Shown here: positions 1 through 64,000 of the stretch, in pieces
How the letters are laid out: every line of letters begins with the position of its first letter
Position numbering within the stretch: position 1 is the first letter of the stretch
DNA from: Olivibacter domesticus
GTDB lineage: Bacteria; Bacteroidota; Bacteroidia; Sphingobacteriales; Sphingobacteriaceae
DNA: 64,000 bases
Assembly (NCBI RefSeq): GCF_900109575.1
Contig: NZ_FOAF01000004.1
Coordinates: 124,001-188,000, forward strand
Direction of reading: 5' to 3'
Translations under genes and position numbers: made by a program
The notes under the pieces: model-generated
Databases searched by the model: none
Seen by the model: the letters and a program-made list of their open reading frames with translations, nothing else
Told to the model about the DNA's origin: nothing

Positions 1-332
1 GCATCGAACTGTTTTGGATTAAATTCCTTATACAAGTTATCATAATCGCCTTTTGGCATGCCCTCCCACGAACGGATCCATTCGGCGGCACCCGCATAAT
101 ATTTTCCATTCCAATGTCCTCCGGGAATAGCGTAAAGCCCCCAATGTATAAATTGACCCAGACCATAATTTCGCCAAGTCTCCATGGCTGCATCGGTTCG
201 TTTACCTAAACGATGCGAACCATGTTTTAGCGTTATCGAGGATCTTTTTTCAACTGCACCCGGAAATTGCGCCATTAAAGGCTGATATATTTCTAGACAA
301 AGGAATAATGTTAAATATGCTAGTTTTTTCAT
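1..332 (-). CDS. alpha-L-fucosidase, GH29 family (N-terminal part, cut by window edge)
   Basis: Reading leftward from an ATG at 332, the frame is open to the window edge (110 codons). It begins with a signal peptide (MKKLAYLTLFLCLEIYQPLMAQ). Next comes a GH29-type start: the segment GLGQFIHWGLYAIPGGHW matches the conserved first strand of the fucosidase barrel, and an EWIRSWEGMP segment follows. The family hydrolyses terminal alpha-L-fucose from glycans in the periplasm or outside the cell. The catalytic aspartate would lie beyond the edge, so activity cannot be judged. An ATG eight bases further upstream is in another frame and closes at once, which fixes the start at 332. It lies in the same direction as the GH20 gene next door, consistent with a shared glycan-degrading role. 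Confidence 0.8.
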   Translation of the reverse strand, partial: MKKLAYLTLFLCLEIYQPLMAQFPGAVEKRSSITLKHGSHRLGKRTDAAMETWRNYGLGQFIHWGLYAIPGGHWNGKYYAGAAEWIRSWEGMPKGDYDNLYKEFNPKQFD

Positions 333-451
333 GTTTTCATTTTTTTCGCAGCAAGGTGGTCGCATGAGAACTTGCAATTAATTAGAGTATATAAGACTTC
401 CACATTTAAGGAGAGTCTTGATACTTGTGTCTCTTATCTTGATACTAATTG

Positions 452-2080
452 TTAATTCTCCTCCGCATTTAAATCCTTCCGATCTTTCTTAAAATAAACC
501 GGTTCCGGAATCTCGTTTGGTTGAAAAGGATTATAGAAATAGATGTTTTGCGTTCGATATAGCTGTAGATGTCCTTTTAAGCGTTCCTCAAAAGATGCAT
601 AGCTTTTTACTTTCTTATCGCTCCAAGCAGCTTCCGCTAAGCCTGCCAATCGAGGGAAAAGCAAATAATCAACTCGACTTAGATTGGTTACGGTTTCCGT
701 CCAAAGATTCGCTTGCAAACCTAACACCAAATTCTTTTGATCCACATTTCCAAGGAGGCTGTCTACCGAAAAGCTATATACTTCCCGTAGGGGATTGTAC
801 CGCTTCCCCCATTTTCTTCCGGCACGATGGGTGCTATCCTGTACAAAATCGAAATAGTAGGGTAGTCGCGGACAAATAACGGTTTGATACCCCTTATCCA
901 ATGATTTTTGCAATTGCTCCGGCTTATCATGTCGCCACCAAAATATAATGGTGCTGTCCTTCGGCAAATTAATATCAGCCATCTCGTCCCATACCAGCAG
1001 TTTGGAGTTTAGCTGATATACAGAGTCAGCCATGCGTTCCATAAAATAACGCTCGATATCCTTTAGCCCCTTCAATTCATGCTTTTGCATGAGCTTTTTT
1101 ATACCTTCATTTTGCATCCATTTATCCGAACCGAAGCTTACTTCATCGCCCCCCAAATGCATCATACCTCCCGGGAATAACGCATTTGCTTCACTTACTA
1201 TATTTGACAGAAAAGTATAGGTCTCTTCTTTACCAGGATCAAATGTAAAGTCCGGATGCTGTTTACTTCCACCACCATTATATTGTGGATATGCCCTATT
1301 GGCAGCTGTAGCATGCCCGGGCATATCAATTTCCGGAATTACACTGATATTTCTTTTAGCGGCATAACTTACTATTTCTGCAATCTCCCGTTGTGTGTAG
1401 AAAGCAGCAGGTTTTGTAGGATTATTGTGATCGCCTACGCCACCGATTAATGCCAATTTAGGATACTTTTTGATTTCCAAACGCCAAGCAGGTTCGTCGG
1501 TCAAATGCCAATGCAACTTATTTAATTTGTAGAAGGCCATCCAATCGATTAAATCCATGACCTTCTCTTTTCCAATGAAAAAGCGCGATTCATCCAGCAT
1601 CAATCCCCGCCAAGGGTAAGCAGGTTCATCCTCAATTTGCCAGGCAGGAATTAAAATTTTATCATTACTTGCATCAATACCACTAATCAGTTGAACCAAG
1701 CTAGAAGCCCCATTAAAAATACCCGCAGTCGAACCGGCCTCAATCACAATCTCCTGTTCTTTAATCATTAAATGATAGGCTTCGTTATCCATATTCTTTT
1801 TTCCTCCTAACCTTAAATGAATAGCAGAGGCAGTCGACCTCTTATTATTGCTTTGCGCCAGGGGTAAAGACTTCAAACGCAGCAATTCATATTGCAGGTA
1901 CGAGGCTACATCTTGTAAGGCGGAATCCTCCGCCAGCAAAAACGTATGTTTATCCAAGATAAATACGCCATCGCCACGGCTCGCTTTCAATGGGGCCGGG
2001 ATAATCGGGCAAAGCTGCTGGCCATAGCTAGGGACTGTCAGTACTACAAAGACAATCCAGATTAAAAATCGGTTTACCAT
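452..2080 (-). CDS. beta-N-acetylhexosaminidase, GH20 family
   Basis: This 542-residue secreted enzyme would remove terminal beta-linked GlcNAc or GalNAc. Residues 1-21 are a signal peptide ending YGQ. Residues about 24-145 form the GH20b-like alpha/beta domain, and about 155-500 the catalytic barrel. Family landmarks are LHWHLTDEPAWRLEI near 189-203, PEIDMPGHATAA near 249-260, and the catalytic Asp-Glu pair in HLGGDEV (D312, E313). The length is normal and no lesion is seen. The start codon at 2080 is immediately preceded on the mRNA by a run of 7-nt repeats rather than a recognisable ribosome-binding site. Neighbours are two GH29 fucosidases, suggesting joint trimming of fucosylated HexNAc-bearing glycans. 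Confidence 0.92.
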   Translation of the reverse strand: MVNRFLIWIVFVVLTVPSYGQQLCPIIPAPLKASRGDGVFILDKHTFLLAEDSALQDVASYLQYELLRLKSLPLAQSNNKRSTASAIHLRLGGKKNMDNEAYHLMIKEQEIVIEAGSTAGIFNGASSLVQLISGIDASNDKILIPAWQIEDEPAYPWRGLMLDESRFFIGKEKVMDLIDWMAFYKLNKLHWHLTDEPAWRLEIKKYPKLALIGGVGDHNNPTKPAAFYTQREIAEIVSYAAKRNISVIPEIDMPGHATAANRAYPQYNGGGSKQHPDFTFDPGKEETYTFLSNIVSEANALFPGGMMHLGGDEVSFGSDKWMQNEGIKKLMQKHELKGLKDIERYFMERMADSVYQLNSKLLVWDEMADINLPKDSTIIFWWRHDKPEQLQKSLDKGYQTVICPRLPYYFDFVQDSTHRAGRKWGKRYNPLREVYSFSVDSLLGNVDQKNLVLGLQANLWTETVTNLSRVDYLLFPRLAGLAEAAWSDKKVKSYASFEERLKGHLQLYRTQNIYFYNPFQPNEIPEPVYFKKDRKDLNAEEN

Positions 2081-2200
2081 ATTCGTTTTTCGTTACTTGT
2101 TATTGGTTATTCGTTATTGGTTATTCGTTATTTGTCGAATAGTTGAGTTGTTGAATAGTTTGTTAGACTACTTAACTACTATCACTACTTAACTATTCAC
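2081..2200. repeat. 7-nt periodic tract followed by 8-nt periodic tract
   Basis: From 2081 to 2136 there are eight consecutive heptads in perfect phase: ATTCGTT, TTTCGTT, ACTTGTT, ATTGGTT, ATTCGTT, ATTGGTT, ATTCGTT, ATTTGTC. From about 2134 the spacing changes to eight: GTCGAATA, GTTGAGTT, GTTGAATA, GTTTGTTA, and then inverted copies ending in TTAACTATT near 2197. On the mRNA of the minus-strand GH20 gene the octads come first and the heptads end exactly at the start codon. The two octad halves could pair as a long imperfect hairpin. Confidence 0.85.
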
Positions 2201-2221
2201 TCATCGCTCCTTCATGTTTAA

Positions 2222-2404
2222 TTAGTTTTTCTTCCACGAAATAAGATGTTCTTTTAGATTTTTAATGTGATTCATTCGTCCTTCACAATATAAACAGGAA
2301 TGTTTGCTTAAGCAACCCGCCCGCTTAATCAATCGGTTGCGCAGATTACGAAAACGATGTAAATTGATTTTTTTTAAATCCGTATGAATAGTCTTCTCCA
2401 TCAA
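2222..2404 (-). CDS. possible small cysteine-containing protein or gene remnant
   Basis: This is a 60-codon open frame, rich in Lys, Arg and Asn, with two cysteines spaced CLYC in its middle (CLSKHSCLYCEGRMNH). I do not recognise a family. It lies between a SusD relic and the repeat tract before the GH20 gene, in debris-like DNA, and its start overlaps one arm of an inverted repeat at 2377-2424. It may be a chance frame or a fragment of a decayed gene, and is listed only because nothing else occupies the stretch. Confidence 0.15.
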   Translation of the reverse strand: MMEKTIHTDLKKINLHRFRNLRNRLIKRAGCLSKHSCLYCEGRMNHIKNLKEHLISWKKN

Positions 2405-2424
2405 GTTTATAATTCATACGGATT
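2377..2424. repeat. 13-bp perfect inverted repeat
   Basis: AATCCGTATGAAT at 2377-2389 and its exact reverse complement ATTCATACGGATT at 2412-2424 are separated by 22 bases. There is no T-run after either arm, so it is not an obvious terminator. It sits 24 bp beyond the stop of the SusD relic, at the edge of the eroded region. Confidence 0.6.
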
Positions 2425-2447
2425 CTCCAATAATGAGCTAGGAACAA

Positions 2448-2603
2448 TTAATTGTAACCTGGATTCTGCGGAAATTCGGCCCCTGTATTGGCATCAATTA
2501 CTTCCTGCGGTACCGGCCACAGCACATGATAGTCTTGTATAGCTGATTTTGATTGGTCGTTCAATGTACGCACTCTTCTTAGGAAAATTTCGCTACCGAA
2601 TCG
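2448..2603 (-). pseudogene. C-terminal relic of a SusD/RagB outer-membrane lipoprotein gene
   Basis: Translating the minus strand from 2603 to the TAA at 2448 gives 51 residues with the typical end of SusD proteins: FGSEIFLRRVRTLND, then DYHVLWPVPQEVIDAN, and FPQNPGYN at the terminus. The LWPVPQ...NPGYN pattern is the family's carboxy-terminal signature, in which SusD proteins usually end QNPGY. An in-frame TAA sits directly before the first matching codon, and there is no room for the other roughly 450 residues because the fucosidase gene ends at 2642. The gene has therefore lost its front, presumably by deletion. It suggests that a complete SusC/SusD glycan locus once stood here. Confidence 0.8.
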
Positions 2604-2641
2604 TTATAAAAAAATAAAATCACCGTCGAGCGTCATTCATA

Positions 2642-3994
2642 TTATTTGATCTCCAGTCTAACCACCTGTATACTATTATCAAACTTTTGTCGCGCAGGGA
2701 GTACAAGCGCTACCCCCGTATCGGTTACATTTACGGCTATATCTTCATGCGTATCCAACAGCTGACAGGAGCCAATTTTTTGCTTGGATAGCGAAAGATT
2801 CAATCGATCGCGTTTCCCCTCATCCATCATGTGGATATATAGATAGCGCTTCCCTTTGATGTTCCGCTGCGTAAATACCACATTTTCCATAGGTGCAAGC
2901 TCCGTAAATGGTTGAGTAGCATATACCGCTTCACCATTGCTTAGCATCCAAGCGCCCATTTCACGCAAACGTCTGACGCCCGCTACAGGCATGGTCCCAT
3001 CTCCTTTCGGACCGATATTGAGCAGGTAATTTCCACCTTTGCCTGCATTGCTTACCAGGTATCTTAACATCTGTCCGGACGACTTCCAATTAAAATCTTT
3101 GCTATGCCAAGCCCACGTATGGTTCATGGTTGCTGGTGTTTGCCACGGCTTTTGCTGCATCTCCTGAGGATATGCATTATCCATCATCTCCAAGAAATCG
3201 ATATGATCACCAGGGTCGTGCATGGCTATGCGTCCATTGATGAGACACTTATCACTTAATTTACGAATCAACGTAATCAGCTCATCTCTTCTTCCAGGAG
3301 TTATGAGCTCTTTTGCTTCATCATCCCAAGTATCAAACCATAGTAGATCAGGATCATAGCGTTCTATCAATTCTTGTACTTGAGGCAAGCTTTTTTCTTT
3401 CCAATATTTTTCGAATTCACGATCAGGCCGAGGTGCTTTCCAATAAGGAACCGCTCCCTGAGGATGTTCCCAGTCTTGCCAATGCGAATAATAAAATCCG
3501 TACTTTAATCCATATTTTTTACAGGCATCCACTAATTCACCTAAAATATCCCTGTTCTTGAAAGGCGTAGCACCGATATCATAGTCAGATACTTTTGAGT
3601 CCCACAATGCAAAACCATCGTGATGCTTCGCCGTGATGACAAAGTATTTCATTCCAGCATTCTTGGCCTCTTTAATCCATTCGTCTGCATTAAAGTTCAC
3701 CGGATTAAATTGCTTGACTAAGGACTGGTACTCATTGTTTGGAATCTCCAATCGCTGTTGAATCCATTCAGAGTACCAACTTTCACCATTAGGCAAGCTA
3801 GTATCAGGCAGCGTATGCTCTTTATAAGTGCCGCCAAGCAAGCTATATAGCCCCCAATGTACAAACATTCCAAACCGTGCTTCTTTAAACCATTCGATTT
3901 TATCAGATTTCACCGTGTGCAAATCTTGTCCATATCCATTAAAATGAGAGAGGACTATCGTCAACAATAAAAAATACCTCATGCTATAAGTCAC
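2642..3994 (-). CDS. alpha-L-fucosidase, GH29 family
   Basis: This 450-residue secreted fucosidase would release alpha-L-fucose from glycan ends. A signal peptide covers about residues 1-23, ending YGQ. The barrel begins WFKEARFGMFVHWGLYSL. HHDGFALWDS at 124-133 is a strongly conserved substrate-site loop, and DLLWFDTW near 217-224 carries the expected nucleophile D221. The end is intact, with a short C-terminal beta domain. A second in-frame Met at residue 5 (3982) is an equally good start. A LacI-operator-like palindrome stands 179 bp upstream. The gene is followed after 38 bp by the SusD relic, so it is probably a survivor of a larger glycan locus. Confidence 0.92.
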   Translation of the reverse strand: MTYSMRYFLLLTIVLSHFNGYGQDLHTVKSDKIEWFKEARFGMFVHWGLYSLLGGTYKEHTLPDTSLPNGESWYSEWIQQRLEIPNNEYQSLVKQFNPVNFNADEWIKEAKNAGMKYFVITAKHHDGFALWDSKVSDYDIGATPFKNRDILGELVDACKKYGLKYGFYYSHWQDWEHPQGAVPYWKAPRPDREFEKYWKEKSLPQVQELIERYDPDLLWFDTWDDEAKELITPGRRDELITLIRKLSDKCLINGRIAMHDPGDHIDFLEMMDNAYPQEMQQKPWQTPATMNHTWAWHSKDFNWKSSGQMLRYLVSNAGKGGNYLLNIGPKGDGTMPVAGVRRLREMGAWMLSNGEAVYATQPFTELAPMENVVFTQRNIKGKRYLYIHMMDEGKRDRLNLSLSKQKIGSCQLLDTHEDIAVNVTDTGVALVLPARQKFDNSIQVVRLEIK

Positions 3995-4324
3995 TATTTA
4001 TAGTTTTATACGTTGGCAAAACCCTCACGCCAAGTAAGGTCTTTACGCTTTACTTCATTAGTAAATATGTATGGATAATGTCTCCTAAGAATAATATAAA
4101 TTGGCTAGAACAATTAGTTGTTTGCAGCAATGATAGGAAGAAGATATGGTTCGCGCAACAATAAAGTTACACGCAATCGATTGCCTATTTTACGAAATCG
4201 ATGTAGTAGCCCTGACGTATACAATAACCTGTTTCCACTTTTGTAACGGTCGCATTTGATCAGGTCTTATACAGCAAGCACCACGCCATAAGACCGTGGT
4301 GCTGCTAAATAAGAATCATGTTTC
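3995..4324. other. 330-bp spacer with operator-like palindrome
   Basis: No gene is seen here. The only clear element is the palindrome at 4173-4184. The spacer separates the fucosidase start from the 3' end of the M60 peptidase relic, so it must hold the fucosidase promoter. I found no TAnnTTTG box with a matching -33 TTG. Confidence 0.6.
4173..4184. promoter_or_regulatory. putative LacI-type operator, copy 1
   Basis: The sequence GCAATCGATTGC is a perfect 12-bp palindrome with a central CG, the form typical of LacI/GalR-family operators. It lies upstream of the GH29 gene. The same core occurs at 22847, 59943 and 61293, each time preceded by AC on the plus strand. No LacI-family gene is visible in the window, so the regulator would act from elsewhere. 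Confidence 0.6.
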
Positions 4325-4834
4325 TTAGTCTCTTAATACGGTCAGATCTTCATCGGGCGCAGGGAGGTTAAGATTCGCTATTTCAGAATAAACAGATTCA
4401 TCGACTTTGAAGCCCCATTTTTGGAAGAAATCTGTCAGATCCTGTTGCGTTATGCGACATGTTTTTAGCATGAAGTAACGCATTTTTTCTGCTGTATTGC
4501 TTAAATTAGGTTTTTCTTCCCGGGTTTGTCGACTCAATTGGACATAGTAGCTGTCTCCGAATGCTAACCAGAGTTGATGAAACATAATGAGCTTAAGATC
4601 ATTGTCACCGGCATTATAGTCTCGTTCTGCGATTGGCTTGGCTAGATAAGTATCCAGTTTAAGCCAGCTATTATTGGCTGTTATACGAGTTACCGGCAAG
4701 CCAAACAAACGTTCTGAGGCAAGGGAGTATACATTCACAGTTGTTTCAGTAAGACCATCCCAAGTCCATGCCGCCTGTTGGTAGGTATGCCCAATTTCAT
4801 GCCGGATATCGAGCTTGATCGAAGGGGGATATGA
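4325..4834 (-). pseudogene. M60-like (enhancin/mucinase-type) metallopeptidase, 5'-truncated
   Basis: The open frame runs from directly after a TAG at 4835-4837 to the TAG at 4325. It holds 169 residues without a convincing start. It contains HEIGHTYQQAAWTWDGLTE, the HExxH zinc site with a glutamate 14 residues later, as in the M60/PF13402 gluzincins. These are known for cleaving mucin-type glycoproteins. The segment VNVYSLASERLFG and a C-terminal helical domain follow. Everything before the active site is missing, and M60-like proteins are normally several hundred residues longer. A GTG at 4738 could initiate a 137-residue product, but that would lack the zinc site. The break falls exactly at the end of the neighbouring barrel gene, suggesting a deletion junction. 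Confidence 0.75.
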
Positions 4835-7597
4835 CTAACGCGTACGATGCATGCCGCGTCCGCCCCCGCCAAATTGTCGCAGATTATACGTAAAACTCAA
4901 CAGAAAATACTGTCGCAAGATATTGGTTTGCGAGTCTTCAATATATCGTTCTGTAATGTCACGGCTAATCTGCGTATTACTGTTAAGTAAGTCAAATGCG
5001 GATAAGGAGATCTCCGCTTCTTCCTTTTTGAATAATTTCTTCCCTATGGAAGCGTTCCACAATAAGAAGCTTTGGTCAAAACCGTCTGCTACACCGGTAT
5101 TGTAGCGATAATTTAAACTCGAAGCGACTCGAATACCTTTCCAAAAATTATAAGTAATCTCATTTCGAATGGTTTGGTTATAATAGTTATTACTTAAACT
5201 TTGATTATTACCATTTCTGATCATGCTGTAATTTCCAGAATAGGATAAATTGAAAATGATTTTGCGGCTGATATTGCTGTTAATGGCAATCCGCTGGTTG
5301 ATTCCAAAAGTATTATTATGCGTGACCACATCATTCAATAAACCTACATCTCTACTATGATGTAGTGTAGTATTTGTATTTAAATTAATTTTTAAGGACT
5401 TGATAGGAATGCCAAAAGATGTATTTGCACGCATGCTGTAATATCCGTTCACATTTTCTGGTCGAACGAATTGCGCCCCTTTTCCTAGCAAGACATTGTC
5501 GACAATAAATGTATCAACTGATGCAACCAATGTCGAATTCACGATCCCATTGCTGATAAGATTCGCGTTTAAGCCAACCGAAAAGCTAGCCCCACTCTCT
5601 CTTTTTACACTGTTATAGTTCAGACTGAAGGCATGTTGGAACTCTTGTTTCAAGTTGGGGTTTCCACCTGTAATGTTTAAAGGATTTTGATTATTTATTA
5701 CATCCTGTAACTGCAATACATTAGGTGCATTGGTGGAACTGTTGTAGTTGAATCGAAGACGTTGATCACGCGAAAAGCGATACATAATATTAGCATTTGG
5801 AAGATAATTCTTAAAATGATGGACTGTACGAACCTCTTCCGGAAAGAGTCTATCGTTATTCATTTTTGTCTGCTGATAATCTATTCCGACATCAAACAAA
5901 AAAAATTCTTCTGAGAATTGATAATTTAGGCCAGCACCGTAAAATTTATTGTCATTTCTAAACTCGTTTGATAACGATCGATTCAATTCTGAGTACTGAC
6001 CTGTTTCAGCTAGAAAATCAAACATCTTCCTATCCGCGTAACTATTGTTATTACGGCTGTTTAAGTTAGCCATCACCCGGGAAGTTTTTCCCAACGGTTC
6101 TGTATAAGTAACTCGTCCCTCCCAGCTATTGCTATTTGAGAAGCTGGTGTTACGGTTATTTACAGTATCTGACCTGCTTAACTGTTCGTTGTCATAAAAC
6201 AAATTATAAGACAACGCAAAAGCATCATTGTCATTCTTGTTGTAATTACTTTGCAAATGTGCTGTAATGGATCGCCCTTTTTCGTTCAACCGCAAACCAT
6301 AATCCAAGCTTCCGCCTACTGTAAATGTATTGTTTTCCCCATTATTTTGGCGGCTAGAGGTATTGATAAGGTCCTGCATGGCACCGAGCGTCCGCGTATT
6401 GTTGCTATTGATAGTCTTACCGTTACTGAAGTTGATGCTCGGACTAAATGTTAAACGTTGCGTGGAATCCTGCTCATACTCCACGCGAAATCCAACAGTA
6501 TGATTTTGATTATTTCTATTGGTTTGTTGTGATGATAGATTAAATTGATTAGCGTTTTCTCCTATAAGCGTTTCGCGGTTTGAACTTTCTATCAAATCCT
6601 TATTGGAAGTATTAAAGTTGTAATGGGCATTAAACTGTACATCCTTCCACCAGGTATTATTATAATTTACTGCTATCCGGTGATTAGGGCCAATTCCTCC
6701 TCCTTGACGTCCATTTCCTCCCCCACGTCCTCCAGCACCAACTAGTTCTGTGGAAGAAAAACTTCCTTGGTTAATATTGTTGGATACTATATTAGCGCTA
6801 ATTCGTCTATCGCCACTAAACATATTTAGAAAACCACCCATATTGTAACGGTCCTCGTTTCCTGTCGCACCTGCCATGCGGCCAAAATAGCCATGCCGCT
6901 TTTCAGGCTTCGTGACGATATTGATTATTTTACGCCGTTTTCCATCATCAAAGCCGGTTAATTTTGACTGCTCACTCTTTTCGTCAATCAACTGAATCTT
7001 ATCGATAACATCTGCTGGTAATGACTTTAACGCAACAGCTGGATCTGCACTAAAAAACTCTTTACCATCAACAATAATTCGCTGTACATCCTCACCTTGC
7101 GCCTTAATCTTACCATCTGCATCTATTTCAACACCCGGTATTTGAGTAACCAGTGCATCCGCGTCTGCATAAGCTTCAGTACTATATGCTGCTGCATTAA
7201 ATTCAGTTGTATCTCCCTTAATAGCAACCTCTTGTGGTGTTACCGTAATATTCACGGCCTCAAGCATAGTGAAATCCAGATTCAATGGAATGTCAACGCG
7301 TAGGTCGGCCCCCTTAACACGAAGCCTTCTTTGCACCGGTTTATACCCTACGTAGCTAACCATTAACGTATACTCGCTAGCAGGTATACCTGCTAGCGAG
7401 TATACACCGTCGTCCTGCGCAGCTGTTTGCCTCACGATAGAATCAGCCAATGTCTTTAAACTAATACGCGCTCCCTTGAGGCCCACTCCATCGGCACTAT
7501 CTAAGACATTTCCGGAAATTTTGTGCTGCGCTGACGCAACTGTAAATAGAAGACAAAAAAAAGAACAAAAAATAATCAATAAATGTATCTGACGCAT
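4835..7597 (-). CDS. outer-membrane beta-barrel protein with carboxypeptidase-regulatory-like domain (TonB-receptor-like)
   Basis: This 920-residue outer-membrane protein has a signal peptide in residues 1-23. A CarboxypepD_reg-like beta-sandwich follows at about 25-110 (KISGNVLDSADGVGLKGARI), then a plug-like region at about 125-235 containing PGVEIDADGKIKAQG and RIIVDGKEFF. The rest is a long beta barrel rich in Asn and Ser, ending LSFTYNLRQFGGGGRGMHR. This matches the OMP_b-brl_3 type common in Bacteroidota, of unknown cargo. There is no SusD partner beside it. The leader contains a strong terminator-type hairpin 21 bp before the start codon. The stop codon abuts the M60 relic, but the C-terminus looks natural. 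Confidence 0.85.
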   Translation of the reverse strand: MRQIHLLIIFCSFFCLLFTVASAQHKISGNVLDSADGVGLKGARISLKTLADSIVRQTAAQDDGVYSLAGIPASEYTLMVSYVGYKPVQRRLRVKGADLRVDIPLNLDFTMLEAVNITVTPQEVAIKGDTTEFNAAAYSTEAYADADALVTQIPGVEIDADGKIKAQGEDVQRIIVDGKEFFSADPAVALKSLPADVIDKIQLIDEKSEQSKLTGFDDGKRRKIINIVTKPEKRHGYFGRMAGATGNEDRYNMGGFLNMFSGDRRISANIVSNNINQGSFSSTELVGAGGRGGGNGRQGGGIGPNHRIAVNYNNTWWKDVQFNAHYNFNTSNKDLIESSNRETLIGENANQFNLSSQQTNRNNQNHTVGFRVEYEQDSTQRLTFSPSINFSNGKTINSNNTRTLGAMQDLINTSSRQNNGENNTFTVGGSLDYGLRLNEKGRSITAHLQSNYNKNDNDAFALSYNLFYDNEQLSRSDTVNNRNTSFSNSNSWEGRVTYTEPLGKTSRVMANLNSRNNNSYADRKMFDFLAETGQYSELNRSLSNEFRNDNKFYGAGLNYQFSEEFFLFDVGIDYQQTKMNNDRLFPEEVRTVHHFKNYLPNANIMYRFSRDQRLRFNYNSSTNAPNVLQLQDVINNQNPLNITGGNPNLKQEFQHAFSLNYNSVKRESGASFSVGLNANLISNGIVNSTLVASVDTFIVDNVLLGKGAQFVRPENVNGYYSMRANTSFGIPIKSLKINLNTNTTLHHSRDVGLLNDVVTHNNTFGINQRIAINSNISRKIIFNLSYSGNYSMIRNGNNQSLSNNYYNQTIRNEITYNFWKGIRVASSLNYRYNTGVADGFDQSFLLWNASIGKKLFKKEEAEISLSAFDLLNSNTQISRDITERYIEDSQTNILRQYFLLSFTYNLRQFGGGGRGMHRTR

Positions 7598-7618
7598 TTA
7601 TAATAATTAGGTATGGAC

Positions 7619-7670
7619 AAAAAACTAGCCCGACAAGTCGGGCTAGTATCATTACCTTTTTAAGGGTAAT
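7619..7670 (-). terminator. terminator-type hairpin plus second stem in the leader of the barrel gene
   Basis: On the minus strand, an 11-bp perfect stem (7624-7634 with 7637-7647; ACTAGCCCGAC and its complement) is followed directly by a run of T, which is the textbook intrinsic terminator form. A second, weaker stem, ATTACC with GGTAAT (7651-7670), precedes it. No minus-strand gene ends upstream, since the next gene to the right is on the plus strand. Transcription of the barrel gene from further upstream would have to pass through this hairpin, as in an attenuator. Confidence 0.6.
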
Positions 7671-7892
7671 TATCCTGATATATAAAATATACTGTTTGTT
7701 TAGTGTAAAGTAAGACAGAAAGTTGAATAAATGGTTTAATTACAACGTATTTGTTACAATAAACACAAGCTTTCCTAGGTCCTTACAGATCTAAAAATAT
7801 TATAGACCCTATTCAAAAAAGGCATTTAATTGCTAATTTAGCCTTTCGGTCAAGCAGTTTAACAGCAATACCGATATTAAAATATATTACAC

Positions 7893-9002
7893 ATGAAACC
7901 ACTCCTGCTACTAAATTTATTTTTATGCTATTCTCTCTGGGTAAAGGCACAAGAAGCTACTCTAAAAATTATAAAAGAGAATCAAGCTACCTCTATTAAG
8001 AACCAGGGACAAACAGGGACCTGTTGGAATTATTCTACCACTTCATTGGTGGAATCAGAATCAATACGAAAAGGATTACTAAATAATCCCGATCTATCTG
8101 AAATGTTTACGGTAAGAAATGTATACATTGAAAAAGCCAAGAATTACATTTTACGGCAGGGGAAAGCCCAGTTTAGTGAAGGGGGCTTAGGGCATGATCT
8201 CATACAAGCAATTGCTGTTTATGGAGCTGTTCCCCAAGATGTTTTTCGCAATGTATCGGGTGAAATACCCAATCACGAAGGACTTGATAGGATACTTAAA
8301 AACTATTTAGATAAAATATTGGAGACCCGGCCTGTACCTGCCAACTGGCTCGTTGGTTATGAAGAGATACTAACTAAAAAAATAGGCGCAGCACCTGATA
8401 ACTTTGACTATGAAGGAAAAAATTATACCCCACTCACTTTTGCTAAAGAGGTGCTGAAATTTGATCCAAATGATTATGTGAACATTACTTCTTTTACCCA
8501 CCATCCTTTTTATACATCTTTTGTGTTAGAGACACCCGATAATTTTGCAAATGGGTCATTCTATAACCTGCCATTGAATGAAATGATTACGCTTACCGAG
8601 GAGGCTTTAAAAAATGGCTATACAATTATGTGGGACGCAGATGTAAGTAACAAAAATTTCCAGCAAAAAAAGGGATTTGCCATGCTCTTTGCAGACAGCA
8701 CGGATGCTAAACAAATCTCCATTAATCCAGAAGCTCGCGAAACTCCCTTTTCAGAAAAGGTCCGACAACAATTGTATGAAAATCTCACCACCCAAGATGA
8801 CCACCTTATGCATCTAGTTGGCATAGAACAATCCAAAGGGGGGAAATCCTTCTTTAAAGTGAAAAACTCGTGGGGAGAAGTAGGACTGTTTAAAGGATAT
8901 ATTGCAGTCTCGCCTGCTTATTTCGCCATTAATACAGTAAGCTTGGTTGTGCCAAAGGCTGCGTTATCAAAAGAATTGAAGGAAAAATTGCATTTAGAAT
9001 AA
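7893..9002 (+). CDS. secreted C1-family cysteine peptidase, bleomycin hydrolase/aminopeptidase C-like
   Basis: This is a 369-residue papain-fold peptidase with a signal peptide (MKPLLLLNLFLCYSLWVKAQ). The nucleophile motif NQGQTGTCWNYSTTSLVESE gives C44. The catalytic histidine is in HLMHLVGIEQ (about H307), and the asparagine is in KVKNSWGE (N325), so the triad is complete. The order and spacing fit family C1B (bleomycin hydrolase/PepC), usually about 450 residues, so this is a shorter secreted version. Members trim N-terminal residues from peptides. It stands alone, divergent from the barrel gene, with an AT-rich 295-bp upstream region. Confidence 0.88.
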   Translation: MKPLLLLNLFLCYSLWVKAQEATLKIIKENQATSIKNQGQTGTCWNYSTTSLVESESIRKGLLNNPDLSEMFTVRNVYIEKAKNYILRQGKAQFSEGGLGHDLIQAIAVYGAVPQDVFRNVSGEIPNHEGLDRILKNYLDKILETRPVPANWLVGYEEILTKKIGAAPDNFDYEGKNYTPLTFAKEVLKFDPNDYVNITSFTHHPFYTSFVLETPDNFANGSFYNLPLNEMITLTEEALKNGYTIMWDADVSNKNFQQKKGFAMLFADSTDAKQISINPEARETPFSEKVRQQLYENLTTQDDHLMHLVGIEQSKGGKSFFKVKNSWGEVGLFKGYIAVSPAYFAINTVSLVVPKAALSKELKEKLHLE

Positions 9003-9143
9003 ATACCTATTTACATATGATCGTTTTGTTAGTGGATAGGATTCTCCAAAACCACTGAAAACCGTGATTTTTAAGCAGGAACAGCAATTAAAGGGGTAGA
9101 ATTGGCTTAAAATTATGTTAAAATGCTTAGCTTCACCTTATCT

Positions 9144-10154
9144 ATGAAGAAATATACAAGCTTAGTAATTTTCATTTGTGTGGCGCTGTGTTGTTATAGC
9201 TTAAAGGGAGCTAGTCAGGAGCATAAGAAATTATTTTATTTTCTCTCTCCCGACAGTTTATTGGGTGTTAAAGATGAAAAAGGTACAATTGTTATCCCAG
9301 CCACACATTACTTCCTTCCCATTGCATATGACGACTTTCGTTTGCCTATTAATGATAGCATCCTTATCCTCGTTCCGAAACGTACTTTTAACTTAAAGGA
9401 CCCGAAGCCTTATGGATTGGCATATAATCGAAATGGGAAGGTATTATACGCACCTTATTTATTTGACAACGGTCCTGATTTTCTAGAGGAGGGATTATCC
9501 CGTTACGTCGAAAATGACAAAATCGGCTTCGTTAACCGCTATGGAGAAAAGGTTATCAAGGCACAATGGGATTGGGTAAGCCCTTTTGAATATGGGATCG
9601 CACGAGCTTGCAATGGCTGTTTTATTGATTATAGCAAAGACGCCGAACATCCCAGCTTAGACCTGTCAAAAGCAAACACCTATTATATTGATAAAAACGG
9701 TCGCGTCATACAAGCACTTCAAAAAAAGCAATCTAAGCACGATCAAACAATCGACAGTATTTTTCTTCCTTACCAATTTAGCTACAGTCCGTTCGAATCT
9801 AACTTGCTAAAGAAATTAAACGATCTAGATCTAATAAGCAAAGCCCATTTTGCCAATTACTATAATCGACTAACGGAGGAAGAAAAACAGCTCCATTTTG
9901 AGATCGTCGAAAAGCCAAGTAACGATTTCCCCTATTATATCATCAATGCATTTCGCTATGATGCAGATGGCGCCTATCGCAAAGCAGATAATCCAGATTT
10001 ATTGTTTTATGCTACGGAAATAGGCGATATCTATCAGATTCCTTATGGCAATTTAGAAGAGAAGGTGCCCTTAAAGGAATGGCTATCGAATTATGATGCC
10101 GAGGCTCGCCGTTATCTAAAAGAGCATCCAGATGCCCCTAATAGATATAAATAA
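9144..10154 (+). CDS. WG-repeat-containing exported protein
   Basis: The preferred start is the ATG at 9144, which gives a clean signal peptide (MKKYTSLVIFICVALCCYS). An ATG seven codons earlier (9123) only adds a non-signal stretch. The N-terminal half has WG-type repeats, seen as LGVKDEKGTIVIPA, YGLAYNRNGKVLYAPYLF and IGFVNRYGEKVIKAQWDWVSPF. Each reads roughly G(F/L)-x-N-x-x-G-K-x(V)I-x-P. The C-terminal half is charged and unrecognised. Such proteins are common in Bacteroidota, but their role is unknown. It follows the peptidase gene by 140 bp in the same direction. Confidence 0.75.
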   Translation: MKKYTSLVIFICVALCCYSLKGASQEHKKLFYFLSPDSLLGVKDEKGTIVIPATHYFLPIAYDDFRLPINDSILILVPKRTFNLKDPKPYGLAYNRNGKVLYAPYLFDNGPDFLEEGLSRYVENDKIGFVNRYGEKVIKAQWDWVSPFEYGIARACNGCFIDYSKDAEHPSLDLSKANTYYIDKNGRVIQALQKKQSKHDQTIDSIFLPYQFSYSPFESNLLKKLNDLDLISKAHFANYYNRLTEEEKQLHFEIVEKPSNDFPYYIINAFRYDADGAYRKADNPDLLFYATEIGDIYQIPYGNLEEKVPLKEWLSNYDAEARRYLKEHPDAPNRYK

Positions 10155-10155
10155 A

Positions 10156-10184
10156 AAGGCCGCCTAAAAATTTTAGACGACCTT
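10156..10184 (-). terminator. imperfect hairpin with T-run, terminator of the decarboxylase gene
   Basis: AAGG at 10156-10159 pairs with CCTT at 10181-10184. Inside, CTAAAA pairs with TTTTAG with two small mismatches. On the minus strand it is followed by TTTTTAT, so it would end the decarboxylase transcript 17 bp after the gene's distal stop at 10201. It also lies just after the WG-repeat gene. Its position supports the reading that the decarboxylase gene originally extended to 10201. Confidence 0.5.
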
Positions 10185-10200
10185 ACCAAACACATGTTCT

Positions 10201-11361
10201 TTAAAGATTAGCCGCTTTGACCAACGACTGCGTCCGACGATCTTCATTTAATTCTCTATTCAGTTCTTCAATGAACTGATCTATTTGATCTTTTTCAACT
10301 CCCGGCATACACACGATATGGCTAAATCCATTTTCAGTAGCCAGTTGTCATTTTTGCCGTAAAAATAAAGATGGCTCAGGGAAAATCACCGTAAGTGCCG
10401 ACGGATTTCTCCAGGCCTTTATTCCGATAAAATTTAATCTCTCCTCAGTGTACCTCGCTAAAGCTAAACTGTCTTCCGCTCTCTTTTTTAGCCCGCCTAT
10501 TCCTAATTTTTTAATAGCGTACCACATGAAAACTGGACTATGCCCATTTCTACTACCCGTAATAGTCGTATCTACTGTTCCAATGTAAGGGATCACCTTA
10601 CCTATTCGCTCTTTGTAATTTTTCTTTACCATGACCATTCCACATGGAATGGGCGAACCTATGAATTTGTGACCACTGATGGCGATGCTGTCAGCCCCAT
10701 AAGTAAAATCAAAACCAGGTTTTAAGTCTAAAAGGGCACTGTAGACACCGGCCAAAGCAGCATCACAATGAATATAATGGCTCTTAATTGCAGCCTTCTT
10801 AAGCGCTGTTGTTATCTGTGCTAAATCATCTTTTGCTTCCATCATGGTCGTTCCGATATTAGCAAAAATGATGGCCGGCTGGTCACGATGTGTTTGTAAC
10901 ATCTGTGAAAGGTCTGCATAGTCCATTTCTCCCTGCTCATCCGTACGAATAACAATACTTCTTATATTTAGTAATTGAATATTCTTTTGTACGCTATAGT
11001 GTGTAGCTTCCGAATAATAGACGATCCCATTGGGGTAAAGTTCGCGCGCAACATATAAACCATATAGATTGCCTTCAGAGCCACCGCTGGTGATATATCC
11101 CCACCAATTTTTTTCTGGTGCACGAAATAAGTCAGCAAAAAAAACCAGCACCTCTTGTTCCAATGACCGAGAATTCAAATCATAAGTAGACTCCACCATA
11201 GGATCCCCTATATTATTCAGGGGCAGCGCCAATAAAGGGTATAGCGCAGAATAGTCAAAATCACGTGCAATTGGATAACCCAAGAAGTTATTAGCCCGCT
11301 CTTCAGCCTTGACCATATAAGTCTTTAATCTTTGCTCGTCAAGAGGGTTCAACAAATCCAT
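10201..11361 (-). pseudogene. hdc: PLP-dependent decarboxylase, histidine decarboxylase type, interrupted by in-frame TGA
   Basis: The frame from 11361 matches group II pyridoxal-phosphate decarboxylases of the histidine decarboxylase kind, which make histamine from histidine. Landmarks are GYITSGGSEGNLYGLY, YYSEATHYSVQKN, IFANIGTTM, HCDAALAG and the PLP lysine in ISGHKFIGSPIPCGMV, then GSRNGHSPVFMWYA. A TGA at 10348-10350 stops translation after 337 residues. The same frame continues for 48 more codons (QLATENGFSHIVCMPGV, then a helical tail) to TAA at 10201. This tail aligns with the normal C-terminus of the family, giving the usual length of about 386. TGA replaces what is probably a tryptophan codon (TGG). 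The shortened product may still fold, because the PLP site is intact. Confidence 0.8.
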
Positions 11362-11380
11362 ATATATTAATAATATTCTG

Positions 11381-11412
11381 CAAAATTAACTATAAATAAA
11401 ATATAAGTTCAA
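11381..11412 (-). promoter_or_regulatory. Bacteroidota-type promoter for the decarboxylase gene
   Basis: On the minus strand, TTG (11410-11412) is followed after 21 bases by TAATTTTG (11381-11388), which fits the -33 TTG / -7 TAnnTTTG consensus. It lies about 20 bp before the ATG at 11361. Confidence 0.55.
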
Positions 11413-11478
11413 CAATATTTATATATCAGAAAATAAAACCAAAATATACACATATAGCAGAATTTTATACTATTTAAC

Positions 11479-11486
11479 TATCTTTG
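11479..11486 (+). promoter_or_regulatory. possible -7 box of the Lrp-family gene
   Basis: TATCTTTG fits TAnnTTTG and sits 23 bp before the ATG at 11510. No clear TTG lies at the right distance upstream, so the assignment is weak. The 100 bp between this and the divergent decarboxylase promoter is very AT-rich. Confidence 0.35.
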
Positions 11487-11509
11487 CAAGCATAATTCAG
11501 GATTTTTTT

Positions 11510-11980
11510 ATGTCTGATAAATTAGATAAAATGGATGCACGCATCCTTAATCTTTTACAACGTGATGCTTCTTTAGGCGTTAAAGAAATAGCAGCCGAAA
11601 TAGGGCTTAGTGTTTCACCTACTTTTGAACGCATTAAACGTCTTCGAAAGGAAGGTTATATAGAACGCTATGTAGTATTAGTAAATCGAGAAAAATTAGG
11701 CAAGCATTTATTGGTAATCTGTACGGTAACTTTGAAACAACAATCCTTAGAAACACTTAAAAGTTTTGAAGAAGCGGTTTCGAAATTTAGTGAAGTATTA
11801 GAAATCATGTGCATTGCTGGCAATCACGACTATCTTTTAAAAATTGCTGTTAAGGATGTGGAAGACTATCATATTTTTGTTATGAAAAATTTATCTGCAA
11901 TCCCGAATGTTTCGAATGTCAGCAGCAACTTCGTACTTAAAGAAATAAAAAAAGAAACTGCCCTCGAAGTGCAGATATGA
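11510..11980 (+). CDS. Lrp/AsnC-family transcriptional regulator
   Basis: This 156-residue DNA-binding regulator begins with the classic AsnC-type helix-turn-helix: KMDARILNLLQRDASLGVKEIAAEIGLSVSPTFERIKRLRKEGYI over residues about 6-50, quoted here as a description of its extent. The RAM/ligand-sensing domain follows at about 65-145, including the MCIAGNHDYLLKIAVKDVEDY region. These proteins sense amino acids and usually control the adjacent gene. It is transcribed away from the histidine-decarboxylase-type gene across a 148-bp shared promoter region. It is therefore the probable local regulator of that gene, which is now broken. Confidence 0.92.
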   Translation: MSDKLDKMDARILNLLQRDASLGVKEIAAEIGLSVSPTFERIKRLRKEGYIERYVVLVNREKLGKHLLVICTVTLKQQSLETLKSFEEAVSKFSEVLEIMCIAGNHDYLLKIAVKDVEDYHIFVMKNLSAIPNVSNVSSNFVLKEIKKETALEVQI

Positions 11981-12241
11981 TTTATTAATTTTTACAATAA
12001 GTGCTCACACTTATCTTCTTTTTAATATAAAAACATACTAAACTTTTAAAATAAATCGTTAAATATACAATTGTTATCAAAAATAATCGTTTAATTTGGC
12101 GCTACTAAAACATTTTCTCTCTCTCATGCCGTATTAAACTCTATAATAAGGGCCTTTTCCTGAAACCAGACAAACCATTATGATAGCAGATACTAGGACA
12201 TACTGAACAGAAAGGATTTTCCGTAAAATTTAGATTTAAGT

Positions 12242-15200
12242 ATGGACAAAAAACTAACTATCAAGGCAGTAACTAGTTTATTGCTTTATTCGTCAACCTT
12301 TTTTATGCCTCATCAATTGATGGCTGAAAGTGGTAAAAGAATGCCTAATGGCATAATGCCGATAGCTAATAAACAACCTGGAAGTATAACCGGGACTGTT
12401 AAAGATGCTAAAGGAGAAACTATCCCAGGCGTTACCGTAAGTATTAAAGGGAAATCTGGTGGCACGCAAACAGATGGGAATGGTAAATTCAGTATCAATG
12501 CCACCCCTAATGATGTACTCGTATTTTCTTCTGTAGCTTATGAAGCGAAAGAGATTACCGTTGGTGATCAAACGACGCTCACGATTACTTTGGGAGAAAC
12601 AGCGCAAGAGCTAAGCCAGGTGGTTGTTACTGCTTTAGGCATTAGAAAAGACGAGCGCAAAGTAGGTTATGCCGTTACAAAGGTGGGCGGCGAGGTTTTA
12701 AATAAAGCACGTGAAACAAATGTAGCCAATTCCTTAGGCGGTCGGGTAGCAGGATTAAGCGTCGGCGGAACCAGCGGTGGCCCAGGCTCGTCGGCTAGAT
12801 TAAATATACGGGGAGCTACCTCTTTCAGCGGTAGTACGACCCCACTCATCGTAATAAACGGAGTCCCAATGAACAATGCTACCAGAGGTACAGCAGGTGA
12901 ATATGGGGGAGCCGACCAAGGGGATGGCTTCAGTAATATCAATCCGGACGACATAGAAACGATGACCGTCTTAAAAGGTTCTACTGCTTCTGCACTTTAT
13001 GGTGCACGTGCCGCAAACGGTGTGATACAGATCACCACCAAGAGCGGAGTGAAAGACCGGATATCGATTGAATATAATACCAACTTACAGTTCGACAAGG
13101 CAGTCGATAATACCGACTGGCAATACGAATATGGTCAGGGTAGAAATGGAATCCGCCCGAGCGATGTATCGTCTGCAGTACAATCAGGCTTATACAGCTG
13201 GGGCGAACGGCTCGACGGCGCACCAACAATCGCTTATGATGGAAATGAGTATGCATACAGTCCCGTTACAGATAATCCAAGTCGCTTTTATCGCACCGCA
13301 CCAACATGGACAAACACAGTAGCGGTTTCCGGTGGTGGTGAGAAAGGAACATACCGCTTGTCCTTGTCGAATCTGGATAGTAAATCCATTTTACGCAATA
13401 GCGGTATGGATCGTAAAACGATAAACTTCAGTACACAGCAGCAGCTTACCGACAAGTTGAGCTTCAACTTGATGGCTAATTACATCGATCAGCAAGACCA
13501 GAATAAGCCCTATTTAAGTGATTCTCCACTAAATGCAAACTACGGTTTAGCATTTTTACCCACGAATACAGACCAGGCAATACTTGCTCCGGGATATAAT
13601 GAAGCCACCGGTGCAGAAAGCGTATGGAACGACAATGCTTTTGTAACCAACCCCTGGTTCGTGGTCAATCAATTCAAAAACGATTTATCTCGAAAACGCT
13701 TAATTAGTGCTATCTCGGCTAAATACGAGTTTACCGACTACCTGTCTTTAATGGGGCGTGTAGGATATGATTTATCGAGCGATCGCATCTTCTCTGTAAC
13801 GCCTACCGGTACAGCTTATAGTAATAACGGACAGGGCCAATTAAACTCATTAGCACTGGCACGTCGCTCTGAATTGAATACGGACGCCTTGCTATCCTTT
13901 TCCAAAGCGGTAACAGATGATATCAGCATCGATGCAAGCGTAGGTGCTAACTATCGGAGAGCAACTTTTGAGAATTCAGGCACTTCCGGAAGTAGGTTTA
14001 TCGTACCCTACCTGTATACGCCAACAAACCTATTTACAAGAACACCTGTATACGAATATACAGATCTAGAAACCCCCTCGTACTACTACACGGCAGACTT
14101 TAGCTATAAAAATTTCCTGACGCTGAGTACAACAGGCCGATACGATACCTTTTCTACTTTACCGAGGAACGACAGAAGTATCTTTACCCCTTCTGTTTCA
14201 GGAAGTTTCATCTTCTCCGAACTATTAGATGCTCCGAAACTAACTTATGGGAAATTGCGCGTTTCTTATGCGCAAACCAGCGGCGAACCAGTAGATGCCT
14301 ATTTAACCCAACAGTATTTCAATATAGGAAATGCAATCAACGGCTATGCGCGCGGAACTTTTAGCAATATTTTACCAAATTCCAATCTTAGACCCTATAG
14401 TTTAGAAGAATTTGAAGTTGGTACGGAGTTGAAATTCTTTGACAATCGTTTTGGCATTGATGCCACCTACTTCCAACGGAAAACAGATGGAGAGATCGTG
14501 AAAGCGCAAACTTCTGTTGCTTCAGGGTATGAGTATCGCTATGTAAACCTTGGATCTACGCAAAATAAGGGTATAGAAGTAATGCTTTCAGGCACCCCTA
14601 TTAAAAAAGACAATTTCTCCTGGAACGCCTCTTTCAACTTCACTTACATCCAAAATAAGGTATTGAGTATCGATGGAGAAGCCAACAACCCATTGACAAC
14701 AGGAAACTACCGTCCGCTAAATGCATTTGTATCTGTCGTGCAGGATTATTCGGTAGCGCAGATCATGGCCTACGATTATAAATACGATACGAATGGAAAT
14801 GTTGTGATCGGATCAGACGGCGTACCTATGCGCGGTAATTTGACACCGATGGGATCGGGCTTACCTAAATTCTATGGTGGCTTAAGCAACGATTTTTCTT
14901 ATAAGAACTTCAATTTATCCTTCCTGATTGATTACAAGTTCGGAAACAAAATATTGAGTGCTACGGAGTATTATTCTTATCAGTATGGCTTAAACAAGGC
15001 CACCCTTCCGGGCCGCGAAACGGGAATTGTAGCAGAAGGCGTGTTGGAAGATGGATCAGCAAACACGCAAAATATAAGCGCGGAAGCATATTATCAGGGA
15101 TTAGCACAAAACGTGTCTAAGACGTCTGTATTAGACGGAAGCTTCATCAAGTTCAGACAATTGACCTTCGGCTATAGCTTTACACCGAAAATATTAGGCG

Positions 15201-15385
15201 ATAAATTATTTAGTGCCATCAATGTTTCAGTGGTTGGCCGCAATTTGTTCACCATCATGAAACATACCGACAACATAGATCCGGAAAATACCTTCTCTTC
15301 ACTTGTTGGCTCAGCAGGCGTTGAAGGTGGCTCATTACCTTTCGCAAGAACCTATGGAGTAAATGTTAACTTCAAATTTAAATAA
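12242..15385 (+). CDS. SusC/RagA-family TonB-linked outer-membrane receptor
   Basis: This 1047-residue TonB-dependent transporter has a signal segment in residues 1-30, then a CarboxypepD_reg-like domain (SITGTVKDAKGETIPGVTV) to about 125. The motif LSQVVVTALGIRKDERKVGY lies at the plug entry, followed by the plug with RLNIRGATSF and NPDDIETMTVLKGSTASALYGARAANGVI. A 22-strand-type barrel extends to the end (YGVNVNFKFK). There is no STN domain, so no sigma/FecR signalling is expected. It is followed at once by its SusD partner. No regulator or glycosidase is attached, so the substrate is not predictable. Confidence 0.93.
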   Translation: MDKKLTIKAVTSLLLYSSTFFMPHQLMAESGKRMPNGIMPIANKQPGSITGTVKDAKGETIPGVTVSIKGKSGGTQTDGNGKFSINATPNDVLVFSSVAYEAKEITVGDQTTLTITLGETAQELSQVVVTALGIRKDERKVGYAVTKVGGEVLNKARETNVANSLGGRVAGLSVGGTSGGPGSSARLNIRGATSFSGSTTPLIVINGVPMNNATRGTAGEYGGADQGDGFSNINPDDIETMTVLKGSTASALYGARAANGVIQITTKSGVKDRISIEYNTNLQFDKAVDNTDWQYEYGQGRNGIRPSDVSSAVQSGLYSWGERLDGAPTIAYDGNEYAYSPVTDNPSRFYRTAPTWTNTVAVSGGGEKGTYRLSLSNLDSKSILRNSGMDRKTINFSTQQQLTDKLSFNLMANYIDQQDQNKPYLSDSPLNANYGLAFLPTNTDQAILAPGYNEATGAESVWNDNAFVTNPWFVVNQFKNDLSRKRLISAISAKYEFTDYLSLMGRVGYDLSSDRIFSVTPTGTAYSNNGQGQLNSLALARRSELNTDALLSFSKAVTDDISIDASVGANYRRATFENSGTSGSRFIVPYLYTPTNLFTRTPVYEYTDLETPSYYYTADFSYKNFLTLSTTGRYDTFSTLPRNDRSIFTPSVSGSFIFSELLDAPKLTYGKLRVSYAQTSGEPVDAYLTQQYFNIGNAINGYARGTFSNILPNSNLRPYSLEEFEVGTELKFFDNRFGIDATYFQRKTDGEIVKAQTSVASGYEYRYVNLGSTQNKGIEVMLSGTPIKKDNFSWNASFNFTYIQNKVLSIDGEANNPLTTGNYRPLNAFVSVVQDYSVAQIMAYDYKYDTNGNVVIGSDGVPMRGNLTPMGSGLPKFYGGLSNDFSYKNFNLSFLIDYKFGNKILSATEYYSYQYGLNKATLPGRETGIVAEGVLEDGSANTQNISAEAYYQGLAQNVSKTSVLDGSFIKFRQLTFGYSFTPKILGDKLFSAINVSVVGRNLFTIMKHTDNIDPENTFSSLVGSAGVEGGSLPFARTYGVNVNFKFK

Positions 15386-15389
15386 CACC

Positions 15390-16985
15390 ATGAGACTAAA
15401 ATATTTATATATAAGTTTAATCGCTGTCACAGGGCTTTCCGCTTGCTCGAAAGATAGCTTAGATGAAACGAATACCGACCCAAAGGCAGCTACGGAAGAA
15501 CAGATGGATCCGAACTTCCTTTTTACTGATGCGCAATTAACCTTTTCCAATACAGGCTATTCACAGCTTCTGTACCAAAGCACGGCAATGCAAGGACTTG
15601 CTAGCACCTTTGGCTATTATGGCAATGGCGATAAATATGTGAACACAAATGGTTCTGCGGGTTATCAGGCATTGATTTTTACTGGCGGTTATACCGCCCT
15701 TAGTCGGCTAAACCAAGCAATAAAAATCAGCGAATCAAGAGGAGGGGATGAATATACCAACATAATTGCCGGTTCGAAAATTCTGCGTACGCTTATCTTC
15801 CAACGGCTTACTGATACATATGGAGACATTCCGTATAGTGAGGCACTTAGTGCACAGGAGGGCAACGTTACTCCGGTATATGACAGACAGCAAAATATAT
15901 ACACGGATATGCTTACGCAGTTAGATTCGGCCATAAATCAACTCAATGACCAGGCGACTCCCTTATCCGGTGATCTCTTTTATGACGGTAATGTAGCGCA
16001 ATGGAGAAGGTTCGGCTATTCCTTAATGCTTCGCGTAGCGATGCGCCTCACTAAAATCGATCCAGCGACCGCTCAGGAATGGGCAGAACGTGCGGCTGCC
16101 GGTGGCACGTTGGCGAATGCGGCGGATAATGCAATTGTTTATACTGATCCTGCCAGTGGTGAAACCAACAATGCAACCACCAACGCGCTGAAAACTGCCG
16201 ACGACTTCCGAGAGGTTCGCTGGAGCCAGACACTTATCAATTACCTGCGAAGCACCTCCGATCCGCGGTTAAGCGTAATTGGTGAAATCCCTTTAGAAGG
16301 ACTTGCAAACAATCAAAATCAAACACTTACCGGAAATACCGATTCGACGGTACAATTGGGTTTACCTAATGGCTTTGATCTGGGTGGGGGCACGACTGAT
16401 ATTCGTCGTTCTGTCGGCTATCCGGGAGGAACTGGATCGGGTAGCAACACGGCTCCTCTGGGGCTTTATTCAAGACCACGTGTCAATGTGTACATGAAAG
16501 ATGATGGAGCAAACTTCATTTTGAGTTACGCAGAAACAGAATTCCTGTTAGCAGAAGCGGCGGTTAGGGGATGGAATGTTAATGGTGATGCTGCTACCCA
16601 CTATGCGAATGGTTTAACCGGAGCATTAGAAGCAATGGCACAGCTGGATGCCAGTGCCGCAATTTCAAGCGGTACGATAGCCAGCTACGTAAGTGCGCAT
16701 CCATTGGATAATGCCAAGGCAATGCAAATGATCAATGAGCAGTATTGGCTTACGGATGTAACTACCTTTAATTTTATTGAATGCTGGTTGAACTGGAAAA
16801 GATCTGGGTTCCCCGCGTTAACACCCGTAGTTTATCCAGGAAATGTTACTAGCGGCCGTATCCCGCGACGGATGATTTATCCAACCACAGAAACGACACT
16901 CAATCCAAACAATTACCAGGCCGCCGTTGCAAATTTGAGCGGTGGCGATTTATTGACATCACGTGTGTGGTGGGACGCAAACTAA
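15390..16985 (+). CDS. SusD/RagB-family nutrient-binding outer-membrane lipoprotein (SusD-like_2 type)
   Basis: The start is placed at the ATG at 15390, four bases after the SusC stop. It yields a lipoprotein signal, MRLKYLYISLIAVTGLSAC, with the acylated Cys at 19. An ATG at 15363 inside the SusC gene would bury this signal. The mature protein starts with LDETNTDPKAATEEQMDPN and has SusD-like_2 features: TPR-like helices early, TETEFLLAEAAVRGW-type motif (here YAETEFLLAEAAVRGWNV), and a C-terminal GRIPRRMIYPTTETTLNP. The protein binds the ligand at the cell surface and closes over SusC. It is coupled to the upstream gene as a two-gene operon and ends before a strong hairpin. Confidence 0.92.
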   Translation: MRLKYLYISLIAVTGLSACSKDSLDETNTDPKAATEEQMDPNFLFTDAQLTFSNTGYSQLLYQSTAMQGLASTFGYYGNGDKYVNTNGSAGYQALIFTGGYTALSRLNQAIKISESRGGDEYTNIIAGSKILRTLIFQRLTDTYGDIPYSEALSAQEGNVTPVYDRQQNIYTDMLTQLDSAINQLNDQATPLSGDLFYDGNVAQWRRFGYSLMLRVAMRLTKIDPATAQEWAERAAAGGTLANAADNAIVYTDPASGETNNATTNALKTADDFREVRWSQTLINYLRSTSDPRLSVIGEIPLEGLANNQNQTLTGNTDSTVQLGLPNGFDLGGGTTDIRRSVGYPGGTGSGSNTAPLGLYSRPRVNVYMKDDGANFILSYAETEFLLAEAAVRGWNVNGDAATHYANGLTGALEAMAQLDASAAISSGTIASYVSAHPLDNAKAMQMINEQYWLTDVTTFNFIECWLNWKRSGFPALTPVVYPGNVTSGRIPRRMIYPTTETTLNPNNYQAAVANLSGGDLLTSRVWWDAN

Positions 16986-16998
16986 TAACCTGAATTCT

Positions 16999-17036
16999 AT
17001 TAATGGAAAGACGCCAGGTGGTGTCTTTCCATTAAT
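16999..17036. terminator. strong bidirectional hairpin between convergent genes
   Basis: ATTAATGGAAAGAC pairs perfectly with GTCTTTCCATTAAT, with additional G-C and G-T pairs inside and a tetraloop near 17016-17019. It lies 14 bp after the SusD stop, and its right arm includes the last three bases of the convergent gene's stop codon at 17032. It probably ends the SusCD transcript. Confidence 0.75.
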
Positions 17037-17472
17037 CCTCAACCGGCGTAATATACGGCCAAAGTTTTACAAACAATTTTTCGGAAACCTTATCTTGAAA
17101 ATAATTTTCAACCGTGTTTTCTGTCCGCTGGTTTATGATATTCTCAACCGCTGCACTGGGGTTACTTTGTTCAATGGTCTCTAACACTTCGACTAGTCTT
17201 TCACTCAAAAAAGTTGTGGGATGTGCATGATTCTTTAAATCAATAAAATCTTTGTAGGGCACTAGATTAATTGTGGTAATAGACATAAGAACCTTTGCGA
17301 CATTATCTAACTTAGGCCCCATAATCTGCTCTAAATTCACTTCCCCAGAATCGATACATCTACAATCTATGGAAGAAATAAGAATAGTTAACTCCAAAAA
17401 AGCTTCCGGATTGTTTTCCCACTCTTGATGGTAAGACATTAACAGCCTAATTAAATCAATTTCTCTTAGCAT
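17032..17472 (-). CDS. protein of unknown function (146 aa)
   Basis: No family was recognised. The product is an acidic, mostly helical, apparently cytoplasmic protein without signal peptide or membrane segment, beginning MLREIDLIRLLMSYHQEWENNPEAFLELTI. It has two cysteines close together (DCRCID) and a C-terminal VSEKLFVKLWPYITPVED. The stop codon lies within the shared terminator hairpin. It is separated by 104 bp from the next gene upstream and faces the SusCD pair. The length and Leu/Ile/Glu composition look like a real gene rather than a shadow frame. Confidence 0.6.
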   Translation of the reverse strand: MLREIDLIRLLMSYHQEWENNPEAFLELTILISSIDCRCIDSGEVNLEQIMGPKLDNVAKVLMSITTINLVPYKDFIDLKNHAHPTTFLSERLVEVLETIEQSNPSAAVENIINQRTENTVENYFQDKVSEKLFVKLWPYITPVED

Positions 17473-17576
17473 GATTCTTCGGTTTATTGGTTCAACGCTA
17501 ATTCAAACTTACTAATCCAACCCGAAGAATGCAAGCTAAAACATGTTCATCTTGAATATTTTACAAAAACTATCCA

Positions 17577-18392
17577 CTAATGAGCAATAGCAAAATTGCC
17601 AAAAAAAACTTCCGCATCTGATTTATAATCAAATGGAGCACTTAAATAAAAATATTTTATTGCACCTTTATTAAACATGCGTGTATCTAACAATTTGGAT
17701 TTGTTGACATATACACGCATATTTTCTCCTTCAACGGCAATGGCTACATGGAGTATTCCATTTGAAAAATCACCCAGGGGAAATTTAATTGGATTATAAA
17801 TTTTTGTATCACTACTGGAATTCGTGATTTCTTTGTTATGGAAGTGCAATTGCGTATTTGTAATGGCATTATCATTGTAAGCATCCATGATGTAAGATCG
17901 ACTGGAATTATCTCTACCAAAGCCAAAGCTCATGCTGCCAATATCTGCTGCTTCCATACTTCTCGTTGTTAAGTCAAACTCTATTGTAAATATTTCCGGT
18001 AGTGTCAACAAGCTATCAATACGATAAGAAGTATAAGGAGCCAACGCGAGCCATTGCCCTGGCATACCATCAATTGTCGCTACACTACCTCCACCGCTAG
18101 AGGCCCAATGTTTCGCCATTCTACCGACCGGATCGGCACTAAAATTATCCGCGAAGATGATGGCATCTCCAGCGCTAAACGAATAAATTTTTTCAACATT
18201 CGGTAAACTTGCATTACCAGATCCTGTACTCATGGTGTTGTGTTCTTCCCCACCGGCTAGAACGTCATCCACCTTTTTATCTATTTTATCTTCCAACTTC
18301 TTTTGAACTTTTTTCCAAATCTGACCGTAGCTAAGTTGACCGGTAAACACAAAAAAAGTAAAAAACATTCCTATTATAAGTCTATTCTTCAT
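17577..18392 (-). CDS. exported protein with lectin-like (LamG-type) domain, unknown function
   Basis: The start is placed at the ATG at 18392, where a clear signal peptide begins (MKNRLIIGMFFTFFVFTGQLSYGQ). The ten codons before it, from 18422, do not fit a signal. After the signal comes a charged amphipathic segment, IWKKVQKKLEDKIDKKVDDVL. A beta-rich region of about 200 residues follows, with FADNFSADPVGRMAKHW near its start and VRVYVN-like strands (MRVYVNKSKLLD). This resembles the concanavalin-type domain that in other Bacteroidota sits before an OmpA domain, but here no OmpA domain follows. It may attach to a glycan or to the wall. Confidence 0.65.
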   Translation of the reverse strand: MKNRLIIGMFFTFFVFTGQLSYGQIWKKVQKKLEDKIDKKVDDVLAGGEEHNTMSTGSGNASLPNVEKIYSFSAGDAIIFADNFSADPVGRMAKHWASSGGGSVATIDGMPGQWLALAPYTSYRIDSLLTLPEIFTIEFDLTTRSMEAADIGSMSFGFGRDNSSRSYIMDAYNDNAITNTQLHFHNKEITNSSSDTKIYNPIKFPLGDFSNGILHVAIAVEGENMRVYVNKSKLLDTRMFNKGAIKYFYLSAPFDYKSDAEVFFGNFAIAH

Positions 18393-18512
18393 GATCCACG
18401 TTAATGATAATCTATTAAACATAGATCAAATCTAAAGATGGAAAATCATTAAACACTAAACAGTGGTTGGTTATCTTGTAATTGTATTGATCTAACTTGA
18501 ATTCGCACCTTT

Positions 18513-19277
18513 TTACTTCAAATGCTGTAAGTATGCTAACACAAGAGATTTCTTTTTCAGGGAGACAGGTATTGATAATCCTTCTTTAAGTATTAATATA
18601 TTGTTTTTTTTCTTGAAACTGTTGATATAACGAAGGTGCACTAAATAAGACTGATGAACTCTCATAAATCCATTTGTACGCAACTGTTGATCGTATTCTT
18701 TAATGGCTTGTGAAACCGTTAACTTTTCTCCGCCCTTTAAATGAAATGTTGAATAACTATTGTCTGCTTCCACCGCTAATATATCCATCGTATCTATTAT
18801 CCGGATTTCATCTACCATTTTCAGTACAATCTTTTTATCAATCACTTTTTCCGTATGCAAATTATAAAAAAGGGTTTCTAACTGCATACGATAATTCCGA
18901 TCATCGACCTCTTTTAAAGCCTTGTTAACAGCAATAATGAGTTCATTTTGTGTAAATGGCTTTAATAAAAAATCAAGTGCACTAAACTTAAAAGCTTCTA
19001 TTGCATACTGCGAGTATGCTGTTGTAAAAATGACGCTAAAAGTGCGTTCATTTATAGATAACTCCCTCAACCAATCAAAGGAAAGTCCGTCAGGTAGATT
19101 GATATCTAACAATAGCAAAGATGGTTTTTTTGCATAAAAAACGGATCTCGCCTCTTCGATGCTTTTACAGGTAATTAAGCTAATAGCAGGAAAAAATTCC
19201 TTTATGACATTTTCTATTATAAAAATAGAAGCGTGATCATCTTCTAATAATAAGCAAACAATTGGTTCTGATGACAT
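18513..19277 (-). CDS. LytTR-family response regulator
   Basis: This 254-residue two-component regulator has a receiver domain over about 6-125, with acidic residues LLLEDDHAS, the phospho-acceptor D58 in LLLLDINLPDG, and the conserved lysine in FLLKPF. A LytTR DNA-binding domain covers about 150-254, with EADNSYSTFHLKGGEKLTV and FMRVHQSYLVHLRYINSF, the latter being its typical recognition strand region. It binds DNA as a beta-structured domain. The gene follows the sensor kinase by 13 bp and must be cotranscribed with it. Target genes may include the neighbouring GH20 or the LamG-like protein, but no site was identified. Confidence 0.93.
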   Translation of the reverse strand: MSSEPIVCLLLEDDHASIFIIENVIKEFFPAISLITCKSIEEARSVFYAKKPSLLLLDINLPDGLSFDWLRELSINERTFSVIFTTAYSQYAIEAFKFSALDFLLKPFTQNELIIAVNKALKEVDDRNYRMQLETLFYNLHTEKVIDKKIVLKMVDEIRIIDTMDILAVEADNSYSTFHLKGGEKLTVSQAIKEYDQQLRTNGFMRVHQSYLVHLRYINSFKKKNNILILKEGLSIPVSLKKKSLVLAYLQHLK

Positions 19278-19290
19278 AAATTAATGTTTG

Positions 19291-21051
19291 TTAAGAGGCG
19301 ATATTTAGGTGTATACAGGTCCCTGCATATTCTTCATCCATTGTGTTGGCCCCTATTTCTACGTTGATTTGATACTTGCCCATTCCGTTTAACTCCGCTA
19401 TACGTTTATGTAAAATATCCATGCCCATCGATTTATGTAACGTATTCGCATTTTTTGCAGGCGAAATGCCTATCCCATTATCCTTTATAAAGATGTCAAG
19501 CGAATGATCTGCTCCTTCAAAAATAAGCTCTATTTTTCCGTCAACACGTTCTTTTATCCCATGTATAACCGCATTTTCTACTAAAGGCTGCAAGAGCATA
19601 GTCGGTACCAAAACATCACCTTGGTTTATACCCTTGCCAACTTTAATATTATAAGAAAATGTTGGGTTACGATTTAATTGTTGTAAATGCAAATAGCGGT
19701 CTAAAATTTCTATTTCTTCATCCAAGGAAATCATGTCCTTTTCTGAATTCTCCAATACCAACCGAATTAATCTACTAAAACTAGTAAGGTATTCCATAGA
19801 GTTCTGACGATCATTTTGGTAGATAAAATGTTGTACACTTTGAAGTGCATTAAAAATAAAATGAGGGTTTAGCTGTAGTAGGAGAAAGCGATATTTTAAT
19901 TGTGACTTTTCAAGCTTTTCCTCTACTTTAAAATGTTTCCACTTTAAATAACCAATTCCCAAAATCAATAATAATATGAATATGCCTGCAAACATCAAGT
20001 AAGTCTGTTGCTTGAGCTGTATTCTTTGAAGATTGTTTTCGACAGCAAGTTGTTCGATCTTTCGCTGCTTCTGAGCGGCTTGATAAGTAGCGGCTAGCTC
20101 CGCCACCTTTTGCTCATAATTTAGGGTTGATAAAGAATCTTTTACACGATCATAGGATTCAATATAATTCCAAGTTTTTTGGCTATTTCCTAGTAATTTA
20201 TACGCTTGATACAGATTATAGTAAAGCTGCTTCTTTTCTGCCAAATTCGCATTTTGTAAGGCACGTTCATAATAGCCAACTCCTTCCTTATAATTTCCCT
20301 CTTGCACGAGCGCATAGCCAAGATTATTTAGGGTAATAACGGATGGGGCTTGCTTCAAGTATGTTCTCAAGCGAACACTTTTCTGCGCATTGACGATGGC
20401 TTCATCCCATTGTTTCTCCTGAATAAAATAGTTGCTCAAGTTCGTATAAAGAATCGCCTCAACAGCCTTGTTTTTCAGCGATTTAGCCAACAAAACAGCC
20501 TGTTTAAATGTATTTAAGGCCTCCGCTCTTTTACCCCTTTCAACATAAATACCTGCTAGGTTCGCTAGATATTTAAGCTTGTTATTTTCACCGAGATCTT
20601 GCTTCAGCGCTTTCAGCAGGTAGTCTTCCGCTATCGGGAACTGTTTTAGCTTTGAATATAAGGTAGCCAGATTAGCATAAATTTTAGCAACATCAACTGG
20701 ATAACCCTTGTTTTCTAAGTATCTTAAGCTTAACAAATAGTTTTCTAAAGCATTATCAAACTTCCCTTTTATAAGGAATATATTTCCCAATCCTGCATAA
20801 GCCTTTCCCAGCAACCAATCTTCCTTTGTTGTTTTACTCTTGTTTACTAATGCTGTTAATACATGCTCCGCCTCCTCTAACTTATTACGTTGGACCAAAC
20901 TGTCAATCGCTGAAAATCGTTGCAAATCACTAATTTTCCCAATAGAAGTCGCTTGACTATGAGCAATTAAGGGCTTCGATAATAACAACAATACAATAAG
21001 TACAACTATATTATACCTAAAAAGTATTGAATTAGTGATGAATGTAAACAT
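19291..21051 (-). CDS. TPR-domain sensor histidine kinase, LytS/His_kinase type
   Basis: The start is placed at ATG 21051, because a promoter -7 box covers 21079-21086 and a TTG at 21081 would lie inside it. The N-terminus then gives a signal/anchor (MFTFITNSILFRYNIVVLIV). About residues 40-320 are TPR repeats, for example YANLATLYSKLKQFPIAEDY and LNNLGYALVQEGNYKEG. A membrane helix follows near 350-370 (MFAGIFILLLILGIGYLKW). The His_kinase domain comes last, with the acceptor H397 in QLNPHFIFNALQSV, an N-box VENAVIHGIKE and DNGIGI. The TPR part is therefore probably periplasmic and senses an unknown ligand. It pairs with the LytTR regulator downstream. Confidence 0.9.
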   Translation of the reverse strand: MFTFITNSILFRYNIVVLIVLLLLSKPLIAHSQATSIGKISDLQRFSAIDSLVQRNKLEEAEHVLTALVNKSKTTKEDWLLGKAYAGLGNIFLIKGKFDNALENYLLSLRYLENKGYPVDVAKIYANLATLYSKLKQFPIAEDYLLKALKQDLGENNKLKYLANLAGIYVERGKRAEALNTFKQAVLLAKSLKNKAVEAILYTNLSNYFIQEKQWDEAIVNAQKSVRLRTYLKQAPSVITLNNLGYALVQEGNYKEGVGYYERALQNANLAEKKQLYYNLYQAYKLLGNSQKTWNYIESYDRVKDSLSTLNYEQKVAELAATYQAAQKQRKIEQLAVENNLQRIQLKQQTYLMFAGIFILLLILGIGYLKWKHFKVEEKLEKSQLKYRFLLLQLNPHFIFNALQSVQHFIYQNDRQNSMEYLTSFSRLIRLVLENSEKDMISLDEEIEILDRYLHLQQLNRNPTFSYNIKVGKGINQGDVLVPTMLLQPLVENAVIHGIKERVDGKIELIFEGADHSLDIFIKDNGIGISPAKNANTLHKSMGMDILHKRIAELNGMGKYQINVEIGANTMDEEYAGTCIHLNIAS

Positions 21052-21078
21052 ATCCGGAAGAAGAACTATTAGCTTCTC

Positions 21079-21109
21079 CAAACCTAAATATATTTTTGTC
21101 TACTATCAA
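21079..21109 (-). promoter_or_regulatory. promoter of the kinase/regulator operon
   Basis: TTG (21107-21109), then 20 bases, then TAGGTTTG (21079-21086) on the minus strand matches the Bacteroidota -33/-7 consensus. The -7 box ends 27 bp before the chosen ATG at 21051, which fixes that start. Confidence 0.6.
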
Positions 21110-21140
21110 CTTACTAAAAAAAGTTCATCGGAGACTAACA

Positions 21141-22727
21141 TTATTCCTTTGTATACAAAATATGCTCATCACCCCAACGGGTATAAAACGCTTTTAAAGC
21201 TTGGTTAAAACGATCAAAGTTTTTATTTTCCTTAGCGGTCCAACCCACTTCTGCGTAAGCCGCTATTCGAGGAAATGTCATTCTATAGACGGATGCTACT
21301 GTTGGAGTCCATTCTCCCCACATCTGACAGCCTAAACCTAATATCTTTTTATGGTATTTGGGCTCCAACCCGTCTGGAATCGGGTCAAAATCATATGCTT
21401 TTTTTAGAGGAATCGATTTGTAATCGTAATCTAAATAGGTAAACACATGATAAGAATTTACTACATCATACCCTTTACTAACCGCATCTTTCACCATATC
21501 CAGCTCTCCCTTCCAGAAATGAACAATAGTAGAAGGAGCAAGGCGCCCTGTTACAGGCGCTGCATCTTTATTAAACGCATGAAGCTCTGCTCCCATAATA
21601 TCATTCCAGCCCATCATCCGCTTTTGTTTTTTCTCCAAGTAATTGGAAATATCGTTCGTAAAGGCAATTTGTAGATCTGCAGGAGAAGGCAGTTTATGTT
21701 TTTTCATATAGGCTTGTACCTTTTTGTTCTCTAACCACTGCTTATATTTTACCTCGTCTCCGCCAATATGCACCACATCAGAAGGGAATAACTGAATAAC
21801 TTCATTTAGAACATCCTGTAAAAAGGTGATCACCTTTGGATCCGTCACGTCAAATACATCATACTTCACACCGAAGCTCGTAGGTACTTTAATTGGTTCC
21901 TTTGTGACACCTAACCATGGATACGCGGCAATGGCAGCACTGGAATGCCCGGGCATTTCAATTTCCGGCACCACTTTTATGTGCCGTTCAGTGGCATAAG
22001 AGACGATCTCTTTGACATCTTCTTTTGTATAATAACCCTCATGCCGTTTACCGTCATATACCTTACTTTCCCAATTTCCAATCTGCGTGGAATCGCGCTT
22101 GCTGCCAATAGTTGTTAGCTCAGGATATTTCTCTATGGCCAACCGCCATCCCTGATCTTCTGTAAGATGCCAATGAAAAACATTCATCTTTAAAAGCGCC
22201 ATCTCATCTAAAAGCTTCTTAACGGTTTCCTTGCCTTTAAAATACCTTCCCTCATCCAACATGTAGCTACGCCAGGAAAATCGAGGATTATCTTTTATAT
22301 CTACAAATTTCACCTGCCAAAGCTCACCTTGTTTTACTAATAATTGTCGCAATGATTGTATCCCATAAAAAACTCCAGCGCTGGTTGCCCCCTCTATCCT
22401 CACACCATTGCCATCTATGGATAACGTATAACCCTCCGCCCCTAGATGATCCTTTAGGCTACTATCCACCAGCAAAACAAGTCCTTTTGTTTTAGCAGAT
22501 TTAGCTGGAATAGCCGTTATATGAAATTCGTTCTGCAAGAGTTTTGTAAGATAGTTTGCTTCTGGCATATTAGCCTCGTTAGCATAGATGTTAATGCGTT
22601 TATCAAATGAAAATACACCTTCTTTTTCTGTCATTTCCAAAGGTTGTGGAATAATATCCCTTGAAAAAGATTCCATGATAAACGACAAGAGTATAATGCT
22701 TAGTAATAGCGATCTTTTCTTATTCAT
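21141..22727 (-). CDS. beta-N-acetylhexosaminidase, GH20 family
   Basis: This 528-residue secreted hexosaminidase starts with a signal peptide (MNKKRSLLLSIILLSFIMESFS). A GH20b domain covers about 25-145 and the catalytic barrel about 150-510. Motifs are MNVFHWHLTEDQGWRLAIEKYP, written here as one conserved block, then PEIEMPGHSSAA and the catalytic pair in VVHIGGDEVKYKQW. GCQMWGEWTPT near the end lies at the active-site tryptophan. The length is typical and complete. A LacI-type palindrome stands 120 bp upstream, the same site seen near the GH29 gene at 2642. The sensor/regulator operon lies immediately downstream, in the same direction but with its own promoter. Confidence 0.93.
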   Translation of the reverse strand: MNKKRSLLLSIILLSFIMESFSRDIIPQPLEMTEKEGVFSFDKRINIYANEANMPEANYLTKLLQNEFHITAIPAKSAKTKGLVLLVDSSLKDHLGAEGYTLSIDGNGVRIEGATSAGVFYGIQSLRQLLVKQGELWQVKFVDIKDNPRFSWRSYMLDEGRYFKGKETVKKLLDEMALLKMNVFHWHLTEDQGWRLAIEKYPELTTIGSKRDSTQIGNWESKVYDGKRHEGYYTKEDVKEIVSYATERHIKVVPEIEMPGHSSAAIAAYPWLGVTKEPIKVPTSFGVKYDVFDVTDPKVITFLQDVLNEVIQLFPSDVVHIGGDEVKYKQWLENKKVQAYMKKHKLPSPADLQIAFTNDISNYLEKKQKRMMGWNDIMGAELHAFNKDAAPVTGRLAPSTIVHFWKGELDMVKDAVSKGYDVVNSYHVFTYLDYDYKSIPLKKAYDFDPIPDGLEPKYHKKILGLGCQMWGEWTPTVASVYRMTFPRIAAYAEVGWTAKENKNFDRFNQALKAFYTRWGDEHILYTKE

Positions 22728-22846
22728 CTGTAAATAATTTTAAATATGGACGGTTCATAATTGTAGGTTTTCTAAAAAGCCGGAATTTTTCCGCTGCTCA
22801 AGCAATTATAAGGAGCTAATTTCATAAAAGCAAAGCATTTAGTAAC

Positions 22847-22858
22847 GCAATCGGTTGC
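22847..22858. promoter_or_regulatory. putative LacI-type operator, copy 2
   Basis: GCAATCGGTTGC is a palindrome with one central mismatch from copy 1, 120 bp upstream of the GH20 start at 22727. It is also preceded by AAC. It lies between this gene and the 3' end of the PepSY gene, so the GH20 is the only plausible target. Confidence 0.6.
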
Positions 22859-22948
22859 TCAAAATTCGCCTACATGTTGCAATCAAATAAGGTAAACAAG
22901 AAAAAGGTTGTAATTAATTGACAAACGCCTATCACGAAGATTAACGGG

Positions 22949-24121
22949 TTATATTGTTTTGTGAATCGGAAGGTTCCTTTTTTTTCGAACTTTGAATCGA
23001 CGATTCTTCCACATTAAAAAGCCCGTTATTGGTAGACTACTGCAAATTAAGCTGGCAACAAAGACGAAAATTTTGGATGGAATATCCAAAACCCTACCGG
23101 TATGCAGATCGTAATTCATGCGGAATAATTTCTCAGCTATGTTTGCCTGGTCGATCGGTTTGCTTTCAATATTACTTGAGGGAAGTTCTTTTAACGTATT
23201 CCGGTCGTAATATCGAAAGTACCGATGGTAACGTTTTTCCAGATTATTGAAAGTAGGTATAAGAGGATTGTAAATGATCCATATAGGGTCTGCTGGCAAA
23301 TTGGGCAAAAGATAAGCAACGTGTTCATTTTTATTAGAAGCATGTTCCCTACTGATGGTATCTAAAAAGCCGATAGCTCGATATTCATTTTCTAAATGAG
23401 ATAGCGTATCAGAAACTATTTTTTCTTGTGTTATCAGGCCCCCTCCTCCAGATATGACATGAAAGTAAGTTTGTGCAAACCATGGAAAGCCAATTACTAA
23501 CCCAGTAATAGCGAAAAGGAGTGCTGGAATCAACGTGTAAAAACCAAGTATTTTATGAAGCTCGTAGTTTAACCGTTTACTCCCAGCCGTCCACTTTATT
23601 TTAAAACTGCTCCTTAATTGTGATTTCTTCCATTTCTTCGGCCACCATAATATCAGCCCACTTAGTATAATGAGTACAAAAAGAAGCATGCAATAGCTGA
23701 TCAATGTTTTACCTATATTACCGAGGAAAAGGGCTCTATGTCCGGTTCGTATAATTCGAAAAAAATCTTTCGACATGTCGGCCACACGTAGCACCTCTGC
23801 ATTATACGGATTGATGTAGCAATAATATAATCCCTTTGAACCAAAAAACATCACCAATGCGCTCTTGTGTCCTCCCCTTAAATCAATACGACAACCCATT
23901 TTCTCGACATCAAAAGGCATCGCTTTGGCCGCAGCTTGCCGAATGGCGGCGATCGATTGAAACCGATTGGCGCTTTTTGAAATATGGTGAAAGTCTTCTA
24001 CTTGCGCTTTAATCTCATCTTCAAAAGCAAGAATACAACCTGTTAAGCTTACAAAGAATATGACAATACCTGTTATGAAGCCTAACCAGAGATGAATTTG
24101 ATAAACAATCTTTCGCAACAT
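22949..24121 (-). CDS. PepSY-associated transmembrane protein (siderophore/iron uptake accessory)
   Basis: This 390-residue inner-membrane protein has an N-terminal helix, IHLWLGFITGIVIFFVSLTG, and the PepSY_TM pattern. Further helices lie near 140-160 (LISYCMLLFVLIILSGLILWW), 190-210 and 350-370 (FVFVASLICSSLPITGFLMW). The conserved WWPKKW follows the second helix. Such proteins accompany siderophore receptors and are thought to reduce or release iron at the inner membrane. The gene begins directly after the receptor stop, without any gap, so the two are translationally linked. The C-terminus is basic. Confidence 0.85.
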   Translation of the reverse strand: MLRKIVYQIHLWLGFITGIVIFFVSLTGCILAFEDEIKAQVEDFHHISKSANRFQSIAAIRQAAAKAMPFDVEKMGCRIDLRGGHKSALVMFFGSKGLYYCYINPYNAEVLRVADMSKDFFRIIRTGHRALFLGNIGKTLISYCMLLFVLIILSGLILWWPKKWKKSQLRSSFKIKWTAGSKRLNYELHKILGFYTLIPALLFAITGLVIGFPWFAQTYFHVISGGGGLITQEKIVSDTLSHLENEYRAIGFLDTISREHASNKNEHVAYLLPNLPADPIWIIYNPLIPTFNNLEKRYHRYFRYYDRNTLKELPSSNIESKPIDQANIAEKLFRMNYDLHTGRVLDIPSKIFVFVASLICSSLPITGFLMWKNRRFKVRKKRNLPIHKTI

Positions 24122-26731
24122 TTAACGGATTCTATAAGTTAAATTGACAATAAATTGCCGTGTATTTTGTGGCATTCCAATGTAGCTCCAGTAGTGTTCA
24201 TTGAAGAGGTTATTTAACTTGAAGCCTAACCTGAATTTAGCCTGATCATAAAATAAGGAGGCATTGATAACTTTGGCCGCTGGAATAGTAAAGGTGTTCA
24301 TATCATCAAAATAAGATTCACTGGCATAGTTACCACCGAAACCAGCACCAAAACCCTCTGCGAAACCTGTGGGAACGCGGTAACTCATCCATAAATTCGC
24401 AATATGTGCCGGGCTCCCAAAAGGTGTTTTACCTTCTATATTTGCGTTTGAACGTACGTAGCGATTGTGGTTATAGCCATATCCCCCTATAAAGTTAAAA
24501 CCCCTGAACGGATTAATAACCAGCTCACCTTCAAAGCCCTTACTTACCTGTTTCCCATCCTGAATATTAAAAGCCTGATTGGATGGATCTTGCCTAATAA
24601 TATCATTCACTGCAATATGATAGTAACTTAATGTGGAACTAATACGACCATTCAAAAGATTCAATTTTATTCCCCCCTCTGTTTGTGCGGCTAACATAGG
24701 TTTAAAGGTATTGCCATTAATATCGGCACCACTTTGGTTAGAGAAACCACTCATATAATTACCGAAGACAGCAATGCCATCCTTGATAAGTTGGTAAACT
24801 AACCCGAATTTAGGCGACAATGATGTTTGTCCGTAGTCGCCGCGAAGCGTTCCATTCAGGGTGGTTCCTTTGTTATTGAATCGATCCAAACGTAAACTGG
24901 CCATGGCCGCTAGCTTATCTGTAATGTTTAATACATCCGATGCATAAACTGCAAATGCACTCTCTTCACTTTTTTGAGTATTGAAATTTGTACCTGCTAA
25001 AATAGCATCGAGCTTAGCTCGGGAGAAATCCACAGCTCCCGCTTGGTTTACATTAATTTGATCGTATGGTGTTGGATTCGTATAACGAAGATTAGCTACA
25101 AAATAGTAATAATTGACGCCAACAACCAATCGGTTTCGCAAACGACCGATGTTGAAATCGCCGTTGAAGTTTTGCTGAATACTGGTAGCAATTTGTCTTT
25201 GAGGTTTTTGAGCCATCACAGCCCGTACAATACTCGTATCAGAAAGCCAGTTAGCATACAAACGATACGCATCAAAATACTCCGTCATGGTGTAAGAAAA
25301 ATTGGTGCTAGAGGTCCACTGATCGGAAATTTTATAATTCGCCTGCGCATAATAATTGGTAGTACCTACTTTACTTGAAAGATCATTACTGCTTAACGAC
25401 GTTTCATAGCCGAGCGGTAGATCTTTAAAGTTGTTAATGGTAAAATTGCTACCACCAAAACTAAAGTTAGTTGGTAGGAAGCGAGTAGTTCGATAAATTT
25501 CTGCGTCAAACAATAAGGTTAAGCGGTCGTTGACAACATAGGAAAAGCTCGGAGCAATCAAAAAATTTCGTTCGTATCCGGCCGTTTGAAAACTATTCTG
25601 TGTATGATAGGCCGTATTAAGGCGGAATAAAGCGCTTTTTTCTTCATTGAGTGGTGTGTTGAAATCTGCTGCAATTCTACTTAATCCCCATGAACCTGTT
25701 GAAAAGCTCAAGTCGGTCATAAAATAATCAACTGGTTTTTTCGTCACCCTATTCATCAAGCCACCGAAAGTAACTAGGCTACCATTACTTGCACCAAAAA
25801 GTGTTGCAGATGGTCCTTTAATAGCCTCTACCTTTTCAATATTCGCTGGATCTATAGCAACTAGCGTATAGGCGGTCATTCCATTGCGCATCCCATTAAA
25901 CGTACGGAAACCTCGAAGCATCGATTGGTTGCTGGAGTTGTTAGAGGTAGAAACATTTCCACCGGTGATATTACGCAAAATGTCATTATAATCTGTAACA
26001 AGTTGCTCTTCAAATAGCTCTTTTGGGATTACATTGTACACCTGCGGATTCTCTAAATTCTTGAGTGGCATACGTGCAACATATGCTGTTTCTTTCTGAG
26101 AAAATTTATTGTAAGCGCTATTGATAACTACTTCCCGTAATTGCTGTTCGTCTTCCTGGAGAATAAAATCAACTAAATAAGAATCGGAATGCTGCACTTC
26201 AATCTTACGTTCTTGTGCGTTCATCCCTACCAAACTCACTTTTAGCAAATACCGGCCAGTACTTACCTGTTCTATACGATAGTAGCCATTAGCGTCAGTT
26301 TGTGTGTAGCGATTATCCCCTAACTGAACAGATACAGAGGGAGCAGGCTTACCATCCCGTGTTTGCACGCTGCCGCTTATACTAGCTTTATCTTGTAAAG
26401 ACTGTAATAGAATTTGTGTACCGCTTACTTTAGCGGCGGCTAAATCACTGCCAAAAATTTCTTTCAAGATCGTGGCAAGTTTTGTTTGTTGATATTGCAC
26501 TTGTATGTGACGTTCGGTTCGTAGCAATTTACTACTGTAAGAAAAGCTATAACCTGTCTGCATTCCAAGCTCGTCTAAAAGCCCTGCTATTTCACCTTGG
26601 TAGTTAATGCTAATGGCACGTTCCAATACTGCATTTTGACTGTATAAAGAAACAGGTCGGATAATGTATAGAAAAAGAAAGATAAAAGTTAAAAAATACC
26701 CTTTTGAGGTTGAAGCTAGGATTGATTTCAT
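24122..26731 (-). CDS. FecA-like TonB-dependent siderophore receptor with STN signalling domain
   Basis: This 869-residue outer-membrane receptor has a signal segment to about residue 33. An STN (secretin/TonB N-terminal) domain follows at about 35-110 (INYQGEIAGLLDELGMQTGY), which relays ligand binding to a FecR anti-sigma factor. Next are a CarboxypepD_reg domain at about 115-195, a plug with VEAIKGPSATLFGASNGSLV, and a barrel that ends with the siderophore-receptor type YWSYIGMPQNTRQFIVNLTYRIR, described here by its final strand. The organisation is that of FecA. Upstream are the FecR and sigma genes, and downstream the PepSY protein, so iron-chelate uptake is the likely job. Confidence 0.92.
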   Translation of the reverse strand: MKSILASTSKGYFLTFIFLFLYIIRPVSLYSQNAVLERAISINYQGEIAGLLDELGMQTGYSFSYSSKLLRTERHIQVQYQQTKLATILKEIFGSDLAAAKVSGTQILLQSLQDKASISGSVQTRDGKPAPSVSVQLGDNRYTQTDANGYYRIEQVSTGRYLLKVSLVGMNAQERKIEVQHSDSYLVDFILQEDEQQLREVVINSAYNKFSQKETAYVARMPLKNLENPQVYNVIPKELFEEQLVTDYNDILRNITGGNVSTSNNSSNQSMLRGFRTFNGMRNGMTAYTLVAIDPANIEKVEAIKGPSATLFGASNGSLVTFGGLMNRVTKKPVDYFMTDLSFSTGSWGLSRIAADFNTPLNEEKSALFRLNTAYHTQNSFQTAGYERNFLIAPSFSYVVNDRLTLLFDAEIYRTTRFLPTNFSFGGSNFTINNFKDLPLGYETSLSSNDLSSKVGTTNYYAQANYKISDQWTSSTNFSYTMTEYFDAYRLYANWLSDTSIVRAVMAQKPQRQIATSIQQNFNGDFNIGRLRNRLVVGVNYYYFVANLRYTNPTPYDQINVNQAGAVDFSRAKLDAILAGTNFNTQKSEESAFAVYASDVLNITDKLAAMASLRLDRFNNKGTTLNGTLRGDYGQTSLSPKFGLVYQLIKDGIAVFGNYMSGFSNQSGADINGNTFKPMLAAQTEGGIKLNLLNGRISSTLSYYHIAVNDIIRQDPSNQAFNIQDGKQVSKGFEGELVINPFRGFNFIGGYGYNHNRYVRSNANIEGKTPFGSPAHIANLWMSYRVPTGFAEGFGAGFGGNYASESYFDDMNTFTIPAAKVINASLFYDQAKFRLGFKLNNLFNEHYWSYIGMPQNTRQFIVNLTYRIR

Positions 26732-26869
26732 ATTTTTGTTGATGTACTGATTAAAAAATGAGTATGTATGCCAAGTGATAAGTTTGCGAGACGGTTCACT
26801 TGGCTTTCTTATATTAGTATTGAGAACATAGTGGGTTATTCTGACATATTAAGTGCGTTATTTAAAATG

Positions 26870-27859
26870 TTATTTGATGTAAATTTGTTGCCCTTTAATG
26901 GTATAAGAAGTATTAGTTACGAAAGCGATGTTTTGGAGTACTACATTTATATTAGGGTTGTTAAATTCAGCCGTGTAAGGTATATTTTGTAAGTTTTTAT
27001 CTGCCAGCTTGATGTTTAACCCATACCAACGTGATAATCTGTCACAAACTTCAAGTAGTGTAGCATCCTTAAAGATTAGTTTACCATCTTTCCATGCGGA
27101 AGCGCTTAAGGTGGCTGTACGTTCTATTTTTCCCAAAGGGGTAGACTGTGCCCCTTCCCGTGCACTAAGTATTAAACCGATCGTTTTGTTCTTTGCAGGG
27201 CTAAATTTTATTTGGCCACTTTCTACATATATTTCATCTATATTGTTCTTGAATGTATTTAAATTGAACTGAGTTCCCAATACCTCCGTTATTGTGTTAG
27301 GTGTTTTTAATATAAAGGGGCGATGCATATCCTGCTTTACATCAAACCAAGCTTCACCTTCTAAAAACACTGATCGCATGCTGCCTGTAAAGGGTTTAGG
27401 ATAGGATAGTGTACTGCCAGCATTGAGCATAACGATTGTACCGTCAGGAAGAGCTGTTTTTATCCTTTGTCCGGCTTTCGCTACTACTGAGACATTTACA
27501 GGTTTTATATTTGCAGATTGGCTAATGAGATAATATGCAAACGATGCGAAGCAAGCAGCCAATAGGATGCTGGCTGCCGCAAATGTCCATTTTCTTTTGA
27601 TGTCTGTATTTGTCGTTTGATGAAGTATGGCAACTGATGCTTGCTCATCTTCTTTTGTCAGTTGTTGTTTTAAGGCGGCCCAGGATAAATTCTCCTTAGC
27701 CGAATTTTTTGGAATATGCGAATAATCTAATTCGTCCCCTATCGTGGAAGCATTTAACCAATATTCAATCTGTTCGCACTCTTCTGGTGTACATAAACCT
27801 TGATGATAGCGTTTGAGCATTTGCGCATCTATCTTGTTTCTGTTATCTTCCATACCCAT
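26870..27859 (-). CDS. FecR-family anti-sigma factor
   Basis: This 329-residue single-pass inner-membrane anti-sigma regulator has a cytoplasmic N-terminal part (MLKRYHQGLCTPEECEQIEYW) that binds the sigma factor. A membrane helix lies near 90-112 (KWTFAAASILLAACFASFAYYL). The periplasmic FecR domain at about 120-215 includes AKAGQRIKTALPDGTIVMLNAGS and VFLEGEAWFDVK. A DUF4974-type C-terminal domain (ATLLEVCDRLSRWYGLNIKL) follows. It lies 64 bp after the sigma gene and 138 bp before the receptor gene. It should receive the receptor's STN signal and then free the sigma factor. Confidence 0.93.
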   Translation of the reverse strand: MGMEDNRNKIDAQMLKRYHQGLCTPEECEQIEYWLNASTIGDELDYSHIPKNSAKENLSWAALKQQLTKEDEQASVAILHQTTNTDIKRKWTFAAASILLAACFASFAYYLISQSANIKPVNVSVVAKAGQRIKTALPDGTIVMLNAGSTLSYPKPFTGSMRSVFLEGEAWFDVKQDMHRPFILKTPNTITEVLGTQFNLNTFKNNIDEIYVESGQIKFSPAKNKTIGLILSAREGAQSTPLGKIERTATLSASAWKDGKLIFKDATLLEVCDRLSRWYGLNIKLADKNLQNIPYTAEFNNPNINVVLQNIAFVTNTSYTIKGQQIYIK

Positions 27860-27923
27860 AAGTCGTATAAGCGGAAACTTTAGATAGGCCTAATGAGAAA
27901 AAAAATTAAGAAAGGTATAAAGC

Positions 27924-28481
27924 TTAAAGATAGGTTGTCGATTTTAGCTCTTGTCTAAGGAATTTTTGTGCATACTGAAGATGGTATTTTACGGTATGTA
28001 TCGAAATTTGCAATTTCTCGGCAATTTCGATTACTTCTATACCTGCTTCATGTAATAGATACACTTCACGACATTTGCAAGGTAATTCGTTAATGAGAAT
28101 TCGCAACGTACCGCTAAGCTCCCGGTATAGGATGATCTGGTCTGTATCTTGTGGATTCTGATTGCAGTTTTGTTGACATAGACAATCTTCATGCTTTTGC
28201 TTTATGGCTTGTGCACGGAAATAATCAAATATTTTGAATTTAACAGCTCTGATGAGATAATTTTTTAGCTTAGCATATGTTAAATGGATTTCTTCCTTTC
28301 GCCGCCATATATTCAAGAAAACTTCCTGTACGATCTCTTCTGCGAGTACTTCATTGTCAAGGTACGAGGTACAATAAAGGGTAAGTGCGTGCCAATACTG
28401 TCGATAAATTTTTTCAAAACTAGCCACATCCCATTTAATGGTATTCTCCTGCGCTAACCTATTTGTGCTTTGATCATCCAT
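27924..28481 (-). CDS. ECF-type RNA polymerase sigma factor (FecI-like)
   Basis: This 185-residue sigma-70 family protein has region 2 at about 20-90, with FEKIYRQYWHALTLYCTSYL and LAEEIVQEVFLNIWRRKEE. Region 4 covers about 120-175, with LPCKCREVYLLHEAGIEVIE and the helix-turn-helix IAEKLQISIHTVKYHLQYA. A cysteine group occurs in the linker (CLCQQNC). It would direct transcription of the receptor gene when FecR releases it. A TATATTTG box on the minus strand at 28489-28496, only 8 bp before the ATG, might be a -7 element of a nearly leaderless message, but no -33 element is seen. Confidence 0.93.
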   Translation of the reverse strand: MDDQSTNRLAQENTIKWDVASFEKIYRQYWHALTLYCTSYLDNEVLAEEIVQEVFLNIWRRKEEIHLTYAKLKNYLIRAVKFKIFDYFRAQAIKQKHEDCLCQQNCNQNPQDTDQIILYRELSGTLRILINELPCKCREVYLLHEAGIEVIEIAEKLQISIHTVKYHLQYAQKFLRQELKSTTYL

Positions 28482-28638
28482 CTCATGGCAAATATATTTA
28501 TTTAGAATAAATATAGATAATGTCTTTAAAAATATTCATCAATTTCTAAAGAAAGATCTCGTAAGCTCCTTTATTTTAAATTGAACTGAGACGGTCTTGT
28601 GAATGATAAATATTAGATTTATCCACAATTTATTCAAT

Positions 28639-28683
28639 AAAGAAGGCTGTCTCACTTTTTACTTCACTGAGACAGCCTTCTTT
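28639..28683 (-). terminator. long perfect hairpin, terminator of the GH20/GH29 operon
   Basis: AAAGAAGGCTGTCTCA (28639-28654) pairs perfectly with TGAGACAGCCTTCTTT (28668-28683), giving a 16-bp stem. It lies 29 bp after the stop of the GH20 gene and 158 bp before the divergently reached sigma start. On the minus strand the distal arm ends TTCTTTATT, a modest T-run. Confidence 0.75.
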
Positions 28684-28711
28684 CAATTTATTAAACCACA
28701 AAATTCTATTC

Positions 28712-30544
28712 TTATTCTGTATAGGGAACGCTAAACATATTACTTACACGCCCACCCGGCGTTACAATAATATAATTTAATACAATAGGTTTCTCCCTCT
28801 TTCCGGCCCAAGGCAGGTCGATTGGTCCGGCATATAAATTACTTGTTTGATCTGCTTTATGGTTATCTACGGTATAATAAATCGTGCTATTCGCGATGAA
28901 CGGTATTATTTCTACCGTCTTTCTACCATTGGAAGGATTTGTTCCAAAACTTATTTTTGCTTCCGGAATGCGGTAAAAGACGTTTAATTGTTCAAGTTCC
29001 TGCAACCTTGTAGGCAAGCGTTCTGTCGCAAATTCATCATAATTTTGTTTATCCTTATCTGTCCATGCAATTTCTGCCAGTGCTAAAATTCGTGGAAAAA
29101 GCATATATTCCAGTTTATTGTTTGTTCCAACATACTCTGTCCACATATTTGCCTGTACACCCAACACGTGCTTCTGTTCATCGGCCGTTAAAGACTCGGG
29201 GCGGGGATGGTAGCTATACACACGATCAAGCGGAAGAAAACCTCCAATAGCCGTTGGCTCATTGGCAATATCTTTCGATTGATAATGATCAATATATAAA
29301 TGGCTATTTGGTGTCATGATTACATCATGTCCCATCTTAGCAGCAGCAATACCTCCTTCTTCTCCACGCCAGCTCATGACGGTGGCATTTGGTGCTAGCC
29401 CTCCCTCTAAAATTTCATCCCATCCGATTATACGTCTACCATGTTCGTTTAGAAATTTTTCAATTCTTGTTATAAAATAGCTCTGTAAGCCATGTTCATC
29501 TTTCAGCTTATTCTTCTTAATCAGCTTTTGTGCTAACTCAGATTCTTCCCAATGCTCTTTTGGCGCTTCGTCTCCACCGATATGAATATATTCGCTCGGA
29601 AAAATATCCATCACCTCGGTTAACACATCTTCCAAGAATTTGAATGTTTCCTCCTTGGGTGCAAAGATACTTGGATGTACGCCCCAATATCCAGGCACTT
29701 GATAGGTCGTATCTTTTACACCAAGTTCGGGATATGCTGCCAATACCGCCGTACTATGGCCTGGCAACTCAATTTCAGGAATAACAGAGATTTTACGGTC
29801 ACCTGCATATTTCACTAATTCGCGCGCCTCCTCTTGCGTATAATATCCTCCATGCTTTTGTCCATCATACACAAATGGCTTAAAGTCACCATACTGCCCG
29901 ATAATGCTCGAATCTCTCCAAGCAGAAATTTGAGTTAGCTTTGGATATTTTTTAATCTCCAAGCGCCAGCCCTGATCTTCAGTTAAATGCCAGTGCAACT
30001 TATTAAACTTAAAATACGCCATTAAGTCCACTATCTTTTTCATCTCAGCTAAGGAGAAGAAATGGCGACCAACATCAACCATTACACCTCTATATCCAAA
30101 TTCAGGCTTATCTGCGATGTTAACTACAGGGATCAAGAACCCGCCATCGTTTTGTTGGATGAGTTGCAGTACAGATTGTAACGCATAGAAGCTGCCACTT
30201 TTCCCGCCTTTTACTGTGATATTTTTTTCAGAAACGGATAGGCTATAAGCTTCACTTGTGGTATCACCGCCTCCATTTTCAATTAAAATATATTTGCCTC
30301 TGGCCTCGGTACCAATAGGTAACCTTAATTGATAGCGATTCCATAAAAAATCATTAAATAGCTCCAAGTTTTTCCTAGCGGCATCATCTTTTGCTACTAA
30401 TGTGGTTTGATTGTCCAACTTAAAAAAACCCGTGCCCACTTGAATTGATTGAGGCTTTGGAATCAGCGCATGCACCTTATCCTGTGCGCTCGCGCCACTT
30501 ACGCACAAAACGGCAAGCAGCATAACGATTATCTGTTTATACAT
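28712..30544 (-). CDS. beta-N-acetylhexosaminidase, GH20 family, with C-terminal beta domain
   Basis: This 610-residue secreted hexosaminidase has a signal peptide (MYKQIIVMLLAVLCVSGASAQ). A GH20b domain covers about 25-150 and the catalytic barrel about 155-510. Motifs are FNKLHWHLTEDQGWRLEIKK, PEIELPGHSTAVLAAYPE, the catalytic pair in YIHIGGDEAPKEHW, and VMSWRGEEGGIAAAK. The last roughly 90 residues (from about 520) form an extra beta domain of the chitobiase C-terminal/Fn3 kind. The gene follows the GH29 by 74 bp of 7-nt periodic DNA and closes the long minus-strand run. GH20 with GH29 fits stripping of fucosylated HexNAc glycans. Confidence 0.93.
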   Translation of the reverse strand: MYKQIIVMLLAVLCVSGASAQDKVHALIPKPQSIQVGTGFFKLDNQTTLVAKDDAARKNLELFNDFLWNRYQLRLPIGTEARGKYILIENGGGDTTSEAYSLSVSEKNITVKGGKSGSFYALQSVLQLIQQNDGGFLIPVVNIADKPEFGYRGVMVDVGRHFFSLAEMKKIVDLMAYFKFNKLHWHLTEDQGWRLEIKKYPKLTQISAWRDSSIIGQYGDFKPFVYDGQKHGGYYTQEEARELVKYAGDRKISVIPEIELPGHSTAVLAAYPELGVKDTTYQVPGYWGVHPSIFAPKEETFKFLEDVLTEVMDIFPSEYIHIGGDEAPKEHWEESELAQKLIKKNKLKDEHGLQSYFITRIEKFLNEHGRRIIGWDEILEGGLAPNATVMSWRGEEGGIAAAKMGHDVIMTPNSHLYIDHYQSKDIANEPTAIGGFLPLDRVYSYHPRPESLTADEQKHVLGVQANMWTEYVGTNNKLEYMLFPRILALAEIAWTDKDKQNYDEFATERLPTRLQELEQLNVFYRIPEAKISFGTNPSNGRKTVEIIPFIANSTIYYTVDNHKADQTSNLYAGPIDLPWAGKREKPIVLNYIIVTPGGRVSNMFSVPYTE

Positions 30545-30550
30545 TATTTA

Positions 30551-30599
30551 TTTGTTGTTGGTTACGTTTATTTACGAGTTGCCAGTTGCGCGAAATGAG
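30551..30599. repeat. 7-nt periodic tract between GH29 and GH20
   Basis: Seven heptads are in phase: TTTGTTG, TTGGTTA, CGTTTAT, TTACGAG, TTGCCAG, TTGCGCG, AAATGAG. The core TTG-C-x-AG is shared with tracts at 32627, 34862, 37282 and 62573. It fills most of the 74-bp spacer up to the GH20 start codon. Confidence 0.65.
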
Positions 30600-30618
30600 T
30601 CCTATCTGCCGATTCGAT

Positions 30619-32526
30619 TTATTCGTAGACTTCAAACTCAGCAATACTTAATTGACGGTTTTCATTTCCTATAGACTGTTTAGCTATAAGTTTAATAAAT
30701 TTCGCACTTGCTTCTGCTTTTAATGGTATATATTGTAGAATTGGGTTAGCTTTTATGTTTGAAAATTCGCCCTCTGCGATTTTATTCCATTCTTTTCCGT
30801 CACCACTCACAAAATATTCATATTTCTCAACAATACCATCATGTTTCCCGTCCTGTCTTGGGAGATAACCTAAAGCTGAAAAATGCTGAACCGAGCCTAA
30901 GTCGATTATGATGGAATTATCTTCTGTAGCTAGCCAAAATGTTTTTTTATCTCCATCTATTGCTTTTTTTGCATCTGCACTTTCAACGGACCATGTGGTT
31001 TTTGCTATTCCTTGTCGTTCATTTGTCCCTGCATTTCGCAATGCTTTAGGCTCCGCGAAAAGGCCTACATCACTTAAGGCGATACTAACAGGTGCGAAGA
31101 CTTTTATGCGTAGCTTGGACGTTTCCACAAAATTATCCATACGAATAATCCGGTTAGCACCAATACTAGTTGCTTTTGCAATATTTACCCACTCGCCATC
31201 TTTCCATTCATCTATTAAAACACTATCAATGCGCTGTCCCAATTTTATATTTTCACGCAAACGAATAATATTGAACTCACGGGCAGCAGGAAGATCAATC
31301 AATAGTTCTGCCTGATGAACAGCATCATCTGTAGCCCAATAACTATAACGGTCGGCATCGACTAAGTTCACTACTCCGTATTTTTTATTATTACTTTTAC
31401 GAACATTAGATGGCTGGAAGGTAGCACCCTTTATCAGATTTTCCCCAAACACATTCTGCAACAGTGTACCAAACGCTTTAAGTGCCTGTACATCATTTGG
31501 GTGAAGTAAACCATCTGTGTTAGGCGACAAGCCTAGATCAAATGCTCCACCCCTTCCTACACTTTTACAATATAAATCAAACAACATGGCTGGTGTTTTC
31601 ACTTGATCATCTTGGGATGCATGATAAAACCATCCTGGTCTCAAAGGCACATCACATTCGGTAGGTATCCACTGTTCTCCGTTTCTTGTTCCACTGCCAA
31701 GATTAGCATCATCCATATAACCGGGCATAGGAGGTTTACCCTCTTTACCTACTAGCGTAATCGTAGACCAGCTGGTTTCTGGTGCAATACCTTTTTCATT
31801 CCCGACCCAGCGCACATCTAAACCAATATCACTGAAGATATTGGCCTTTGGTTGCATGGATCGTGTAATAGCCCATGTATTTTTCCAGTCATAATAGGTA
31901 GACTGATCCACTTTCCTCTTTTCTTTCTTCCCTCCATAATATCCATCGCCGCCATTTGCACCATCGTGCCAACTCATAAAAAGATTACCGTAGTTACTGT
32001 AAAGTTCTTTTAGTTGATTACGATATATTTCCACATAAGCTGGTGTTCCATAGGCTGGATTATTCCTGTCCCAAGGCGAACAGTATACACCAAATTTTAA
32101 GCCTGCTTTATTTGCTGCCTGCTGAAATTCTTTCACCATGTCGCCTTTACCATTTCGCCAAGGACTCTCACTGATATTATATGCAGCTGTTTTTGTGGGC
32201 CAAAGCGCAAAGCCATCATGATGCTTCGCCACAGAAATTATTCCTTTAAAACCGCCGGCTTTAGCCGCTTCTACAATCTGACTTGCATCAAATTTTGTGG
32301 GATTAAAGATGGCCGGATCAGCATCACCATAGCCCCACTCCTTATCTTGAAATGTAGTAGGTGTAAAATGGATAAGACAATACATTTCTGTTTCATGCCA
32401 AGCCAGTTGATGTTTACTCGGCAACGCACCATAAGGTTTTGGAGCATCATCGAAGTCCTGCGCGATAGTGCTACCTGCCAATAAACAAGCAGCAAATCCA
32501 AAGAGAAGATTTTTTTTGACATACAT
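30619..32526 (-). CDS. alpha-L-fucosidase, GH29 family (subfamily B-like) with C-terminal F5/8-type carbohydrate-binding domain
   Basis: This 635-residue secreted enzyme has a signal peptide (MYVKKNLLFGFAACLLAGSTIAQ). The barrel contains LAWHETEMYCLIHFTPTTF, AKHHDGFALWPTKT and the probable nucleophile Asp in FMSWHDGANGGDGYYGG. That motif resembles the WxDGANG seen in alpha-1,3/4-specific GH29-B enzymes. About residues 500-635 form a discoidin/F5/8 type C (CBM32-like) domain (KKAIDGDKKTFWLATEDN ... FIKLIA). The enzyme may act on Lewis-type fucose. It is transcribed after lutC and before the GH20, with periodic repeats on both sides. Confidence 0.9.
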   Translation of the reverse strand: MYVKKNLLFGFAACLLAGSTIAQDFDDAPKPYGALPSKHQLAWHETEMYCLIHFTPTTFQDKEWGYGDADPAIFNPTKFDASQIVEAAKAGGFKGIISVAKHHDGFALWPTKTAAYNISESPWRNGKGDMVKEFQQAANKAGLKFGVYCSPWDRNNPAYGTPAYVEIYRNQLKELYSNYGNLFMSWHDGANGGDGYYGGKKEKRKVDQSTYYDWKNTWAITRSMQPKANIFSDIGLDVRWVGNEKGIAPETSWSTITLVGKEGKPPMPGYMDDANLGSGTRNGEQWIPTECDVPLRPGWFYHASQDDQVKTPAMLFDLYCKSVGRGGAFDLGLSPNTDGLLHPNDVQALKAFGTLLQNVFGENLIKGATFQPSNVRKSNNKKYGVVNLVDADRYSYWATDDAVHQAELLIDLPAAREFNIIRLRENIKLGQRIDSVLIDEWKDGEWVNIAKATSIGANRIIRMDNFVETSKLRIKVFAPVSIALSDVGLFAEPKALRNAGTNERQGIAKTTWSVESADAKKAIDGDKKTFWLATEDNSIIIDLGSVQHFSALGYLPRQDGKHDGIVEKYEYFVSGDGKEWNKIAEGEFSNIKANPILQYIPLKAEASAKFIKLIAKQSIGNENRQLSIAEFEVYE

Positions 32527-32600
32527 AGTCTACAAACATAAACTTACATCAAATTTAATCATTCAGGATTATTAGCCTAATGTTCAGCTATATTAGCCAT

Positions 32601-32692
32601 ATCGTTATTGGTTATTTGTTTTAGTTACGAGTTGCCCGTTATGAGTTGCGAGCACTTAACTAATCAACAATTTAACTAATTAACTATTCAAC
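32601..32692. repeat. 7-nt tract (32601-32654) plus 8-nt tract (32655-32692)
   Basis: Heptads: ATTGGTT, ATTTGTT, TTAGTT (one base short), ACGAGTT, GCCCGTT, ATGAGTT, GCGAGCA. Octads: TAATCAAC, AATTTAAC, TAATTAAC, TATTCAAC. The last octad overlaps the end of lutC, supplying its final codons and TAG. The order along the minus-strand mRNA is lutC stop, octads, heptads, then the GH29 gene. Confidence 0.85.
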
Positions 32693-33304
32693 GTCACCAA
32701 TCAAATAAATCCATAAACTACGGGGACCGTGAGCGCCCAATACCAGAGACTGCTCAATATCAGCAGTCTTAGAAGGTCCTGCAATAAAGGCCCCATAATC
32801 ATCTTGTCCCAAGCCCATACGCTCATAAGCCTGGTGCATGTTGCTTACAATCGTTTTCTTATCTACCAGAAGAATTAGATGTTGACAGATAAAAGGAAGT
32901 ACACGTATTATTGTTTCTGGCACCCAAAGAGCACTATTTTCGGCTACTCCCAAATCGGCTTTCATGATGGCCACCTCTACATCTTGGAAAGTATGTGGAT
33001 CGATGTCTGAAGAATCAATCTGCTCAGCGAAATTTTCAAAGCCAACAGAAGTGGAAACCACCCTTAACTTGCCACTTGCTTGCCATTTCTTCTGCAGTTC
33101 AGGCAGATATACTTCCTTTAGATGATCTTCAATCGCTTCCAAGCTATTGACTTCTATCACACTACTCCCAACAGCTTGGGCTACCTCTGTAAACTTAACA
33201 ACAGGATCACTATATACCGTAGGAGTTTCAAGCGCCGTAGGCAAGGGAAGAACCTCAGGTTGTGCTAACTTAACAGCTTGAAGTATTTTTTCTCTGCTAT
33301 TCAT
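32684..33304 (-). CDS. lutC: LutC/YkgG-type LUD-domain protein of lactate utilisation
   Basis: This 206-residue LUD-domain protein is the third component of the LutABC complex, which oxidises L-lactate to pyruvate. Motifs are VVSTSVGFENFAEQIDSS, VEVAIMKADLGVAENSALWV, and the C-terminal GPSKTADIEQSLVLGAHGPRS, the last a LUD hallmark. It has no signal or membrane segment. The gene lies 144 bp after lutB, with the spacer made of periodic repeats. Its last two codons lie inside an octad repeat. The order lutA, lutB, lutC is standard. Confidence 0.93.
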   Translation of the reverse strand: MNSREKILQAVKLAQPEVLPLPTALETPTVYSDPVVKFTEVAQAVGSSVIEVNSLEAIEDHLKEVYLPELQKKWQASGKLRVVSTSVGFENFAEQIDSSDIDPHTFQDVEVAIMKADLGVAENSALWVPETIIRVLPFICQHLILLVDKKTIVSNMHQAYERMGLGQDDYGAFIAGPSKTADIEQSLVLGAHGPRSLWIYLIGDVE

Positions 33305-33315
33305 ATTATTTTTTT

Positions 33316-33449
33316 AGTAGCAAGACATAAGTATCAAGTAGCAAGACATAAGTCGTAACACGTTCTGCGTGATAAAGATATTCATCACTCATCTGCTTAT
33401 ACTTTGCACTTAAATTCATCGTTCATTGCTCATCATTCATCACTATTCT
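33316..33449. repeat. 7-nt periodic spacer between lutB and lutC
   Basis: Block 1 (33316-33357) has six heptads: AGTAGCA, AGACATA, AGTATCA, AGTAGCA, AGACATA, AGTCGTA. It includes a repeated 17-base string 21 bases apart. Block 2 (33380-33449) has ten heptads, among them ATTCATC, ACTCATC, TTCATCG, TTCATTG, CTCATCA and TTCATCA. The tract runs from the lutB stop to within 12 bp of the lutC start. The two blocks are in different sequence families but share the period. Confidence 0.85.
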
Positions 33450-34834
33450 TAAATCTTTTTATCCTTCCCCCTATTAGCATACCATTCACTAAACGATTCC
33501 TTTGGAGGAGCAGGCATTTCGCGCCCTTTATACCAAGGGTTTAACCCATTATTAACAGTAAAAGGTGCATATTTCAACGTGAGCCTACCTAGTTTGCCAG
33601 CCAATTTGAACTTTGTTGGGGAAGACAAAGTAGCCGCCATCAGTTTCATGGCCACCGTTTTCTTCTTGTCGGTATACCCCGCTTTCACCAATTCTTGTCG
33701 CCATTTATACAATTGATCATGTATATCGATTTTTACAGGGCACACATTACTGCATGAACCACAAAGAGTAGAAGCAAAAGGCAAATCTGAAAATTCTTTC
33801 ATATCCAAATTTGGTGCCAATATAGACCCTATAGGCCCACTCACTGCATTGTGATAACTATGTCCGCCACTTCTTCTATAAACCGGACAAGTGTTCATGC
33901 AGGCACCGCAACGGATACATTTTAATGAATTACGAAAATTCGTTCTTCCCAGCTGTCTACTTCTACCATTATCAACTAATATCACGTGCATTTCTTGTCC
34001 TTTACGAGGTTTTTTAAAATGACTTGAATAAGTAGTAATGGGCTGTCCGGTAGCACTTCTAGTAAGCAAACGCAAGAAAACACCCAAATGTGCTCTTTTA
34101 GGAATAATCTTTTCTATGCCCATACTTGCAATATGAATATTCGAAAGATGGGCTCCCATGTCTGCATTCCCCTCATTGGTACAGATCACCATCTCTCCTG
34201 TTTCGGCAATCGCGAAATTAACACCTGTTAATGCAGCCTTTCTTGTGATGAACACATCGCGAAGATGTTGACGCGCCGTTTCAGTTAAAATTTGAGGATC
34301 TGACACGCCTGCTTCCGTTCCTAAATGTTCATGGAAAAGATCACCAATTTCTTCTTTCTTTTTATGGATACAGGGAAGAACAATATGACTGGGCATCTCT
34401 TTAGCTAACTGGACAATCCGTTCGCCTAAATCGGAATCGATCACTTCTATTCCCTGTTTTGCTAAATAATCATTCAAATGGCATTCTTCCGTTAACATGG
34501 ATTTACTTTTCACCATACGGTCAATACCTTGTTTTTTCAATAGATTGAACACAATGTTGTTATGCTCTTCGGCATCAGCAGCCCAATGTACTACAACACC
34601 ATTGGCTGAAGCCTTTTGCTCAAATTCCTCTAGATATTGTGACAAATTAGAAAGTACATGACTTTTTATTTGAGATGCGGTGTCTCTCAATTCTTCCCAT
34701 TCCAAAAGATCATGTGTCAAACGGTCTCTTTTCGTTCTAACAAACCAAAGGGTTTTATCATGCCAATCCACACGTGCTTCATCAGCATTAAAGTGGTCGG
34801 CTAACGTATGATGTTTTTTTTCGTTTGCTTGCAT
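33449..34834 (-). CDS. lutB: LutB-type iron-sulfur protein of lactate utilisation
   Basis: This 461-residue protein combines an N-terminal LUD domain (about 70-290; LTGVNFAIAETGEMVICTNEG) with two 4Fe-4S cluster motifs near 300-380. These are CIRCGACMNTCPVYRRSGGH and CGSCSNVCPVKIDIHDQL. A C-terminal DUF3390-like tail follows, ending in RGKDKKI. It passes electrons from lactate oxidation with LutA and LutC. All eight cluster cysteines are present. It is preceded by lutA with a 101-bp spacer and is part of the same minus-strand transcript. Confidence 0.95.
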   Translation of the reverse strand: MQANEKKHHTLADHFNADEARVDWHDKTLWFVRTKRDRLTHDLLEWEELRDTASQIKSHVLSNLSQYLEEFEQKASANGVVVHWAADAEEHNNIVFNLLKKQGIDRMVKSKSMLTEECHLNDYLAKQGIEVIDSDLGERIVQLAKEMPSHIVLPCIHKKKEEIGDLFHEHLGTEAGVSDPQILTETARQHLRDVFITRKAALTGVNFAIAETGEMVICTNEGNADMGAHLSNIHIASMGIEKIIPKRAHLGVFLRLLTRSATGQPITTYSSHFKKPRKGQEMHVILVDNGRSRQLGRTNFRNSLKCIRCGACMNTCPVYRRSGGHSYHNAVSGPIGSILAPNLDMKEFSDLPFASTLCGSCSNVCPVKIDIHDQLYKWRQELVKAGYTDKKKTVAMKLMAATLSSPTKFKLAGKLGRLTLKYAPFTVNNGLNPWYKGREMPAPPKESFSEWYANRGKDKKI

Positions 34835-34840
34835 TGCTTT

Positions 34841-34868
34841 TTAGTTTTGCGTTGTGTGTTGCGAGTTG
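34841..34868. repeat. short 7-nt periodic tract between lutA and lutB
   Basis: Four heptads end alike: TTAGTTT, TGCGTTG, TGTGTTG, CGAGTTG. The periodicity becomes weak further right, although ACTAACA, ACTGGTA and ACTCTTT near 34911-34930 keep the spacing. It begins 7 bp before the lutB start on the mRNA. Confidence 0.6.
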
Positions 34869-34935
34869 TGAGAAAATTGGTAGCAGGAGCCCCATACCGA
34901 GTGACCGGCGACTAACAACTGGTAACTCTTTACAA

Positions 34936-35670
34936 TTAATGGCTATTCAATATCTCCGCAATATGTATTACTTTCGTGTTGCTTTTATTCCTACGAAGAA
35001 TCCCTTCCATATGCATTAAACAAGACATATCTGCTCCCGTAATATATTCTGCTCCATGTCTGAGGTGATCCGCCACACGATCTTTTCCCATTTTTACAGA
35101 TACGGCCTCCTCTGCAACGCAAAAAGTTCCTCCAAAACCACAGCATTCATCTATACGATCAAGTTCCACCAATTCGATATCCTTCACCAGATGTAATAAT
35201 TTTCCTGGTTTCGAAAAAGCAGGAGCCGTTAACTCACTCATTTGAGAGAGCTTTAAGCCTCGCTGTCCATGACAACTTTGATGAACGCCTACTTTATGCG
35301 GAAAACGAGCGTCCAATTCTTCCACCTTTAATATGTCGGTTAAAAATTCGGTGAGCTCAAAAATACGGTGTCTTATTTCTTCGCCCTGCACAGGGTGTTT
35401 CTCTGAATGCAAATGCTCTTTCAAATGCAACACACAACTTCCTGACGGTGAGATAATATAATCATAACCGCTAAAACGCTCAACAAAATTTTCATTGCAC
35501 CCACCTGCAAGATGTTCGTAGCCCGAATTTGCCATTGGTTGCCCGCAACATGTTTGCCCTTCAGGATAACGAACCGTTACGCCTAGTTTCTCTAAAAGTT
35601 CCAATGTAGCACGCGCCGCCCCAGGGTAAAATTGGTCTACATAGCATGGTACAAATAATGCAACCTCCAT
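34936..35670 (-). CDS. lutA: LutA-type CCG-domain protein of lactate utilisation
   Basis: This 244-residue protein carries two cysteine-rich CCG domains: CYVDQFYPGAARATLELLEK with QTCCGQPMANSGY in the first half, and HQSCHGQRGL with ECCGFGGTFCV in the second. It is the first part of the LutABC L-lactate oxidase. The length is typical. A 190-bp spacer separates it from the aldehyde dehydrogenase gene upstream. That spacer is AT-rich, and I saw no firm repeat or promoter in it. Confidence 0.95.
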   Translation of the reverse strand: MEVALFVPCYVDQFYPGAARATLELLEKLGVTVRYPEGQTCCGQPMANSGYEHLAGGCNENFVERFSGYDYIISPSGSCVLHLKEHLHSEKHPVQGEEIRHRIFELTEFLTDILKVEELDARFPHKVGVHQSCHGQRGLKLSQMSELTAPAFSKPGKLLHLVKDIELVELDRIDECCGFGGTFCVAEEAVSVKMGKDRVADHLRHGAEYITGADMSCLMHMEGILRRNKSNTKVIHIAEILNSH

Positions 35671-35860
35671 GTGTATTTGTTTATGTTTAGTTTAAAATAA
35701 GGTATAGAAGCACAAAGTAAAGAACTTTAGGCATAGCTTCGTTTTACAATTTTTACTATTTATTAAGCTATCTTTACTAAGTTCTTGTTATGCGCCCTCT
35801 ATTAAATCGTCTACTAAGGTAATTTATTTATAATGATCAACTGTCATGGGCAGTCCGCCC

Positions 35861-37228
35861 TTACCTTTCAACCAGATGCCAACCCTTAGGTTTGGTGAAG
35901 GCCCTTATTCCTTGATGAGACAGAGTAGCTCCGACACCAGAATGCTGTCTTCCACTCCATGGTAACGCAGCACTTACCCGATCGCAGCAGTTCCAATATC
36001 CAGACCCTACATTTAATTCTTTAAGAATCGCAACTGCCCGCTCTTGCTTGTCGGAATAGACTCCAGCTGTCAGGCCATAAGCGGTGTCCTGCATCAACTT
36101 CAGCGCTTCTTGATCATTTTTCACGCGCATAATCCCAATTATAGGACCGAAACTTTCTTCACGCATAAGCGTCATTTCATGTGTCACCTCCGTTAAGATG
36201 GTAGGTTCAAAATAAAAACCTGGCCTCTCCATCGCTTTTCCACCAAGAAGAAGTGTTGCTCCTTTTTCCAGCGCATCTTGTATTTGTTCTTGTAATACTC
36301 GTATATGTGATCCACGGGTAATCGGTCCGAAGTAAGTTCCCTCTTCGGTGGGATTTCCAATTTTCCAAGTTTTAACTTGATTAACAAAGGCTTCTAAATA
36401 GGCATCATATACCTGCTCATGTACATATATCCGCTCTACAGCACAACAACTTTGTCCATTATTATAAAATGCTCCATCAGCAGTGGCTTCCGCAACAGCC
36501 TTTATATTGGCGATATCTTCTGTAATATAAAGAGCATCTTTACCACCCAGCTCCAGTTGGCAGGGAACCATCCTAGGTGCTACTTGTTGGTATATGTATT
36601 TTCCTGTAACATATGAACCGGTAAAAAAATAACCATTAAGATCCATTGATAGCAAGTACTTTCCTACCTCTCCCGACCCGACAGCTATTTTAAAGGTATT
36701 TTCTGGAACGCCGGCCTCTTTTAGTAAACGATTAATCTGCATGCCCGTATTTGTAGCAAACTCAGACGGTTTATAGAATACCGCGTTGCCGGCTAATAAG
36801 GCTGGAACAAACACATTTACCCCAACAAGATAAGGGTAATTCCAAGCAGAGATATTAGCAACGACTCCTAAGGGTTCATAGCTGATTATTTCTTTTAAAG
36901 AACCTTCTACTCGCATAACTTCATCCGACAGGTATTTCTCCGCATTAGTTGTTAACCAAGTTATGCGTGCAATAGCACCATTGATTTCATTTTTAGCCTG
37001 TTGCAAGGGTTTACCGGTTTCTGTTGTTAAAATGTCAGCTAAAAAACTAATATTTTCTTTTAATAACTCTTTAAAACGTATTAGAATCTTCGTTCGTTCT
37101 TCCAGTGTTTTTTTTGCCCATAGTACTTGGCCGCTTTTTAACTGTTGATATTTTTCTTCCAAGCTGTCAACATGATCGTCTACTATTGTGGCAATTATTT
37201 CTTCTGTTGCTGGATTTATTACTTTCAT
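35861..37228 (-). CDS. NAD(P)-dependent aldehyde dehydrogenase
   Basis: This 455-residue member of the ALDH superfamily lies close to succinate-semialdehyde and gamma-glutamyl-aminoaldehyde dehydrogenases. Motifs are ISAWNYPYLVGVNVFVPAL, the FTGS nucleotide loop, the base Glu in QLELGGKD, and the catalytic Cys in FYNNGQSCCAVERIYV. EESFGPIIGIM follows. It is complete and has no signal peptide. In this operon it would oxidise the aldehyde made by the iron alcohol dehydrogenase two genes upstream. Alternatively it could oxidise lactaldehyde, which would feed LutABC directly downstream. Confidence 0.9.
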   Translation of the reverse strand: MKVINPATEEIIATIVDDHVDSLEEKYQQLKSGQVLWAKKTLEERTKILIRFKELLKENISFLADILTTETGKPLQQAKNEINGAIARITWLTTNAEKYLSDEVMRVEGSLKEIISYEPLGVVANISAWNYPYLVGVNVFVPALLAGNAVFYKPSEFATNTGMQINRLLKEAGVPENTFKIAVGSGEVGKYLLSMDLNGYFFTGSYVTGKYIYQQVAPRMVPCQLELGGKDALYITEDIANIKAVAEATADGAFYNNGQSCCAVERIYVHEQVYDAYLEAFVNQVKTWKIGNPTEEGTYFGPITRGSHIRVLQEQIQDALEKGATLLLGGKAMERPGFYFEPTILTEVTHEMTLMREESFGPIIGIMRVKNDQEALKLMQDTAYGLTAGVYSDKQERAVAILKELNVGSGYWNCCDRVSAALPWSGRQHSGVGATLSHQGIRAFTKPKGWHLVER

Positions 37229-37232
37229 TGTT

Positions 37233-37349
37233 GTTAAGTATCAAGATGTAAGACAAAAGTAGCAAAACGTTATTGGTTGTGAGTTACGAGTTGTGAGATT
37301 CGTAGAATTAATTAGCTAATTCGGTAATTGGCTAATCAGCTAATTACCA
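37233..37349. repeat. ten heptads and five octads between the amidotransferase and ALDH genes
   Basis: Heptads 37233-37302: GTTAAGT, ATCAAGA, TGTAAGA, CAAAAGT, AGCAAAA, CGTTATT, GGTTGTG, AGTTACG, AGTTGTG, AGATTCG. Octads 37303-37342: TAGAATTA, ATTAGCTA, ATTCGGTA, ATTGGCTA, ATCAGCTA, then ATTACCAT across the amidotransferase stop. This is the clearest example of the order stop, octads, heptads, start, with the heptads ending 4 bp from the ALDH ATG. Confidence 0.9.
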
Positions 37350-38039
37350 TATTGTTTCCAAAAAAGCCTCTCTTATGTTCTTCACAAAAGGACTGTTCAT
37401 ATCTTCCATCCTTTCGGGATGCCATTGAACCAAGCATAGGAAGGGTGCTTCAGCTGGATTCTTTCTTTCCAATGCTTCCACAACGCCATCCCGGGAGACA
37501 GCCGATGAGACTAAACCTTTTCCTATCTTATCCGCACTCTGATGATGCAAACTATTAATCATTCCCTCTGTGCAATCAACAACATCAAACAATTGAGATT
37601 GTTGATTCACATATACAATATGCTCGCTTAAGTTTCCATTCGGTAATTTTGCATGGTTAAATTTGCCCCATGAGGGTAGATCTGGAATTAAGGTTCCGCC
37701 AAAGAAAACGTTTACTAGCTGTAGGCCTCTGCATATCCCTAGAAGGGGTAGTTGTTCGGTTTGTACATGTTGCATAAGCGCTAGTTCGAAGTCATCCCGT
37801 CGCTCATCAAAATCAACCGGCATACAATAAGATAGATAATCTAGTTGATTATAATATCTGGGATGCACATCCTCTCCCCCTGTAAAAACCATCGCCTCAC
37901 ATTTTTTTACTTCTTCAAAATTATCAAGGCCATATCCTATGCGGATAACTTCTATATTTTCATCAGTTCCCTTTATCCAATTGGCATATAATTGGTACAT
38001 CCTTCCATCAGTCATTCCGATCTTTATTTTCTTCTGCAT
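37344..38039 (-). CDS. class I glutamine amidotransferase, gamma-glutamyl hydrolase type (PuuD-like)
   Basis: This 231-residue cytoplasmic hydrolase is of the peptidase C26 kind. The nucleophile lies in LLGICRGLQLVNVFFGG, and the His/Glu of the triad in QWHPERM near the end. FTGGEDVHPRYYN is the typical oxyanion region of the PuuD group. PuuD cleaves gamma-glutamyl-GABA to glutamate and GABA. Here the gene lies between an iron alcohol dehydrogenase and an aldehyde dehydrogenase, with a glutamine-synthetase-like ligase upstream. It would remove the glutamyl group at the end of such a pathway. Confidence 0.9.
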   Translation of the reverse strand: MQKKIKIGMTDGRMYQLYANWIKGTDENIEVIRIGYGLDNFEEVKKCEAMVFTGGEDVHPRYYNQLDYLSYCMPVDFDERRDDFELALMQHVQTEQLPLLGICRGLQLVNVFFGGTLIPDLPSWGKFNHAKLPNGNLSEHIVYVNQQSQLFDVVDCTEGMINSLHHQSADKIGKGLVSSAVSRDGVVEALERKNPAEAPFLCLVQWHPERMEDMNSPFVKNIREAFLETIW

Positions 38040-38052
38040 ACCTTCTTTTGTC

Positions 38053-38300
38053 GTTGTTGGTTGTTAGTTATTCGTTATTGGTTATTCGTTATTGATAGGT
38101 ATCGAAATAGCACAACCATTCCTAACCCGTCACCCCGAGCAAAGCCGAGGGGTCTCATCCTTATATAGTTATTAGCTGTGAGTTTGTTATGCGAATCAAA
38201 TGAAATAGTCTAAATTACTGATCATAGCCTAAACCGGATTTAAACTCAACGATTCAAAACTCAACTATTTAGCTACTCAACGATTCAACCATTTTAACTA
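38053..38300. repeat. heptads, REP-like insert and octads between ADH and amidotransferase genes
   Basis: Six exact heptads lie at 38053-38094 (GTTGTTG, GTTGTTA, GTTATTC, GTTATTG, GTTATTC, GTTATTG). Octads of the AACGATTC/AACTATTT kind lie from about 38245 to 38298, with one short and one long step. A different repeat (38129-38159) lies between them. The right end reaches the ADH stop. Confidence 0.85.
38129..38159. repeat. REP-like element
   Basis: GTCACCCCGAGCAAAGCCGA followed by GGGGTCTCATC resembles the dispersed 'GTCA..CGAG..GGTCT' repeats seen in many genomes, with ACCCC at 38132 able to pair with GGGGT at 38149. The G+C content is clearly above the surrounding DNA. Confidence 0.55.
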
Positions 38301-38301
38301 A

Positions 38302-39438
38302 TTATAACGCTTCCTCATATAGCCTCTTAAAGTCTGCCCTAGTTACCGGTTTCGGGTTATTGGGATGTGCAAAATCGGCTATTGCCAAATCAACCAATGT
38401 ATTGATGTGTTCGCTCCGCACGCCTATATGCCGCAGGTTTCTTGGAATCCCGATACGCTCATTCAGCTGAAATAAGTATTGCACAACCGCATCACCGTTC
38501 TCTTCTCGAAGTTCCAGCGCGCGGGCTATACGCCTAAACTTGTCTTCGTTATCTTTTAAATTAAAGGCCATACCATAGGGAATATTCACCGCATTTGCTA
38601 AGCCATGATGCGTATCAAGCAGGGAGGACAATGGGTGAGCAAGTGAATGTACAACTCCTAATCCTTTTTGAAATGCGATCGCACCCATCATAGAGGCAAC
38701 CAACATATTACTTCGTACACCTTCATCAGGCATGAGCACTGCTTTTTCGAGCGACTGTCCAATTAACCGTATCCCTTCTAGGGCAATCCCGTCGCAAATA
38801 GGATTTAGATTCTTTGCTAAAAAAGCCTCCATATTGTGCGTTAAAGCATCCATCCCAGTAGCGGCAGTTATGTGAGGAGGTAAATCCATTGTTAATAGAG
38901 GGTCTGCAAACACCACTTTGGCCATTAGTTTTGGTGAAAAAAGAATGCGTTTTTGATGTGTTTCGTCGTCCGCAATGATAGCACTTCTACCTACTTCACT
39001 ACCCGTTCCAGAAGTAGTTGGAACCGTGATAAAAGGAGGCACCTCATTTGTCACATAAACATCTCCTCCTATTAAATCATCATATTTAAATAGATCTTCA
39101 CGATGATTGATACGTAAAGCGATTGCTCGTGTAATATCCAAAGCCGCTCCGCCACCTATTCCAATAATACAATCCCGCGTCGTTTGATCCCAAACATCTG
39201 TGCCCTTATAAACATCCGATTTTACCGGATTTTTATGTGTATCGGAAAAAATTTCGACTTGTACCCCTTTTGATGTAAGATCGTTTACAATATCTTGAAA
39301 AAAAGGTAACTGCACAATTATCGAATCGGTTACAATTAACGGTTTGCTCAAACCGTTGCTCTTTAGATAAGCTGGTAATTCTTTTACCGCACCACAACCA
39401 AAACGAATGGTGGTTGGAATATTAAATTGATGAATCAT
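38302..39438 (-). CDS. iron-containing alcohol dehydrogenase
   Basis: This 378-residue member of the Fe-ADH family (PF00465) has the NAD loop GIGGGAALDITRAIALR and the TVPTTSGTGSEVGRSAII block. The metal ligands are in MDALTHNMEAFLAKN (Asp, His) and LGVVHSLAHPLSSLLDTHHG (His, His). The family includes FucO-type lactaldehyde/propanediol and butanol enzymes. Downstream of a glutamine-synthetase-like ligase it takes the place that an amine oxidase (PuuB) has in the putrescine pathway. That suggests the glutamylated substrate carries a hydroxyl group. Alternatively it could handle lactaldehyde from fucose. Confidence 0.92.
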   Translation of the reverse strand: MIHQFNIPTTIRFGCGAVKELPAYLKSNGLSKPLIVTDSIIVQLPFFQDIVNDLTSKGVQVEIFSDTHKNPVKSDVYKGTDVWDQTTRDCIIGIGGGAALDITRAIALRINHREDLFKYDDLIGGDVYVTNEVPPFITVPTTSGTGSEVGRSAIIADDETHQKRILFSPKLMAKVVFADPLLTMDLPPHITAATGMDALTHNMEAFLAKNLNPICDGIALEGIRLIGQSLEKAVLMPDEGVRSNMLVASMMGAIAFQKGLGVVHSLAHPLSSLLDTHHGLANAVNIPYGMAFNLKDNEDKFRRIARALELREENGDAVVQYLFQLNERIGIPRNLRHIGVRSEHINTLVDLAIADFAHPNNPKPVTRADFKRLYEEAL

Positions 39439-39442
39439 TTTT

Positions 39443-39659
39443 GTTGTTAGTTATTAGTTGCCCGTTGTGAGTACCCTTACCTTCTATATCCAACCTTCTA
39501 CGTTATTTAGTTGTTAGTTATTCATATTTAGTAGCGACGTTGCGAGCACCTCTCACCCTATACGTTCCGCCCTTTGCCTTATACCTTTCAGCTTTAAACT
39601 CTTTGCTTTTCGCTTCCTAAAACTTAGTACTTACAACTTATTACTTAAAGCCTCTTAAC
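39443..39659. repeat. spacer made almost wholly of 7-nt periodic sequence (31 steps)
   Basis: Starting at 39443 the sequence can be cut into 31 heptads without a phase change up to the glutamine-synthetase-like gene's stop. Examples are GTTGTTA, GTTATTA, GTTGCCC, GTTGTGA at the left, ACCTTTC, AGCTTTA, TGCTTTT, CGCTTCC in the middle, and TAGTACT, TACAACT, TATTACT at the right. The sequence theme changes every few units, but the step of seven persists. There are no octads here. Confidence 0.85.
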
Positions 39660-41023
39660 TATATTATCTCAAAATATCGTTTCAGTTCCCAGTCGGTTAC
39701 AGCTTTCGAAAATTGTTGCCATTCCCATTCGCGGCTGGAGCAAAAATGGTCGACGAAATTATCACCAAAAAGCTCTTTCGCGATGTCCGACTGCCTCATT
39801 TGCTTAGTTGCTTCATACAAATTTACCGGCAAAGTTCCATTTGAGTAATCCCGATAACCATTACCTACTGTAGCTGGCTGATCTAATGCGAGTTTGTTTT
39901 TGATTCCATACAGACCTGCTGCCAGACAAGCGGCAATAGCCAAGTAAGGATTTGTATCCGAACCTACAACCCTGGTTTCTATCCGGGATGACTTCTTTCC
40001 CGCTGATAAGACTCTCAAGGCTACCGTTCTATTATCCATACCCCATGTTAACGTAGTGGGTGCCCAAGCTCCTTCTACCAGTCGCTTGTAACTATTTACG
40101 GTCGGCGCAAACATCGGTAATATATGAGGTAGACAATATAATTGTCCGGCTACATATTGCCGCATAATTTCGCTCATTTTAGTTGGAGCATGACCTTCAA
40201 AAAATAAATTTGTCTCTGAATTTTTATCCCATAGACTTTGGTGTACATGTCCGCTGCAACCCGGTAAGTCGGCTCGCCACTTGGCCATAAATGAGGCGAC
40301 TATACCATGTTTATAAGCGATTTCCTTTACCGCAGTCTTGAATAATATAGCCCTATCAGCGGCTTCTAACGCCTCTGCATAAACAATAGCTGCCTCGTAA
40401 ACTCCTGGTCCCGTTTCAGTGTGTAAACCTTCGAGCGGTATCTCAAATTTAGCTAATAACTCAAATAAATCACTAAAGAATGCATTCTTTAAGGAGCTTC
40501 TTAATATGGAATAACCAAACATACCGGGAGTTAAAGGTTTTGGATCTTTGTAATCTTTCTGCGCTAATGTATCAGGCGTTTCTTCAAAGTTAAACCATTC
40601 AAATTCTTGTGAAAAGTAAGGTGTATAACCTAAGAGAGTGCATTCATTAATAACCTTCTTTAATAGCTGTCGTGGACAAACATAGGCACCTTCACCCTTA
40701 ATATCTAAAAAATCTCCCAAAAAAAAGGGGACATCATTTTCCCAGGGTATTTTACGAAAAGTGGAAAGATCTAGTTGTAGCGGCATATCCGGATAACCTG
40801 AATGCCAGCCGGTAAATTTCACATTATCGTAAGCTAAATCATGCGCATCCCATCCAAATACGACATCGCAAAAACCCAATTCACCTTTTAATACAGCATT
40901 GAATTTATCAACAGAAATATATTTCCCACGTAATACACCATCAATGTCAGAAGCTGCTAATTTTACTCTGCCAGCAGGATGTTGCGCTATATATTCTTTA
41001 ACTTGCTCTACTGTTATTTTCAT
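39659..41023 (-). CDS. glutamine synthetase family protein, probable gamma-glutamyl-amine ligase (PuuA/GlnA4-like)
   Basis: This 454-residue member of the GS fold has an N-terminal beta-grasp (AASDIDGVLRGKYISVDKF) and a C-terminal catalytic domain. Catalytic landmarks are FEWFNFEETP, the metal Glu in HTETGPGVYEAAI, the metal His in GCSGHVHQSLWD, and RIETRVVGSDTNPYLA. Sequences with this opening usually belong to the group that glutamylates amines (putrescine, ethanolamine, isopropylamine) with ATP rather than making glutamine. The start codon overlaps the permease stop by four bases (ATGA), so uptake and ligation are translationally coupled. Exact amine specificity is not readable. Confidence 0.88.
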   Translation of the reverse strand: MKITVEQVKEYIAQHPAGRVKLAASDIDGVLRGKYISVDKFNAVLKGELGFCDVVFGWDAHDLAYDNVKFTGWHSGYPDMPLQLDLSTFRKIPWENDVPFFLGDFLDIKGEGAYVCPRQLLKKVINECTLLGYTPYFSQEFEWFNFEETPDTLAQKDYKDPKPLTPGMFGYSILRSSLKNAFFSDLFELLAKFEIPLEGLHTETGPGVYEAAIVYAEALEAADRAILFKTAVKEIAYKHGIVASFMAKWRADLPGCSGHVHQSLWDKNSETNLFFEGHAPTKMSEIMRQYVAGQLYCLPHILPMFAPTVNSYKRLVEGAWAPTTLTWGMDNRTVALRVLSAGKKSSRIETRVVGSDTNPYLAIAACLAAGLYGIKNKLALDQPATVGNGYRDYSNGTLPVNLYEATKQMRQSDIAKELFGDNFVDHFCSSREWEWQQFSKAVTDWELKRYFEII

Positions 41024-42324
41024 CTTTTAATCACTTTAAATAAACCATAAGAAACTAAAATAATCATCAAGTAAATCGCCCCAACCTCCCAATTATATAT
41101 AAACATCGATACCAAGGAAATGATACCTACTGTTAGCACGATGATCGGAAATAAGGGGTAGGAGGGTACACGGAAAGGTCTATGTAAGTCGGGTTCTTTT
41201 TTTCTCAGTCTTATTAAGGCCACCATTGCAATCACATACAGCGTTAAGGCTCCAAAAACTGATAAGGTGATGATTTCACCTGTTTTTCCTGAAAGTAATG
41301 CCAATATCCCTACTGTCATATTACCCACGAGAGCATAGGCAGGCGTTTGAAACCTTTTTGAGATACCTCCCAAAAAAACCGGCATATTTTGCGCTTTCCC
41401 CATTTCGTAAGTCGATCGTCCTGCCGCCAATATCAGTCCATGAAAAGAAGCAACCAAACCAAATAAACCGACCGTTATAAGCAGGTGATACAAAATATGA
41501 TTATCGCCTGTGATCTGCGCCAATGCTAAAGGAAGAGGCGAATCGGACGTTTCACCGCTTGCACCATTACGAAAAACAATCGCCTCCCATCCTGCGACAC
41601 CAACCGATGAGGCAAAGACCAATATACAAAGCATTGCCAGGGTAAAAATGGCCCATCCGAATCCTTTCTTAATATCTCTTTGCGGGTTTTTAGTTTCCTC
41701 TGCTACATTGGCAATCCCTTCTATTCCTAGAAAAAACCATATAGCAAAGGGAATAGAAGCGAACGCTCCTGACCAACCATTTGGAAATGCATTATGCACT
41801 AGATTTTTTGCAGTAAAGTGAGGGGTCGCAATTCCGACAAACAGTAATAGCTCCCCCACAGCTAGCACCGTAATGATTATTTCAAATGTTGCAGCGGCTT
41901 TTATCCCAATAATATTTAATCCGGTAAATAGTATATAGGCGATAATCGCCGTTTGAATAATTGGCGCTTCTGGAAAGAATGCATTAAAATAGGCTCCGAT
42001 TGCAAAGGCAATGGCTGGAGGAGCAAACACAAATTCAACGGTTTGTGCAATCCCCGAAATAAAAGCAAGATCCTTTCCTAGTACCCTCCCTGCATAGTCA
42101 AATACACCGCCGGCTTTCGGAATAGCACAAGCTAGCTCTGTATAACTGAAGGTAAAAGTGATGTACATGAGCATTACCACAAAAGTTGCTATTGCCATGC
42201 CCAATGTCCCGCCCTTTTCCAAACCCAGGTTCCATCCAAAATACATCCCAGAGATAACATAGCCAACCCCTAAAGCCCATAAAGCAAATGGGGTAAGGGT
42301 CTTTTTTAACGTTGTAGTACTCAT
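41020..42324 (-). CDS. APC-family amino acid/amine permease (ethanolamine permease-like)
   Basis: This 434-residue inner-membrane transporter has about 12 hydrophobic helices. It begins LTPFALWALGVGYVISGMYF and contains the APC signatures YTELACAIPKAGGVFDYAGR, FFLGIEGIANVAEETKNPQR and FHGLILAAGRSTYEMGKA. The closest remembered group is the ethanolamine permease family within APC. It is the first gene of the minus-strand catabolic run and overlaps the ligase gene, which implies the imported compound is the ligase substrate. The promoter should lie within the 487-bp region upstream, but no consensus box was found. Confidence 0.88.
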   Translation of the reverse strand: MSTTTLKKTLTPFALWALGVGYVISGMYFGWNLGLEKGGTLGMAIATFVVMLMYITFTFSYTELACAIPKAGGVFDYAGRVLGKDLAFISGIAQTVEFVFAPPAIAFAIGAYFNAFFPEAPIIQTAIIAYILFTGLNIIGIKAAATFEIIITVLAVGELLLFVGIATPHFTAKNLVHNAFPNGWSGAFASIPFAIWFFLGIEGIANVAEETKNPQRDIKKGFGWAIFTLAMLCILVFASSVGVAGWEAIVFRNGASGETSDSPLPLALAQITGDNHILYHLLITVGLFGLVASFHGLILAAGRSTYEMGKAQNMPVFLGGISKRFQTPAYALVGNMTVGILALLSGKTGEIITLSVFGALTLYVIAMVALIRLRKKEPDLHRPFRVPSYPLFPIIVLTVGIISLVSMFIYNWEVGAIYLMIILVSYGLFKVIKR

Positions 42325-42811
42325 CCATTCATTCGGTTTAATGTTTAAACTGTTCCCCCACAGTTTTTATTGGTTTTGCCACTCTTTTGCTCAAGTCAGT
42401 TGTTCTTCGCGTGGAATGATTGTTAAATATAATAGAAAATATTGCTATATGTACCGAGATAAAAAAGTTAATATATAATTCTTACTTATTTCATCCGTAA
42501 ATAATTAGTTCGTTCATCTTTTACTTTTTAAGGCACTCATGAACCGCAAAGCGGTTTTTAATCCATCGGTCAGATGGAGCTTACCCTGTTTAAACCCCGA
42601 AGGGCTCATGAACACAAAGAATATTTAAAATCCGTGAATAAATTTACATTCCCCTGTGTGATGAATCCGCCAGTTGGCGGATAAACATGGACGGTTCATA
42701 GTCACTTTTTCATAACATTCTTATAAATAGTCTAATATTTTATACATTCGCTTTTTAGAGACTCGGCACCTTATTGTCTATATCAGAAATATTAAGGCTT
42801 AAACACTTTTT
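42325..42811. other. 487-bp divergent intergenic region with small inverted repeats
   Basis: No gene is seen. The region carries a hairpin AACCGC-AAA-GCGGTT at 42542-42556, another TCCGCC-AGTT-GGCGGA at 42666-42681, and ATGGACGGTTCATA at 42687-42700. That last sequence is repeated exactly at 22746-22759, upstream of a GH20 gene. These look like REP-type debris. The region must contain the promoters for both the permease operon and the M3 peptidase. Confidence 0.5.
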
Positions 42812-44923
42812 ATGACCAAATTTTTTTTAGGAATACTCTTATGCTTTATTGTAGCTACAAGTTGCAATTCAAGTAAAAATCAAACCGACAACAAATGGTC
42901 GGCACAAAATCCCTTTTACAAAGAAAGTGACCTTCCCTATCAAGCTCCTGATTTTTCCAAAATCAAAATCACTGATTTCCGTGCTGCATTTGACCAAGGT
43001 ATGAAAGATCATCTGGAGGAGATTGAAAAAATAGCAACGAACAAAGAGGAAGCAACTTTCGAAAACACGCTGACCGCTATGGAGAAAAGCGGCGCGTTGT
43101 TAACCCGTGTAAACAATGTATTCAACTTGCTTACAGGTGCGAACACAAATGATACCCTTCAGCAAATAGAAGCAGAAATAGCACCTAAGCTTGCTGCCCA
43201 CGAGGATGCTATCACTTTCAACGATAAGCTGTTTAAACGTATCGAAAAAATTTATACAGATAAAAGTCAGCTTAAATTAGATGCAGAGTCGGATCGGTTG
43301 GTCGACTATTATTACCAAAAGTTTGTACTAAATGGGGCCAAATTATCAGAAAATGACAAGAGTAGTTTGAAAAAGCTAAATGAAGAAGAGGCCACTTTAA
43401 GTGCAAAATTCACCAATCAGCTCCTCGCTGCTACCAAAGCAGCGGCCTTAAGTGTTGACGATCAAACATCATTGGAGGGGCTTAACGACGGAGATTTAGC
43501 CGCTGCACACAAGAATAACAGCTGGACGCTTTCCTTACAAAATACCACACAACAACCTGCTCTTCAATCATTGAAGAAGCGAGAAACTCGCAAAGAGTTA
43601 TTCGATAAATCTTGGAATCGAGCAGAAAAGGGTGATAAAAATGATACCAGAAGTGCCTTAGCACGGATCGCCGAAATAAGAGCGAAAAAAGCGAACCTCA
43701 TTGGTTTTGACAACTATGCAGCTTGGAAACTACAAAACCAAATGGCCAAAAATCCAGCGATTGTAGAAAAATTTCTATCCGACCTAGTGCCTGCGGCAAC
43801 GGCTAAAGCAAAAAAAGAAGCCTTGGATATACAGGGAGTAATAGACAAGGATAAGGGCGGGTTTCAATTAGCAGCGTGGGATTGGGATTATTATGCTGAA
43901 AAGGTTAGGAAAGCAAAATTTGATCTAGATGAGCAACAGATTAAACCCTATTTTGAGCTCAATAAAGTATTGGAAGATGGTGTGTTTTATGCTGCTAAAT
44001 TGCTTTACGGTATCACTTTTAAAGAAAGACATGATATACCGGTATATCAACCAGATGTACGCGTATTTGAAGTTTTTGAAGAAAATGGAACAAGTATAGG
44101 CCTCTTTTATGGAGATTATTTTAAAAGAGACAATAAGTCGGGCGGTGCATGGATGAGTAATTTAGTAGATCAATCTAAATTATTAGGTACGAAGCCCGTT
44201 ATTTATAACGTATGTAATTTCACCAAACCCGCTGCCGGTCAAGCTGCTCTTATCAGTTTTGATGACGTAACCACCATGTTTCACGAGTTTGGACATGCAC
44301 TACATGGTCTTTTTGCCAACCAGCAATATCCTAGCCTTTCCGGAACCAGTGTAGCACGCGATTTTGTAGAATTCCCTTCACAGTTTAATGAACATTGGGC
44401 ATTGGAATCACAAGTGTTTAGTCACTATGCTAAGCACTATCAAACAGGTGAATCGATGCCGCAGGAGTTAGTAGAAAAAATAAAAAAAGCAGGAACCTTT
44501 AATCAAGGTTATGCGCTTACGGAGCAGCTCGCATCTGCAAGCGTAGATATGTCTTGGCATACGAGAAAGCCTGGTAATGAAATAACTGGAAGTGCAGTAG
44601 ATTCATTTGAAAACCAAGCATTAGTTGACAAGAAACTTAATCTGCCGCAGGTTCCACCTAGATATCGTTCCAGCTATTTTCTCCATATATGGGGCAATGG
44701 CTATGCCGCAGGCTACTATGCGTACTCTTGGACGGAAATGTTGGACCATGATGCTTTTTCATGGTTCGAAGAGAATGGCGGGTTGACACGCAAAAACGGT
44801 CAGCGTTTCCGTGATATGATTCTTTCTAAAGGGAATACAGAAGAATATGCTAAGTTATTCAAGACCTTCAGAGGGCATGATCCAGATATTCAACCAATGC
44901 TAAAAAACAGAGGTTTAAAATAA
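42812..44923 (+). CDS. dcp: M3-family metallopeptidase, peptidyl-dipeptidase Dcp-like lipoprotein
   Basis: This 703-residue zinc peptidase is made as a lipoprotein: MTKFFLGILLCFIVATSC has a lipobox with Cys18. The M3 catalytic domain holds the zinc motif MFHEFGHALHGLF (H491, E492, H495) and the third ligand region GTSVARDFVEFPSQFNEHW. SYFLHIWGNGYAAGYYAYSW near the C-terminus is typical of Dcp. The family removes dipeptides from peptide C-termini. The size is normal. It stands alone on the plus strand between two minus-strand operons, sharing a terminator with the convergent DUF5107 gene. Confidence 0.93.
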   Translation: MTKFFLGILLCFIVATSCNSSKNQTDNKWSAQNPFYKESDLPYQAPDFSKIKITDFRAAFDQGMKDHLEEIEKIATNKEEATFENTLTAMEKSGALLTRVNNVFNLLTGANTNDTLQQIEAEIAPKLAAHEDAITFNDKLFKRIEKIYTDKSQLKLDAESDRLVDYYYQKFVLNGAKLSENDKSSLKKLNEEEATLSAKFTNQLLAATKAAALSVDDQTSLEGLNDGDLAAAHKNNSWTLSLQNTTQQPALQSLKKRETRKELFDKSWNRAEKGDKNDTRSALARIAEIRAKKANLIGFDNYAAWKLQNQMAKNPAIVEKFLSDLVPAATAKAKKEALDIQGVIDKDKGGFQLAAWDWDYYAEKVRKAKFDLDEQQIKPYFELNKVLEDGVFYAAKLLYGITFKERHDIPVYQPDVRVFEVFEENGTSIGLFYGDYFKRDNKSGGAWMSNLVDQSKLLGTKPVIYNVCNFTKPAAGQAALISFDDVTTMFHEFGHALHGLFANQQYPSLSGTSVARDFVEFPSQFNEHWALESQVFSHYAKHYQTGESMPQELVEKIKKAGTFNQGYALTEQLASASVDMSWHTRKPGNEITGSAVDSFENQALVDKKLNLPQVPPRYRSSYFLHIWGNGYAAGYYAYSWTEMLDHDAFSWFEENGGLTRKNGQRFRDMILSKGNTEEYAKLFKTFRGHDPDIQPMLKNRGLK

Positions 44924-44931
44924 AAACAATA

Positions 44932-44964
44932 AATTCCCGAGCGAATAATCAATGCTCGGGAATT
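44932..44964. terminator. bidirectional terminator hairpin
   Basis: AATTCCCGAGC (44932-44942) pairs perfectly with GCTCGGGAATT (44954-44964), followed on the plus strand by ATTTT. It lies 8 bp after the M3 peptidase stop and 15 bp beyond the stop of the convergent gene at 44980. Confidence 0.85.
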
Positions 44965-44979
44965 ATTTTCTATTCTTTT

Positions 44980-47900
44980 CTAAAACAAGCGCTCATCTTC
45001 TTTACGAGCCGTTAAACTAATAATCTGTTTTACATCGACCTCCGCATCATGCTGTAGCCTCTCCAACATTGGCGCAATTTTGGTTTTTACTATCGGGTCC
45101 TTTTGACTTTCAAACCATCTCTTTCCCAACAAATTTGCCTCATCATTTCTACCTAATTTCTTATAAGCAGCAACCTGAAGCAGTGTTGCAGCAGCAGTAG
45201 GATTTATGTTACTTTCTGCTATCTTTAGCAATAGTTTTTGATATTCTTGTTTATTTCCCATTTTCCTATTTAGCTCCGCGTCTATCCAATCAATAACTCT
45301 TTGGTCTTTCATCTCTTCATATGGCTCACCAACACCTAAATTTATAGGCCAAGCTTTTGCCTCTACAAGTTTTGAGCGTGCTAGGGTATATTTCTTATCG
45401 TCTAAAGCTTGGATGGCTAGCATTAGCTTGACTTCTTCATAGTATTTATGACCGGCCGTTGCTCCCTCAAAGGGTAAAATATGTATGTGTTTTAGCACAT
45501 TATCTGCCTCCAGATAGTCATGGTTTAATATCAATATTCGAACGTAATCCATTCCAATAATATAATTAGCTGGATTTGCCTCATAATAAGGCTTCAGCTC
45601 CTCCAGCGCCTGCTCGTACATCTTTTTATTGCTTAAGGATCTTGCCAGCAATTGTCCATACCTCCATTCCTTATTGTCTATTTTAACAGCCTGTTCTAGA
45701 TCTTTCAGCTGCCTATCTCTGTATTGCTCTTCGGTCAGTCGAGCCCTCAATATGTAAAATGGCGCAAAGTCTACCGCTTTCGTTACTTTGCTCAATAACT
45801 GGAATGCCTGGGTCTTATTATTTCTAAAAGATTGGATTAACGCTAACAGGTAAGATGGTCGCCATGAGGTATCTTCCTGAAGAGCCCAATTCAGCACTTC
45901 GGCGCTTTCTTCCCTAAATGGAAAAATCTGCTGCATATCCGCTTTTTGTGCCAATTCCAACCATTTCTGCTTCTCTTCATCTCGATCTTTATTAAGCCAA
46001 GCAAGCCAGTATATTACTTCTGCATTTTTAGGTGCTAAGTCCAATACCGCTACGGCTGTTCGATGCTGCTGAAGATTTGCATACCAAATTGCCAGTTCAA
46101 GAAAAGTTTGTACAGGCATTTCATTGCGAATCAAGGAGACAAAAAGCTCCTTTGTATGACTGTCCCTTTTCTCTAAATATTGCTCGAAACGTACAAAATG
46201 ATTTAGCGGATCTATTCTTAAAATGTCTTTTTCTACCGAACTCTTAAGTTCTTTTAAATTAAGGAGGCGAGCATTGAGGTATTGTAATTGTAAGGCTTCT
46301 ATATTCACTTGATTATTTTTCAAGGCTCTCCCGGCATAATCAAGAGACTTGATAATATCGCCTTTACGCACATAACATTTACTTAAAGCCGTGTACGCGG
46401 CAGCCTGCATTCCGGGATCAAGTGAAGCCACTTCAAAACCATCGAGGGCATCATATGTTTTTCCAAGTTTCGTCGAAGCAAGCCCATAATAGTAATTGGC
46501 TTCAGCGTGATAGGTATCCACACTTAATGCCCTTTGCATATAAAAAAAGACCGAATCATATGCCATATGAAACCACTGTAGCTTGGCCATCTCCACGAGC
46601 GATGGCACAAAATAAGCTTCCTTGCTTAAAGATTGCCTTATTTTAGGTTTCGCATCAGAATAATTCCTAAAACGCATCAGGTCTCTCCCTTGCAAATATA
46701 ACCCATAAGCGGTAGCAGTATCTACATTGGTGGGCGCATCTAAGGGCCTATGTAAAGCTTTATTACTTTCTACACCACTAAAATTTAAAACTGTTCCTTG
46801 CAATTTCAATTTCGTTGCTATTTCGTTAGACGGTAATACCACTTCTTCACGAAACATTTGTCCGACGGCAAGCTTGACATATTTAGCAGCAATGATTTCG
46901 TTCTCGTCATTATAAAGAAACAAACTGTCATTTATTGAACAGTTAGGGTTCAGTTTTATCTGCACCTTATTAGCTTGCTGCGTGATGGCAAAAGTTCCCA
47001 GCAAGTTTGCCCCTACTGGTTTCCCTATATTTTTATAAGGATACCAATATTCTGTCCATGTATCACTTTGGTAGGGAGCAAAACCTAACTGCTTAAAGGG
47101 TGTAAAATTACTCTCAAAAACATTTTGATTAAAAAGTCGTCCACTTTGAATCTCCACATATTGTCCACTTTTATCGGTCAGCAACGTTTCCCATATTTTT
47201 CCTTCGCCCGACTGTGCCCAAAGAAAAATCTTTTTACCTAATTTGTCCTCTCTATCCGCATAACGTACCATTCCATAATCATGATCTTTCCAATAAGCGC
47301 TAAAATAATTGCTATGAGTGCCCAACACATGATAAGATTTGGAACCTTCAAAATTGTTTTGTGCGTAAAAAGAAAGGTCACGACCATTACTATCTAAAGG
47401 CCAAGCATGACTATCGCCATCGTGGCCAATATAGTGATTACCAGGGTAAATAAACTGCAAGTCATCACCAGCTGGGACGCCTAAATTCATCCAGGTATAA
47501 TAAGGCTGTTCAACGGGATTCGTATTACTCCAAAAGGATCTCGTAGCAAAAAAAGCTTTGTCTTTTTCTAGTTTTATTTCCAATACCCATCGTGTCCTTG
47601 TTAATAAATCAAGCGTACTAATGAAGCAACTAACGCTGCCGTCTTCATTTGTTTTCGTGAGATAGTCAACAGGCGTTGAAGTGTTCGGTGTATGTCCAAT
47701 AATGCCATAATTTGCCTCAATTCCACCACTCGTCCATGGCCCTCGCATAGCAATATCCCTAAATTTCACGACACCATTATTATAGAGAAAATCTCTTTGC
47801 GCTTTTTTATCAAAGGCCGTCCAGATTTTCCCTCCTATCTCGGGCATAATCTGCACCTTAATAAAATCATTCTCCAACTCTACTACTTTCCAATCCCTTT

Positions 47901-48087
47901 GTACAGGCTTATCTGTAAATCCGTCAAACCTATAATATGGATAGATTTTCGCTGTAGAAGGTATAGGATCTGGATCAGAGAACGGATAGGTGGTATAGGT
48001 TTTCGTTGTCTCTTTGATTGTTGCGGCCTGTTGAGCTCCTAAAGCAAGAGGCAAGCATATTAAAGTTATAAAAATAGGCTTCATCAT
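44980..48087 (-). CDS. DUF5107 domain and TPR-repeat exported protein
   Basis: The start is placed at the double ATG 48087/48084 because a signal peptide follows directly (MMKPIFITLICLPLALGAQQ). An ATG at 48201 adds 38 residues with no signal. The mature part begins with a DUF5107 domain over roughly the first 350 residues (FIKVQIMPEIGGKIWTAFDK, GPWTSGGIEANYGIIGHTP), whose fold resembles aldose mutarotase-like sugar-binding domains. TPR-type repeats fill the rest (EANYYYGLASTKLGKTYDAL). Such proteins accompany carbohydrate loci, but no reaction is proven. It is the last gene of the sigma/FecR/SusCD locus, 125 bp after the DUF6067 gene. Confidence 0.8.
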   Translation of the reverse strand: MMKPIFITLICLPLALGAQQAATIKETTKTYTTYPFSDPDPIPSTAKIYPYYRFDGFTDKPVQRDWKVVELENDFIKVQIMPEIGGKIWTAFDKKAQRDFLYNNGVVKFRDIAMRGPWTSGGIEANYGIIGHTPNTSTPVDYLTKTNEDGSVSCFISTLDLLTRTRWVLEIKLEKDKAFFATRSFWSNTNPVEQPYYTWMNLGVPAGDDLQFIYPGNHYIGHDGDSHAWPLDSNGRDLSFYAQNNFEGSKSYHVLGTHSNYFSAYWKDHDYGMVRYADREDKLGKKIFLWAQSGEGKIWETLLTDKSGQYVEIQSGRLFNQNVFESNFTPFKQLGFAPYQSDTWTEYWYPYKNIGKPVGANLLGTFAITQQANKVQIKLNPNCSINDSLFLYNDENEIIAAKYVKLAVGQMFREEVVLPSNEIATKLKLQGTVLNFSGVESNKALHRPLDAPTNVDTATAYGLYLQGRDLMRFRNYSDAKPKIRQSLSKEAYFVPSLVEMAKLQWFHMAYDSVFFYMQRALSVDTYHAEANYYYGLASTKLGKTYDALDGFEVASLDPGMQAAAYTALSKCYVRKGDIIKSLDYAGRALKNNQVNIEALQLQYLNARLLNLKELKSSVEKDILRIDPLNHFVRFEQYLEKRDSHTKELFVSLIRNEMPVQTFLELAIWYANLQQHRTAVAVLDLAPKNAEVIYWLAWLNKDRDEEKQKWLELAQKADMQQIFPFREESAEVLNWALQEDTSWRPSYLLALIQSFRNNKTQAFQLLSKVTKAVDFAPFYILRARLTEEQYRDRQLKDLEQAVKIDNKEWRYGQLLARSLSNKKMYEQALEELKPYYEANPANYIIGMDYVRILILNHDYLEADNVLKHIHILPFEGATAGHKYYEEVKLMLAIQALDDKKYTLARSKLVEAKAWPINLGVGEPYEEMKDQRVIDWIDAELNRKMGNKQEYQKLLLKIAESNINPTAAATLLQVAAYKKLGRNDEANLLGKRWFESQKDPIVKTKIAPMLERLQHDAEVDVKQIISLTARKEDERLF

Positions 48088-48212
48088 TGGAATATAATTT
48101 ATTAGCAGCATGTTTAGAAACCTGACAGCATCGTGCATCAGGAAATTGTAAATCATCACATCAGTCAAATTGCAATGGAGCGGGGAAATACCCTCCTCCA
48201 CTGCAAAACCCC

Positions 48213-51212
48213 TTACTGTATAATTAATAGACAGCCCTTGTTCTTAGCAACGTGAATTGGTTGGCTCAGTTTAAAACGCTGAGCAGTTTGAAAATCAACT
48301 ATAGCAGGCGCTTGTATGCTGGCCTTTGCTGGATCGATCCTAAGCTTTTTCCAGTCAATTAGTAAATCAACGTCTACATCTTCGTTCGCCCAAGAAGCGA
48401 TGGAAACCATTACGCTCCCTTCCTTCTTATAGATTGTTGCCAACACATCCTTGCGATTCACTTTTATCGGATTATCCTCCACCCAATAACCTATCATGCT
48501 TGAGCCCTTTATGCCAAAGTCGTCCCATACTTTCCAAAGACCCTGTGGCCCACTTTTCTGATAGGGTAATCTATTCGTCATCCCATAAACCATCCCTCTC
48601 CAAGGGTTACCACCATCTTGCAACATCTCCCCCATTAAACCAAAAGGAATACCACTTACCTCCGTTAGAAAAAAGTCTGGCTGATTATTTTCATAGTCGA
48701 AATACTCACCAAACCATAAGCGGTTGATGTAAGGGAAATGTTCCAAATAAAGATTTGCACTATTGTTAAATCCATCACGTTCATTGTATTGATTAGCCGA
48801 ATGCAGATCTATCAATCCAGGATGCCCCGCCTTCGTCATCACCCGCTTGATACGTTTCATCGTTACCCGATCAAAGGCGACATCATCCAAATAAATACCG
48901 TCAATACCCACATTATCCACGAGCCAGTTCATACCTTCAACATAGTAGTTGTGCCAACGGTTCATACCACTATTAATAATCGCTGCATCTTTATAATAGG
49001 GTACAAACCATGCCGCGATGTAGTCCTCATGAACATGCTCCTGTAACCAAGAATACCCCTTGCCCGGTCCCTTCGAAAATACCTCATGGCCTAGACTTCT
49101 AAGCGGGTATAATTCATACAGCCTATTAGATACTTCTCTAACCGTATTATAGATCTTCACTTTTAGGCCAAGCCGGTGGGCAGAGTCGATATAGCTCTTC
49201 ATCTCTTTGGTGGCGATAAATGGATAGTTAATATAAGGATTTAGCGCGTTTCCGTGATGAATATTGATCACATTCGCACCACTTTCTTTAACCGTATCAA
49301 CTGGCTTATATGCATGAAAATATCGATCGTTCCATTGTGCATTGGTATTTAGCGCATGGAAGGGTGTAATTAATAAATTAAAATTATAATATAAGGTATC
49401 GCCTTTTATCATCCTTCGTTCTCCGCTATAGCTGTTCACTAACATAGAAGATCCCTTTACGCCAACGTCAATACCACCCTTATTTTCATTGCCCCACGAA
49501 TGCGGTAATAGCAATGGTTTTTGCAAATAGAAATTGGTATTCAGCGGCCGCGAGTATTTTTCATCTCGTAATGAAAACTGAATACCTGCATTTACATTTC
49601 CGAGCCATGCCCCATCTTGATTTTTCTTTGCTACATCCCATTTCCAAGAAACCTTATCCGGCCGGTAACCGCCTTTTAAGCCTAAACCCATTATATAGGT
49701 AGCCATATCTTGCTTATAAGGGATATGCATTGCAATATCTTGCAGTGAAACGTCTTTCAATGCTATAACTTTAACCGTATAATTTAGAAAGCCGTCAAAC
49801 TCCAGCGATGCGCTCACTTCCATTTGCAACTCGTCTGCGCTACTGATGCTCTTCCATGACACCGTACCGGGTTCTCTTTTTGTAAAAGAAAAACCCTTCG
49901 TTTTGAGGTTAATGTCTTTCTTATCCTCCAGTCGCAAGAAGTGAAAATGTATCGGTTCAAACAATATATTATTCGCTTTATCAGAAACCCCGGTCATTTC
50001 AGGCGTAAAAAAAGTTTGAATCTGTTTCGGGAACCCATTCGCTGCTAGCATCACTTTTCTACCTAATAGCGTTACCGCTGTATCCCCTTCAACTTGAAGC
50101 GGAGTATAGGGTTTTATAACGGTATTTTCTTGTGCCAAAGTCGAATTTAGCCAAGGCAGGCGCGTCATTTTCCAGGGTTCGTTCGTCCCCCCATTGAATG
50201 CTAGCGAATCAATGACCTTCAGTTGAATGCGTATTTCTTTTGTCGGGCCATTAGCAGGCTTCACTGTTAGGGTACCATCGTATGTTCCTGATTTCGTTTT
50301 CTCAGGGATTTTTATCCCGTACCAGAAGGCCTGTACTTGTTTCTTAGGTATGGCCACTTGCATCTTCATTTTATCGCCTGTATAGCTTACACCTTCTGTA
50401 TTGAGACAATCAAATGAACCTTCATCAATAATTTCTCCTGTAGCACTCTTTAATGCAGAGCAGGAAATCCGTACATCTTTTAAATCGGTTTTCATTGGCC
50501 ACACGCCTAGTTGGAAGGAGCAGTACTCCCCTCGTTTGGCCGCTCCAGTGAAAAAACTGTTATCTCGTTTTGGATCCGTCCACCTTTTAGGAATATGATG
50601 GCTCATCTTAATTGGAAATTCACCAGTCTCTGGGAATACATAATAAGCTGCCTGATCGCGTGTGTTTAAAAATTCTTTCACCTCTTCCTGCGTAGCAAGT
50701 ACCTCCATCGGATCGTTACTATTGAAATCGTCCACCGCATCGAAACGTACAATTTTTGCTTCATTTTTCACCCCATTAGCATTCTTCGGCGCATCATTAA
50801 GCAAAGGCATATCAGATCTTTTCAGGTATTCTGCATCAGGATAATATTTACTCCTTCCGCCCAAATGATAGGGCAAATAATAAACATAATAAACGCCCGG
50901 TCCAGAAATTGCATCAAAGAGAATAACACCTTCTTCCTGCGCCATTGAAATATAAGACGATGGCGTTATTTTACGATTTGTTGAGCTATCCACGATAATA
51001 ATCTGCTGATCATTCGCTACACGTAGATTTCTCCAGGGAATAACGGCTTTGACAAGTTTAGCTGTTCCATTTACCAACAATACTGCGCGTTGATTTCCTA
51101 AAGAATCTGCGTCCCAACGTGCTTGTTGAGGTGGATATATATGTTGTGCATTGGCAGCGAATAGGTTTAATACACAAGCAATAATTAGTAAAAATTTTGT
51201 TTTAGTATACAT
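48213..51212 (-). CDS. glycoside-hydrolase-like exported protein (DUF6067/GH123-like)
   Basis: This 999-residue secreted protein has a signal peptide (MYTKTKFLLIIACVLNLFAANAQ). Beta-rich domains occupy the first roughly 600 residues, including FCSFQLGVWPMKTDLKDV-like text (here YCSFQLGVWPMKTDLKDVRI) that recalls GH123-type sandwich domains. A TIM-barrel-like part follows at about 640-930, with VGIDGIYLDDVAFDR (near 770), where the Asp pair could be catalytic, and NLYLEHFPYINRLWFGEYF. A small beta domain closes the protein. It fits the DUF6067 glycoside-hydrolase-like group, whose substrates I do not know. It follows the arylsulfotransferase-like gene by 8 bp. Confidence 0.75.
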   Translation of the reverse strand: MYTKTKFLLIIACVLNLFAANAQHIYPPQQARWDADSLGNQRAVLLVNGTAKLVKAVIPWRNLRVANDQQIIIVDSSTNRKITPSSYISMAQEEGVILFDAISGPGVYYVYYLPYHLGGRSKYYPDAEYLKRSDMPLLNDAPKNANGVKNEAKIVRFDAVDDFNSNDPMEVLATQEEVKEFLNTRDQAAYYVFPETGEFPIKMSHHIPKRWTDPKRDNSFFTGAAKRGEYCSFQLGVWPMKTDLKDVRISCSALKSATGEIIDEGSFDCLNTEGVSYTGDKMKMQVAIPKKQVQAFWYGIKIPEKTKSGTYDGTLTVKPANGPTKEIRIQLKVIDSLAFNGGTNEPWKMTRLPWLNSTLAQENTVIKPYTPLQVEGDTAVTLLGRKVMLAANGFPKQIQTFFTPEMTGVSDKANNILFEPIHFHFLRLEDKKDINLKTKGFSFTKREPGTVSWKSISSADELQMEVSASLEFDGFLNYTVKVIALKDVSLQDIAMHIPYKQDMATYIMGLGLKGGYRPDKVSWKWDVAKKNQDGAWLGNVNAGIQFSLRDEKYSRPLNTNFYLQKPLLLPHSWGNENKGGIDVGVKGSSMLVNSYSGERRMIKGDTLYYNFNLLITPFHALNTNAQWNDRYFHAYKPVDTVKESGANVINIHHGNALNPYINYPFIATKEMKSYIDSAHRLGLKVKIYNTVREVSNRLYELYPLRSLGHEVFSKGPGKGYSWLQEHVHEDYIAAWFVPYYKDAAIINSGMNRWHNYYVEGMNWLVDNVGIDGIYLDDVAFDRVTMKRIKRVMTKAGHPGLIDLHSANQYNERDGFNNSANLYLEHFPYINRLWFGEYFDYENNQPDFFLTEVSGIPFGLMGEMLQDGGNPWRGMVYGMTNRLPYQKSGPQGLWKVWDDFGIKGSSMIGYWVEDNPIKVNRKDVLATIYKKEGSVMVSIASWANEDVDVDLLIDWKKLRIDPAKASIQAPAIVDFQTAQRFKLSQPIHVAKNKGCLLIIQ

Positions 51213-51220
51213 GACTATTA

Positions 51221-52714
51221 TTAATTGGCTCTTATGTATTTATTCCATAATGTCGTGGGCACGTATTCCGCCCTGTAGGGAATAAAATAGGCGTTCAACT
51301 CCCAAAACACTTTCCCGTCTTTATCCGTGATAAGCACTCCTCCAGTTTTAGAGCTCGTTTGTAATATTTTTTCGTTCGGTAACAAATAGGCACTCCCCAT
51401 CCTTGCAGTATACTGCTTCTTAGGAATAGCTGCATTAATTTTCGCAGTAGCGATCATGCCAACAGTATCAAGCGTAAAAGATAGCGCACGCGAGCGCTTA
51501 TTTACCGTGGCGGTATCTTTGGGAGAGAAGTCACCATTATCAAATAACATCAGATCTCCATCTTGATTGATATGAGGAGCATGCTGAAAATAAAAATAAC
51601 TTTTCTCATCCATTTTGAAATCTCCTCCTTTTCCAAGTTTCCATACAATCTTACCGTTCTTTGGATTTACTTTCCATACTTGGTTTTCGATCGGTGAGGA
51701 GATCAGATAGTTACTATCTGTATCGAATGAAATGGTATTAAAATGAAAGCGATCGTGCTTGAGACTATCCATTCGCGTATCCTTAGCAATATCCCACACA
51801 TCCCAGGCCGACCATTTTTTTAGTACTTTACCCTCGGTATCCATTACCATAACGGCGTCACCCCAGAGGGTATCTTGTGCCAAGCCTTTCCCATTAAGAT
51901 CCCACAATTTAAAATCTCTCACCACACCGACGATATGGTTGGCCTTGTCCATGCGGAGATCATGATGCATGATAATCCCTTTCTTTTCGAGGTTTATTCT
52001 CCACAACACTTTCCCTGTTAAATCTATTTCCACTAATTCTGTTCCTCCTACAAATCCTGTTTTTCCACTTCGCAAGTAATATCCGGCGTTTCTTTTTACT
52101 TTGCTGCTTGTTTGAGGTTTATTAAACTCATCCTTACTTGCGGGAGCTAATAAAGCCAAGATAGTTCCTCTAGGTGTAATGGATGCTACCCGTACGCCAA
52201 GCTTGCTGTCTTGCCAATACCATCTAATCGCCCCTTTGCCATCAACCATTGCAATATAACCAGGGTATCCCCTGTAACAAAGCATCACTAATCCGTTCCC
52301 CAACGCTTTTTCATCATGGGGATTATGCTCTTTGATCCAATCGTGTATCATCCAGGGAGATTGTTTCCTCGTTTGAAAAGTCATCACTTTTGATTTCACA
52401 TCAAAGGCACGGTCCAAAATCACTTGATAATGATAGGTTGACCCCGCTTCCAAAAGCAATAAATGAATAGTATGCTCTTTTCGATCACTGGCTACTGGTG
52501 TTTTAAAATGTTGAGAGGACCCCTCTTTCCAATACTCAACATAAAGCTTTGCAGATTTATTCAGTGTAACCTGAATATCCTCTTTGATTGCCGAGTTATC
52601 TGGTGAGCTAAGGGCTATATTAATAATGGAAACAGCACTACTGTAAAAATAGTAGCTAATGTATCCGATAGCCGCTATACTAACTAATATGACAATAAAC
52701 CTGACCTTTTTCAT
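51221..52714 (-). CDS. arylsulfotransferase (ASST) family protein
   Basis: The start is placed at ATG 52714 (MKKVRFIVILVSIAAIGYIS...), which gives an N-terminal membrane anchor or signal and leaves 10 bp after the SusD stop. Earlier ATGs would overlap the SusD gene. A beta-sandwich N-domain (AKLYVEYWKEGSSQHF) is followed by a six-bladed propeller. It contains the His-rich active-site loops expected for ASST: IMHHDLRMDKANHIVG, RFHFNTISFDTDSNYL and FQHAPHINQDGDLMLFDNGD. Then come RALSF and RMGSAYLLPNEKILQT. The family moves sulfate between aryl compounds. In a glycan locus the role is unclear: sulfate transfer, or a propeller used for binding. Confidence 0.82.
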   Translation of the reverse strand: MKKVRFIVILVSIAAIGYISYYFYSSAVSIINIALSSPDNSAIKEDIQVTLNKSAKLYVEYWKEGSSQHFKTPVASDRKEHTIHLLLLEAGSTYHYQVILDRAFDVKSKVMTFQTRKQSPWMIHDWIKEHNPHDEKALGNGLVMLCYRGYPGYIAMVDGKGAIRWYWQDSKLGVRVASITPRGTILALLAPASKDEFNKPQTSSKVKRNAGYYLRSGKTGFVGGTELVEIDLTGKVLWRINLEKKGIIMHHDLRMDKANHIVGVVRDFKLWDLNGKGLAQDTLWGDAVMVMDTEGKVLKKWSAWDVWDIAKDTRMDSLKHDRFHFNTISFDTDSNYLISSPIENQVWKVNPKNGKIVWKLGKGGDFKMDEKSYFYFQHAPHINQDGDLMLFDNGDFSPKDTATVNKRSRALSFTLDTVGMIATAKINAAIPKKQYTARMGSAYLLPNEKILQTSSKTGGVLITDKDGKVFWELNAYFIPYRAEYVPTTLWNKYIRAN

Positions 52715-52724
52715 ATAATACATG

Positions 52725-54290
52725 TTAAGGCAAACGTTGTGCATTCGCTGCGGCCATTTCCGGGTGTAGGCGTGCCTCGTCTAGTGGGTACGGAAAAAGT
52801 CTCATTTTCTCCGTAACAACCGGTTGCAGTCCGCAAGCCTGTAAGTAGGCATTGCTTATTTCCTCATATTTACCAAGACGTATTAAATCTGGTCTTCTTT
52901 TGTACTCAAAAACCAATTCGAATCCTCTTTCATCAACAATTGCTTGCACCATCGCTTCTTTAGAAGCGGGTGCTGGAAAATCAGCACTCTCTCCATATTT
53001 AGGAGCGCCCGCTCTTCCTCTGATCTCATTTAAATAGAGCAAGGCCTGCGCTGGGCCCCCTAGCTCATTTTCAATCTCTGCTTTACATAAAATAACGTCC
53101 GCGATACGAAAGACCTGAATAGTCCGACCGTCTAAATACGAGTTGTTAACCATTTCGTAAGAGTATTTTTTCGTGGCAACATTCTGTAATAATTTGACGG
53201 TATCTGCAGGTGGCTTTGTTTGTCCTTCATCGGGCATCATATAATAAAAGCCGTGTGTAGTAGACGCATCTCTTTCAGCTCTCCCTTCATAGTTATAATA
53301 AAAGAATTGCTTTCTGGGATCGCTATCAGCGTACTTTCTCCAAAACTGCAGCGATACGCCATAATACTGCCATCGATCGGGTACTTCTCGATTATCCGAA
53401 GGTCCAAAGTGATTGGTTATTTCCCCACCATTAAGTGCCGGTTCATGAAGCACACCGAAAATCATCCCCATATCCACCTTATTGTTATCCGACCATTCAT
53501 TTTTAAAATCGGGGTTAAGCTTGTAAACTCCGCGAGCCCTTAATTCAAGTACTTGATCGATATAAACTTTAGCGTTCACATAATCATGCGATCGCATATA
53601 CATTTTACCCAACAGCGTTAACGCAGCCCCTTTAGTAGCTCTACCCAACCCTAATTCTGCTGCCCATTTTTCAGGCAGGTTCGCGATGGCAAATTGACAA
53701 TCCTCAGCAATCAATGAGTCTACCCTTTCAACTGATGCCAGCGGTTCATTGTAACTCTCTGCCGGATTTTTTGTTTCAACAATTAAAGGTACTGGTCCCC
53801 AGGCATCGACAAGATCACTATAAGATAAGGCTCTTAAGAATCTTGCTTGACCCAATATCTGATTTTTTCGATCGTCTGCCATCTGTACATTATCAATATT
53901 TGCAATTAACATATTCGCATTACTGATTACCTGATACATATTCTGCCAGTTGAATTTAAAATACCGGTTATTATCATCATAGGTAAAATTACTCAGCTTC
54001 GTGGGATCACCGGCAGCCGTTGAAAAACCCATATCAGTGGTGTAATCCGTTGTCATAACCAAATAACCAGCGTAATAAAGATAGGCATCGCCTGGGTAAG
54101 GTGATAAACTGGCATAGATACCCGTCAAAGCTGCATCAATATCACTTTCTGTCGAATAGGCATTTTTGGTTGTTAGATCACTGTACAATTCCGGTTCTAA
54201 TTTAGTGCATGCACTAAATGTCCCTCCGAGCGTTATGAACACTAACATGCTTAATGTAAGCTCTTTTATAGTTGTTTTAATCCGTGTCAT
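52725..54290 (-). CDS. SusD/RagB-family outer-membrane lipoprotein
   Basis: This 521-residue SusD protein has a lipoprotein signal (LTLSMLVFITLGGTFSAC, with Cys in FSAC|T). The mature start is KLEPELYSDLTTKNAY, then TPR-like helices (QARFLRALSYSDLVDAWGPV), a C-terminal SusD domain with YPLDEARLHPEM and the usual final asparagine-rich end (AAANAQRLP). It binds the glycan outside the cell and partners with the SusC encoded 28 bp upstream. The next gene downstream starts about 10 bp after its stop, so the locus is one transcript. Confidence 0.93.
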   Translation of the reverse strand: MTRIKTTIKELTLSMLVFITLGGTFSACTKLEPELYSDLTTKNAYSTESDIDAALTGIYASLSPYPGDAYLYYAGYLVMTTDYTTDMGFSTAAGDPTKLSNFTYDDNNRYFKFNWQNMYQVISNANMLIANIDNVQMADDRKNQILGQARFLRALSYSDLVDAWGPVPLIVETKNPAESYNEPLASVERVDSLIAEDCQFAIANLPEKWAAELGLGRATKGAALTLLGKMYMRSHDYVNAKVYIDQVLELRARGVYKLNPDFKNEWSDNNKVDMGMIFGVLHEPALNGGEITNHFGPSDNREVPDRWQYYGVSLQFWRKYADSDPRKQFFYYNYEGRAERDASTTHGFYYMMPDEGQTKPPADTVKLLQNVATKKYSYEMVNNSYLDGRTIQVFRIADVILCKAEIENELGGPAQALLYLNEIRGRAGAPKYGESADFPAPASKEAMVQAIVDERGFELVFEYKRRPDLIRLGKYEEISNAYLQACGLQPVVTEKMRLFPYPLDEARLHPEMAAANAQRLP

Positions 54291-54317
54291 TTGTATTGTA
54301 TTTTAAGTTAGGCTACG

Positions 54318-57300
54318 TTAAAAATTGGCATTTATCCCAAAAGTGAATACCCGCATACTTGGATACGAGTTAAAGTCTAATCCCGCTCCTGCATTAGCGG
54401 TTTGTGCATTTCCGCTATATTTTATGAGCGCATCATTTTCATAGGCCTTCGTATCGACCTCCGGATCCCAGCCAGAATAACCACTGATGGTGAATAAATT
54501 CTCTGCCATCACGTACACTCTTAAAGAACTAATGGCTTTTGTTTTAAAAGGCACTGTATAACCTAAGGTTAGATTTTTCAACCTTAAAAAAGAAGCATCT
54601 TCAATAAAATGATCATTCACATACCCTCCATATTGTGAATAAAAGAAGCCGTTTCTCGGTAAGTTGGTATCCGTATTTTCTGGAGTCCAGCGATTCAATG
54701 CTTCGGTAGTACGTTTCCACTCCATATTCATACGGGTCATATTGAGCAGGTCATTACCCAGATTTCCGTAAATAAAGACGGCAAGATCAAAATTCTTATA
54801 AGAAAAAGTGTTGGTGATACCGTACGTTAATTTCGGATAGGCAGAACCTATAATCGCTCTATCAGCAGATGTAATCAAGCCATCGCCATTCACATCCTCA
54901 AATTTAGGATCTCCAGGTTTCGCATTTGGTTGCGGACCATAATTCTCTCCCTGCTGCAATACACCATTATATTTATATCCAAATAGAGAGCCGAGCGGCT
55001 CTCCCTCGCGAATGATAGCATATGCTTCTTCAGAAACATTTCCTATTGGTTTAGAAGATGTTAATAAAATTTCATTTTGACCACCCAAACTCAACACCTT
55101 ATTGCGATTCATAGCAATATTAACCTTCGTATCCCATTTAAATTCGCCTGTTAGGTTTTTACTAGCCACGGCAAACTCCAAACCTTTATTTTCAACCGAG
55201 CCCACATTACTTTGTCCAGTGGTATAACCCGTATAGATAGGAAGGTTTACCTTAATAAGTAGGTCATTTGTTTTCTTGTAATAGGCATCCATCGTAAAGG
55301 AGATGCGGTCATTTAATACTGCCAGATCAACCCCGGCATTATACTGCGAAGTAGTTTCCCATTTCAATTTACTGTTTTCAGGAGACGTGGCATTCAGGTA
55401 ACTTCCACTTACGTTATTTATTCCGTCAAAAGTATAGTTAGCATTGCTCATTAAACCATAAGAGGCGTAGTTACCAATTCGCTCATTACCTGTCTTACCA
55501 TAACCAAGGCGAAATTTCATATCCGAAAAAGTCGTTTGGCCCTTCATAAAAGACTCATTGATAATTTTCCAAGCGAAAGATCCGGACGGAAAGGTGCCCC
55601 ACCGATTATCGGCACCGAATCTCGAAGACCCATCATGTCGAACCGTGAATGTAAATAAATATTTATCGTCGAATGAGTAGTTGGCTCTGCCAAAGAAAGA
55701 TACCAGGATATTTTCAGATTTATAGGAGCTCACCCCTGTAATGGTAGAAGCCGCACCTAAATTATTATAGCCGTATAGATCTGTTGAAAAGCCATATACA
55801 TCTATTCCCTTCCTGTTATTAATGAATTTTTCGTAAGAATACCCCCCCATAACACTCAGGTTATGATTCGAAGCAAAAGTCTTATTATAAGTTACAAACA
55901 TGTCTGCCAAATTATGTGTCAAACCATAATCTGCTACATTTGCCACACCATTATCAATACTTCCTTGATACGATTCACGACTTAAGTATCCGCCCAGTTG
56001 ATCATTTAAAATTTCAGTACCTGCATCAAAGCGAGCAGTCAATCCTTTCATGGGTGTAATTTCCAGGTACATATTGCCATTAAATTTATCCCGCTGCACA
56101 TCATTTCTTCTCGATAAAAGGTTCGCTAAAGGGTTATCACCTTTACCCCCTGGAGGGCGTCCAAAAGAGCCATCAGCGTTATACACAGGAACAGTAGGAT
56201 CATAGGTTAAGATGCCATATAACACATTTGAATTCAGTATATTCCCATCATATACTTGGTAATTTGAATTTTCGCGCTGGGCAAATATAGTGGCTCCCGC
56301 TTTTATGTAGTCGTTTATCGTTTGATCAATGTTTACTCTTCCGGAGAACCTACTAAAATCCGTGTTCTGTAAAATCCCCTTCTGATTAAAGTACCCTAGG
56401 CTGCTCAATACTCTGGTTTTATCGCCCCCACCAGTAAACTGGAGATTATGGTTTTGCACCACCCCCTTTCGTGTAGTTGCCGCGATCCAATCTGTATTTA
56501 CGTCCGATTCAAGTTGAGAAGGAGTATACACACCATATTCTTGATTCTCCTGTCCGTTTATCTCTTTATATAGCGCATTTGATAGTTCCATATAAGGCTT
56601 GGCATCTAACATCTCAAAGGGCACAATCGCCTTTTGAACCCCTGTATAGCCGCTGTAAGCAATATTATTTTGTCCTGATTTCCCTCTTTTTGTGGTGATC
56701 ATAACCACTCCATTGGCTCCTCTGGAACCATAGATAGCTGTTGCAGAAGCATCTTTCAAAATTTCCATCGATGCGATGTCGTCCGGATTAATGTTAACGC
56801 CATTATTACTTGGAAAACCATCAATTACATAGAGCGGCTCATTGGTACTGCTTACAGAATTAGAACCCCTGATACGGATAGACATACTACCTCCAGGAGC
56901 CTTGGAATTTTGGGTTACAACCACGCCCGATGCACGACCTTGCAAGGCTTGTGCGACATTGCTGACAGCTCCCCCTTTGGTCAAGTCGTCCGCACTTAAG
57001 GATGAAATAGCACCGGTTAAATCACCTTTCTTTTGCGTACCATATCCAACTACTACGACCTCATCTAACCTAGACTCAACGCTTTGTAAAACCACATTGA
57101 CGGTGCCGCCGCTACCTACAGGAATTTCTTTTTCTGCATATCCAACAAATCGGAAAACCAAAATTGCATTTGCCGGAACTTTAAGGGTATAATTCCCATT
57201 AGCATTGGTAGTAGTTCCCTTCGATGTTGCTCCTTTAACAAACACCGAAACTCCCGCTAAAAAGGCCAATGAATCTTTCACTGTCCCGCTGATCTCTATA

Positions 57301-57689
57301 TCTTGGAGAAATTTCGGTGGCTTATTCTTATTCACGGGAATAATTGTAATGGTGCTATTATGTATCCTATAATCAAGGTTCTTATCGGTTAAGACTTTTT
57401 CCAATACTTCTTTCATGGGAGTCTTATCCGCTTGTACTGAAACTTCTCCGACCTGTTTAAGCTGTTCTTCGTTATAAAGAAACCTGTAATTAGTTTGTTT
57501 CTTTAATACTGACAATACCTCTTTAAGGGATGCATTTTTTACTGATATACTAACTTGCTGTGCATTTCCAGCAGCATATAGCCCCAGAGAAAAAGCAAAG
57601 ACCATTAATAATGTCAATTTCATAATCCTTGCAATTAAAAAACAAAGCCCTTTATCATTCGGTTCTTTGTCATAAAATAAGTAATTCAT
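54318..57689 (-). CDS. SusC/RagA-family TonB-linked receptor with STN domain
   Basis: This 1123-residue transporter has the long, charged leader often seen in this group (MNYLFYDKEPNDKGLCFLIA) before the hydrophobic signal (MKLTLLMVFAFSLGLYAAG). An STN domain covers about 45-115 (SLKEVLSVLKKQTNYRFLY), which passes signals to FecR. A CarboxypepD_reg domain follows at about 130-205, then the motif LDEVVVVGYGTQKKGDLTGA, a plug (IRIRGSNSV-type, MEILKDASATAIYGSRGANG) and the barrel ending MRVFTFGINANF. STN plus the nearby sigma/FecR genes indicate induction by its own ligand. The upstream FecR gene is 154 bp away. Confidence 0.94.
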   Translation of the reverse strand: MNYLFYDKEPNDKGLCFLIARIMKLTLLMVFAFSLGLYAAGNAQQVSISVKNASLKEVLSVLKKQTNYRFLYNEEQLKQVGEVSVQADKTPMKEVLEKVLTDKNLDYRIHNSTITIIPVNKNKPPKFLQDIEISGTVKDSLAFLAGVSVFVKGATSKGTTTNANGNYTLKVPANAILVFRFVGYAEKEIPVGSGGTVNVVLQSVESRLDEVVVVGYGTQKKGDLTGAISSLSADDLTKGGAVSNVAQALQGRASGVVVTQNSKAPGGSMSIRIRGSNSVSSTNEPLYVIDGFPSNNGVNINPDDIASMEILKDASATAIYGSRGANGVVMITTKRGKSGQNNIAYSGYTGVQKAIVPFEMLDAKPYMELSNALYKEINGQENQEYGVYTPSQLESDVNTDWIAATTRKGVVQNHNLQFTGGGDKTRVLSSLGYFNQKGILQNTDFSRFSGRVNIDQTINDYIKAGATIFAQRENSNYQVYDGNILNSNVLYGILTYDPTVPVYNADGSFGRPPGGKGDNPLANLLSRRNDVQRDKFNGNMYLEITPMKGLTARFDAGTEILNDQLGGYLSRESYQGSIDNGVANVADYGLTHNLADMFVTYNKTFASNHNLSVMGGYSYEKFINNRKGIDVYGFSTDLYGYNNLGAASTITGVSSYKSENILVSFFGRANYSFDDKYLFTFTVRHDGSSRFGADNRWGTFPSGSFAWKIINESFMKGQTTFSDMKFRLGYGKTGNERIGNYASYGLMSNANYTFDGINNVSGSYLNATSPENSKLKWETTSQYNAGVDLAVLNDRISFTMDAYYKKTNDLLIKVNLPIYTGYTTGQSNVGSVENKGLEFAVASKNLTGEFKWDTKVNIAMNRNKVLSLGGQNEILLTSSKPIGNVSEEAYAIIREGEPLGSLFGYKYNGVLQQGENYGPQPNAKPGDPKFEDVNGDGLITSADRAIIGSAYPKLTYGITNTFSYKNFDLAVFIYGNLGNDLLNMTRMNMEWKRTTEALNRWTPENTDTNLPRNGFFYSQYGGYVNDHFIEDASFLRLKNLTLGYTVPFKTKAISSLRVYVMAENLFTISGYSGWDPEVDTKAYENDALIKYSGNAQTANAGAGLDFNSYPSMRVFTFGINANF

Positions 57690-57843
57690 ATTTTCGTATA
57701 GTTAGGGTTGGGTGTTAATTAGAGACATTAAATAATTTCAGACTAGCCTTAACAATTATCCGGGAGTGTTGGAGCACTTCCGGTTTTTGTTTTAAACTTT
57801 ATTTTATCACCACTAGGTTGGTTTTGCTTTCATATTAAACATA

Positions 57844-59004
57844 TTAATTAGGTGCTTCACCATCAACGATTAACTTGCGCCCATCAATGCTAAAGGTTAG
57901 TCCACTAACATCTTTTAACATTTCAAGCACCTCACTTAGATTTTCCTTACGGCTAATGCTTCCTCCAATGTGGATATCGGGTATATCCTTCTTAAAAATC
58001 AACTCTAAGTCATACCAACGTGCAACTTCTTCCAATATGGGCTTAAGAAGATCTTCGTTGAACAAAAAATATCCGTCTTTCCAGGCAATGGTTTTCTCGA
58101 TGTCTGCCGGGCTAACCTTAATTCTCCCATTGTTAACGACTGCCTGTTCACCTGGTTTTAGGTAGTTCTGTTGTTCAGCTCGCTGTACACGAACGGCCCC
58201 TTCTACCAATGTCGTAATACTAGAACTAGTATAGTTTGATACATTGAAGCTGGTTCCCAGCACAGTTATTTCAGTATCGTCAAGTTCGACTTTAAACGGA
58301 AAGGAGCTATTTTTAGCAACCTCAAAATACGCTTCCCCTTTGAGTTTAACTCTTCGCTCCTTAGCCGTAAAGTTGATTGGAAAGCTCAAGCTAGAGGAGG
58401 CATTTATCCATACACGTGTACCGTCCGCTAGCGAAAGTTTATAAGTTCCTCCTTTGGGTATTTCCAACGTATTAAAAAGCGCATCTATCTTATTTTCATT
58501 AGCATTATTACCGTATACTAACTCGCCATCTTTTCCTTTTACACTCGTTCCATTCTTTTCATTTAACTCTATGGAAGCATCCGTTAGTGCGATAGATCGT
58601 CCGTTCGATAAAACAAGCCTTGCTTGATTCCCTCCGGGCAGTACATCATTTGCGTAGCGATGAGATTTATCGGGAACGATTTTGTCGTCCTTTTTTTTAT
58701 ACCATAAACTAAAAAATAAAAAAAACATAATAGCTGCCGCGGCTCCTAACCATTGTTTCCAAGAGTTTTTCTGCCTTTTGATCTTCTTCCCCTTGAACCG
58801 CTCCCAAGCGGCTGTTGCGTCACGCTCTTTCATAGAAGCTAATCTATGCTCGATCGATGCGGTTTCTTTATATGATTCTAAAAGGTTTCTGATATGATCA
58901 TCCTTCCTTTTTAAGGCCAAGAATGCCTCCTCTTCTTCTTTCGAAAGCGTTTGATGTATATATCCAGAAATCAATCGAGCTATTTCCAAAGGATCGTGCT
59001 TCAT
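57844..59004 (-). CDS. FecR-family anti-sigma factor of the SusCD locus
   Basis: The start is placed at ATG 59004 (MKHDPLEIARLISGYIHQTL), the usual opening of this group. The 13 codons before it are rich in Arg and Lys and unlikely. A cytoplasmic sigma-binding part reaches about residue 75, then a membrane helix (WLGAAAAIMFFLFFSLWY). The FecR domain follows (TLEIPKGGTYKLSLADGTRV, VKLKGEAYFEVAKNSSFPF), then DUF4974 with ILEEVARWYDLELIFKKD. It would hold the sigma factor until SusC signals through its STN domain. The gene lies 221 bp after the sigma gene. Confidence 0.93.
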   Translation of the reverse strand: MKHDPLEIARLISGYIHQTLSKEEEEAFLALKRKDDHIRNLLESYKETASIEHRLASMKERDATAAWERFKGKKIKRQKNSWKQWLGAAAAIMFFLFFSLWYKKKDDKIVPDKSHRYANDVLPGGNQARLVLSNGRSIALTDASIELNEKNGTSVKGKDGELVYGNNANENKIDALFNTLEIPKGGTYKLSLADGTRVWINASSSLSFPINFTAKERRVKLKGEAYFEVAKNSSFPFKVELDDTEITVLGTSFNVSNYTSSSITTLVEGAVRVQRAEQQNYLKPGEQAVVNNGRIKVSPADIEKTIAWKDGYFLFNEDLLKPILEEVARWYDLELIFKKDIPDIHIGGSISRKENLSEVLEMLKDVSGLTFSIDGRKLIVDGEAPN

Positions 59005-59225
59005 ACCTGTTTTTTTCCTTTTATTACTAAGGCACCTAGGCATGAAAAAAGAATGGAATTTTTTTAAAAAAAATTAGTAAAGGATGTTTTTGAGGTATGG
59101 AGTTATTGGAATTTGGTTTATCTTCATACTAGGTCTTGTCGATCGTGGCTAAAAATAAATTTCTCCACTCCCCACTACCTCTTCTTACATTGGCATCGGA
59201 AATAACACTGATTGAAAAAGTATAT

Positions 59226-59786
59226 CTAACGAAAAAGGATTGCTATTAAAACACTAAATAGCTCTGGTTTAAGCCGTTGTTTTAATAAAGTCAATGCCCG
59301 TTGTTTTTGACTTTTAACCGTATGAATGCTAAGGCCCATCAGCTCGGCAATTTGTGGATTTTTAAGCCCTTCAAGATACCCTAATCGACAGACCATCGAA
59401 CAACCTTTAGGAAGTTTTTCCAATGCTTCCATTAGTTCTCCTAGCACTTCGCTATGAATAAGTTCATCTATTACCTGTTTTTCATCAACTAATACAGGAG
59501 GATAATTCTTTTGATAATTTTTAATGACCTTTCCATGCCGTATACGATTTAAGGCATCATGCTTAATCGTTGTATAGAGATAAGATTTTACCACCTGATC
59601 ATTCATGGCAATATGCGCTCTTTGTTCCCAGAAAATGACGAATGCATCTTGCACGAGATCTTCGGCCTCTTCTTCATTTTCCAATAAATGATATGCAAAT
59701 TCAAAAAGACGAGGATAATATCTTTTAAACAATTCTTCAATTGATAAAAGACCAGATTGATCCCTATGAATGCGCCGACTTATCAT
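59226..59786 (-). CDS. ECF-type RNA polymerase sigma factor of the SusCD locus
   Basis: This 186-residue sigma-70 protein has region 2 near 15-85 (RYYPRLFEFAYHLLENEEEA, EDLVQDAFVIFWEQR) and region 4 near 120-175 (LPKGCSMVCRLGYLEGLKN, then the HTH IAELMGLSIHTVKSQKQRA). With FecR and the STN-type SusC it forms the standard trans-envelope switch that turns on a glycan locus when substrate arrives. A LacI-type palindrome lies 157 bp upstream, hinting at a second layer of control. No -7/-33 box was found. Confidence 0.94.
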   Translation of the reverse strand: MISRRIHRDQSGLLSIEELFKRYYPRLFEFAYHLLENEEEAEDLVQDAFVIFWEQRAHIAMNDQVVKSYLYTTIKHDALNRIRHGKVIKNYQKNYPPVLVDEKQVIDELIHSEVLGELMEALEKLPKGCSMVCRLGYLEGLKNPQIAELMGLSIHTVKSQKQRALTLLKQRLKPELFSVLIAILFR

Positions 59787-59942
59787 AAAGCGTATTTACT
59801 TTAATGTAGATAATTAAATATCCTTTAAATACCCTGTGTTTAATACTGGTCTATAAAATTGTATTAGCTATTTAATCTGAAAGATTGATTATTTTAATCA
59901 AGTGTAGAAACTTTTTAGAAGAAAAACAAATCCTTCTTAAAC

Positions 59943-59954
59943 GCAACCGATTGC
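59943..59954. promoter_or_regulatory. putative LacI-type operator, copy 3
   Basis: GCAACCGATTGC, one base different from copy 1, lies 157 bp upstream of the ECF sigma gene and just beyond the end of the phosphatase gene at 60013. The flank is AAAC. The sigma gene is the only promoter it could serve nearby. Confidence 0.55.
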
Positions 59955-60012
59955 GCTAAAAAGGATTGAAGCTTTCTCCTAATGATAGGATTAATCGATA
60001 TGATCGGTACTT

Positions 60013-61215
60013 TTATTTCTTTATTTCGTATTCACCTACCACTTGCCCATCATCTCTCTTCATTTCGATTATTAAGTTTTTTTGGTTGGCTTCAAAATGG
60101 ATAATGGTACGATTCCCCTCTTTAGGGCCACCTCCTATTATAATTGGATAAGTATGTTCCTCATTAGGTGGATGTACGCCATATCGGTGCGTGTGCCCTG
60201 AAATTACTAGATCTACTTTATTATGCTCAAAAATAGGATCGAAAACCTCGCGACAATGTAAGGTCCCATGCCAGTCGCCCGAATGGAAGGGAGGAATATG
60301 CATCATCACCACTCTATATGTCGCCCGCTTATATTCCTCATGCTGCGTCACTTGTTCTAACCAAAGAGCTTGTTCTTTTCTATAACTATCAAAATCTACT
60401 ATACCTGCATAAACCGGATGATCGTCCGGTTTATCTTCACCCGTATCAAGAATAATCCAATAAACTGGGCCTTGTTTAAAACTATAATAATAGCTATCCG
60501 TTGGATAAGAAAAATAGTCTTTAAATTCTCTTCTGAATTTACCCCTGGTTTCATGATTTCCTCTGCTCATGATAAAAGGCTTTTCACTGGCGAATAGGGT
60601 AGTCACCGGAAGCAGTAAATGATCAATAATCTGTTGTTCATCCTCTTGATAATCAAACATATCGCCATTCAAAAAAGCAAAATCATAGGATTTTTCGCCT
60701 CGTATAGCCATCAGGTCTTTAAAAGAATGCGGGCGATCGTGAATATCATTAAAAACTAAACAAGTAACACTTTCAGCATCTTCTACCGGCGTCGTAAAAC
60801 TATATTGTTCACTTGTTATTTGTTTACCGTAAACAAGCTCGTAGGGTTTAAATAACGATATTTCCTTTGAAATAACACGATACTTATAAGTAGTTCCAGG
60901 CTTCAAGTTGCGAATATGTATATTGTTTATACGCTGATATGCTTCCACAAATCCATCGCTTTCTTCTTGCGCCTTATGCTCCAGCTGGTCTTCCCCATAC
61001 TCTACCCAACTATAGGCCTTATTGGATGTCAGAAAAACGAGATCAACACTAGTTGGCGTAAGTACCTGTAAATATGGAGGCGTCAAGAACCGGTGTTCGC
61101 CCTGCTGCATCGGCTCGAAAACACTTGCCTTTAAAGGACTTATATTAACGACTGTTAATGCAGAAGCAGCTGTTAGCTGGCTTAGAAATTTTCGGCGTTG
61201 ATTAGCGATCTTCAT
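60013..61215 (-). CDS. Tat-exported metallophosphatase with N-terminal Fn3/purple-acid-phosphatase-like domain
   Basis: This 400-residue phosphoesterase has an N-terminus with a twin-arginine signal (MKIANQRRKFLSQLTAASAL). A beta-sandwich at about 45-140 (PPYLQVLTPTSVDLVFLTS) resembles the purple acid phosphatase N-domain. The calcineurin-like core follows at about 150-385 with all metal motifs: VFNDIHD, LNGDMFDY, SRGNHETRG, MMHIPPFHSGDW and SGHTHRYG. It would hydrolyse phosphomonoesters or diesters in the periplasm. A perfect LacI-type palindrome lies 78 bp before the start, so it may be coregulated with the glycosidases. It stands apart from the sigma gene downstream by 226 bp. Confidence 0.9.
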   Translation of the reverse strand: MKIANQRRKFLSQLTAASALTVVNISPLKASVFEPMQQGEHRFLTPPYLQVLTPTSVDLVFLTSNKAYSWVEYGEDQLEHKAQEESDGFVEAYQRINNIHIRNLKPGTTYKYRVISKEISLFKPYELVYGKQITSEQYSFTTPVEDAESVTCLVFNDIHDRPHSFKDLMAIRGEKSYDFAFLNGDMFDYQEDEQQIIDHLLLPVTTLFASEKPFIMSRGNHETRGKFRREFKDYFSYPTDSYYYSFKQGPVYWIILDTGEDKPDDHPVYAGIVDFDSYRKEQALWLEQVTQHEEYKRATYRVVMMHIPPFHSGDWHGTLHCREVFDPIFEHNKVDLVISGHTHRYGVHPPNEEHTYPIIIGGGPKEGNRTIIHFEANQKNLIIEMKRDDGQVVGEYEIKK

Positions 61216-61292
61216 GGTTTATTAATCGTTTAGTATCTTAAGGACAATCAATAATAATCTTTATCGTCCGTATTTACAACAAGAAAGAAAAC

Positions 61293-61304
61293 GCAATCGA
61301 TTGC
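61293..61304. promoter_or_regulatory. putative LacI-type operator, copy 4
   Basis: GCAATCGATTGC is identical to copy 1 and lies 78 bp upstream of the phosphatase start at 61215, flanked by AAAAC and TTAA. The distance suits repression or activation at a promoter within the 188-bp spacer. Confidence 0.6.
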
Positions 61305-61403
61305 TTAACCGACTATTATCATAACACGATACAACGGCGTTCCAACGACAAGTTGCCTGAGGCAAATTGCCAATGGTATCCAAAAATTATTTAGGAAAAA
61401 AAT

Positions 61404-62468
61404 TTAGTTTTGAAGAAGCTTAATCTCAAATAGCTTATCCCAATTTTTACCCGTTACATATAGATGTTTCCCTTGCGGGTCATAAGCGATACCATTGAGT
61501 ACGTTGGTATCTTCTTTTACATCTTTTTGAGGAAGTAAACCAATCAGGTTTATTTCAGCTTCTACCTCTCCAGATGTAGGATTAATAACGGCAATAATAT
61601 CTGAATAATAAATATTAGCGTATATTTTACCATCAATATATTCCAACTCATTCAGGTTGTCTACTGGTCCTTTGTTATTATAAACTTCAATAAATCCTTC
61701 TTCTTTATAGGTATCTTTATTTAAAAAATATAGTTTATTGGAACCATCCGATTTAATAAGCCTTTTCCCGTCATAACAAATTCCCCACCCCTCTGTGCTA
61801 GATTGATAAGAAAACTCACCAACCTTTTCGAAAGTATTTTTATTATACACAAAACCAACACCCTCCTGCCAAGTAAGCTGAATAATCTTATCTCCAACAA
61901 AGGTCATACCCTCACCGAAATATTTGGAAGGTAGGTCGTATTTTTGGACTACTTTACCTGTTTTCAGCTCCACTTTTCGTAAAGTAGACTGTCCTCGTTG
62001 ACCGGTACTTTCATACAAAAATCCGTTATGGAATTCCAGTCCCTGTGTATAGGCATGGTCATCATGCGGGTAAGTATTTATCACGCTGAAGCTGTATTGT
62101 TCTGGTAGTTTTGATGCAATGACCACCACGTTTGTATTCGCAGTTTCTGTCTCACCTTTAGCATATACAGTAGCTGTTACCAACCTGCTCCCCATTCGCA
62201 AACTGTCTGTTCTAAGCCAAATGGCACTACTATCTTTCGTTATTCTATAAGGTTTATTATCCAATTTATAAACAATCGAATCATAAGGGAGATTGGCAGG
62301 TATATTGAGTTGTAAGGCGACACTATCTCCTTTGTTGATTAATGTCCCTGATTCAGGTGATTCAAAATTGAAAGAAGTATCGGAAGAAGATCCATTAGCA
62401 GATTTATCACGATTACAGGCTGCTACACTACATAAAGTTGCTAAACAGAACAGCAAAAATTTATTCAT
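61404..62468 (-). CDS. glutaminyl-peptide cyclotransferase (plant/bacterial QC type), lipoprotein
   Basis: The start is placed at ATG 62468, giving a lipoprotein signal (MNKFLLFCLATLCSVAAC, Cys18). The ATG at 62501 would add an ill-fitting leader. A beta-sandwich region runs to about 110. The PF05096 five-bladed propeller follows with DHAYTQGLEFHNGFLYESTG, YFGEGMTFVGDKIIQLTW, NELEYIDGKIYANIY and VLNGIAYDPQGKHLYVTGK. The enzyme converts N-terminal glutamine to pyroglutamate with loss of ammonia. It is separated from yraN by a repeat-filled spacer and is probably independent of the phosphatase. Confidence 0.88.
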   Translation of the reverse strand: MNKFLLFCLATLCSVAACNRDKSANGSSSDTSFNFESPESGTLINKGDSVALQLNIPANLPYDSIVYKLDNKPYRITKDSSAIWLRTDSLRMGSRLVTATVYAKGETETANTNVVVIASKLPEQYSFSVINTYPHDDHAYTQGLEFHNGFLYESTGQRGQSTLRKVELKTGKVVQKYDLPSKYFGEGMTFVGDKIIQLTWQEGVGFVYNKNTFEKVGEFSYQSSTEGWGICYDGKRLIKSDGSNKLYFLNKDTYKEEGFIEVYNNKGPVDNLNELEYIDGKIYANIYYSDIIAVINPTSGEVEAEINLIGLLPQKDVKEDTNVLNGIAYDPQGKHLYVTGKNWDKLFEIKLLQN

Positions 62469-62523
62469 ACACAAATATAGAATATGTAAGGTATATGACA
62501 TAATTTAATAAGTATAAGCTTTT

Positions 62524-62677
62524 GGTTATTGGTTATTCGTTGTTAGTTATTGGTAGCAAGACTATCTTAGTTACGAGTTGCCGGTTGCGAGTTGTGAGTA
62601 TGATCACTACTTAAAGCTTGACAAATCAACTACTCAACGATTTAGCAAGTCAACAACTTAACGATTCAACGCTATTT
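62524..62677. repeat. 14 heptads and 6 to 7 octads between yraN and the cyclotransferase gene
   Basis: Heptads 62524-62621: GGTTATT, GGTTATT, CGTTGTT, AGTTATT, GGTAGCA, AGACTAT, CTTAGTT, ACGAGTT, GCCGGTT, GCGAGTT, GTGAGTA and three more. Octads 62622-62677: CAAATCAA, CTACTCAA, CGATTTAG, CAAGTCAA, CAACTTAA, CGATTCAA, CGCTATTT. The octads adjoin the yraN stop. The arrangement equals that at 37233, but here in a housekeeping region. Confidence 0.9.
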
Positions 62678-63044
62678 ACGAATATCTTGGCCAAAAAGCA
62701 TCTTTGATATGTCTGATATTAAACTCATTATCCTGATTTGCAAATATAGAAACGACGTCAAATCTGATTTCTCCTTGATACCTTCTTTGGTGAATAAAAA
62801 TATTTGCCGCTCTTGCCAATTTATGTTGTTTATGCCAATTTACAGATTCATAAGGCAAGCCAAAATTACCACTTGACCGTGTTTTCACCTCGACGAAAAT
62901 TAAGATTTTTTCATCAGACATAATAAGATCAACTTCCAGCTGTTTATGCCGCCAATTCTTGCACTCCAATCGATAGCCCAACTTAAGCAGGTGAGCCAAC
63001 GCTGCCTCCTCTCCTTTTGCTCCGGTAATATGATGCTGCGCCAT
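62676..63044 (-). CDS. yraN: YraN/UPF0102 family nuclease-like protein
   Basis: This 122-residue protein has the UPF0102 pattern: GAKGEEAALAHLLKLGYRLE, then NWRHKQLEVDLIMSDEK and IFVEVKTRSSGNFG. The last two carry the E-x(n)-D...E-V-K residues of a restriction-endonuclease-like fold. RFDVVSIF comes near the end. Its function is not settled. It is usual length, has no signal, and lies 6 bp after the dnaG stop, so the two are cotranscribed. This pair marks ordinary core genome at the right of the window. Confidence 0.93.
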   Translation of the reverse strand: MAQHHITGAKGEEAALAHLLKLGYRLECKNWRHKQLEVDLIMSDEKILIFVEVKTRSSGNFGLPYESVNWHKQHKLARAANIFIHQRRYQGEIRFDVVSIFANQDNEFNIRHIKDAFWPRYS

Positions 63045-63050
63045 AATTCC

Positions 63051-64000
63051 TTATTTAACAATTACAGTCCCCAGAAATCCTGTCAACTCTCTTTCCATCG
63101 TTTTTAATTTCTGATACTTCCCCATCAGGATTTCAATGTTCTCCATATTGTCTTCCCGTTTTAACTCCTCTCTGATCTCTTGCATGTTTTGTTCTACCTT
63201 ACGCCTTTTTATTCTGTATAATGCGCCTAGTACAACATTTTTTAGGTTATCTGTTTCTTGAGCGACATATATTTTACGCTTTTCATCGTTCCAATTAGGG
63301 CTCAGGCTATAAGGAGAAGCTAATAAGGTGATGGCCAAATCAGCAATTTCCCTATCCTTATGCGTGATAAAATACCTTTCGTCGGGCAGTTCTTCCTTTT
63401 CCATAAATTCCAAATAAACGGCAGCTATTCGTTGGCATATGGGATCTGTAAACATGACGTCCTCTAGACCCGCAAAGAGTACAATCGCGATGGGATAATC
63501 TTGCTCCCACTTCGCAGGTATTTCGCCATAGTGCAGGAGAATCCGAATGATCTCACGTTCTTGAAGAACAAGCGATTCAGGACCGCTGATAGATTCATCA
63601 ACTTCTTCTGCCGATGGTCCAGCGCCTATCGGCATAGGATCCATAAAAAGATCAGGTGGAGGTTCATTCCCTCCAAAAGGAGGTTGGGGTCTTTCGCTCG
63701 CTTTTTGACTTTTCTTGGCCGCCGTAAGCTTTAATTTATTTAGCTCAGAAATCAGCAGACGTTCTTCAATATTTAATAGAAGACTACACTCTCTTATAAA
63801 AACCGAAGCCTTGATGTCATCCGGTATAAGCGAAATACTTTCTACAACATCGTGTATTACTTCAGCTCGCTTTATTGGATCATTCCCCGCGTCTTTTAAG
63901 AGAACATCTGTTTTATAAAAAATAAAATCTTTACTATTTCCAGCGATATATTGTTTAAAGGACTCTGCTCCATGCTTCATCGCAAAAGAATCAGGATCAT
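63051..64000 (-). CDS. dnaG: DNA primase DnaG, C-terminal part (continues past window edge)
   Basis: The frame is open through the right edge: the bases 63981-64000 on the minus strand read DPDSFA, then MKHGAESFKQYIAG. This is the conserved stretch after the TOPRIM domain in which DnaG residues DPDS(F/L) are typical. The visible 316 codons cover the end of the TOPRIM region, the linker helices (IERLLISELNKLKL-like, here EERLLISELNKLKL), and the C-terminal helicase-binding domain ending LTGFLGTVIVK. Primase makes RNA primers at the replication fork. The N-terminal zinc and RNA-polymerase-fold domains are outside the window. Confidence 0.93.
   Translation of the reverse strand, partial: DPDSFAMKHGAESFKQYIAGNSKDFIFYKTDVLLKDAGNDPIKRAEVIHDVVESISLIPDDIKASVFIRECSLLLNIEERLLISELNKLKLTAAKKSQKASERPQPPFGGNEPPPDLFMDPMPIGAGPSAEEVDESISGPESLVLQEREIIRILLHYGEIPAKWEQDYPIAIVLFAGLEDVMFTDPICQRIAAVYLEFMEKEELPDERYFITHKDREIADLAITLLASPYSLSPNWNDEKRKIYVAQETDNLKNVVLGALYRIKRRKVEQNMQEIREELKREDNMENIEILMGKYQKLKTMERELTGFLGTVIVK

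Follow-up and report, generated by a model that had tools for sequence, protein, structure and literature searches.

A heptad array upstream of an alcohol dehydrogenase gene belongs to a genome-wide family of degenerate intergenic arrays in an Olivibacter

We characterized the spacer in front of the iron-alcohol-dehydrogenase (ADH) gene in a 64,000-nucleotide stretch of the Olivibacter domesticus genome (the window). This target spacer is one of many degenerate intergenic heptad arrays that form a genome-wide family in this Olivibacter. We lean slightly towards explaining the arrays by mutational growth, i.e. in-register duplication of 7 nt, combined with copying between loci; any one specific function appears unlikely at best. 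Duplication and copying leave the direction of the arrays, the order of their modules and their vocabulary without explanation.

Period and composition of the target spacer

The target spacer is flanked by a glutamine-synthetase-domain gene (39659-41023, minus strand) and the ADH gene (38302-39438, minus strand), both taken from open reading frames (ORFs) and named after Pfam. In gene sense it extends from the stop codon of the former to the ATG of the latter. Further Pfam names in the same gene run are peptidase C26, aldehyde dehydrogenase and amino-acid permease. Table 1 lists the arrays of the window, where alpha to epsilon denote recurrent modules that are described below.

Table 1. Heptad arrays of the window and sub-arrays of the target spacer
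Feature	Position	Strand	Evidence or remark
Target spacer, composite heptad array	39439-39658	-	lag-7 z 6.3-6.4; ORFs
Start-proximal sub-array, gene sense CTCACAAC GGGCAAC TAATAAC TAACAAC	39443-39471	-	stops 4 nt short of ADH start codon
Second epsilon sub-array, gene sense AATAAC TAACAAC TAAATAAC	39502-39522	-	one 8-nt unit, i.e. a phase slip
Purine-rich heptads, gene sense GAAAGGT ATAAGGC AAAGGGC and following	39555-39611	-	local lag-7 identity 0.51-0.63 in windows from 39555-39597
Stop-proximal heptads, gene sense GTAATAA GTTGTAA GTACTAA	39616-39650	-	sequence
Sister array in next spacer: beta-like units, GC palindrome, epsilon heptads toward start codon	38040-38301	-	lag-7 z 3.5
Sister array: delta, epsilon, gamma units	37229-37343	-	lag-7 z 2.9
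Sister array: delta units	34835-34935	-	lag-7 z 6.1
Sister array: alpha GATGAAT, gamma CTTGCTA units	33305-33448	-	lag-7 z 3.9
Sister array, weak signal: beta, delta, epsilon	32527-32683	-	lag-7 z 3.0; 2.2-2.5 in other runs
Sister array: beta, delta, gamma, epsilon	62502-62675	-	lag-7 z 4.0
Sister array upstream of ORF 452-2080: epsilon, then beta-like units	2081-2168	-	TRF; local lag-7 identity 0.72

For the segment 39443-39659 the autocorrelation at lag 7 was 0.481 as compared to 0.287 in 2000 dinucleotide shuffles (z 6.3), and none of the 2000 shuffles reached the observed value. The period of seven that a preliminary description of this segment had put forward was thus borne out. The signal recurred at lag 14 (z 5.3) and lag 21 (z 4.1) and was not significant at lag 28 (z 1.3), while lags 2-6 and 8-13 all gave |z| < 2. 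The changes of heptad theme along the segment, which the description had also pointed out, are visible directly in the sequence.

Its picture of 31 in-phase units without slip did not hold. In 42-base windows starting at 39513 and 39527 the lag-7 identity was at background (0.31 and 0.29), such that local identity leaves a mid-spacer stretch of about 40 bases without period; the value at lag 28 likewise speaks against 31 units in phase. In gene sense, the first four AAC-ending units end at phases 1 (CTCGCAAC), 2 (GAATAAC), 2 (TAACAAC) and 3 (AAATAAC), and the later ones (CTCACAAC, GGGCAAC, TAATAAC, TAACAAC) all at phase 6. Four phases among these units mean that the register slips at least three times. 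A constant period of seven can be retained for the target spacer, not for the array family, in which the beta module has period 8. The parallel with TRAP drawn in the description is an analogy only.

A search of 32400-42900 against Rfam returned a single chance-level match, which lay outside the target spacer. The accompanying literature check, as far as the available text of the papers goes, found heptad arrays in print (PMC4679880, PMC4692102) and none that we recognised as described for Olivibacter. The description knew of no comparable element in Bacteroidota, which is contradicted by the heptad arrays published for five Bacteroidetes in 2015 (PMC4679880, available text).

Arrays in the genome of O. 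domesticus and in its relatives

A 22-base pattern of about three units (up to 3 mismatches) matched the 6.78-Mb genome of O. domesticus 138 times, the reversed control not once. The preliminary description had proposed to compute lags 2-20 for all spacers; on C10:1-800k a z of 4 was exceeded at lag 7 by 16 of 416 spacers, at lag 14 by 10 and at lag 21 by 6, as compared to 0-2 at each remaining lag. At the laxer threshold of z 3, 23 spacers were found at lag 7 and at most 10 at any lag outside 7, 14 and 21 (10 at lag 3, 9 at lag 4). On C9:1-238k, 18 of 109 spacers exceeded z 3 at lag 7, followed by 11 at lag 8. For these counts genes were called with an ORF script (minimum 70 or 80 aa) instead of taken from annotation, and the z of a spacer was mostly based on 40 to 100 shuffles; repeated runs differ by a few tenths or more.

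Arrays occurred in 69 of 440 tandem, 13 of 103 convergent and 6 of 139 divergent spacers. Their density is uneven: C10:520-712k and C9:120-260k are rich, and most of C10:0-500k is low. The stretch C10:520-720k (L117-L126), about 190 kb with dense arrays, has a GC content of 0.36-0.40 and a skew near zero, and ends at a jump of both near 720k. A link to the terminus, considered as C10:520-712k ends close to this change of GC skew, was dropped because C9, with negative skew in almost every bin, is array-dense as well; dnaA is located on C15. On C10:760-780k (L129) about 800 positions show high identity at lag 7 and lag 8, which is probably a low-complexity or repeat-rich gene.

Within the genus we compared O. 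domesticus with O. jilunii P8502 (G001), O. sitiensis DSM 17696 (G002), Olivibacter sp. XZL3 (G003) and a further species, G004. Exact three-unit GTTRTTN matches (reversed controls in brackets) numbered 116 (0) in O. domesticus, 302 (32) in O. jilunii, 32 (3) in XZL3, 1 (0) in O. sitiensis and 0 (0) in G004, i.e. two species are array-rich, one is intermediate and two are poor. In G004 none of 38 spacers exceeded z 3 at lag 7.

Family-wide, 30 of 201 genomes had any such match; outside Olivibacter G029 had 24 and every other genome at most 8. Class-wide the number was 37 of 149, led by G246 with 161 (7 controls) and including G214 with 31 (0). In G263, G267, G270 and G298 the controls about equalled or exceeded the matches, and in G205 31 matches stood against 56 controls; these genomes may therefore merely be repeat-rich. 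G214 and G246 belong to two other families of Bacteroidia, and in their sampled stretches the GTTRTTN unit is present with outward direction (see below). Among 77 non-Olivibacter loci, 17 of 295 spacers exceeded z 3 at lag 7 as compared to 1-8 at the other lags tested. The corresponding number for Pedobacter was 0 of 115. Pattern hits guided the choice of C10:400-800k, the first C12 and C3 stretches, part of the O. jilunii genome and everything from G214, G246 and G029, so the array rates in these stretches are not genome rates.

Congeners appear to share the junctions of their arrays often, on moderate evidence. For 19 junctions with a lag-7 value in O. domesticus and O. jilunii, both were positive at 9, only O. 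domesticus at 1, only O. jilunii at 2 and neither at 7 (one-sided p 0.005), using a threshold of z 2.5 that was set afterwards and at which two of the 19 junctions sit. With values from a rerun the numbers were 7, 2, 3 and 7 (p 0.05). For XZL3 they were 6, 2, 3 and 3 of 14 junctions, i.e. no association (p 0.34).

Array contents at shared junctions differ widely. At the target junction O. jilunii carries a recognisable orthologous array of 126 nt, O. sitiensis a 104-nt array of another vocabulary (lag-7 z 6.0) and G004 317 nt without a 7-nt period; at the orthologous junctions examined in Pedobacter and Chitinophaga most spacers comprise a few tens of bases. The units of O. sitiensis, GAGATRT and GCGACRT, lie directly before its ADH gene (C89 at about 42483-42574, L186). 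Aligning the target spacer with its O. jilunii orthologue gave a local score of 110 (z 7.9). Given that the best unrelated O. jilunii spacer reached 99, alignability mostly reflects shared vocabulary. The gaps of this poor alignment (7, 6, 5, 12, 4, 10, 1, 8, 1, 41, 4) are not multiples of 7.

Identity at fourfold-degenerate sites was 0.316 between O. domesticus and O. jilunii and 0.25-0.31 between O. domesticus and the other three species, i.e. saturated. Shared 12-mers per 10,000 positions and pair amounted to 78 between O. domesticus and O. jilunii, 95 within O. domesticus and 146 within O. jilunii. A vocabulary surviving such saturation is no neutral leftover but is kept, re-made or exchanged.

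Vocabulary, module order and direction

The commonest unit in the arrays is GTTRTTN. In O. domesticus GTT follows GTT at a distance of exactly 7 in 413 cases, as compared to 73 in shuffles. The variability along the unit is uneven in all five genome samples (O. domesticus, O. jilunii, XZL3, G214 and G246), with a purine at position 4, mostly T at positions 5 and 6, and all bases at position 7. For O. domesticus the fractions are 0.87 purine at position 4, 0.67 T at position 5, 0.56 T at position 6, and A.49, C.18, G.19 and T.14 at position 7. The profiles of O. jilunii, XZL3 and G246 resemble this one (purine at position 4 in 0.84-0.94 for the four genomes), and that of G214 is weaker (0.73).

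Five recurrent modules, alpha to epsilon, tend to succeed one another in a fixed order as the gene border is approached, with alpha or beta first, delta or gamma second and epsilon last. In O. domesticus we counted beta before gamma 10:1, beta before delta 10:0, beta before epsilon 10:0, gamma before epsilon 18:1 and delta before epsilon 14:3. Alpha and beta (3:1 in O. domesticus, 0:4 in O. jilunii) and delta and gamma (12:6) are not ordered relative to each other. Module pairs up to 200 nt apart had the same orientation in 108 cases and opposite orientation in 4 in O. domesticus, and in 27 and 1 in O. jilunii; XZL3 had no module pair within 200 nt. The module patterns were defined from the O. 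domesticus spacers on which they were then counted, such that the O. jilunii counts are more independent, though some of its spacers had been seen beforehand.

The beta module (GTTAAGTA/GTTGAATA) has period 8. It occurs in 15 of the 25 O. domesticus and O. jilunii spacers with z > 3 at lag 8 as compared to 29 of 656 spacers overall, so the lag-8 signal has a separate source in this module. Beta modules (e.g. 32656-32686, 37309-37346 and 2167-2195) have period 8 or 16 and adjoin heptad modules in the preferred order.

The strand that reads GTT points away from the gene in 136 spacer-strand cases and toward it in 23. The ratio was 77:9 in O. domesticus, 12:3 in O. jilunii, 8:1 in XZL3, 20:4 in G214 and 19:6 in G246. 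At the starts of O. domesticus genes 40 cases were outward and 2 inward, at stops 37 and 7. A pure 5'-UTR element was rejected, as arrays are about equally frequent at stops and occur in convergent spacers too.

As one alternative, the arrays would be a surface for a DNA- or RNA-binding protein that reads GTTRTT or AAYAAC every 7 bases, with selection keeping the vocabulary. Uneven variability along the unit and a vocabulary kept between species despite saturated fourfold sites would suit a sequence reader, and for TAACTGA arrays MacGregor suggested readers of the S1, Csp or Csr kind (PMC4679880, available text). However, the near-equal outward counts at starts and stops fit no single regulatory role, and vocabularies vary inside the genus, as seen for O. 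sitiensis at the target junction. We consider such a binding surface rather improbable.

According to a second alternative the two ends of a spacer would contain complementary arms, GTTRTTN first and NAAYAAC last, and these would fold the spacer out as an RNA or cruciform DNA hairpin, which may serve mRNA stability or insulation or bring the stop codon near the next start codon. In the sampled stretches of G214 and G246 heptad spacers indeed fold well below shuffles, with mean z of -3.0/-3.8 on the two strands (n 16) and -2.9/-3.0 (n 19); the non-heptad spacers of these stretches gave -1.2 to -1.7. GTT comes first in 15 of the 15 spacers of these genomes with both arms. For 19 heptad spacers from other named or MAG loci the arm complementarity was 10.6 within and 7.2 between spacers, 8 of the 19 exceeding the 90th percentile. 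The scarcity of arrays in divergent spacers would fit as well. In O. domesticus, however, heptad spacers fold no better (z -1.59/-1.24, n 53) than others (-1.76/-1.88, n 60), and their arms are not more complementary within a spacer (10.1) than between spacers (11.2). The same holds for the arms in O. jilunii, where folding resembles that of other spacers, and in G246 the within score (10.7) is hardly higher than the between score (10.4). The target spacer alone gave a folding z of -0.50, which is not strong. Since arms and folding in O. domesticus and O. jilunii do no better than controls, the hairpin was not extended to the target spacer. As a general architecture it is unsupported in these two genomes and was kept for G214 and G246; overall we regard it as unlikely, if less so than the binding surface.

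G246 also has hairpin-like spacers made of a different heptad, approximately GAAGWCN, in which the purine arm leads (at about L231:10556-10683 and L241:10697-10816). In O. jilunii arrays a palindrome of type CCTGCCTGCCGGCAGGCAGG recurs, namely in the spacers orthologous to 32527-32683, 34835-34935, 38040-38301, 62502-62675 and 65025-65219, and CCTGCCTGCC is present in 6 of 64 sampled spacers. The CCTGCCTGCCGGCAGGCAGG type was not seen among the O. domesticus arrays examined.

Origin of the arrays and relation to known repeats

The preliminary description had left a choice between an expanding, mutating repeat and a protein-read surface, and the former is the better fit. Where identical 12-mers recur within one spacer, their distance is a multiple of 7 in 41 of 67 counts for O. 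domesticus, 27 of 32 for O. jilunii and 13 of 21 for G246; for G214 the number was just 4 of 13, and XZL3 spacers contained no repeated 12-mer. Separate loci of O. domesticus share exact composite blocks of 22-33 nt. Per 10,000 positions the sharing at k=24 was 1.64 within O. domesticus versus 0.54 with O. jilunii, and at k=28 0.47 versus 0.

We therefore favour, by a small degree, a scheme in which arrays would expand and be renewed as one or more 7-nt units are duplicated in tandem and in register, through slippage or template switching, although the strains compared are too distant to show gain or loss of 7 nt directly. Point changes and occasional 1-nt slips would accumulate, and blocks would be exchanged with arrays at other loci, presumably by ectopic copying. 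The arrays are found mainly between genes that are co-directional or convergent. Moderate junction sharing of O. domesticus with O. jilunii and XZL3, the 8-nt step of the beta module and the lack of lag-7 spacers in G004 count against this scheme, as do the gap lengths in the alignment with the O. jilunii orthologue and the 12-mer results for G214 and XZL3. A one-unit microsatellite slipping in place, which the preliminary description had already set aside, does not fit, given several ordered themes and blocks common to separate loci. Pure slippage leaves the direction, the order of modules and the uneven variability of unit positions unexplained. Saturated fourfold sites next to a kept vocabulary and outward direction suggest a further constraint on top of mutation, which may lie in a sequence bias of array generation or in weak selection acting on the DNA or its transcripts.

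REP/BIME elements with their RAYT transposases are dispersed, intergenic, polar and hairpin-forming, and so are the arrays, the last in some relatives. A dispersed, transposase-moved REP/MITE-type element with heptad-built ends would explain the preferred order and polarity of the modules, identical blocks at separate O. domesticus loci, GC palindromes inside several arrays and the only moderate junction sharing. In contrast to REP/BIME, the units repeat every 7 nt, and the O. domesticus genome gave 0 matches to the RAYT-type Y1_Tnp (PF01797), a search that in a control found PF01797 in 5 of 14 genomes; REP/RAYT identity was rejected for lack of a Y1_Tnp match. Hairpins in O. domesticus were not above control either. 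Several array junctions are moreover common to congeners, and a mobile element of this type is, in our judgement, very improbable. A GC-rich palindrome (CCCCGAG CAAAGCC GAGGGG type) lies at 38133-38152, inside the array 38040-38301, and again on C10 at about 636.7-636.9k. It may represent a REP-like dispersed element, with no RAYT gene in the O. domesticus genome.

For decades, bacterial spacers have been known to contain heptad repeats, such as the STRR of cyanobacteria. Heptanucleotide LSSRs were reportedly described by Mrazek in 2007, heptads being a favoured length of long bacterial simple repeats for which polymerase slippage is said to have been proposed. The target spacer shares the heptad length with both and is far more diverged than a near-perfect repeat.

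Closer parallels come from two papers, cited here from their available text. Rehm and others described degenerate heptads of the form GGGANTN (the GGGAATC repeat) in Xanthomonas and of the form GGGGAYT in Nostoc, where the array strand leads away from the gene and few arrays lie between divergent genes; in two Xanthomonas the heptads are mostly at the same genes with length and sequence changed (PMC4692102). These arrays share with ours the 7-nt tandem intergenic unit and the outward direction at starts and stops. Their unit is G-rich and quadruplex-forming, whereas GTTRTTN and GTTRYSA of Olivibacter have no G tracts, and the Olivibacter arrays add several themes in preferred order and an 8-nt module.

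MacGregor reported arrays of TAACTGA from Beggiatoaceae, cyanobacteria and five Bacteroidetes. In BOGUAY and Flexibacter they lie for the most part directly upstream of starts, in Microcystis they have mixed orientations, with single-base variants rare as repeats in BOGUAY and other heptads mixed into Bacteroidetes spacers (PMC4679880). Read on the other strand and rotated, TAACTGA is GTTATCA, which fits the Olivibacter delta class GTTRYSA. Exact TAACTGA doublets were absent from the sampled spacers of O. domesticus, O. jilunii, XZL3, G214 and G246. Arrays beside starts in one orientation are found in O. domesticus as well, but about equally at stops, and the published system, as far as the available text describes it, has one fixed unit where Olivibacter arrays have several. 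Heptad arrays as a kind, including those of Bacteroidetes (PMC4679880), and the direction rule for other phyla (PMC4692102) are thus already known. In the literature searched we recognised no description of heptad arrays in Olivibacter or of ordered heptad modules, and found neither an 8-nt module nor a vocabulary surviving saturation there.

One could go further and suppose that a single general, so far unrecognised process operates in Bacteroidia, Xanthomonas, Nostoc and Beggiatoaceae. It would follow a sequence code (GTTRTTN/GTTRYSA in the present case) and write 7-nt units from the gene border outward, whether at a start or at a stop. In Olivibacter the vocabularies would be layered in set order from the border inward, making the spacer a dated record, and the code would be set by templated or sequence-reading machinery rather than chance slippage. 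We hold this to be doubtful, about as much as the binding surface.

The available text of both papers leaves open the function of heptad repeats and the reason for their direction (PMC4692102, PMC4679880). Module order, the 8-nt module and a vocabulary that outlives saturation are not predicted by plain slippage. One pattern ties together the direction rule of Xanthomonas and Nostoc, the TAACTGA arrays of Beggiatoaceae and the mixed heptads of Bacteroidetes. With array-rich and array-poor species and many comparable gene junctions, Olivibacter is a good test case.
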